Source: Chloroflexota bacterium
GTDB lineage: Bacteria; Chloroflexota; Dormibacteria; Dormibacterales; Dormibacteraceae
Reading direction: 5' to 3'
Assembly: GCA_005881025.1 (NCBI GenBank)
Contig: VBFO01000108.1
Location: 1 to 36,994 of the forward strand
DNA: 36,994 nucleotides
Positions 1 through 36,994 of the stretch are shown here, piece by piece. Position 1 is the stretch's first letter. The number at the start of each line of letters is the position of its first letter. The notes under the pieces were generated by a model, which was not told the DNA's origin, did no database searches, and saw only the letters and a program-made list of their open reading frames with translations. Position numbers and translations under genes: made by a program.

Positions 1-138
1 GTTGCGAGCATTGGATTGTGGTTGATCACCGTGTTGGCTTTGGTCCTGTTCGCTCGAGAAGCCGGCAGGTCGTCCCGACCCAGCATCAAGGCACGCCTCG
101 CCGGGCTCGCCCGCCAGTGGCAATCGATGTGGGAGTGA
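1..138 (+). CDS. C-terminal fragment of a membrane protein, truncated by window start
   Basis: Frame 1 is open from base 1 to TGA at 136-138: ...VASIGLWLITVLALVLFAREAGRSSRPSIKARLAGLARQWQSMWE*; hydrophobic segment then basic tail. Confidence 0.45.
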   Translation, partial: VASIGLWLITVLALVLFAREAGRSSRPSIKARLAGLARQWQSMWE

Positions 139-175
139 TCTCCGGGCGATCAACCGGGCCCGAATCGCGCGAGCG

Positions 176-934
176 CTAGCGCAGCGACTCGTACGGGAAC
201 GCAGCAGCAAACGGCTCATAAAGCAGGAGCACCTGCTCGATAGGCAACAGGTCGCGCATGAAGATCCCGCCCGCCGCAACCCCTGCCGTGCCCACGATGC
301 CGGATCCGTCATGGGGCGCTGCCTGCTCAGCCAGGTCCTGCGCCGCTCGGAACGAGATCGTCCGGCCCGATGTATGTGCCAGTTCGATGGCCGCCTTCCA
401 CGCAGCTGAATACATCAGAGGGACGGTGAAGTCCTGAGCAGCTGACGCAACCGTGGGCTGGACGCCGGCACCCGTCATCGTCACCGGTTTTGGCGGCTCG
501 GCCAGCGCCCTGGAAACGGCCATCACCTCGGTCTTGGCGTCGCCATTCAGGGTGGGGAGAAACTCCATGAACAAAGCGATCTGGCGGTCGATGGCCGGTG
601 GCGACTCGTACCCCGGCCCCGGCAGCACCGTCGCGAACGGCCGGTAGTGGGCGGAAAACTCTCCCTGGCTCATCTGTTCCCGGACCAGGATCGCGAGCGC
701 CACGATCTGCGCTGACTCGAGCGCGGCCGAGGCCATCGACTCGGCCGGCAGCACCTTGCTGATCGCAAGCTTGGTCTGGGCCACCCGAAACCCGCCGGTG
801 AATGCGTTCGCCATGGCCTGGTCTGCGCTCGAGAGCAGCCGGTCCAGGCGCTCTTCCTGCACCGCAATCGACGCGCGCTGACGAGACAGCACGCGCGAGG
901 CCGCGATCCACTCCCACTGCGCCTTGGTGAGCAT
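176..934 (-). CDS. Hypothetical protein, about 252 aa
   Basis: Real part of the 455-aa ORF probably begins at ATG 934 (MLTKAQWEWIAASRVLSRQRASIAVQEERL...); upstream part lies inside glpX. Confidence 0.6.
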   Translation of the reverse strand: MLTKAQWEWIAASRVLSRQRASIAVQEERLDRLLSSADQAMANAFTGGFRVAQTKLAISKVLPAESMASAALESAQIVALAILVREQMSQGEFSAHYRPFATVLPGPGYESPPAIDRQIALFMEFLPTLNGDAKTEVMAVSRALAEPPKPVTMTGAGVQPTVASAAQDFTVPLMYSAAWKAAIELAHTSGRTISFRAAQDLAEQAAPHDGSGIVGTAGVAAGGIFMRDLLPIEQVLLLYEPFAAAFPYESLR

Positions 935-975
935 CTTCGTGGCGGCCCCGAGGAACTGGCCGGCTTCGGTGGCGC

Positions 976-1983
976 TCAGCGGACCGCCACCTGCTCCGGG
1001 AGCAGGCCCTTGGCGCGCAGGTTGTCGATCGGGTGATAAGCGTCGACTATGCGCATGGTGCCCGACGTAGACCGGAGCACCATCGATTGCGTGTACGCGT
1101 AAACGTCCTCGTAGCGAACGCCCTTCAGGAGCTCGCCCGATGTGATCCCGGTCGCGGCGAAGAAGATGTCGGTCCCCGAGCAGAGATCGTCGAGGCAAAG
1201 GACCTGGTTCGGCTTGTGGCCCTCTTTGACCGCGACGTCTTTCTCTGCCTCGTCGCGGAAGAAGAGCCTCGCTTGCATGTCGCCGCCGATGGTCTTGATC
1301 GCGCACGCTGCGAGGACACCTTCGGTGGCCCCGCCCGAGCCCATCATGCAGTGGACCCCAGATCGCATCTCCAGCGTCGCCTCGAGCGCGCCTGCAACGT
1401 CGCCGGCGGTGATGAGCTTGATGCGGGCTCCTACATCGCGGATCTGGGCGATGATCTCTCGGTTCCGCTCCCGCTCGAGAACCACGACTGTGAGCTCCTG
1501 GACCGGAAGGCCCTCGGCCCCGGCGATCCGCAGCAGGTTCCACTCCACCGGCATGTCGAGATCGATCACACCCCGCGCCCGCCGGCCGACCACCAGCTTC
1601 AGCATGTAGGGGACGTGCGTCGTGAACATGGATCCTCGCTCCGCCAGCGCGACCACCGAGATCGCACCCGGAAGCCCGCTCGCGGTGAGACTGGTGCCTT
1701 CAATGGGGTCGACGGCAACATCGACCGCCGGCTCGAGCCCGTTGCCAATCTGCTCCCCGAAGTAGAGCATCGGCGCCTTGTCCTTCTCGCCTTCGCCGAT
1801 GACGACGGTGCCCTTCATGTCCACGTCAGCTAGCGCCTCGCGGATGGCTTCGACCGCGCGGAGGTCGGCCGCCTCCTTGTTGCCCCGACCCTGGAGTGGA
1901 GCGGCGGCCAGCGCCCCCGCTTCGGTGACGCGCAACAGCTCCAGGGCAAGGTTTCGGTTGATCTTGCCCTTTACTTCCGACAC
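976..1983 (-). CDS. glpX: Class II fructose-1,6-bisphosphatase (GlpX family)
   Basis: Family-like sequence NRNLALELLRVTEAGALAAAPLQGRGNKEAADLRAVEAIR...GTVVIGEGEKDKAPMLYFGEQIG...VDPIEGT. Probable GTG start at 1983; ORF extends to 2043. Confidence 0.93.
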   Translation of the reverse strand: MSEVKGKINRNLALELLRVTEAGALAAAPLQGRGNKEAADLRAVEAIREALADVDMKGTVVIGEGEKDKAPMLYFGEQIGNGLEPAVDVAVDPIEGTSLTASGLPGAISVVALAERGSMFTTHVPYMLKLVVGRRARGVIDLDMPVEWNLLRIAGAEGLPVQELTVVVLERERNREIIAQIRDVGARIKLITAGDVAGALEATLEMRSGVHCMMGSGGATEGVLAACAIKTIGGDMQARLFFRDEAEKDVAVKEGHKPNQVLCLDDLCSGTDIFFAATGITSGELLKGVRYEDVYAYTQSMVLRSTSGTMRIVDAYHPIDNLRAKGLLPEQVAVR

Positions 1984-1994
1984 TGCTTGAAAGG

Positions 1995-2390
1995 CTACCC
2001 GATGCCTCGGCGCCGAATCGGCAGCTTGTCGGCCTCGACCCACAGCTCGCTCTTGGTCGCGAGCCTGCGTTCGCCCTCCGCCCCCTGGTAGACACAGGTC
2101 CGCTCAAGAACCGCCGTGATACGCACCTTGACACCGTTCAGGAGGGCGTCGAAGCCCTCGAGGAGGACCTCGTCTTCCTCGAGCTGAACCTCGCTCAGCC
2201 TCCTGGATCCACCCGGCAGCTGCCTTGGCGGTGGCGCATGGTCAGCCCACGCGGTTCGCGGCCGGCCGGGCTTTATGGTCAGGCGCGCCGCCGCGGGCGG
2301 GCGTCCGCTCGGCCGCCTCAGTGGTGGCGGCTGCCCATCGCGCCCGGTCTTCTCCGGCGCCTTCCTGGATGGGCGCTTAGAAGAACTCAC
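1995..2390 (-). CDS. Hypothetical protein with basic Pro-rich N-terminus and acidic/beta C-terminal region
   Basis: ORF overlapping the bactofilin 3' end; GTG 2390 is the likely start (VSSSKRPSRKAPEKTG...LSEVQLEEDEVLLEGFDALLNGVKVRITAVLERTCVYQ). Confidence 0.5.
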   Translation of the reverse strand: MSSSKRPSRKAPEKTGRDGQPPPLRRPSGRPPAAARLTIKPGRPRTAWADHAPPPRQLPGGSRRLSEVQLEEDEVLLEGFDALLNGVKVRITAVLERTCVYQGAEGERRLATKSELWVEADKLPIRRRGIG

Positions 2391-2886
2391 CCCAGAACTT
2401 CTTGACCCTGTCGACGGGATGGCCCGGGTTGTTCGCACTGGGCGCAATGGTGCGGGGACGCGCCTCGATCACAGACTGGTCGCCACCCTCCGGGATACCT
2501 TCGGGGTGCACCCGGATCACGCCGTGGTGCACGCCCCCTTCCTGGACCACCAGCGCTCCGACCCTTGCATCGCCTTCCAGGCGTCCGGAGCTCGTGATCT
2601 TCAGCCGCGCCGGTGCCACCACGTTGCCGCGCACATACCCGGCGATCGTGACTCGAGCAGCGCGAATGTCGGCCTCGACGTGTGCGTCAGGCCCGATCAT
2701 CAGGTCGCCTTCGCATTCGATCTGGCCGCTGAACGTTCCGAGAACGCTGCCGCTGCTCCGAATCTGCAGCCGGCCGGACAGCGCGTCCTCCTTTGCCAGT
2801 ACCGTCACGGGGGACTCAGCCGGATGGCTCTCCCGTTCCCCGTTCACGGCGGGAGCCGCGATCATCTCCAAACCCGTATCGGCCAT
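2377..2886 (-). CDS. Bactofilin / polymer-forming cytoskeletal protein
   Basis: MADTGLEMIAAPAV...GRLQIRSSGSVLGTFSGQIECEGDLMIGPDAHVEADIRAARVTIAGYVRGNVVAPARLKITSSGRLEGDARV: repetitive beta-helix pattern typical of bactofilins. Confidence 0.88.
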   Translation of the reverse strand: MADTGLEMIAAPAVNGERESHPAESPVTVLAKEDALSGRLQIRSSGSVLGTFSGQIECEGDLMIGPDAHVEADIRAARVTIAGYVRGNVVAPARLKITSSGRLEGDARVGALVVQEGGVHHGVIRVHPEGIPEGGDQSVIEARPRTIAPSANNPGHPVDRVKKFWGEFF

Positions 2887-2993
2887 CTGCCCCTCCCTTC
2901 GGCACCCCATCACCCAACCACCGCACCGATTCGGCCGGTGGCCCTGAGGCCAGCATAACGGCTGCCTGCTGGGTTGCGGAGGTAAGGATCTGG

Positions 2994-4358
2994 TTAAAGG
3001 TCGGGGTGGCCGGCGAGGTATTCGAGCACCGCGTCGCGGTCGGCCGGGATCTCACCTTCCATCACCAGCTCGGTGAGGCGCGCCTTGATCCGCCCGACCT
3101 CTGGCCCGGCATCGATGCCCCGCACCCGCATGATGTCCTGCCCGTCGACCGGTGAGGCGAGCCTGGATGGCTTTTCCGAAAGGACGCCTCGAAGCCGGCG
3201 GTCGAGCTCGTCAAGCTTGCCGGGTTCCGGATACGCCGACGCGGCCAGGTCGGCTCGGGCCAGCCCCATCAACCTCTGGAGCTGCGGTCCGGCCTCTCGC
3301 GCGAGGCGCCTCACCGCCCCATCGGACCAGTCGGATCGGTAGTAGACCGGCCTCAGATGCAGCTGGACCAGCCTGGCGACCACCTCGATCTCCTTGATCG
3401 GGAAGCGCAATCGGCTGAGGGCGCCGGTGGCCAGCTCGGCCCCGACCGCCTCGTGACCGGTGAACGCACCGTCGGGCGTGGCCGTGGCCGGCTTCCCCAC
3501 GTCGTGGAACAGGGCAGCGAGCCGGGTCAGGAGGTCATCCGGCGTGGCGTCCAGCGCGAGTAGCGTGTGCCCGAACACATCGTGCGTGTGATAGCCGCCC
3601 TGCTCCACGCCTTTGCACGCCGCCAGCTCCGGAATCACGACGCCGAGCAACCCACCCTCGTCCAGCAGCTCCACGGCGCGCCGGGGCCGTGGTGAGACCA
3701 GCATCTTTCTCAGCTCGTCCGCGATGCGCTCTACAGAGACGACTGGCGGTACCAGGCGGCCCTGCATCGCGCGCATGGCGGGAGCGATCTCCGGCGAGAG
3801 CTCAAAGCCGAGCTCGGACGCGAACCGAACCGCCCTCAGCATCCGGAGCGGGTCGTCGTTGAACGTCTGCTCCGGCGGGGCCGGAGTGCGGATGATCCGA
3901 GCCGTCAGGTCGGCCATGCCCACGCCGAGGCGGTCCTCGACATGACCATCGAAATCCATGAGCAGCGTGTTGATGGTGAAGTCCCGACGCTTCAGGTCTT
4001 CTTCCAGCGAAGCAGGGCGAACATCGGGCTTTCGCGAGTCAGGCGGGTAGGACTCCGAGCGAGCTGAGACGAACTCGACGATATGGCCGGGCACCGTCAC
4101 CTGTGCGGTGCCAAATCTTTCGAACACAACCGGCGGTGGGGCGCCCGCCAGCTCGGCGAAGCGAACCGCGAGGTCGTGGCCGCGACCGTTCTCCACCACA
4201 ACGTCAGGATTCGGGTGAGTACGTCCGAGCAGCTTGTCGCGCACGTAGCCCCCGACCACCCAGGCGCCTGCGCCGACCTCTTGGGCGGCCTGCCTGAGGA
4301 GCCGAAGCAGATCGCCGTCGCTGACCGCGGTGTCCGTTACTGGTTGATCCGCGCCCAT
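2994..4358 (-). CDS. cca: CCA tRNA nucleotidyltransferase / poly(A) polymerase family with HD domain
   Basis: GAWVVGGYVRDKLLGR...RRDFTINTLLMDFDG...DDPLRMLRAVRFASELGF... plus HD region LAALFHDVGKPAT. Confidence 0.92.
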   Translation of the reverse strand: MGADQPVTDTAVSDGDLLRLLRQAAQEVGAGAWVVGGYVRDKLLGRTHPNPDVVVENGRGHDLAVRFAELAGAPPPVVFERFGTAQVTVPGHIVEFVSARSESYPPDSRKPDVRPASLEEDLKRRDFTINTLLMDFDGHVEDRLGVGMADLTARIIRTPAPPEQTFNDDPLRMLRAVRFASELGFELSPEIAPAMRAMQGRLVPPVVSVERIADELRKMLVSPRPRRAVELLDEGGLLGVVIPELAACKGVEQGGYHTHDVFGHTLLALDATPDDLLTRLAALFHDVGKPATATPDGAFTGHEAVGAELATGALSRLRFPIKEIEVVARLVQLHLRPVYYRSDWSDGAVRRLAREAGPQLQRLMGLARADLAASAYPEPGKLDELDRRLRGVLSEKPSRLASPVDGQDIMRVRGIDAGPEVGRIKARLTELVMEGEIPADRDAVLEYLAGHPDL

Positions 4359-5212
4359 TCCACCGCACCGACCTGGCCCGCGCGATCGCCGAGGCGGGCT
4401 CTGAGGAGTCGGGGCCGGCGGGCTGGCTTGATGAAAGGCGAGGACTTCAGCGTCTCGATCATGGTGGGCTGCACGAGCGCCCAGGACCGCGTGACCCCGC
4501 CGCCCATCACGAACAGCTCCGGATCGATAGCGTTGGTCAGGCTGATCAGGGCCAGGCCCATGTAGCGAGCGGCTCTCTCGACAACCATGCGCGCGTGCTC
4601 GTTCCCACCTTGCGCCGCCTTGAACAGCTCAGCCGCCGGATGGCCCGTCTCACGCGCGAGGCTCGCTCCGCCCGCCATCGCCTCCAGGCATCCGCGCTGC
4701 CCGCAGTTGTCGAGCGGCCCGTCAGGGTCGATGATCATGTGCCCGATCTCGCCGGCCGTGCCGTGGGCCCCGCGGTGAAGGCGGCCGCCGATGATGAGCC
4801 CACCGCCAACTCCTGTCGACCACGTGATGTAGACCATGTTGCGAGTGCCGCGGCCGGCGCCGCGGTGGTACTCGCCCAAGCCGGCCATGTCCGCGTCGTT
4901 GGCCACGTGAACCTGGGCGCCCGTGGCACGGCGAAGCATCGATGCGAGAGGAACGTTGCGCCAGCCCGGCAGGTTGGGTGGGTTCACCAGCACCCCGTGC
5001 TCGATGTCGATCGGGCCTGGGGCACCGATCGCGATGCTGTTGATCTTCTCGCGCCGGCGGTGCTGCTCGATCTCTGCGGCGGCCCACTCCACCATCCGCT
5101 GCGGTGTGCCGAGCAGAGGGGTCTTGGTCCTGAAGCTCGCGAGCAGCTGCCCGTCCGAGCGCGCGAGCGCCACGCGAACCTGAGTCCCCCCTAGATCGAT
5201 GCCCGCCAGCAT
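4337..5212 (-). CDS. ROK-family sugar kinase (glucokinase-like)
   Basis: MLAGIDLGGTQVRVALA...VANDADMAGLGEYHRGAGRGTRNMVYITWSTGVGGGLI...GEIGHMIIDPDGPLDNCGQRGCLEAMAGG. Confidence 0.92.
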   Translation of the reverse strand: MLAGIDLGGTQVRVALARSDGQLLASFRTKTPLLGTPQRMVEWAAAEIEQHRRREKINSIAIGAPGPIDIEHGVLVNPPNLPGWRNVPLASMLRRATGAQVHVANDADMAGLGEYHRGAGRGTRNMVYITWSTGVGGGLIIGGRLHRGAHGTAGEIGHMIIDPDGPLDNCGQRGCLEAMAGGASLARETGHPAAELFKAAQGGNEHARMVVERAARYMGLALISLTNAIDPELFVMGGGVTRSWALVQPTMIETLKSSPFIKPARRPRLLRARLGDRAGQVGAVEWARINQ

Positions 5213-5417
5213 TCCGTGAGGTAGTGTCGCGCCTCCGGGGGCCACCGCGTATTCGCGGCATCGGCGGCCGGAGCCAAGGAAGGGGTGGCACAAGGAGGAG
5301 CGCGTCGTGCACGCGTAACGACGCGTGCCGGGGTCCCTGACGCCGGCTTCGGCGGCGACGCCGCCCGGTCGCCTAGGCCGCGCAGACGCAAGGAACCTCG
5401 GAGGCGCGGCGCTCGGA

Positions 5418-6290
5418 TTAAGCGGTCAGGAGCTGCTGGCCCCGAAGGGCGGCCAGGATCTCCATCGGCGCGCGGGCTCGGTTGAAGGTGTAGAAGTGCA
5501 GGCCGGGCACTCCGGCTTCGAGCAGCTCCACGCACTGGGCGATGCAGTGACGCACGCCCGCTGCGCGCACGGCTTCGTCGTCGGCGGCCGCCGCAATCTC
5601 AGACTCGAGCCCGGCCGGAACCGTGGCGCCCGCCATCGAGGTCATGAACGCCAGCGAGCGACGGCTCGGCACCGGCATGAGCCCGGGCACGATGGGGAGC
5701 TCGACGCCAGACTCTGAAGCCCTGCGCACGAGATCGAAATAGAAGCGGTTGTCGAAGAAGAGCTGGGTGATGAGGAAGTCAGCGCCGGACTCGACCTTCA
5801 GCTGCATGTAGCGGAGCTCGTGGTCCAGATCTGGGCTTTCCGGATGCTTCTCGGCGCTGCACGCGGCTCCAATCCCAAAGCGGTAGCCCGAGCCTCGGAT
5901 GAGGCTCACCAGATCACTGCCGTGCATGAGCTGGGGGTCAGTGGGTTGGAAGGGTGCACCGGGACCTGGGGGGTCGCCGCGCAGGGCGAGCACGTTGGCC
6001 ACGCCCTCGCGCTCCATCCAGTTGAGAATGCGTCGAGTCTCGTCGGCAGTGTTTGCGCAGGTGAGGTGTGCCATCGCCTCGATGTGGTACTGCCGCTTGA
6101 TGCGGGTCACGAGCTCGAGCGTCTTGTCACCGGTGGCCTTGCGATACGTGACCGACACCCAGTCCGGTGCGTGCCCAGCGAGCGCAGCGATCGTCTTCTC
6201 GAGCGCGTCGACCTCGCTCTCGTCTCGAGGCGCCATGAACTCGAACGAGACTGTCGGCCGGCCGCCTACCAGCATGTCTGCGATGCGCAT
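5418..6290 (-). CDS. metF: Methylenetetrahydrofolate reductase
   Basis: PTVSFEFMAPRDESEVDALEKTIAAL...MAHLTCANTADETRRILNWMEREGVANVLALRGDPP...GADFLITQLFFDNRFYFDLVRRA. Confidence 0.93.
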   Translation of the reverse strand: MRIADMLVGGRPTVSFEFMAPRDESEVDALEKTIAALAGHAPDWVSVTYRKATGDKTLELVTRIKRQYHIEAMAHLTCANTADETRRILNWMEREGVANVLALRGDPPGPGAPFQPTDPQLMHGSDLVSLIRGSGYRFGIGAACSAEKHPESPDLDHELRYMQLKVESGADFLITQLFFDNRFYFDLVRRASESGVELPIVPGLMPVPSRRSLAFMTSMAGATVPAGLESEIAAAADDEAVRAAGVRHCIAQCVELLEAGVPGLHFYTFNRARAPMEILAALRGQQLLTA

Positions 6291-6302
6291 CTGGCCAGCA
6301 GC

Positions 6303-8138
6303 CTACCGCAACACTCTTGCGTCGCCGACGCGACGAGTGATGCGCTGAGCATCCAGGTGCTCGAGGAGCGCGAGCACCGGACGGCGGCTGGCGCCCATTC
6401 GGTCGCGCAGCTGTGCGACGGTGATCGGGCCCTGTGTCTCGACCATCTCCTTGACCAGGGCGACAGCATCCGCGTACGCCTCGCGCGTGAATGCGACCTC
6501 GTCGCTGAGCCGAACCAGGTCGCCTCTGCGCTCCAGCGCGCGCACCACCTCCACCCCGGCTCCGCTGCGCTGCATCGCTTCCACCAGTGACGGCGGCGCG
6601 AAGCGATCGCGCGCGAGCTCCTCGACGAGCCGCGACGCTGGGCCTTCTCCAGACTCCATCGCAACGTGGTGTGATGGCAGAGCGACCTCTCCGTCCCGCT
6701 CCTGCAAGGTGCCGTCATCGATCAGGCCCCGAAGAGCGGCAGCGAATGCCGCGGGCGGCAGCCCGGACCTGCTGCGCATCTCCTCTCGCGGCATGCCAGG
6801 CCGGAGCGGATGCGCTGCGTGATAGGCGGCGAGCTCGTCGGTGATTCGCTGGGACAGTGCTCGCCAGTGTTCGGAGGCCCAAAGCCAGTCGTTGATGCGA
6901 CGGGCCCCCAGCGTATCGGCGTCAGCCTCCATCGAAAGCGTCGCCTTTAGAAGCGAAGCGACGGTAACCCCGCGCGGGTATTTGCGCAGCTCTTCTGCGA
7001 GCACGCTGCCTGCCGCACGCCGCTCAAGCGACTCGCGCACAGCGGCGTCGTGGCGCGGATGCTTGCGAGGGGCGACGTCTGCGAAACGCCCTCCAGCCAG
7101 GGTCAGAGAAGGGCTCGGCATCCGGAGCACGAAGCGGTCATCAGCCCTGGCGGCGACGGGACGCTCCAGGTAGAGCTGCACCCAGCCTTGCGCTCCGGGC
7201 TCGATTGAATCCTTTTCAAGCAGAATGGCGCGACAACCGATCTCGACAGTGCCGGTGTGCAGCGTCAGCGAAGCACCATGCCGCAGCGATCGCGGTGAGT
7301 CGGCGAGCACTCGCACCATCGCGTCAAGGCGCCGGGTCGAGGACAGCGTGCCCGGCGGCGCGAGCACGTCGCCCCGCGCGACCTCGTCCTTCTCCACACC
7401 GGTGACATTGACGGCCAGGCGCCCGCCGGGCGATGCGACGTCGACCTTCCGGCCGTGCTGTTGGAGCCCACGCACCCGCACGGTTCGGCCCTGCGGCACC
7501 ATCTCGAGCTCATCGCCCACCGACAGGACGCCGTCGACGAGCGTTCCCGTCAACACGGTTCCGAACCCGCTCATGGTGAAGGCGCGGTCGATGGGCAGCC
7601 GGGCGCGGCCCAGGTCGACCCTCTCTTTCGCGCCGGCGAGGATGCCGTCGAGGGCGGCGAGCAGCTCGTCGAGACCCTGTCGGGTTACCGCGGAGACGGG
7701 AACGATGCGCGCACCCGACAGCACCGACTTCTCGAGCGTCGAGACCACCTCGGACGTCACCATCTGCTGCCAGTCGGCCTCGACGAGGTCGATCTTCGTC
7801 AGCGCAACCAACCCGGATGGCACTTCGAGCAGATCGATGATCTGCAGATGCTCGAGCGTTTGCGGGCGCACTCCCTCGTCCGCGGCCACGACCAGGATCA
7901 CTGCGTCCAGCCCATGCACGCCGGCCAGCATGTTGCGGATGAAGCGTGCATGGCCGGGCACGTCGACGACTCCCACCTCGAGGCCGCTCGGCAGCTCCAG
8001 GTGGGCGAAACCCAGATCGATGGTCATCCCACGCCGCTTCTCTTCGGCGAGCCGATCGGGATCGATGCCCGTCAGCGCCGTGATCAGCGTCGACTTGCCG
8101 TGATCGATGTGCCCAGCGGTCCCGATGACAAAGCTCAC
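6303..8138 (-). CDS. selB: Selenocysteine-specific translation elongation factor SelB
   Basis: (V)SFVIGTAGHIDHGKSTLITALTGIDPDRLAEEKRRGMTIDLGFAHLELPSG...VDVPGHARFIRNMLAGVHGLDAVILVVAADEGVRPQT; long C-terminal winged-helix-like region; GTG start overlaps the selA stop by 4 nt. Confidence 0.93.
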   Translation of the reverse strand: MSFVIGTAGHIDHGKSTLITALTGIDPDRLAEEKRRGMTIDLGFAHLELPSGLEVGVVDVPGHARFIRNMLAGVHGLDAVILVVAADEGVRPQTLEHLQIIDLLEVPSGLVALTKIDLVEADWQQMVTSEVVSTLEKSVLSGARIVPVSAVTRQGLDELLAALDGILAGAKERVDLGRARLPIDRAFTMSGFGTVLTGTLVDGVLSVGDELEMVPQGRTVRVRGLQQHGRKVDVASPGGRLAVNVTGVEKDEVARGDVLAPPGTLSSTRRLDAMVRVLADSPRSLRHGASLTLHTGTVEIGCRAILLEKDSIEPGAQGWVQLYLERPVAARADDRFVLRMPSPSLTLAGGRFADVAPRKHPRHDAAVRESLERRAAGSVLAEELRKYPRGVTVASLLKATLSMEADADTLGARRINDWLWASEHWRALSQRITDELAAYHAAHPLRPGMPREEMRSRSGLPPAAFAAALRGLIDDGTLQERDGEVALPSHHVAMESGEGPASRLVEELARDRFAPPSLVEAMQRSGAGVEVVRALERRGDLVRLSDEVAFTREAYADAVALVKEMVETQGPITVAQLRDRMGASRRPVLALLEHLDAQRITRRVGDARVLR

Positions 8139-9490
8139 GGCGTGACGGCGCGGAATGCCCCCTCGATGGCATCGATCAGCGCTTCGTCCTCGCCCTTGAG
8201 AACGGTCCTGGCGTCGATGCAGCAGGCCCGATCCTCGATGCGGGCAAGCACCGGAGGCTCGCCGTGGCGCAATGCGTTGGCCAGCCGGGAAGCAGGCCCG
8301 GCCAGCGCGAGCAGGACCGTCGGAAGGCCCTGACCTGGGAGTGACCCACCGCCGGCCGCCGACTCCGACTCGACCAATCTGGCCGGTACGCCTCGCTCTT
8401 CCAGCTTGACCGACCACATGGCTGCGCGGCGCCTGATCTCGGCGGGCTTCACGTCCAGCATGCGTTGGACAGGGATGTCGTCACCATGCCCGGTCAGCCG
8501 CTGACGCAGCGTGGCTTCGAGCGCTGCAAGCGTGAGCTTGTCGATCCGCACCGCTCGCGCCAGTGGATGCCGGGCAAGCTTTCGAATGACAGCGGTCGAC
8601 CCCAGCGCGATACCGGCTTGAGGGCCGCCCAGCAGCTTGTCGCCCGAGAACGTGACCACGTCCGAATGCGGCACTGATTCAGCGATCGTCGGCTCGTCGG
8701 CCACCGCCTCGATCGCGCCGCTGCCGAGGTCGTCGATGAGCAGCGCCCCGTGGCCGTGCGCGAGCTGCGCAAGCTCGGCCAGGGGGACGGCTTCGGTGAA
8801 GCCACTCACCCTGTAGTTGGAGGTGTGCACGCGCAAGACAGCGGCAGTCCGCGGGGTGAAAGCGTCCTCGTAGTCGCGCGCACGCGTTCTGTTCGTAGTT
8901 CCCACCTCGACCATGCGAGCGCCGGAAAGGCGCATCACGTCCGGCATTCGAAAAGAGCCGCCTATCTCCACGAGCTGTCCACGCGAGACGATCACCTCAC
9001 GTCCTTTACAGAGTGCGGTCAGCGCCAGCAGCACAGCGGCCGCGTTGTTGTTGACTGCGAGGCCGGCCTCCGAGCTGAAGAGAGAGGTCAACATCGGGCC
9101 GATGAGGTCGTTGCGCTCTCCTCGCCTGCCCGACTCGAGGTCCAGCTCGAGATTGCTGTACCCGGCGGCGATGCTCAAGGCCTCGATGGCAGCTCGAGAG
9201 AGCGGCGCCCGACCGAGATTTGTGTGCAGGATCACGCCGGTCGCATTGATGACGCGCCTCAAGCGTGGCGCGGAGCTGGAACGCAGCCTCGCCTCAACGC
9301 GGTCTCGGCGAGCGTCGTCGCCGGCAACCTCGCCCTCACGCTCGGCCTGCACCTGGTCGCGGATCGCACTCACCACCAACCCACGACCGAATTGCGTCAC
9401 CAGCGCGGCATACGCCGGCTGGTTGATCAGCGTCCCGACACCAGGCAGGGCGCCAGGCCGTTGAAGTTTGGAATCCCGTATCCGGCGCAT
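8135..9490 (-). CDS. selA: L-seryl-tRNA(Sec) selenium transferase SelA
   Basis: LRRVINATGVILHTNLGRAPLSRAAIEAL...NNNAAAVLLALTALCKGREVIVSRGQLVEIGGSFRMPDVMRLSGARMVEVGTTNRT...FSGDKLLGGPQAGI (PLP-lysine region). Confidence 0.95.
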   Translation of the reverse strand: MRRIRDSKLQRPGALPGVGTLINQPAYAALVTQFGRGLVVSAIRDQVQAEREGEVAGDDARRDRVEARLRSSSAPRLRRVINATGVILHTNLGRAPLSRAAIEALSIAAGYSNLELDLESGRRGERNDLIGPMLTSLFSSEAGLAVNNNAAAVLLALTALCKGREVIVSRGQLVEIGGSFRMPDVMRLSGARMVEVGTTNRTRARDYEDAFTPRTAAVLRVHTSNYRVSGFTEAVPLAELAQLAHGHGALLIDDLGSGAIEAVADEPTIAESVPHSDVVTFSGDKLLGGPQAGIALGSTAVIRKLARHPLARAVRIDKLTLAALEATLRQRLTGHGDDIPVQRMLDVKPAEIRRRAAMWSVKLEERGVPARLVESESAAGGGSLPGQGLPTVLLALAGPASRLANALRHGEPPVLARIEDRACCIDARTVLKGEDEALIDAIEGAFRAVTP

Positions 9491-10143
9491 TGCCCCAATG
9501 AGATTAGGCTCGCGGGGGTATAGAACGGCGACATCACGGCGCCGAGGACGGGCACACGGAAGATGCTGCCGATGAAGATGACCGCCACCGCACCGATCCA
9601 GATCTCACGCCGGCGCGCATCTACATTGAAGAAAAACCGTGGGTTGCGGCCTCTGAACAGCGCCTCCACGATGCCCCAGCCGTCGAGGCCGGGAATGGGC
9701 AGGAGCTGGAAGGCAAAGATCGAGAGGTTCAGGAACCAGATCGCGTAGATCGCAAACTCCAGCAGTGCCGGCACAGAGGTGATGCCCGGCTGGACGCCAA
9801 ATCCCAAAAACAAACGCATCACGATCCCGAGGGCGAGCGCGACCAGAAGGTTGGCACCTGGCCCCCCGAGCTCGTACAGGATCTTCTGGCCGGTGGTGTT
9901 GATCCGGTTCGGCTGCACCGGCACTTTCTTCCCCCACCCGACGAGCGCGATGAAGACGGCGATCGCGCCGATCGGATCGATGAAACGCTTCAGGTCGAGC
10001 GTGAAGTATCCGAAATAGCGGACCGAGCGATCGCCGAGAAGATAAGCCGCTGCGGCGTGCCCCATCTCGTGGACGGGGATGGCTACCAGCATTGCCGGCA
10101 CCAACAGCGCCGCTGTGATCAGGAAGTAGCCGAGATCTGTCAC
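9427..10143 (-). CDS. Site-2 protease family (M50) membrane metalloprotease
   Basis: HEMGH zinc motif in an N-terminal TM segment (VAIPVHEMGHAAAAYLLGD), later LLPIPGLDGWGI motif; several hydrophobic segments. Confidence 0.88.
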   Translation of the reverse strand: MTDLGYFLITAALLVPAMLVAIPVHEMGHAAAAYLLGDRSVRYFGYFTLDLKRFIDPIGAIAVFIALVGWGKKVPVQPNRINTTGQKILYELGGPGANLLVALALGIVMRLFLGFGVQPGITSVPALLEFAIYAIWFLNLSIFAFQLLPIPGLDGWGIVEALFRGRNPRFFFNVDARRREIWIGAVAVIFIGSIFRVPVLGAVMSPFYTPASLISLGQCAGYGIPNFNGLAPCLVSGR

Positions 10144-10409
10144 TCGACCGGGATCTTGCTCACCCTGGACGCGCGACGCCTGCTTGGAGTCTTTCTCGGG
10201 CTCCGGCTCGGGCCTGCTCGCCGGCGAGCCGGCGGGCCCCCGGTCGTCACCCGATGCTCGTAGATCAGCACCAGCGCCGTGATCAGCTCCCGCTGCGCAT
10301 TCAAGAGGTGCACCTGGGCAGAAGGCGGGACCATGTCCGAGAGTACGTTCCCAACCCGCGAGCCCAGCTCGTTCACGAGCTCGATCAGCCTTTCACCGTC
10401 ACGGGTCAT
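10140..10409 (-). CDS. Hypothetical small protein, 89 aa
   Basis: Translationally coupled (4-nt overlaps) with the upstream ArsA-like ORF and the downstream M50 ORF; MTRDGERLIELVNELGSRVGNVLSDMVPPSAQVHLLNAQRELITALVLIYEHRV. Confidence 0.6.
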   Translation of the reverse strand: MTRDGERLIELVNELGSRVGNVLSDMVPPSAQVHLLNAQRELITALVLIYEHRVTTGGPPARRRAGPSRSPRKTPSRRRASRVSKIPVE

Positions 10410-11587
10410 TTCCTGGCCTCCGGCCGCTTGGCGAACCGAACGCGCAGCTCGCCGTCCTTGATCGCCGCTCCAGCGGTTTCCCGCTGGGCGAGGACACGCG
10501 GGAGGCTGATCTCACGCCGGTAATTTCCGATCGTGACGTATAGCTCGCCGTTGTGGCGGCTGAGGTCAACCGCCGAGCGGTCGACGAAAGGAACCTTCAG
10601 CGACAGCACGTATTCGGCGCCCGACTTCTCGATTCGCTGGGGACTGGCGGTGACGAAGCGCGCGGCCGGGTCCTGGTCGCCATAGGTCACGTCCGCCATG
10701 CGCTGGAGCATCTCCTCTCCCACCACCTCGCGGTCGAACAGGGGCACGTTGAAGATGGGGATTCCCGCGAACGACTGCTCCACCTCTGCCTGGTAGCGCC
10801 GGTGAATCTGCTGCCATTTCTTGAACAGGTCGTCATGCAGGTCACCGGGCAGCAGGCGGTTGACGATCACCGCATCGGTCACGTATCCGAACAAGCTCAG
10901 GTAGCTGAAAGCACGCTTGGCTTCTTTGACCACCATCTTCTCGAGGTTGAGAACGATCCGCACGGTCGTCATGGCCGGATCGGTGAGCACCTTGCGCATG
11001 CCGTCGAGGTCGAGCAGCAGACCCTTGAGGGAGGCGAACACCTCATCGTTCGGCAATGGAATGTCCATCAGCGGCTGAAGCACCGGACGGGCCACTCTCA
11101 TGGCTCGCCGCTCCCACGGATAGATCTTGTCGAGCCACCATTTGGCCGCATCCGGAAACGTGAGGAGCTGAAGGGTCTCGCCAGTGGGAGCGCAGTCCAC
11201 GATGAGGACGTCGTGCTCGGCCCGCTGTGCGTAGTGCTTGATCCACATGAGCGAGGCGATCTCGTCCATGCCAGGTGGATTGGCAAGCTCCTCGGCCACG
11301 ACCTCGTCGAGGCCCTGGGTGGCGAAAACCTCGACTGCATATTCGTGAAGCCTCTTCCAGTGGCGCTGCATCTCGTGCAGGGCCGAGACCTCATGGGCCC
11401 ACAGGTGGCTCGAAATCTGCGTCAGCGAAGTCCCCAGCTCGATGTCGAAAGAGTCGCCAAGCGAATGCGCGGGGTCCGTGCTCATGACGACGGTCCGGTA
11501 CCCGGACTTGGCGCAATGCACCGCCGTCGCGGCGGCGACCGACGTCTTGCCGACACCGCCCTTGCCGGTGAACAGGATTACGCGCAC
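10406..11587 (-). CDS. ArsA/GET3-family anion-transporting ATPase
   Basis: MRVILFTGKGGVGKTSVAAATAVHCAKSGYRTVVMSTDPAHSLGDSFDIELG (deviant Walker A KGGVGKT), IVDCAPTGETLQLLTFP; C-terminal Hsp20-like segment. Confidence 0.93.
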   Translation of the reverse strand: MRVILFTGKGGVGKTSVAAATAVHCAKSGYRTVVMSTDPAHSLGDSFDIELGTSLTQISSHLWAHEVSALHEMQRHWKRLHEYAVEVFATQGLDEVVAEELANPPGMDEIASLMWIKHYAQRAEHDVLIVDCAPTGETLQLLTFPDAAKWWLDKIYPWERRAMRVARPVLQPLMDIPLPNDEVFASLKGLLLDLDGMRKVLTDPAMTTVRIVLNLEKMVVKEAKRAFSYLSLFGYVTDAVIVNRLLPGDLHDDLFKKWQQIHRRYQAEVEQSFAGIPIFNVPLFDREVVGEEMLQRMADVTYGDQDPAARFVTASPQRIEKSGAEYVLSLKVPFVDRSAVDLSRHNGELYVTIGNYRREISLPRVLAQRETAGAAIKDGELRVRFAKRPEARK

Positions 11588-11615
11588 AGACTGAGTCTAT
11601 CTGTGCGCCGAAGCG

Positions 11616-11957
11616 CTACTTGATCACCTGCGGCACGGCTAGCGCGCCGGCTGCGAGGAGGACCAGCATGGCTCCTGCGACAAAGGCCAGGCGCTTGAGA
11701 TCGCTTCGGAAATGCGGGACACGGTCGAGCGGAATTGAAGGATCGGCCGACTCGACGACCATCCGTCCGCGAGAGCCCTTGACAACTTTGTTGGTTCCGC
11801 CGAGGGACATCTCAACGGCCCTGACCAGCGCCTGGTCTCCACCCACCCTGGCTTGGGATTGCGGGCGCTGAACGCCCGCCGCAGTCATCGCAGGCGCCGA
11901 TGCCTTGACCGGGGGGCGGAACTTGGCGCGGGCCTTCTTGCGGCTCTTGCGGCTCAA
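11616..11957 (-). CDS. Hypothetical basic protein with C-terminal TM helix
   Basis: MSRKSRKKARAKFRPPVKAS...HFRSDLKRLAFVAGAMLVLLAAGALAVPQVIK; TTG start; lies downstream of a strong promoter-like element. Confidence 0.6.
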   Translation of the reverse strand: MSRKSRKKARAKFRPPVKASAPAMTAAGVQRPQSQARVGGDQALVRAVEMSLGGTNKVVKGSRGRMVVESADPSIPLDRVPHFRSDLKRLAFVAGAMLVLLAAGALAVPQVIK

Positions 11958-12114
11958 CTCAAGTCGAGTCTAACGCTCGGGTGGGAAGCAGGCAGGCGGA
12001 TGAAGGGGCCGGTGCTGGGTCGTGGGGTGGGACGACGAGGGGTGCTCCGCCTGCCTGTCTTTGGGCCGTGGGACTCAACGAACTACGTTGTGGGCTACGA
12101 CATGTTGTGTCCCA
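11958..12114 (-). ncRNA. Candidate structured leader or small RNA
   Basis: No long ORF; 12-bp perfect inverted repeat (CAGGCAGGCGGA near 11990-12000 / TCCGCCTGCCTG near 12045-12056) enclosing a GTCGT-CCCACCCC-ACGAC hairpin; second stem GGGAC(T)CAAC...GTTG(T)GTCCC (9/10) near 12070-12112. Confidence 0.45.
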
Positions 12115-12120
12115 ATGCCA

Positions 12121-12149
12121 GTTATAACCCCGAATGTAGTTGCTGTCAA
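12121..12149 (-). promoter_or_regulatory. Near-consensus sigma70-type promoter
   Basis: Minus strand reads TTGACA-(17 nt)-TATAAC: -35 at 12144-12149, -10 at 12121-12126. Confidence 0.65.
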
Positions 12150-13408
12150 GCCTTTACATCGCTAGAGCTGGAAACCGGCGGCGGCGGGACCCGGAGCCGG
12201 ATGGGACCGAGAAGGATCCAGAAGCCGGCCAGGATCGTGATCGCGATGCCGACGTACATCGCGGGCAGAATCCCGTAGGTGCTGCCGATCACGCCTCCGA
12301 TGAAAGCGCCGATGGGCATCGTGCCCCAGATCACCGTCCTGACCGTTGCGTTCATCCGCCCCTGCACGCGGTCTGGGGTGATGGCCTGCCGCAGGCTGAC
12401 CTGGTTGATGTTGTAGACCGGCAGCACGAAGAAGACGATCGCTTCGGACGCCAGCAGCAGCGGCACCGCGTAGCCGAATTGGGCGAGCGGAACCAGTACG
12501 TTGGCCAGCCCCCCGGCCACCATCGACACGAACAGCGTGGGCCCGAGACCTATGCGCGCCGCGATCCAGGATGCGCTGAGCGCGCCGAGCAGGCCACCAA
12601 TCGCGCCGACCGCAAACACGATGCCGATGATTCCTGGCGTCAGGTGCAGAGTCCTGTACACAAAGATCAGGAAAACCGCAAAGAAGATGTTCGAGCCGAG
12701 GTTCGACGTGGAGGTGCTGCCGGCGATCTTCCAGATGGTCGGGTTGCCAAAAACAAAATGAATGCCTTCCCACATCTCACTCATGAATCCGCGGCGCCCC
12801 GCCTCTCCTGCCGGCTGTGGTGTGGGCTCGGGTCTCCGAATCCACCACAGAGAGATGACTGAGACAAGGAACGACGCTGCATCGGCAGCCACCGCCCGAG
12901 CCGCACCAAGAAACTGGATCAAGAGGCCGGCCAGTGCGGGGCCCACCATCTGCGCGATCGATCCCGTCACCTGCAACTTGCTGTTGCCTTCGACGAGGTC
13001 GGCTCGCGAGATGATAGCCGGCAGATAGGACTGGTACGAGACGTCGAAGAAGACTGTGCCCACGCCGGTCACAAGCGCAACCGCGTACAGCTGCGGCATC
13101 GAAAGCGAATGCAAGAAGAAGGCAATCGGAACGCTCGCGAGTGCCGCCAGCCGGACCAGGTCGCAGACGATCATGATCGGGCGCCGCCGCAGGCGATCGA
13201 CGTAGACGCCCGCCACCAGCCCAAGCACTGGGAAGGCAAGGTTCTCGAACGCGGCCAGCAGGCCGACCTGGAACGGGCTCGCGCCCAGGACGAGAATCGC
13301 AACCGTCGGCAGCGCGAGCACGCTGATCTGGCTGCCGGTCTCGCTGATGCTCTGGCCGAACCAGAGCTTCAAGAACTCCGAGTCGCGCCAAAGCTTGCCC
13401 CTCAGCAC
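12146..13408 (-). CDS. MFS transporter (EntS-like efflux family)
   Basis: FLKLWFGQSISETGSQISVLALPTVAILVLGASPFQVGLLAAFENLAFPVLGLVAGVYVDRLRRRPIMIVCDLVRL; about 12 hydrophobic segments. Confidence 0.88.
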   Translation of the reverse strand: MLRGKLWRDSEFLKLWFGQSISETGSQISVLALPTVAILVLGASPFQVGLLAAFENLAFPVLGLVAGVYVDRLRRRPIMIVCDLVRLAALASVPIAFFLHSLSMPQLYAVALVTGVGTVFFDVSYQSYLPAIISRADLVEGNSKLQVTGSIAQMVGPALAGLLIQFLGAARAVAADAASFLVSVISLWWIRRPEPTPQPAGEAGRRGFMSEMWEGIHFVFGNPTIWKIAGSTSTSNLGSNIFFAVFLIFVYRTLHLTPGIIGIVFAVGAIGGLLGALSASWIAARIGLGPTLFVSMVAGGLANVLVPLAQFGYAVPLLLASEAIVFFVLPVYNINQVSLRQAITPDRVQGRMNATVRTVIWGTMPIGAFIGGVIGSTYGILPAMYVGIAITILAGFWILLGPIRLRVPPPPVSSSSDVKA

Positions 13409-13449
13409 GGGTCGTAATGATGCCCGAGGCTAGCGGATGGCCGCGTCCC

Positions 13450-13824
13450 TCAGACCTCGGTGGTCAGCTCTACGTACTCCTCTTCGCTGATGAGGTCTTC
13501 GAGCTCACCTCTGTTGTCGAGCTTTACCTTCAGCAGCCAGCCCGAGCCATACGGCTCGGCGTTGACGACGTCTGGGTTTTCCAGCACCTCGGCGTTGACC
13601 TCGATGACCTCGCCGCTGACGGGCGCCTCGATAGGCGAGGAGGCATCGTCCGACTCGACATGGCCCATGCGCCGCCGGGCGCGGAGCACATCACCGAGAT
13701 CTGGCAGCTCCAGGGTTGTGATCTCCCCCATCTGATCCTGGAGGTAGTCGCTCAGCCCCAGCACGGCAACGTCATCTTCCAACCGGACCCAAACGTGAGC
13801 GTCGCTGAACCTGAGCTGGGACAT
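13450..13824 (-). CDS. GcvH-like (glycine cleavage H protein family) protein lacking the lipoyl lysine
   Basis: MSQLRFSDAHVWVRLEDDVAVLGLSDYLQDQMGEITTLELPDLGDVL...HVESDDASSPIEAPVSGEVIEVNAEVLENPDVVNAEPYGSGWLLKVKL; GcvH-like throughout, with ESDDASSPIEAP where ES-x-K-AAS-x-I-x-AP is expected. Confidence 0.85.
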   Translation of the reverse strand: MSQLRFSDAHVWVRLEDDVAVLGLSDYLQDQMGEITTLELPDLGDVLRARRRMGHVESDDASSPIEAPVSGEVIEVNAEVLENPDVVNAEPYGSGWLLKVKLDNRGELEDLISEEEYVELTTEV

Positions 13825-13889
13825 GACCCACGAATAATGAACGAGATCCAGCGCTCGGGAGCCGCCCTTTTTTCAGGCGCAAGTCAGGC

Positions 13890-14009
13890 GTGGGGGAGAG
13901 CGTTAAGAGGATCGTGCGCTTTCTCCTGCTGATTGCCGTCGGGGCGGTCCTCGTCTGGCTTGGGTCGCTGCTCTGGCAGATGCTCCAGGGCACCGGGAAC
14001 GTCTTCTAG
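13890..14009 (+). CDS. Putative 39-aa single-TM small protein
   Basis: GTG...TAG: VGESVKRIVRFLLLIAVGAVLVWLGSLLWQMLQGTGNVF*; too short for the supplied ORF track; in the gap between gcvH-like and ychF-like genes; no clear SD. Confidence 0.4.
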   Translation: MGESVKRIVRFLLLIAVGAVLVWLGSLLWQMLQGTGNVF

Positions 14010-15019
14010 CGACCCACCCGGAAGAACACCACGTCGCCGTCCTGGACGCGGTAATCGCGCCCCTCGACCCTCAACTTGCCCGCCGACCGCAGCGCCTCCA
14101 TCGAGCCCGCCGCCACCAGCTCGTCGACCGAGGTGACCTCGGCGCGGATGAAATGCTTTTCGAAGTCCGTGTGGATCTTGGCCGCAGCCTGAGGCGCGAG
14201 CGCGTCGCGCTCGCAGGGCCAGGCCCGAACCTCCGGCTCGCCGGCGGTGAAATACGTGATCAGGCCGCCCGAGCCCCACACCGCCCGTGCGATGCGGCCA
14301 AGGCCTGATTCGTCGATTCCGTAGCCGTGGCGCATCTCGGCCTCCTCGGTAGGATCCAGCTCGGCCAGCTCGGCTTCGAGCCGCGCCGACAGCACGATCG
14401 CCGGCGTCGATTCGGAAGCACCAAGCCTCGTGACCTTGGCTGCCGGGTCGCCGCCTCCGGGGAGCAGGTCCTCAGCGGCGTTGGCGACGTACACCGCGGG
14501 TTTGAGCGTGACTGGAAAGACGCCGAGCAGCAGCGCTTTCTGCTCGGCATCCGGGTTCAACGTTCGAAGCGAGCGGCCGGCATCGAGATGAGCCTTGGCG
14601 GCGGTCAGGGCCTCGGTCTCCAGCTGCGCGTCCTTCTTGCCGGCCCGCGCCTCCTTGGCGACCACGTCAAGCCGCCTCTCTATCGATGCGAGGTCGGCAA
14701 GCACCAGGTCGAGCGTGAACTCGTCCAGCTCGGAGACCGGCTCAGGATCCACCCCGAAGCACCTGGCGACCTTGACCAGGACGTCCGCCTGGCGGGCGAA
14801 CGCCACCCGCTGGGCGCGGCTGCCGGGCGGTGTGTCCTCCACACGCACCTGTGCCGGTGTCGTTTTCTTGGGTTTGACCGCCGCGGCCAACCGCTCCAGC
14901 CGCTCATCAGGCACGTCGACCATGCCGACGCCGTCAGCACCGCGGCCTTTGGTCAGCGCGTTGAACAGGGTCGTCTTGCCCACGCCGGCAGGTCCGACGA
15001 TCGCGACGTTGACCGGCAA
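14006..15019 (-). CDS. YchF/OLA1-family GTPase-like protein with divergent G domain
   Basis: MPVNVAIVGPAGVGKTTLFNALTKGRG...VARCFG...KPAVYVANAAED...C-terminal AAKIHTDFEKHFIRAEVTSVDELVAAGSMEALRSAGKLRVEGRDYRVQDGDVVFFRVGR typical of the YchF C-terminus. Confidence 0.85.
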   Translation of the reverse strand: MPVNVAIVGPAGVGKTTLFNALTKGRGADGVGMVDVPDERLERLAAAVKPKKTTPAQVRVEDTPPGSRAQRVAFARQADVLVKVARCFGVDPEPVSELDEFTLDLVLADLASIERRLDVVAKEARAGKKDAQLETEALTAAKAHLDAGRSLRTLNPDAEQKALLLGVFPVTLKPAVYVANAAEDLLPGGGDPAAKVTRLGASESTPAIVLSARLEAELAELDPTEEAEMRHGYGIDESGLGRIARAVWGSGGLITYFTAGEPEVRAWPCERDALAPQAAAKIHTDFEKHFIRAEVTSVDELVAAGSMEALRSAGKLRVEGRDYRVQDGDVVFFRVGR

Positions 15020-15037
15020 CTAGTGCGGCCGCCGCAC

Positions 15038-16242
<1,205 letters not shown>

Positions 16243-16246
<4 letters not shown>

Positions 16247-17055
16247 AGAGAGCGGAACATGCCCTTCTCGGTGATCTTGGCCACAAGCGCGCGTCCGTGC
16301 GTTGGTGCGGCCGCGGCCATGATCCGCGAGATGCGGGTGGCCTGTGAGGCCGCGCAGAACGCGAATACGCTCGGCCCCGAGCCACAGATCGAGGCCGCGT
16401 AAGCGCCGCCCCGGTCAGCTGCGTCCATCACGTCTTGCACCCAAGGGTAGAGGTGCAGGCGGTGTGGCTGAGCCAGCCTGTCGCGCAGCGCCTGCTCGAG
16501 CAAGGTCGGCCTCTTGGCCGTGATGGCACGCACGAGCAAGCCCGTGCGAGCGGCGTTGTAAACGGCCGATTCCAGGGGCACCGAGTCCGGAAGGACTGAC
16601 CGCGCCTTCTCGGTTTGCAGCGGTGCGTGGGCAACGAAAAGCGCGAGGCCCCAACCAGGATTGGGCAGCCGTTCGTCGAACTGCTCCGAAACGATCCGGA
16701 TCCCGCCCGACGCGCACGCAGCGACGTTGTCGAGGTGGCCTTCTTCGGCGCCCGCGTCGATGATGTGGCTCTTGAGGTCCCAGGGCTCAGTCAGGGCCGA
16801 AGCCGCCAGCCGTGCGGCGGCGCTGCTGCCGAGGCCGACCCCAAGCGGGATCTCGCTGCGGACGACGCCTTTCATCCTCTTCTTTGAGAAGGGGTTCGGA
16901 TGGGCGGCGAGGTACTCGGCTCCCTCGCCCTCGTAATCCCATGCAGGCTTCTCGGCGGGTTCCGCGATGACCTCGAGCCAGAGGTCGATGGCCATCGCCA
17001 TGCAGTCGAAGCCGGGTCCGATGTTGGCGATCGACGCGGGGACGCGAATGCGCAT
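16243..17055 (-). CDS. thrB: Homoserine kinase (GHMP family)
   Basis: MRIRVPASIANIGPGFDCMAMAIDLWLEV...EIPLGVGLGSSAAARLAAS; adjacent to lysC and thrC. Confidence 0.9.
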
Positions 17056-17099
17056 CTACGCGGCGGCGTGGGGGGGTCGGATGGAGTGGTGGCGAAGGC

Positions 17100-18143
17100 T
17101 CACAGCTTCAAGACCTTCGCCAGTGTACGGGCATCGCCCTCGAGTTCAATCGGAGGCTCGACATTCTTGAGCGCGGCGTCGGGATCTTTGAGCCCGGACC
17201 CGGTCAGCACCACGACTGCGGTGGCCTCTTTCTCGATGCGGCCACTTTGGACGAGTCTGAACAAAAGCGCGAGCGGAGCCGCTGAGGCAGGCTCGCAGAA
17301 AAGGCCTTCGCTGCCGGCAAGCCGGATCTGAGCCGAGATGATCTCGGTGTCGGTGACCGCCTCGATCGCTCCGCCAGACTCGTCGCGGGCGCTGGTCGCA
17401 CCTTCCCACGAAGCCGGATTACCGATCCTGATCGCCGACGCCACGGTCCTGGGGTTCGCGACGGGTTGGCCGGTGACGATGGGGGCCGCCCCGTCGGCCT
17501 GGGCTCCCACCATCCGTGGCAGGCGAGTGGAGCGACCGGCTGCGTGATACTCCCTGAAGCCCTTCCAGTAGGCGGTGATGTTGCCAGCGTTGCCGACCGG
17601 CAGCAGCAAGTAATCCGGAGCCTCGCCCAGCGTATCGATCACTTCGTACGCAGCCGTCTTCTGACCCTCGATCCGATGCGGGTTGATCGAATTCATGAGC
17701 GCCACCGGATAGCGGTGGCACAGCTCACGCACGGTCTCGAGCGCCTTGTCGAAGCCACCTTTGATCGCAACGACCTTGGCGCCGTACATGAGGGCCTGCG
17801 ACAGCTTGTTGAGGGCGATCTCTCCAGATGGGACCACAACGATGGCTCGCACCCCGGTCCGGGCTGCGTAGGCCGCCATGGAGGCTGAGGTGTTCCCGGT
17901 CGAGGCGCACATCAACACGCGGTGGCCGGCTTCGAGCGCCTTGGCGACAGCGACGACCATGCCGCGGTCCTTGAACGACCCGGTCGGGTTCACCCCCTCG
18001 TACTTGAAGAAGAGCTGCTTGAGGCCGAGTGCACGGGCGATGTTGCGGCTCTCGACGAGCGGGGTCGATCCTTCGTGCAGGTCGACCTCGGGCGTGTTAG
18101 GGCCGATGGGCAGGTGCTCGCGGTAGCGGGCGATAACGCCCAT
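17100..18143 (-). CDS. thrC: Threonine synthase
   Basis: MGVIARYREHLPIG...LHEGSTPLVESRNIARALGLKQLFFKYEGVNPTGSFKDRGMVVAVAKALEAG...STGNTSASMAAYAARTG; start at 18143 preferred, ORF extends to 18263. Confidence 0.94.
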   Translation of the reverse strand: MGVIARYREHLPIGPNTPEVDLHEGSTPLVESRNIARALGLKQLFFKYEGVNPTGSFKDRGMVVAVAKALEAGHRVLMCASTGNTSASMAAYAARTGVRAIVVVPSGEIALNKLSQALMYGAKVVAIKGGFDKALETVRELCHRYPVALMNSINPHRIEGQKTAAYEVIDTLGEAPDYLLLPVGNAGNITAYWKGFREYHAAGRSTRLPRMVGAQADGAAPIVTGQPVANPRTVASAIRIGNPASWEGATSARDESGGAIEAVTDTEIISAQIRLAGSEGLFCEPASAAPLALLFRLVQSGRIEKEATAVVVLTGSGLKDPDAALKNVEPPIELEGDARTLAKVLKL

Positions 18144-18179
18144 CAGGCCGCCGCCATTAAAAGGATCGCGCGCGCGCAA

Positions 18180-18201
18180 CCCACCCACAAACCCCCCACC
18201 C
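18180..18201 (-). promoter_or_regulatory. Canonical putative G-quadruplex in thrC leader (sense strand)
   Basis: Minus strand GGGTGGGGGGTTTGTGGGTGGG: four G-runs with loops 1, 5, 1. Confidence 0.5.
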
Positions 18202-18299
18202 ACCTCTCTGGGGGATTTCTGAGTGCGCTCGGCGAACGTACCTGGATTTGAGATCGATGGCAACCCTGCCTGTAAAGGCGCATCCGGGCGGCGTCCTCC

Positions 18300-19592
18300 T
18301 CAAAAGACGCGCAGGAACGACGAGACCGCGCGCACAGGCTCGAGTTGGGCGATCCGCTCCCTCGCGCGCTGCAGCCGGCTGTCGGCGGTCGGGTGTGTGG
18401 TGATCACAAGCTCCGCGGTCTTCTCTTCCACCCAGGCGTCCTTCTGGATGAAGCTGGAGATGCTCACGCCCTCCTCGGCGAAGACCTGGCCAACCGCAGC
18501 CAGCACGCCGGGCCGATCCTCCGCTCGAATTCGGTAATAGGCCCTCGTCACCACCTCGCCCATCGGGATGACTCCTACGCGGTCGTCGAAGCTGAACGAA
18601 GGCCGGCTCTGCACGCCGCGCCGGATCGAGCGAGCAAGATCGATCAGGTCTCCAACCACCGCGGATGCGGTCGGCCGGCCACCCGCGCCCTGACCGACCA
18701 GGAGCACCTGGCCAACCAGGTCACCCTCCACGAAGACTGCGTTGTTCGCCCCCTCGACCTGCGCCAGCGGGTGATCCAGCGGGACCATGGCCGGATGCAC
18801 CCTTGCCTCCACCCGTCCCGGATGCCGCTGCGTGTGAGCGATGAGCTTGATCGCGTACCCGAGCTCTCGCGCGTATCGAAAATCCACCGGCTCGATCCCG
18901 TCGATGCCCTCGCGATAGATGTCGCTCGGCCTGACGCGGATCTCGTAGGCGATCGACCCCAGGATCGCCAGCTTGTAAGTGGCATCGAAGCCGCCCACAT
19001 CATCGGTCGGATCCGCCTCCGCGTATCCGGCCGCCTGCGCCTCGCGGACGGCAGACTCGAGCGGCAGCTCCTCGGCGGCCATGCGGCCGAGCACGTAGTT
19101 GGTGGTTCCGTTTATCACTGCTGAGACGCGCTCGATCCGGTTGGCCTGAAGGTCGGTGCGAAATGCGCTGATGAGCGGAATCCCACCTCCGACGGCCGCC
19201 TCGAAGTACACGTCGACGTTTTTTTCGGCAGCAAGGCTCAAGAGCTCAGGCCCGTGGTTGGCCATCACCACCTTGTTGGCGGTCACCACATGCTTGCCGG
19301 ATGCGATGGCGCGCTCGAGATATGAGCGCATCGGCTCATCGCCCCCTGCCACCTCCACCACGACCTGGATGGATGGATCGTCCAGAAGCTGGGCGGCGTC
19401 AGCAGTCAGCAGCTCCCGCCCAATCTCGACCATCCGTGGCTTGCCGACATCCCGGACGAGCACGCGGCGGAGGCAGAGCTCGACGCCCGCACGCCGAGCC
19501 AGCTGAGTCTGCCAGGTCAGCATGCGCTCGGCCACGCGGGAGCCCACAGTGCCCAACCCGATCAAGCCGACGTTCAAGGTACTTACGGTCAC
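18300..19592 (-). CDS. hom: Homoserine dehydrogenase with C-terminal ACT domain
   Basis: STLNVGLIGLGTVGSRVAERML...ASGKHVVTANKVVMANHGPELLSLAAEKNVDVYFEAAVGGGIPLISAFRTDLQANRIERVSAVINGTTNYVL; ORF extends to 19712 but GTG near 19592 fits better. Confidence 0.94.
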   Translation of the reverse strand: MTVSTLNVGLIGLGTVGSRVAERMLTWQTQLARRAGVELCLRRVLVRDVGKPRMVEIGRELLTADAAQLLDDPSIQVVVEVAGGDEPMRSYLERAIASGKHVVTANKVVMANHGPELLSLAAEKNVDVYFEAAVGGGIPLISAFRTDLQANRIERVSAVINGTTNYVLGRMAAEELPLESAVREAQAAGYAEADPTDDVGGFDATYKLAILGSIAYEIRVRPSDIYREGIDGIEPVDFRYARELGYAIKLIAHTQRHPGRVEARVHPAMVPLDHPLAQVEGANNAVFVEGDLVGQVLLVGQGAGGRPTASAVVGDLIDLARSIRRGVQSRPSFSFDDRVGVIPMGEVVTRAYYRIRAEDRPGVLAAVGQVFAEEGVSISSFIQKDAWVEEKTAELVITTHPTADSRLQRARERIAQLEPVRAVSSFLRVF

Positions 19593-19611
19593 GGGGGCTA
19601 TTCTCCCCGGC

Positions 19612-20562
19612 ATGGCACGAGTCCTGCGCGAAGCCGACGTCGCCCGTGTGATCGAGATGGACGCCGTGATTGCTGCGGTCACCGCCGCGACGCGTGACCT
19701 GGCCGAGGGCAAGGCGCAGAACGAGCCCCGCCGGCGCGCGTTCGCGCCTCGGGGATTCCTGAACGTAATGTTCGCGGCCTACCCTGGCGGTGACTGCTTG
19801 GGCCTGAAGGCCTACTCGGTGGCCGACGGCGCCGTGCGTTTCCTGGTCACCGTTTTCGGCCTGGATGGTGCGCTTAAGGCGCTGATCGAGGCGGAGAACA
19901 TGGGTGCCTACCGCACGGGGGCCGCCAGCGCAGTCGCCGCGAGGGCCCTTACGCCGCGCCACCCCCTGACCGTCGGACTGATCGGGGCTGGACGCCAGGC
20001 TCGGACCCAAGCCCTGGCCCTTTCGCGCGTCCTCGAGATAGCGGAGCTCCGCGTGTTCAGCCGCGATCAGTCGCATCGTGAGTCGTTCGCGGCTGAGCAG
20101 GCGACCTCGCTTGGCATCAAAGTCGTCGCCGCCGGCAGCGCAGAAGCGGCGGTCCGAGGCGCGGATGTGGTGCTGACCATCACCACCAGCTCGACGCCGG
20201 TGCTGGAGGCGGGCTGGGTCGAAGGCAACGCGCTGGTGATCGGAGCGGGGTCGAACTTCGCCAACCGGACTGAGCTCCCCACCGACCTGATCACTCGGGC
20301 GAAAACCATTGTCGTCGACCAGCTCGCCACCGCCCGGATCGAGAGTGGAGACCTGATCGCGGCCAACGCCGCTGGGAGTTTCGATTGGGAGCGTGCGACC
20401 GAGCTGGGCACGGTGCTGGCCGCGAGCTGGAAGGCTCCCGAGCAGCCCGGCATCACGGTCTTCGAGTCCCACGGCCTGGCGCTTTGGGACCTCGCCGCGG
20501 CATCAGTCGTGCTGCCTGCGGCTATCCAGAGCGGTCTGGGCGAGGAGGTCAGCCTCTTCTAA
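19612..20562 (+). CDS. Ornithine cyclodeaminase / mu-crystallin family protein
   Basis: MARVLREADVARVIEMDAVIAAVTAATRDLAEGKAQNEPRRRAF...AENMGAYRTGAASAVAARALTPRHPLTVGLIGAGRQARTQALALS. Confidence 0.9.
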   Translation: MARVLREADVARVIEMDAVIAAVTAATRDLAEGKAQNEPRRRAFAPRGFLNVMFAAYPGGDCLGLKAYSVADGAVRFLVTVFGLDGALKALIEAENMGAYRTGAASAVAARALTPRHPLTVGLIGAGRQARTQALALSRVLEIAELRVFSRDQSHRESFAAEQATSLGIKVVAAGSAEAAVRGADVVLTITTSSTPVLEAGWVEGNALVIGAGSNFANRTELPTDLITRAKTIVVDQLATARIESGDLIAANAAGSFDWERATELGTVLAASWKAPEQPGITVFESHGLALWDLAAASVVLPAAIQSGLGEEVSLF

Positions 20563-20588
20563 TCAGGCCGCCGGCCCGGGAGGTCTCT

Positions 20589-20879
20589 CTAGTGCAGGTG
20601 TGAGGGGATCGACTGCGGGGCCAGGGCACCGATCTGCAGATAAGAGCCGACCAGGAACGCCACCACCAGGATGACCACCAGTGCCGCGCTGGCCGCCGAG
20701 TACAGCACCAACGCGGATGGTCCCGAGCCGGCGATTCGCGTCAGCAGGTCGGGCCAGTCCGCGCCCCGGCTCGGCTGCCAGGCCTGAACCCCCTCCCGGA
20801 TCGTTCGGGAGACGTCGTCGTCGGAGGGCACATTCGGCCCTCCCTGGGTGGAGTTATCTTCCACGTAGGGCACCTTCAC
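20589..20879 (-). CDS. Single-TM protein, putative anti-sigma factor partner
   Basis: Overlaps the ECF sigma 3' end; cytosolic N-terminus then LVLYSAASAALVVILVVAFLVGSYLQI TM segment. Confidence 0.55.
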   Translation of the reverse strand: MKVPYVEDNSTQGGPNVPSDDDVSRTIREGVQAWQPSRGADWPDLLTRIAGSGPSALVLYSAASAALVVILVVAFLVGSYLQIGALAPQSIPSHLH

Positions 20880-21423
20880 TAGTCGAACGCTTCGGTTCCC
20901 AGACTTGGTCGCTCGCCGTTGCTTTCCTCATGATCGCGACGGCCTTTGCGATCCGGGACGCGACGGTTCCTGCCGGCACCCCCAGCACCGCTGCAATCTC
21001 TTCGCGCGTCAGGCCCTCGTAGTAGTGAAGGACTACTGCCGCCCGCAGCTTCGGGCTCAAGGCCTTGAGGGCTTTGGTGACCACGTCCTTCGCCTCGGCC
21101 TGGTCGTACTCACGGCGGTCGGGTGCGACGTACAGGCGGGCGGGCAGGAAGCGGGCGAGCTTCTGCCTCCGGAGGTAAGAGATGGCGAGGTTGACGCCAA
21201 TCCTCCTCAGCCAGGCGCCCGGAGGGGCGGTCGGCGTGTAGCGCTGGCGTGCGCGGTAGGCGCGCACGAACGTCTCCTGGGTGAGGTCCTCGGCCGCGGC
21301 CGAGTCCAGCACCACGGCGCGGATGGCTCGGTAGACCGGCGTGTACTCGCGCGCGTAGAGCTCCCGGAACTGAGTCGCCGGGTCGAGCTCCTGGCCCTCG
21401 GTCACCCGGTAAGTGTGGGACAA
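20854..21423 (-). CDS. ECF-type RNA polymerase sigma factor
   Basis: FRELYAREYTPVYRAIRAVVLDSAAAEDLTQETFVRAYRARQRY (region 2) ... LKALSPKLRAAVVLHYYEGLTREEIAAVLGVPAGTVASRIAKAVAIMRK (region 4). Confidence 0.92.
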   Translation of the reverse strand: MSHTYRVTEGQELDPATQFRELYAREYTPVYRAIRAVVLDSAAAEDLTQETFVRAYRARQRYTPTAPPGAWLRRIGVNLAISYLRRQKLARFLPARLYVAPDRREYDQAEAKDVVTKALKALSPKLRAAVVLHYYEGLTREEIAAVLGVPAGTVASRIAKAVAIMRKATASDQVWEPKRSTSEGALRGR

Positions 21424-21503
21424 CCAACCCGTCTGGTTGGATGTCTTACTTGCACCGACCTAGCGCGTCCGACCGTTCGTGCCCGAATGGCGTAGCCCAG
21501 CAA

Positions 21504-21533
21504 GCGATGGCGAGATGCCGGCCTCGCCATCGC
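21504..21533 (-). terminator. Strong hairpin, possible U-tract-less terminator of the 91-aa gene
   Basis: GCGATGGCGAG-ATGCCGGC-CTCGCCATCGC: perfect 11-bp stem, 8-nt loop, 12 bp past the 91-aa ORF stop; no obvious U-tract. Confidence 0.55.
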
Positions 21534-21545
21534 CTCAGGACTTGA

Positions 21546-21821
21546 TTAGAGGTTTTCCTCTGACCGGTTGTGAGTGATCTGCTCGGCACCGACCGAGTTC
21601 GACGCACCGAAGCCCGCCTCAGACCGGTTGTGCGCGATCTGCTCTGCACCGATGGCCGGCGCGGACTGGGTGACGTTCGAGTTGTGGCTGGCGGACAGCG
21701 TCGCGACGACCGCTGGCGCGCTCACTGCAATTACCGCACCGGCGGCGAAGGCCAGCAATCCGCTGACGACGGCGGCGCCGAATCGAACGGGGCGGCTGAC
21801 GAGGGTGTTGACGTTTTGCAT
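21546..21821 (-). CDS. Small exported/membrane-anchored protein with duplicated GAEQI[A/T]HNRSE motif
   Basis: MQNVNTLVSRPVRFGAAVVSGLLAFAAGAVIAVSAPAVVATLSASHNSNVTQSAPAIGAEQIAHNRSEAGFGASNSVGAEQITHNRSEENL; AGGAGG SD 10 nt before ATG (minus strand AGGAGGTCGAAGTCAGATG). Confidence 0.72.
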   Translation of the reverse strand: MQNVNTLVSRPVRFGAAVVSGLLAFAAGAVIAVSAPAVVATLSASHNSNVTQSAPAIGAEQIAHNRSEAGFGASNSVGAEQITHNRSEENL

Positions 21822-21898
21822 CTGACTTCGACCTCCTGGTTGATGAGGCCAGCTTCCGCTTGTAAGCTCGACCGTTCATCGGTGAGCTCCCTCATTTC

Positions 21899-24733
21899 TC
21901 AGCGTGAGGCCGGGCGTGTCTCCGAGACGTTCAGGTGTCGGGCCAGCTCGGTGCGGTTGCGCGCACCGGTCCTCGCCAGGATGTTGGACACGTGGCGTTC
22001 GACAGTCTTGCGCGACAGAAAGAGCCGGCTCGCGATCTCGGGATTGCTGTGCCCGGCCCCGATCAGCGTCGCAATCTCCCTCTCGCGATCGCTGAGTCGA
22101 TCGAGCGCGTTCTCTCCGGCTCGGGCCTGACCCCGACGCCAGGTGCGGACGCCGAGACGTCGCAGCCCAAGCTCAGCCAGATGTTGCTCGGTTGCCGCAC
22201 CCGCAGCGGCCGCTACGTCACCAGCTTTTCGAAACTCCTCTGCTGCACGCGGCCGATCGCTTCCAATCAACGCGCCGGCGAGGTCCAGCCGGGTCCACAG
22301 CAGCGCGCCGACCAAGCCAAGTCGGTCCCTCTCCGCCAGGACCGCTTCCATCTCTGCGATTCCTGCGGGATCGCCCTTGGCGACCGCGATCAGGGCCGCC
22401 ACATGCCTCCGCCAGAGCATGTCGTTCAACAATGCAGGACGCCCATTCTCGTCCCAGGCTTGCAGCTCTTCCTCTGCCTCTTCGAGGCGGCCCAAACGCG
22501 CTAACGACTCGGCTGTCTTGAGCGCCAGCTCGCGCGAACATCGCCGGCAGTCGGCGGCCAAGGCGTCTTGCCGGCTTGCCTCGGCATGGCGCTCAACTTC
22601 CACGCTGCGACCGGAACCGGCACACCTGGCCAGCCAGACTGAGATATGCCAGTGGAGATGCATGCGGAAATGCGGCTGCGATTGGCGGATCACCTCGCGT
22701 TCGAGGCTGGCGATGGCATCGCGCCAGTCACCACGAGACAACCAGATCTGGTGGCGGAGGTCATGGATCGACCAGTTGCCCACCTTGGCCATGGCGAATC
22801 GTTCCCCGCTACCAGCAACCCGCCGCTCCAATTCCAAGCATTCCGAGATGACCTCGTCTGCCTCGTCAAAGTGAGCTATATCGATCAGCTTGCTGGCCAG
22901 GGACGAGCCCGCTGCAAGAGTGAGCATGGGCAGCATTCGATGCCGCGCTTGCGTCCAGGCGCGCCGCGCGCTGGCGATGGCCTCCTCGACACGGCCGGCG
23001 AACATCAAGGCTGTGGCGCGGTCCTGCTCGGCCCAGATCGAGCCCTCCTCTGAGCTCCTGGCCACCTGAGCCATCTCCTCGGCGATCTGCAGCTGTGCAG
23101 GGCCATTCTCTTCAACCACCGCAGAATCGAACGCGACTTGCAGGGCGGCCACGTAAGCATCGCGCTCGCGCGAATCGATTTCGACGGGTGGTTTGCCCCA
23201 CAGCTGCCGAGCCTTCTCTGCTGCATCGAATGCAGCCCTTCGGCCTTCAGCTGCACGGTGCTTCTGGACCTGAAGCAAATTCGCCCGATGCGACTCGATC
23301 TCGACTGACAGCACGGGGTCATCAGTGGCCTGGCTCAAGGCGAGCTCAAGCAATGAAAACGCCTCTTCCTTTCGTTCCATGAGGCTGGCCGCGGCACGCG
23401 ACGCAGCAAGAAAAGCGGTGGCACGGAGCGTCGGATCTGTGACGCCTGACGCAAGGTTGCTCCAGCGGTCCAGGGCAATCTGCTGCTCGCCTATCTCGGT
23501 GGCCAGCTGCGCGACCGCCAACCGAAGCGCGATCGCGACCGGCTCGGCCAATCCGCTCGCGTCCGCCAGGCGCGCGAGCTCCAACAGACCCTCGCGCCCC
23601 AGAAGTCTTCGCCGCGGCGACTGCAGAACACGCAGCGCCAGCTCAGCCGCGTCAAGGCCGGCTTCGCGACGATGGACGAGAGCCTCATGCAGCAGCTGGA
23701 CGTCGGTTACCGCGTGTCGCTCGAGAAAGGTCGCAAGCAGGGCGTGGAGCTCGCGACGTGACGGCGCGGACAATTGGCCCATCGCCGACGCCCGGATCAG
23801 GTCATGGCCAAGACCAACGGCGACGCCATGCACGACCGCGAGGCCTGATCGCTCCAGGTCTACGATCGCTTCTTCGGTGCGAGCGTGGTCCCATTCCATC
23901 ACCGCTTCCAGCTCCGAGGCCGCCAGCGGGCGAGTGGCGACACAGAGAAGCGCAAGCATTCGTGCGGCGTCGCGCCCGAGGCCGCGCTGCCTGGTCGTTA
24001 CGTAGTCGGCAAGGTCATGCTCTTCACCGCTGCGGGCGAGGAAGCCAAGCCAGAAGGGCGAGCCATTCGACTGGGTCCAGAGTTCGGCAACCCGCTGTGC
24101 GCTGAGCTGTGGACCCAGCTGCCGGATGAGCTGAACACCTTCATCGGGTTCCAGTGGGCCGAGGTCGATGGTCGACACTTGCTCTTCGCCGAGATCCTTG
24201 ATCAAGGAGTCCTGGAAGGCCAATCCCCGACTGATCGGCCGGGTGGCGGCGATGACGGCGAACGGTATTTCCTCTTCAGCAGCTGAGCGGACCAGGTAAG
24301 AACACAGCGCTAGCGAGAGGTCATCGACCCACTGGAGGTCATCGGCGACGAGAAGGATCGAACCCTCGAGTCCGAGCAGCGCCCGCCGCGCCGCCTCGAA
24401 AAGACGAAGTGGCTCCAGCGAGCGGTCGTCAACCGGATTGGGGCTGAAGAGAAACTCGTGCAACATCTCGCCCGCATCGCTGACTTTGCCGAGCTCGCGC
24501 AGAAGGTTGGCCGCCGCGGCGAGTGGGACCTGTAGCGCAGACTCGTATCCGACGACGCCAAGTACGTGGGTGGCTCGCCGCCGGCTGCGCATCTCCGCCA
24601 GCAGACGACTCTTTCCTGATCCCGGAACTCCCGAGATGAGAGCGGCGGCCGGTCTGTTGTCGGCGTTCGCCCTCGAACATACGGAATCGAGGAGAGCCAG
24701 CTCGACTCGGCGTCCGACGAAGGCCGCGCTCAT
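21899..24733 (-). CDS. LAL-type transcriptional regulator (AAA ATPase plus C-terminal LuxR HTH)
   Basis: N-terminal FVGRRVELALLDSV...ALISGVPGSGKSRLLAEM; C-terminal LSDREREIATLIGAGHSNPEIASRLFLSRKTVERHVSNILARTGARNRTELARHL. Confidence 0.9.
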   Translation of the reverse strand: MSAAFVGRRVELALLDSVCSRANADNRPAAALISGVPGSGKSRLLAEMRSRRRATHVLGVVGYESALQVPLAAAANLLRELGKVSDAGEMLHEFLFSPNPVDDRSLEPLRLFEAARRALLGLEGSILLVADDLQWVDDLSLALCSYLVRSAAEEEIPFAVIAATRPISRGLAFQDSLIKDLGEEQVSTIDLGPLEPDEGVQLIRQLGPQLSAQRVAELWTQSNGSPFWLGFLARSGEEHDLADYVTTRQRGLGRDAARMLALLCVATRPLAASELEAVMEWDHARTEEAIVDLERSGLAVVHGVAVGLGHDLIRASAMGQLSAPSRRELHALLATFLERHAVTDVQLLHEALVHRREAGLDAAELALRVLQSPRRRLLGREGLLELARLADASGLAEPVAIALRLAVAQLATEIGEQQIALDRWSNLASGVTDPTLRATAFLAASRAAASLMERKEEAFSLLELALSQATDDPVLSVEIESHRANLLQVQKHRAAEGRRAAFDAAEKARQLWGKPPVEIDSRERDAYVAALQVAFDSAVVEENGPAQLQIAEEMAQVARSSEEGSIWAEQDRATALMFAGRVEEAIASARRAWTQARHRMLPMLTLAAGSSLASKLIDIAHFDEADEVISECLELERRVAGSGERFAMAKVGNWSIHDLRHQIWLSRGDWRDAIASLEREVIRQSQPHFRMHLHWHISVWLARCAGSGRSVEVERHAEASRQDALAADCRRCSRELALKTAESLARLGRLEEAEEELQAWDENGRPALLNDMLWRRHVAALIAVAKGDPAGIAEMEAVLAERDRLGLVGALLWTRLDLAGALIGSDRPRAAEEFRKAGDVAAAAGAATEQHLAELGLRRLGVRTWRRGQARAGENALDRLSDREREIATLIGAGHSNPEIASRLFLSRKTVERHVSNILARTGARNRTELARHLNVSETRPASR

Positions 24734-24828
24734 CAGCTTGAAAGTTAACTACCAATGAAGTGAGCCCGAATGTCGCGATCCGGCATGCAGGTTCCGACAT
24801 CGGTGCCCGAATAGTGGAGAGACCAGAG

Positions 24829-24913
24829 TGGTGGGCGACCCGGGACTCGAACCCGGATGGGTTGCCCCACACGCCCCTCAAACGTGCGCGTCTACCAGTT
24901 CCGCCAGCCGCCC
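24829..24913 (-). tRNA. tRNA-Leu(GAG), CCA encoded
   Basis: GGGCGGCTGGCGGAACTGGTAGACGCGCACGTTTGAGGGGCGTG...GGTTCGAGTCCCGGGTCGCCCACCA; anticodon loop UUGAGGG; long variable arm. Confidence 0.93.
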
Positions 24914-25003
24914 TTGCTGCGCTGCGTGATTCTACCGGTGCAGCCCGCCGGAGGCCACCGCCAGCAATCTGACCATCTTGGTTGCAACTGAATCGACTCC
25001 GGA

Positions 25004-25023
25004 TATGCTTTCGCCGCCGTGGT
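25004..25023 (+). promoter_or_regulatory. Copy 1 of shared element TATGCTTTCGCCGCCGTGGT (-10-like plus GTG)
   Basis: Identical 20-mer at 25767-25786; TATGCT resembles a -10 and lies 9 nt before GTG. Confidence 0.45.
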
Positions 25024-25750
25024 CGGATTACTCGGGCTCCTGCGGTTCAAGTGGACATACCTCATCGTCGGCGTGATCCTTGGCGGCATCGGGCTGTTCA
25101 CGTTCCTGTCGGCCCACCCCAGCAAGGCCGTTGAGATCGATGGCACCGAGAGCAAGTACATCGAGGTCACCAAGAGCGGTAACTACGACCGCAACGAGCT
25201 CAACCTGCAAGGCGACAGCAACACCTACACCCTGGACAAGAACACATTCCATCCGACCCTGCCGGACGAGGTCTACAAGGGCGGGAAGATGCAGATCTGG
25301 ATCGATGAGGGGACGACCACCATCATCGCGATCACGCTGTACGACCAGGACGACAAGAACCCTACGAAGTACACGACAGCCGTCTACGACAACCCCGCCA
25401 CCGAAACGTCGACCTCGCAGGGGGCGGGCATCTTCCTCGGAGTTCTTGGCGCGGTCTTCCTGGTGGTTTTCGGACTGTGGTTCGTGCTTGGAAGCCGGCG
25501 CCCGGCCGGCATGACTGCTGCAGGTGGACCGATCATGGGAATGCCACTCCCGGTGCCGCAGTCGCCATCACAACCAGGCTCCAGCCCCGGCGTGTCCCCT
25601 GACGGCAAGTGGTACTGGGACGGCCAGCAGTGGCGGAACGTGTCCGCCGACGGTAGGTTTCGGTGGGACGGCACCCAGTGGGTGGAGATGGGGACTACTT
25701 ACGCGGCCAGGGGTGCCCCGCCGCCGCCGGCGGCTACACCCACCAGCTGA
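25019..25750 (+). CDS. Membrane protein with C-terminal Trp-rich (DUF2510-like) repeats
   Basis: (V)VGLLGLLRFKWTYLIVGVILGGIGLFTFLSAHPSKAVEIDGTESKYIEVTKSGNYDRNELNLQGD...SPDGKWYWDGQQWRNVSADGRFRWDGTQWVEMG. Confidence 0.8.
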   Translation: MVGLLGLLRFKWTYLIVGVILGGIGLFTFLSAHPSKAVEIDGTESKYIEVTKSGNYDRNELNLQGDSNTYTLDKNTFHPTLPDEVYKGGKMQIWIDEGTTTIIAITLYDQDDKNPTKYTTAVYDNPATETSTSQGAGIFLGVLGAVFLVVFGLWFVLGSRRPAGMTAAGGPIMGMPLPVPQSPSQPGSSPGVSPDGKWYWDGQQWRNVSADGRFRWDGTQWVEMGTTYAARGAPPPPAATPTS

Positions 25751-25766
25751 TCACCCGGGCTCGGAC

Positions 25767-25786
25767 TATGCTTTCGCCGCCGTGGT
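25767..25786 (+). promoter_or_regulatory. Copy 2 of shared element TATGCTTTCGCCGCCGTGGT
   Basis: Exact 20-nt match to 25004-25023, upstream of the second Trp-repeat gene. Confidence 0.45.
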
Positions 25787-25823
25787 GCCACCCATCCGCC
25801 TTTCTGGCCTGAAGACGGCTTAG
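25782..25823 (+). CDS. Putative leaderless 13-aa upstream ORF ([13 protein letters not shown])
   Basis: GTGGTGCCACCCATCCGCCTTTCTGGCCTGAAGACGGCTTAG; stop TAG overlaps the AGGAGG SD of the next gene. Confidence 0.3.
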
Positions 25824-25827
25824 GAGG

Positions 25828-26325
25828 ATGGCGATAGTGGTCGGTGAGTTGTCACCGGACGGCGCCCACTACTGGGATGGCAACCGGTGGCAGTCGGCTT
25901 TTTCCGCTGATCGACAGTGGCACTGGGACGGCGCCCGATGGACCGCAGTTGATGTCCGGCCGGGCCCTGCACCATCGACGGCGATTGCAGTGGCTCAACC
26001 CGCCCCTCCGGTCTATTCAACTCCAGTCATGGTTATCCGACCGGCGACCAACAGCCTGGCCGTCGTGTCGCTGGTCGCAGGCATCATTTCGTGGTTCATG
26101 TGCCCGTTCGTGGGTGGAATCGTCGCGGTGATCACGGGCCATGTGGCGCGCAGCCAGATCAAGCGGTCAGGTGAAGGCGGTGGCGGCCTGGCTACGGCCG
26201 GCCTGATCCTGGGCTACCTCCACGTTGCTCTCTATGGAGCGTTTGCCCTTTTCTGGATCTTTGTTTTTGGCGGCATGGCGGTGCTCGGCACGATCCTGAG
26301 CGTGACGCCGACAACCAGCCCGTGA
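25828..26325 (+). CDS. Membrane protein with N-terminal Trp-rich repeats and DUF4190-like C-terminal region
   Basis: [37 protein letters not shown]...[63 protein letters not shown] upstream; GTG 25837 may be the true start. Confidence 0.82.
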
Positions 26326-26340
26326 GCCTTGGGGAGGAGT

Positions 26341-26416
26341 TGGTGCCCGCTGCAAGACTCGAACTCGCAACCTCTTGATCCGAAGTCAAGCGCTCTATCC
26401 ATTGAGCTAAGCGGGC
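26341..26416 (-). tRNA. tRNA-Arg(UCG), CCA encoded
   Basis: GCCCGCTTAGCTCAATGGATAGAGCGCTTGACTTCGGATCAAGAGGTTGCGAGTTCGAGTCTTGCAGCGGGCACCA; loop CUUCGGA. Confidence 0.93.
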
Positions 26417-26568
26417 AAACCGACTCCGACCGAAGCCAAAGTCTAGATAGCGTCGAATTAGTGCGCCCTGCGCGCGCCCGGCGCCATTGAGCTAAGCGGG
26501 CAAACCGACTCCGACCGAAGCCAAAGTCTAGATAGCGTCGAATTGGTGCGCCCTACGCGCGCCCGGCG
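26399..26568. repeat. 85-bp tandem repeat x2 containing tRNA-Arg 5' end plus upstream region, with a partial third copy
   Basis: 26399-26483 and 26484-26568 differ at 2 of 85 positions; third fragment gctaagcgggc at 26568-26578. Confidence 0.92.
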
Positions 26569-26616
26569 CTAAGCGGGCGCGCCGAACAGTCTAAGTAGGG
26601 TTTGCCCGGCGCTTGG

Positions 26617-27318
26617 TTAGCGGGCGGCGGCGACCGCGTAGCGCTGGTGATTGAATCCCCAGGCCGCGTATCGCATCAGACCCACCGCCCGGTATCTCGA
26701 TCGCCCCGCCTCGGTCTCTCCACGCTTGATCGCTGTCATCAGGTCGGCGGTGCTGCGGCCGGGAAACTCGGTGTAGGCGCGGCCCACGGCGTCCAGGATG
26801 TGCGCGTCGGACGAGCCGATCTCCGGCGCGCCAAGTCCCAGGTTCAAACGGCGCGCGAGCCGGTTGAATACATAGAACCCCGGTGTTGCGTTCTCGACCT
26901 CGACCGCATCGAAGTCGAGCTCGGCCGCGAGCCATCCGACGCCATGAACCGGGCCGCTACGCACCTGTCTCCCCGTGCGCCAGAAGGGATGAGCGGCGAC
27001 GGCCAGACCACCCTGCTCGTGGATCGCATTCACGGTCGCAGCAGCCGACATCCCCGGCCTGATCCGGCGCTCCAGGAACAGCGCCAGGATGTGCCCGTCG
27101 CGGCTCGACACCTCCTCGCCGACGATCACCTGCAGCCTTCGCCTGCTGCCGGCGCGATCGGCAGCTCTCAGCGCGCCCTCGATCGTGTCGTGATCAGTGA
27201 CTGCTATCACGTCGAGATCGGTGTGCCGGATTACGTGATCCACCAGCTGTGTCGGGCTTGGCCAACCGTCTGAAAAGGTCGTATGCATGTGCAGGTCAGC
27301 CCTACCCAGGACCTTCAT
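26617..27318 (-). CDS. PHP-domain metal-dependent phosphoesterase
   Basis: MKVLGRADLHMHTTFSDGWPSPTQLVDHVIRHTDLDVIAVTDHDTIEGALRAAD...GLAVAAHPFWR...GSSDAHI; alternative start 27330. Confidence 0.9.
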   Translation of the reverse strand: MKVLGRADLHMHTTFSDGWPSPTQLVDHVIRHTDLDVIAVTDHDTIEGALRAADRAGSRRRLQVIVGEEVSSRDGHILALFLERRIRPGMSAAATVNAIHEQGGLAVAAHPFWRTGRQVRSGPVHGVGWLAAELDFDAVEVENATPGFYVFNRLARRLNLGLGAPEIGSSDAHILDAVGRAYTEFPGRSTADLMTAIKRGETEAGRSRYRAVGLMRYAAWGFNHQRYAVAAAR

Positions 27319-27410
27319 CGTTCCGTGCATGCTACGCCCGGCAGGCTTACCATCGAGCTCCTAAGGGTCAACAACGTGCTCCCAACCGCTAGCTGGTGGA
27401 GGTGACCGCA

Positions 27411-29081
27411 GTGGAAGGCTTGATGCAGGACTACGAGCTGACTATGCAGCACGTGATGTGGCGCATGGAACGCCTCCACGCTCGCAGCGAGATCGTCACC
27501 AAGCGCGACCAGGGCGTGCACCGGATGACCAACGGGGACCTGATACCCCGTGTCAACCAGCTCGCCGGAGCCTTGAAGCGGCTGGGAATCAAGCCGGGTG
27601 ATCGGGTGGCGACCCTTAGCTTCAACAACTACCGCCACCTCGAGCTTTATTACGCGGTCCCCTGCATGGGCGCGGTCCTGCACACGCTCAACCTGCGGCT
27701 CTTTCCCCAGCACCTCGAGTTCATCGTCAATGACGCCGAGGACAAGGTCCTCTTCGTCGACCAGGCCCTGGTCGCCCTCCTCAAGCCACTGGCAGGCAAG
27801 ATCCCCAGCGTCAAGCAGATCATCCTGATGACCGACGGTGCGCCGGCTCCGGCCGACCACGGTCTCGGTGAGATGCTCGACTACGAGACCCTGCTCGCTG
27901 CCGAGAGCGACGACTATCCGTGGCCGAAGCTTTCGGAGCGGATGGCGGCGGCAATGTGCTACACGTCTGGCACCACCGGCAACCCGAAGGGCGTCGTCTA
28001 CTCACACCGCTCGCAGTTCATCCACACGATGGGAGTGCTGCAGAAGGACAACCTCGCCATCAGCGAGCAGGACGTCGTGCTGCCGATCGTGCCGATGTTC
28101 CACGCCAACAGCTGGGGCCTTCCGTACGCGATCGGCATGGCCGGCTCCAAAGTCCTGTTCCCCGACAAGTTCATGGGCGATGCCAAATCCGTCTGCGAGC
28201 TGGCAGACCAGGAAGGCGCGACGGTGCTGGCCGGGGTGCCGACGATCTGGATCGGGACCGTCGCGTACTTGAAGGAAACTGGCAAGCGCTTGCCGAAGGT
28301 GCACACGGTCGTTTGCGGTGGATCGGCGGTCCCGCGCTCGCTCATGGAGTCGATGGACGCGCTCGGGCTGCGGATTCTGCATGCATGGGGCATGACCGAG
28401 ACCTCGCCTCTCGGCAGCGTGGCGCGGCCACGGGCCGGCACCAAGCCGGAGGACGAGCTCAACGCCCGGCTTACGCAGGGCGTGATCGTGCCTGCTGTCG
28501 AGATCCGCATCTGCGATGCGGCAACGGGGCAGGAGCTGCCCTGGGATGGGGTGGCCTTCGGTGAGATCCAGGTCCGCGGTCCGTGGATCGCACGCGGCTA
28601 CTACAACGGCTACGACCCGGGAAAGCTCACCGAGGACGGCTGGTTCCGGACCGGCGACGTCGCCAAGATCAGCCCCGATGGATACATCCAGATCGTCGAC
28701 CGCACCAAGGACGTGATCAAGTCGGGCGGCGAGTGGATCTCATCGGTGGAGCTCGAGAACGCGATCATGGCCCACCCCAAGATCATGGAGGCGGCGGTGA
28801 TCGGGCTCGCACATCCGAAATGGGACGAGCGGCCCGTGGCGTTCGCGGTCCCGAAGCCGGAGTTCAAGGGCCAGGTGACGCAGGAAGAGGTCATCGATTT
28901 TCTGCGCGACAAGGTCGCCAAGTGGTGGCTGCCCGATGAGATCCGCTTCATCGACGAGGTGCCCAAGACCTCGGTCGGCAAGTTCGACAAGAAGGTGCTC
29001 CGCTCCAACGCCGAGCCCATCAAGGAAGGTGCGGCGACGACAGGCCGTACCGAGAGCGCGCGACCAAGCGCAAGGGAGTAG
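27411..29081 (+). CDS. AMP-dependent synthetase/ligase (long-chain fatty acyl-CoA ligase-like)
   Basis: AMP-binding motif CYTSGTTGNPKGVVYSHR, AWGMTETSPLG, DGWFRTGDVAKISPDGYIQIVDRTKDVIKSGGEWIS; GTG 27411 follows GGAGGT (ORF opens at 27396). Confidence 0.93.
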   Translation: MEGLMQDYELTMQHVMWRMERLHARSEIVTKRDQGVHRMTNGDLIPRVNQLAGALKRLGIKPGDRVATLSFNNYRHLELYYAVPCMGAVLHTLNLRLFPQHLEFIVNDAEDKVLFVDQALVALLKPLAGKIPSVKQIILMTDGAPAPADHGLGEMLDYETLLAAESDDYPWPKLSERMAAAMCYTSGTTGNPKGVVYSHRSQFIHTMGVLQKDNLAISEQDVVLPIVPMFHANSWGLPYAIGMAGSKVLFPDKFMGDAKSVCELADQEGATVLAGVPTIWIGTVAYLKETGKRLPKVHTVVCGGSAVPRSLMESMDALGLRILHAWGMTETSPLGSVARPRAGTKPEDELNARLTQGVIVPAVEIRICDAATGQELPWDGVAFGEIQVRGPWIARGYYNGYDPGKLTEDGWFRTGDVAKISPDGYIQIVDRTKDVIKSGGEWISSVELENAIMAHPKIMEAAVIGLAHPKWDERPVAFAVPKPEFKGQVTQEEVIDFLRDKVAKWWLPDEIRFIDEVPKTSVGKFDKKVLRSNAEPIKEGAATTGRTESARPSARE

Positions 29082-29085
29082 GGAA

Positions 29086-30039
29086 ATGGCAAAGACCAAA
29101 GTCCGTGAGCACAGGGTCGGTCGCGACCAGATCCACTACAAGTGGGACAACTCCCTGCCGCCGGCGGTCGAGGTCGAAAGCGGTGATGTGGTTCATTTCG
29201 ACACCGAAGAGGTCACCTCCGGCCAGATCAACAAGGGCGACCCCGCTGTCAAGCTGACGCAGCTCGACTTCAACCGCCTTTATCCACTGGGCGGACCGGT
29301 GTTCGTCAAGGGCGCCCAGCCCGGCGATGTCCTCGAGGTCGACATCATCGACCTGAAGCCAGGTGCATGGGGATGGACGGGGATGATCCCCGGCCTGGGC
29401 CTGCTGGCTGCGGATTTTCCGGACCCGTACATCCGCTACTTCGACCTCGGCGACCGCAAGACCGCGGAGCTGCGTAAGGACATCCAGATTCCTCTGGCGC
29501 CCTTCTGCGGAACCATGGGTGTGGCGACCGACGACCCCGGACCGGTGGATGTCCTCCCGCCGACAAAAGGCGCGGGCAACGTCGATACCCGCCACCTGAC
29601 CGCCGGCACGAAGCTCTACCTGCCTGTGTACGTGCCGGGCGCCCTCTTCTCGGCCGGCGACTGCCATGGCGCGCAGGGAGACGGCGAGGTGTGCGTTACC
29701 GGGATCGAATGCCCGATGACGTTCTCACTCCGATTTGGAGTGATCAAGGCCGGACACATGCGGCCCTGGAGCTATCACTTCGTCACCCCGGCAGGAGCGC
29801 TTCAGCCGAAGAGCGACACCCGAGGCTATTACGTCGTGACGGCGCTTGGACCGGACCTGATGGAGAATGCCCGAAACGCGGTTCGGGACACGATCGGCTG
29901 GCTGACCAAGGAGAAGCATCTGAGCCGGGAGGACGCCTATGTCTTGTGCAGCCTGGCCGGCGACCTGCGGATCAGCCAGATCGTCGACCAGCCCAACTGG
30001 GGCGTCTCGTTCTACCTGGCGCTGAGCGTCTTCAACTAG
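29086..30039 (+). CDS. Acetamidase/formamidase family protein
   Basis: MAKTKVREHRVGRDQIHYKWDNSLPPAVEVESGDVVHFDTEE...GPVFVKGAQPGDVLEVDIIDLKPGAWGWTGMIPGLGLL...SAGDCHGAQGDGEVCVTGIECPM. Confidence 0.93.
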   Translation: MAKTKVREHRVGRDQIHYKWDNSLPPAVEVESGDVVHFDTEEVTSGQINKGDPAVKLTQLDFNRLYPLGGPVFVKGAQPGDVLEVDIIDLKPGAWGWTGMIPGLGLLAADFPDPYIRYFDLGDRKTAELRKDIQIPLAPFCGTMGVATDDPGPVDVLPPTKGAGNVDTRHLTAGTKLYLPVYVPGALFSAGDCHGAQGDGEVCVTGIECPMTFSLRFGVIKAGHMRPWSYHFVTPAGALQPKSDTRGYYVVTALGPDLMENARNAVRDTIGWLTKEKHLSREDAYVLCSLAGDLRISQIVDQPNWGVSFYLALSVFN

Positions 30040-30088
30040 CAAAACTGGGGGTAGCCATAGGTCCCTCCGGCATACTGACCGGGCACTA

Positions 30089-32872
30089 GTGGCTACAGCG
30101 CAGCTCGGGAAATACCCGATCGAGGCGGAACTTGGCCGGGGCGCGATGGGCGTCGTCTACCGCTCGACGCACCCACGCCTCGAGATCCCGGTGGCCATCA
30201 AGGTCCTGGCCGAGCAGTACTCGAGCGACCCGAACTTTCGCCAGCGCTTCCACCGCGAAGCGGCGACAGTGGCCGCGCTCAACCACCCGGGCATCGTGCG
30301 CGTGTACGACTTCGACGAGGACGGTCCTGTGCTGTTCATCGTCATGGAGTGGGTCGAGGGACGCTCCATGCGGTCGTGGCTTGACGAGTACGGCCGCTTC
30401 AGCGTCGACGTCTCGGTCGACCTCCTCCAGCAGCTGCTCTCTGCGGTCGGCATCGCACACGACCTCGGCGTCGTACACCGCGACATCAAGCCAGACAACA
30501 TCCTCATCTCCAATCGCGGCAAGACGAAGATCCTCGACTTCGGAATCTCGAAGCTGGTCGACGACAAGCAGCGACTGACCGCGACTGGAAGCATGGTGGG
30601 CACTCCGGCCTACATGGCCCCGGAACAGGTCAAGGGCGAGGGCGTCGATGCGCGCTCCGACATCTACTCGCTCGGCATGATCCTTTACGAGCTCCTCCAC
30701 GGCGAGCCGCCGTTCACCGGGCAGCTGCCCGCGGTGCTGCATTCGCAGGTGTTCGATCGGCCGCGCCCCTCGACTGCGATCCCATCGCCAATCATGGACA
30801 TCATCTGGAAGGCGACCGCGAAGGATCGCGGCGCACGCTTTCAGAGCTGCGAGGAGTTCTCGGGCGCTTTCCACTACATGCCGAAGCCCGCTGCCGCCCA
30901 GCCTCCGATGGAAGCTGTTTCCAATGAGTCTCCTGTCATGGAGCAGGTCGCTCACGCATCACCCGTGCCGGTTCATGGATCGAAGCCTCCCGGTGTCTGC
31001 ACGCACAGCGAATGCGGTGAGAGGCGCGGTTGGGCCTGCGCATACAAGGACCTCATGGGTCGCGAGTGCAAGAGCTGGTGGTGTCGCAGACACATCACAT
31101 TCATCGAGCGCACTCCGTTCTGCCCACGACATGCGAGCGTGATCCGTGCGCTCGCCCCGACCGCCGGCACCATCTTCGAGATCAAGAACCGGCCGGCGGT
31201 CGACGATCGCGCGCTGCCGCTGGCGGCCCTCGTCGCCGAGGACATCGACAAGGACGTGACCGAGCTCGTCCGGCGCCGCTACCAGAACCGAAAGGACATC
31301 ACGCTGGCCACTGACAAAACAGTTCGCCAGACCTGGGCGGGCCGAACCGAGGTCGCCTGGGAGCGCAGCTGGGCCGCCCTCAAGAGCCAGGGCTACCTGG
31401 TGCGAATCGCGATCCGGGTATCGGTCGCCGAGCCAGATCACGTGCAGCTGTTGATCGGAAACACCGTGGTCTTCAAAGAGATCCCGGACTGGATCAGCCG
31501 CAGACGTGACGGCGACGCCCCGGACCACGCCGACCGCGCCCGTTTCGCGAAGAAGATTTTCGCGGCGGTGCTGGACCATGTCGATGAGCCCCAGCCTCTG
31601 CCGCCGATCACCAGCGGCGCCGGCGGGCCACAGATCGAGCCACCGCCTCCTCCCGAGATCAACCGGACCCTGGTCGAGGGCATGGTGCTGCGGCTGGCCT
31701 CGGGGGCGACACGGCTCACCGGTTATGAGATCTCAGAGCACCTCGCGCTGCCGTTCTCCGCTGTGGAGCCCGTGCTGAAGGCGCTGACAACCGACAACTT
31801 CCTGGATGCACTCGGCCTGGCGAACGAGCAGGGCCCGTGGCTTGGCCGCCCACTGCCGGAGAGGATGGCGTACGCGCTCACCAAGCAGGGCAGGGCGCGA
31901 AGCGAGGAGATCGCGCGCGCGAGCACGCGCTACGCGGGACCGGCGCCGGTCTCGATGGCCGAGTACCGGGCCGTGTTGGCCGAAGCTGCAAAGCCGGGCA
32001 CCCTCGACCTGGTCAAGGTCGCCGTCGTGCTCGCGGGCATCGAGCTCGCCCCAGGCGTCGCCGAGGCCGTTCGCGCGGCAGTCAACTCGCGCTCTTCCAT
32101 CTTCATCTACGGTGCGCCCGGTAACGGCAAGACCACGCTCGCCCGCCGCATCGCAGGCCTGCTGGGGGGTCCGATCGTGATCCCTGTGGCGTTGGACATC
32201 GGCGGCGGTGAGGTGATGGCGGTCTTCGATGGCGCCGTGCACCGCCTGGAGGCGAACCAGCCGATCGACAAGCGCTGGCGCCGGATCGCAAGGCCGCTCG
32301 TACAGGTCGGTGGTGAGTTCCAGCTCGAGATGTTCGATCCGACCTGGGAGGAGGGCAGCCGCACATACGGCGCTCCCCTGCAGGTCAAGGCGAACGGCGG
32401 TGTGCTGCTGATCGACGACCTCGGGCGGCAGCGCGTGTCTCCGAAACAGATCCTCGACCGCCTGCTGGTGCCGCTCGAGCAGGAGATCGACTACATGAAC
32501 CTCACTTCCAGCGGACGGAAGGTCGAGGTGCCTTTCTGGGCTCAGCTCGCCCTTTCGACCAACCTGCGGCCGGGCGAGCTGCTCGACGAGGCCTACCTGA
32601 GGCGCCTGTCTTACAAGGTCCTGATGCCGGATCCGACGTGGGACATGTGGTGCCGGATCTTCGAGCGCGAGCGAGAGCGGCTGACGGTCCCGCCGAACCC
32701 GGCCGCGCTGGACTGGATCCGCAGCATGTACGGGGGCCGGCCCCTGCGCGGCAACCACCCGCGAGACCTCCTCGAGCGGCTCATCGACGTCTCGTCGGCC
32801 CGCGGTCAGCGGGCCGAGCTCAGCGTGGAGCTGGTCCAGGCGGCCTGGCAGACGCTGTTCATCGCAGGGTGA
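30089..32872 (+). CDS. Multidomain Ser/Thr protein kinase - Cys/His-rich - AAA+ ATPase fusion (927 aa)
   Basis: Kinase motifs GRGAMGVVYRS, VAIKVL, HRDIKPDNIL, DFGISK, GTPAYMAPEQ; CTHSEC-x8-C...CKSWWCRRH...CPRH; Walker A IYGAPGNGKTTLARRIAG, Walker B-like VLLIDDLG, STNLRPGELLDEAYLRRLSYKV. Confidence 0.9.
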   Translation: MATAQLGKYPIEAELGRGAMGVVYRSTHPRLEIPVAIKVLAEQYSSDPNFRQRFHREAATVAALNHPGIVRVYDFDEDGPVLFIVMEWVEGRSMRSWLDEYGRFSVDVSVDLLQQLLSAVGIAHDLGVVHRDIKPDNILISNRGKTKILDFGISKLVDDKQRLTATGSMVGTPAYMAPEQVKGEGVDARSDIYSLGMILYELLHGEPPFTGQLPAVLHSQVFDRPRPSTAIPSPIMDIIWKATAKDRGARFQSCEEFSGAFHYMPKPAAAQPPMEAVSNESPVMEQVAHASPVPVHGSKPPGVCTHSECGERRGWACAYKDLMGRECKSWWCRRHITFIERTPFCPRHASVIRALAPTAGTIFEIKNRPAVDDRALPLAALVAEDIDKDVTELVRRRYQNRKDITLATDKTVRQTWAGRTEVAWERSWAALKSQGYLVRIAIRVSVAEPDHVQLLIGNTVVFKEIPDWISRRRDGDAPDHADRARFAKKIFAAVLDHVDEPQPLPPITSGAGGPQIEPPPPPEINRTLVEGMVLRLASGATRLTGYEISEHLALPFSAVEPVLKALTTDNFLDALGLANEQGPWLGRPLPERMAYALTKQGRARSEEIARASTRYAGPAPVSMAEYRAVLAEAAKPGTLDLVKVAVVLAGIELAPGVAEAVRAAVNSRSSIFIYGAPGNGKTTLARRIAGLLGGPIVIPVALDIGGGEVMAVFDGAVHRLEANQPIDKRWRRIARPLVQVGGEFQLEMFDPTWEEGSRTYGAPLQVKANGGVLLIDDLGRQRVSPKQILDRLLVPLEQEIDYMNLTSSGRKVEVPFWAQLALSTNLRPGELLDEAYLRRLSYKVLMPDPTWDMWCRIFERERERLTVPPNPAALDWIRSMYGGRPLRGNHPRDLLERLIDVSSARGQRAELSVELVQAAWQTLFIAG

Positions 32873-32878
32873 GTCCGC

Positions 32879-32933
32879 GATTGCGTGCAATCCCACCGAA
32901 TTCACGCGGAATTCCAGCGTTTTGCACGCAATC
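32879..32933. promoter_or_regulatory. Paired TTGC[NN]GCAA palindromes / 12-bp inverted repeat
   Basis: GATTGCGTGCAA (32879-32890) and TTGCACGCAATC (32922-32933) are perfect reverse complements; each holds a TTGCNNGCAA palindrome. Confidence 0.6.
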
Positions 32934-32980
32934 TCGAGCGAGCAGGTCGACCGTATACTTTTCCGTCGCCCCGAAACGCG

Positions 32981-33063
32981 GCGGTGGCGGAATGGCAGAC
33001 GCGCTAGTTTCAGGAGCTAGTGACCGCAAGGTCGTGGAGGTTCAACTCCTCTCCGCCGCACCA
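32981..33063 (+). tRNA. tRNA-Leu(CAG), CCA encoded
   Basis: GCGGTGGCGGAATGGCAGACGCGCTAGTTTCAGGAGCTAG...GGTTCAACTCCTCTCCGCCGCACCA; loop UUCAGGA; TATACT -10-like at about 32955. Confidence 0.93.
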
Positions 33064-33067
33064 ACTC

Positions 33068-33394
33068 TCAGCTAGCCAGGCGTGCCTCCAGCTGTCTCTT
33101 GTTCATCCTCGAGCGGCCACGGATTCCTCGCTCGCGTGCTTCATTCCGGAGCTGGTCGTAAGTCCGCCCACCGGATCCTCGATGCGATCTCAATCCGCCA
33201 CGACGCCCAGACGAGATGTCCTCCACCGATGTCCGGCTGCTCTCGGCGGCCTCGCCTGAACGCGCTCGCTCCTTGTTGACGGTGCGGGCCGCGATCTCCT
33301 CGGCCTTGTCCTCATTCGAACCGCGTTCGAGCAGTCCTTCCTTGATGTGCTCGTACTGACGCTCGCGCTTGTCGCTCCATGCTCGCTGCGGCAT
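33068..33394 (-). CDS. Small basic protein with Rho_N/SAP-like C-terminus (often annotated plasmid stabilization protein)
   Basis: MPQRAWSDKRERQYEHIKEGLLERGSNEDKAEEIAARTVNKERARSGE...YDQLRNEARERGIRGRSRMNKRQLEARL. Confidence 0.8.
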   Translation of the reverse strand: MPQRAWSDKRERQYEHIKEGLLERGSNEDKAEEIAARTVNKERARSGEAAESSRTSVEDISSGRRGGLRSHRGSGGRTYDQLRNEARERGIRGRSRMNKRQLEARLAS

Positions 33395-33405
33395 TCACAC
33401 CTCCT

Positions 33406-34584
33406 CTACTTGACAACGCCCTCGGCTCCTGGTTCGACCAGCAGCGAATCCGTGCCGCGGGATGGAGGTCTTAGGCTGACAGCGGAGACGAGCACGGCCA
33501 GCGCCGCCGCGAGCGGGATCGCAAGAGCGGTGCGCAGACCGACGCGATCCGATGTGGAACCGATCAAGAACGGGCCAACTATCGAGCCCGCGTAGCCGGC
33601 TCCCGTCACGATGCTCAACGCGGTGCCGCTGCGAGCCAAATTTGCTCCAGCGCTGAATGCGAGGGGCACCATCACGGCGCAACCGGCGCCGACCAGCATG
33701 AAGCCGGCGATGGCGGTCAGCGGAGCCGGGAACGCGATCGCGACGCCGACCCCGGTGGCAGACACCAGCGCGCCGGTGGCGGCAACCACGGCCGGGCTGG
33801 TTCGAGCGGTGAACCGGTCTGCTGTGAATCGAACTGCCGTCATCGCGAGTGCGAAAGCGACGCCGACGGTCGCCGCGAGTCCTAGCCCCGTCTGACCGAC
33901 ATCGCGGAGGTAGATGGGTCCCCAGTCGCCACCTCCGCTCTCGACCATGATGCCGAGGAACGCGATCGCGCTCACGCCGACCACCGCAGTACCGATCCGC
34001 CACCTGGTCGTACCGCTCGGGAGCATCGTGGTGGCGCCGCCACGTGTGTCGGGCAGGCCGGACAGCAGCGGCACCGAGACTGCGCCAACCACGACAGCGA
34101 CGAACATGTAATGCGGGAGAGGACCGATACCCAGCGATGCCGCCACAGCGGACCCGACGGCTCCTGCGATGAACCCGACGCTCCAGAAGCCATGAAATCC
34201 GTTGATCATCGGGCGTCCGGCTTGGCGCTCCATCTCTGCCGCCTGCGAGTTCTCCAGCACGTCGAGAAAGCCCCCGAGTATGCCGAGCAAAAAGAATGAC
34301 AAGGCGAACAGACCAAATACAGGTGCCACCGCAGGTCCGATGAGCAGTGCAAGGATGACGAGCGTTCCGCCCCGCACCAGGCGGCGGGCACCCCATGCCA
34401 TCACTGGTCTCGCCAGCGCCGCGCCCGCCACAGCGCCGACCGCGTAGGCAAGAAAAACAAGCCCCACCTGGCCGTCGGATAGGCCAAGGCTCTCTTTGAA
34501 AGCAGGCATACGCGGGACCAGGCTTCCCGCGATGGTTCCGAAGCAGAAAAAGGCCGCGGACACCGCCATACGAGGACGCCCCAT
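33406..34584 (-). CDS. MFS transporter
   Basis: MGRPRMAVSAAFFCFGTIAGSLVPRMPAFKESLGLSDGQVGLVFLAYAVGAVAGAAL; about 12 hydrophobic segments; ORF extends to 34653. Confidence 0.87.
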   Translation of the reverse strand: MGRPRMAVSAAFFCFGTIAGSLVPRMPAFKESLGLSDGQVGLVFLAYAVGAVAGAALARPVMAWGARRLVRGGTLVILALLIGPAVAPVFGLFALSFFLLGILGGFLDVLENSQAAEMERQAGRPMINGFHGFWSVGFIAGAVGSAVAASLGIGPLPHYMFVAVVVGAVSVPLLSGLPDTRGGATTMLPSGTTRWRIGTAVVGVSAIAFLGIMVESGGGDWGPIYLRDVGQTGLGLAATVGVAFALAMTAVRFTADRFTARTSPAVVAATGALVSATGVGVAIAFPAPLTAIAGFMLVGAGCAVMVPLAFSAGANLARSGTALSIVTGAGYAGSIVGPFLIGSTSDRVGLRTALAIPLAAALAVLVSAVSLRPPSRGTDSLLVEPGAEGVVK

Positions 34585-34621
34585 TCGGGGAAGGCTAAAG
34601 GCTCTCACTAGACTGGCTGGA

Positions 34622-35110
34622 GTGGCGGCCGGCCCGCGCGACCCCGTCTTCACGCTTTATCGCACGCTGCTGGCATACGGCGCGGTCGCGATCCTCATCC
34701 TCCTCGCCGGCGCGGCAGAGTTCATCTACTTCGAGCCTTTCGGCAAGCCGGCCGGGGTCACGGTTCACATCGCGGGCGTGTACAGGTACGACCCCACGAC
34801 TCACAAGACCCTCGGTCCCGATCAGCGCACCTTCACGCGCAGCGACTCGTTTGCAGCCGTCGTCGACTGGTCAGGGCTTCCGGATTCGATCACTGTCCAG
34901 GCCATCTGGTACGACGCTTTCCAGAATGTAGTTGGTGGCGTGGGTCCGGGAAGGCCCTCAGAGCTCTCTGCCGACACCGTGATCCCGGCCAAGGTGGCTG
35001 AAGGGCTCAAGTACCACCTCCCAGGCCAGTACATCTTCGCTGTGGAAAGGCTCGACGGGAACCTCCCGGTCGAGGTGCTGGGAAGGCGCATCGTGCTGGT
35101 GGAGCGCTGA
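34622..35110 (+). CDS. Hypothetical protein with N-terminal TM and extracytoplasmic domain
   Basis: (V)AAGPRDPVFTLYRTLLAYGAVAILILLAGAAEFIYFEPFGKPAGVTVHIAGVYRYD...; ATGA-type overlap with the PrsW-like gene. Confidence 0.72.
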   Translation: MAAGPRDPVFTLYRTLLAYGAVAILILLAGAAEFIYFEPFGKPAGVTVHIAGVYRYDPTTHKTLGPDQRTFTRSDSFAAVVDWSGLPDSITVQAIWYDAFQNVVGGVGPGRPSELSADTVIPAKVAEGLKYHLPGQYIFAVERLDGNLPVEVLGRRIVLVER

Positions 35111-36489
35111 TGCCTGGCCTGGCCACGCTCATCGCTGCGAACCCACGCCCGCGCCAGCGCCCGACTCGCTATGTCGTCGCGATCCTGGTGGCTGCGGTTC
35201 TCGTCGTCGTCATGATCGCGAACTCGGTCCTGGACTTCGCATACCTCGACACGATTCCGGGTCGCACATCGCTGTATGGACTCCTCGCTGTCGCGCTGGT
35301 CGCGCTTGCTACGTACGTCGGTGTGCGCGCCTTCGACCGTGACCCCAAGACGCGCGCCCGCCATCTCGTCCGTGCCGGAGTCCTGCTCGGTCTGGCGGCT
35401 CTGCTGTGGCTCCTCTTCAGCGACGTGTTCCTGTTCGCGGGCTCCGCGGGACCCGGCGTGGCGGTGGCTTGCACGCTGGCCTGCGTGCCGACCACGGCGT
35501 TCGGGCTCTTCGTCGTGCGCCGGCTGGACCGCAACGAGAAGGAGCCATGGCGCCTGGTGCTCGTGGCTGCAGCCTGGGGAGCAATCGTCGCGACAAGCCT
35601 GGTCGTATGGGGCGAAAGTCTCTGGGAGGCGGTGGCGGTGCGGACGCTGGTACCCGGTCCGGGCCTGGATGCATCGCGAGCGTTCTCGGCGGGATTGCTC
35701 GAAGAGCTCGGCAAAGGAACGGCGGTCTTGCTGCTGTTTCTCGTCATGCGAAACGAGTTCGATGACGTCGTCGACGGCATCGTGTACGGCGCCGCGGTCG
35801 GCCTGGGCTTCAACTTCATGGAGTCGATCGCGTACATGACCAACATCTACGCGGTCCTCAGCCCCGAAGGCGCAGGCGGAGTCGCGGCAGGCTTCCAGTG
35901 GTACGCGCGCCAGGTGCTCGGCCTGTTCATGGGGCATGCGACATACACGGCGCTGATCGGCGCCGGCATCGGCATCGCGCGCCAGCTGCCATCGAGACGG
36001 CGCAAGGTGATCGCGATCGTCATGGGATTTCTCGTCGCCATCGCCGCCCACTTCTCATGGGACGCGTGGCTCAGCTTCTTCCCCATCGAGTCATCGCTGC
36101 TGGGATTGGTCGAGGTTCACCTGCGCACCGTCCTCATGACCGGCCCGTTCACCGCCGGAGTGGTGGTGCTGCTCGTGCTGGGATTGCGAAACGAGAGCGC
36201 TGCACTGGCCGATCAGCTGCGGAAGGAGGCTGCGCTTGGCGGGGGCACTGTGCTTCCGCAGGAGGTGGCAATTCTCACGAGCCCATGGAAGCGATGGCGC
36301 GAGAGGATGCGGGCGGTCGACCGGGGTAACGTCCGCGCCTACTTCACGCTCGCCCGCCTTCAGGCGGCGCAGCTGGACCTGGCGATGGAACGCTGGCATC
36401 GCGAGCGGCAGGAGATCGATACCCCCCTCGAAGCCGAAGACGAGCTGCGGCGGCAGATTCTCAAGCTTCGGGGGCAGGCCGCGTTCTAG
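35110..36489 (+). CDS. PrsW-family intramembrane metalloprotease
   Basis: RRLDRNEKEPWRLVL...FSAGLLEELGKGTAVLLLFLVMRNEFDDVVDGIVYGAAVGLGFNFMESIAYMTN (EE-containing motif), multiple TM segments. Confidence 0.87.
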   Translation: MPGLATLIAANPRPRQRPTRYVVAILVAAVLVVVMIANSVLDFAYLDTIPGRTSLYGLLAVALVALATYVGVRAFDRDPKTRARHLVRAGVLLGLAALLWLLFSDVFLFAGSAGPGVAVACTLACVPTTAFGLFVVRRLDRNEKEPWRLVLVAAAWGAIVATSLVVWGESLWEAVAVRTLVPGPGLDASRAFSAGLLEELGKGTAVLLLFLVMRNEFDDVVDGIVYGAAVGLGFNFMESIAYMTNIYAVLSPEGAGGVAAGFQWYARQVLGLFMGHATYTALIGAGIGIARQLPSRRRKVIAIVMGFLVAIAAHFSWDAWLSFFPIESSLLGLVEVHLRTVLMTGPFTAGVVVLLVLGLRNESAALADQLRKEAALGGGTVLPQEVAILTSPWKRWRERMRAVDRGNVRAYFTLARLQAAQLDLAMERWHRERQEIDTPLEAEDELRRQILKLRGQAAF

Positions 36490-36493
36490 TCGG

Positions 36494-36994
36494 TCAAACG
36501 GGTAGGCGGCCCCAGATCGCACGCGCGCCGGTCAGTGCGATCAGCCCGGCCGCGGCACCCCAGGTGACTGCGGAAACCGCCGGATCGCTGAAGTCGGTTC
36601 CGCCGAGGATCGCGTGCAGGAACACGAACGCGAAGGCCACATACGCAAGCCGGTGCAGCCAGCGCCACCACCCAGGCTGGAGCCACCGCTTCATCAGGGC
36701 CGTGATGGTGACGACGATCAACAGGTCAACCGACAGCGTTCCAAGCCCGATCCCGAGCGTTCCGTAGGGTGTGAGAAAGGGCAGGACCACATCGATCAAG
36801 CCGATGCGCGCGGTGTGATCGAGCAGTAGCGCCCCGACGTGCACCGCGCCAAGAGGGATCCACAGCACCGTCGTGTATTCGTGCAGGGACCGAAGTGTCC
36901 GGTTGCTGCCCAGCCAGTCCAGCACCGCCGTCCTGAGCGCGATCCCCGTGAGGAGCGCCATGGCCAGCGACGCGTAAGAGGCCAGGCCGGTGAC
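36494..36994 (-). CDS. Ferric reductase-like transmembrane domain protein, truncated by window end
   Basis: VTGLASYASLAMALLTGIALRTAVLDWLGSNRTLRSLHEYTTVLWIPLGAVHVGALLLDHTA...WWRWLHRLAYVAFAFVFLHAIL; frame open to the end. Confidence 0.7.
   Translation of the reverse strand, partial: VTGLASYASLAMALLTGIALRTAVLDWLGSNRTLRSLHEYTTVLWIPLGAVHVGALLLDHTARIGLIDVVLPFLTPYGTLGIGLGTLSVDLLIVVTITALMKRWLQPGWWRWLHRLAYVAFAFVFLHAILGGTDFSDPAVSAVTWGAAAGLIALTGARAIWGRLPV

Follow-up and report, generated by a model that had tools for sequence, protein, structure and literature searches.

Does the gap between an MFS gene and the gene for a 113-residue protein (p113) encode a regulatory RNA of its own or the structured leader of p113, and what might control it? 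The gap lies in the window, the whole 36,994-nt stretch of DNA analyzed here, which comes from a member of the Dormibacteria, a widespread and poorly studied class of soil bacteria whose lineage also goes by the name Dormibacterota.

A strong promoter directed into a two-hairpin RNA

An initial annotation of the window had placed a minus-strand promoter of the form TTGACA-N17-TATAAC at 12149-12121, overlapping the MFS stop codon and firing into the gap. We found this promoter in the sequence at exactly that position, with a 17-bp spacer, with its -35 hexamer overlapping the MFS stop codon at 12146, and directed into a two-hairpin RNA of ~130 nt (~12113-11987). The promoter and the RNA comprise the following features:

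12144..12149, minus strand: -35 hexamer TTGACA of the RNA promoter, from the sequence; invariant or nearly so among relatives
12121..12126, minus strand: -10 hexamer TATAAC, from the sequence and its conservation
11987..12113, minus strand: small RNA core; matched from 12113 to 11987/11986 by each of the covariance models, R1 and R2
12070..12113, minus strand: hairpin 1, GGGAC-A-CAAC ... GUUG-A-GUCCC; 99.3% of alignment cells paired, compensatory changes at 2 pairs
11987..12059, minus strand: hairpin 2, a 12-13 bp stem, GACAGGCAGGCGG / CCGCCUGCCUG, with a ~45-nt C-rich loop

Judged by its sequence, the promoter is of the strong sigma70 type, and it was missed by a generic promoter scan because that scan requires T as the last base of the -10 box. 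Transcription is predicted to start at about 12115-12113 and to end just beyond hairpin 2. The predicted fold has an energy of -53.1 kcal/mol, compared with -40.1 +/- 3.4 kcal/mol in dinucleotide shuffles (z = -3.8), and 0 of 200 shuffles were equally stable. The structural elements described earlier are all present in the window sequence, i.e., a 12-bp perfect inverted repeat (CAGGCAGGCGGA/TCCGCCTGCCTG), an inner hairpin (GUCGU-CCCACCCC-ACGAC) and a separate GGGAC/GUCCC stem.

Distribution of the RNA in the Dormibacteria

A 211-base query gave matches that extended from the -35 box across the RNA in 18 of 41 related genomes. The search within the family was extended with a 19-base pattern and then with the covariance model R1 (33 sequences), which found the RNA in 39 of 42 family genomes, in exactly one copy each and with a nearly constant length; the R1 search outside the window's family gave no match. 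Because promoter, hairpin 1, linker and hairpin 2 have been kept together in these 39 genomes, the locus is not a product of chance. In one genome (G021) the RNA seems to have been lost and a remnant of the promoter is left, and absences from single genomes are weak evidence since MAG genomes are incomplete.

The ArsA gene was used as a landmark to reach the intergenic region in other families of the class, and a diverged version of the RNA was found in the same ArsA-neighbor region of sister families. The model R2, which was built from 12 sister-family sequences only, detected the RNA in 34 genomes of families f2 and f4 (17 of 32 and 17 of 18, respectively). It also recovered the window locus and two of its relatives, with a genome-wide E value of 1.4e-4 for the window RNA, and over 334 kb of family loci it matched the RNA only, in 15 of 19 sources. 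The RNA was not found in family f3, and searches of as many as 400 genomes from the rest of the phylum with R1 or R2 gave no homologue. In these searches the RNA was found only in the class Dormibacteria, and it appears specific to it as a new structured RNA family that spans most of the class. A match in Aquisalimonas (L029) had neither the promoter nor the hairpins and was rejected as chance.

Compensatory changes in both hairpins

Collecting homologues and examining the stems for covariation, as suggested in the initial annotation, revealed compensatory changes in both hairpins, assessed against shuffle and slid controls. Both sides were changed in 9 of 29 pairs within the family (reached in 0 of 500 shuffles; slid controls gave 0-3) and in 6 of 14 pairs in the sister families (0 of 500 shuffles), these counts being alignment-based with related sequences included. 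Hairpin 2 was paired in 97% of cells and changed on both sides in 6 of 13 pairs, and its stem is shared by the sister families. Basal members carry GGAAC/GUUCU or GAGGC/GCCCUC in place of GGGAC/GUCCC in hairpin 1, and AAGUG/CACUU in place of the GGCGG/CCGCC portion of hairpin 2. Hairpin 1 has diverged in G004, G007, G011 and G013, yet its stem is retained. The least conserved element is the inner hairpin (87% of cells paired), which is absent, together with part of the loop, at two loci (L003 and L004).

Hairpin 2 is the probable terminator in our model of the transcript; the U tract that follows it is weak in the window and poor in many genomes. REP-like hairpins (CTCCCCAC..GTGGGGAG) have repeatedly been inserted just 3' of the RNA (L042, L010, L012, L014 and L027), and at L042 (also L064, genome G105) hairpin 2 has been replaced by a REP-like hairpin.

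An RNR-type tandem operator over the promoter and the 5' end

The first ~20 nt of the family RNA, GGGACACAACATNTCGTAG, form a near-fixed block with one free position, and the promoter spacer is likewise conserved. NrdR is a repressor that shuts off the synthesis of DNA building blocks; this dATP sensor is nearly universal and is regarded as specific for the genes of ribonucleotide reductase (RNR). The initial annotation had recognized the promoter as near-consensus but had missed tandem NrdR-type boxes that lie over the promoter and the 5' end of the RNA:

12127..12142, minus strand: predicted NrdR box 1, CAACTACATTCGGGGT, in the -35/-10 spacer, from an RNR-trained matrix
12095..12110, minus strand: predicted NrdR box 2, ACACAACATGTCGTAG, overlapping nt 4-19 of the RNA

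The presence of predicted box 2 would explain why ACACAACATNTCGTAG is ultra-conserved with one free position, which corresponds to position 10 of the box, where no base is specified. The same 5' sequence was considered as an antisense seed, and this was rejected: it has no conserved complement elsewhere in 15 genomes. In the window, the two boxes start 32 bp apart with a 16-bp gap, and the right half of predicted box 1 is weak. At the same two sites, sister families have CCACAACATTCTGTGG and GCACAAGATGTGGCCC, or CCACATCATGATGTGC and CCACAAGATGTTGGGC, with starts 31 or 32 bp apart. The C4 and G13 pairs of the 16-bp palindrome are present in both predicted window boxes and in nearly all relatives. 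With scoring confined to offsets 31 and 32, 49 of 49 loci had a gap of 15 or 16 bp; when offsets 17-45 were allowed, an anchored box had its best partner at 31-32 in 15 of 18 cases. In the NrdR structure, the protein grips a pair of palindromic boxes that are separated by about three helix turns and overlap the start site, and the conserved GC pairs lie at 9/18 and 40/49, at a distance of 9 bp inside each box and of 31 bp from one box to the other (PMC9110341); NrdR binds well across gaps of 14-17 bp (PMC12051234). The NrdR-controlled RNR promoters of S. coelicolor nrdRJ and E. coli nrdHIEF likewise have two 16-bp palindromic boxes, ~three helix turns apart, which overlap the promoter and start site as do the predicted boxes here (PMC9110341, PMC12051234). 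The transcript of those promoters is the RNR operon, whereas here it is a non-coding RNA.

The matrix was trained on 15 box pairs upstream of RNR genes, and RNA promoters were kept out of the training set. Its sites were found with a consensus that was matched to the papers only afterwards, and the sole check on them was their location upstream of RNR genes; at the RNR loci used, the best tandem pair fell upstream of the RNR gene, with a spacing of 31 or 32 bp. When the matrix was scanned over family loci at offsets 31 and 32 only, the RNA promoter outscored every other pair in 18 of 18 loci (295,405 positions), with scores of 13.4-23.0 compared with 12.0 for the best other site; in the window, it scored 17.4 and the runner-up 11.0. 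In f2 and f4 the RNA promoter again came first, in 31 of 31 loci and invariably with a spacing of 31 or 32 bp. Symmetric permuted matrices ranked it first in a mean of 2.6 of 18 loci, with a maximum of 16 of 18 for some that keep the AnATnT core. Across whole genomes, the tandem pattern occurred at 116 sites in 20 genomes versus 11 for the reversed control, and the window's genome has five such sites, the RNA and the RNR gene among them. NrdR is encoded in 17 of 17 genomes tested and the RNR large subunit in 16 of 17; the motif at the RNA is the one found at RNR genes of the same genomes. In view of the matrix ranking, the permutations and the genome-wide counts, it is well supported that the RNA promoter bears an RNR-type tandem operator, and from this sequence match we infer that NrdR binds there.

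The promoter and 5' end of a stand-alone RNA might instead be the operator of another regulator that recognizes a similar tandem palindrome: NrdR control is read from sequence, and box pairs near parA, smc and purB exceed the RNR-only targets usual for NrdR. We consider this improbable, because the boxes match the RNR-upstream boxes of the same genomes in sequence, spacing and center, and NrdR is present in all genomes tested, so that a single regulator, NrdR, is the simplest reading.

Relationship of the RNA to p113

The gene downstream of the RNA and its promoter element are as follows:

11616..11957, minus strand: p113, the 113-aa gene, a neighbor outside the RNA unit; basic N terminus and single C-terminal membrane segment
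11967..11972, minus strand: TAGACT, p113's own -10 box; TA[N][AG]CT is found 5-13 nt before the start at 33 of 36 family loci

The gene order in the window's family is aspartokinase - ychF - (variable genes) - RNA - p113 - ArsA ATPase - small protein - M50 peptidase - selA - selB. No Pfam family matched p113; the protein has the shape of a tail-anchored protein, and its gene adjoins that of an ArsA/Get3-type ATPase with an HSP20-like domain.

That the RNA is a structured 5' leader or riboswitch-like attenuator of p113, the second possibility raised in the initial annotation, would fit its location beside p113 in nearly all genomes, mostly on the same strand, and its terminator-like hairpin end. 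However, in three f2 genera (G025, G027 and G043) the RNA lies on the strand opposite p113 and is transcribed away from it, and p113 has its own conserved -10 box, of the TARACT type; both results contradict the proposal. A cis-acting leader lies upstream of the gene that it regulates and is co-transcribed with it, which does not describe an RNA that is inverted in three genera and adjoins a gene with its own promoter. Furthermore, the distance from the RNA to p113 ranges from 138 to 393 nt among family loci, insertions of up to ~230 nt separate them, in many genomes repeat elements have been inserted there, and antiterminator pairing was not seen. A leader role is excluded at the inverted loci and, as far as the sequences indicate, unnecessary at the remaining ones, and we regard it as very unlikely.

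With a -10 box of its own 5-13 nt before the start codon, p113 mRNA is probably leaderless. Both arsA and p113 have TAGACT 6-9 nt before their start codons (11594-11599 and 11967-11972) and no evident Shine-Dalgarno sequence; both mRNAs are probably leaderless, and leaderless mRNAs may be common in the class.

Comparison with known RNA families

The Rfam search called for by the initial annotation was run, and no known family matched the RNA. There was no match at the gathering score, and at E values up to 10 the search returned one chance CRISPR-repeat match only, outside the RNA; no 6S model matched there, as had been stated earlier. Although similar length, a strong promoter, one copy per genome and a structured transcript could point to a divergent form of 6S or of another housekeeping RNA, we find this scarcely credible, given that Rfam finds nothing in it even at E 10, that RNA-bearing genomes (G004, G005, G007, G012, G016, G019, G033 and G037) have a sub-threshold 6S match elsewhere, and that the RNA, with its two hairpins, has neither the closing stem nor the central bubble of 6S. 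It shares size and one copy per genome with 6S RNA (RF00013) and differs from it in architecture and locus. Separately, the sub-threshold 6S matches at other Dormibacteria loci (L085-L092), which score 33-46 bits against a gathering score of 46.4, are probably true 6S RNAs, too diverged for Rfam to recognize. A small ORF within the RNA (AUG UCG UAG in the window) was also rejected, as indels are not multiples of three; its AUG is lost because the third base varies freely.

The evidence supports the RNA as a previously unnamed structured RNA family and a single-copy gene of its own. The conserved strong promoter, the covarying hairpins, the lack of an Rfam family and the single copy uphold the first reading of the initial annotation, a novel regulatory RNA, but not the second, a leader of the 113-aa gene. 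Comparative evidence establishes the family, its structure, its independence from p113 and the identity of its operator with those of RNR genes.

Proposed mechanism and possible targets

Our results most likely reflect a stand-alone, class-specific small RNA of ~130 nt, with a sigma70-type promoter that contains two NrdR boxes and is repressed by NrdR when dATP is high. From the features described above, we infer NrdR binding, termination, targets and mode of action. NrdR loaded with dATP and ATP would occupy both boxes and block RNA polymerase; one box lies between the -35 and -10 hexamers and the other, at a distance of 31-32 bp or three helix turns, over the initial ~20 bp of the transcript. 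Because the promoter would be covered in this state, the RNA is expected at low dATP, together with ribonucleotide reductase. In the folded transcript, a 5' hairpin would be followed by a long 3' hairpin, the latter probably also terminating transcription, and the exposed C-rich loops could base-pair with the G-rich ribosome-binding regions of mRNA targets. This suggests a regulatory RNA tied to the cell's supply of DNA precursors, a link that is direct and testable because the operator has been identified. The NrdR literature examined contained no case of an NrdR-controlled non-coding RNA and, as far as it shows, this would be the first small RNA under NrdR.

The loops had been described as C-rich, and unpaired loop 2 is indeed about 48-49% C in three families whose sequences differ considerably. 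In family f4 (L141, L145, L146 and L150), the loop holds CCUCCUU, the core of the 16S anti-Shine-Dalgarno sequence. The C-rich loops of three families and the f4 motif make pairing with Shine-Dalgarno or ribosome-binding sites of target mRNAs the most likely mode of action, which we put forward as a tentative guess. The loops showed no excess complementarity to the 5' ends of RNR and nrdR mRNAs, and direct pairing with these mRNA starts was set aside. In Gram-positive bacteria, the S. aureus Rsa RNAs (UCCC motif) and Listeria LhrC are likewise small structured RNAs with exposed C-rich single-stranded loops (PMC3861533, PMC4132741); they belong to another phylum and are unrelated in sequence and structure to the RNA described here, which is under predicted NrdR control.

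Finally, the tandem sites in several Dormibacteria genomes hint at an NrdR regulon wider than the RNR genes. It is possible, though doubtful, that NrdR in this class governs a broader program of DNA synthesis and chromosome segregation (RNR, parAB and smc), with the RNA as its post-transcriptional arm; if so, the RNA would be made at low dATP and would retune translation for replication. Tandem NrdR-type boxes 32 bp apart were observed at the starts of parA (L261 and L262; upstream of ParB) and smc (L266 and L267), and such boxes are also present at L264 (a purB-like lyase), L259 (a 193-aa protein) and L260.
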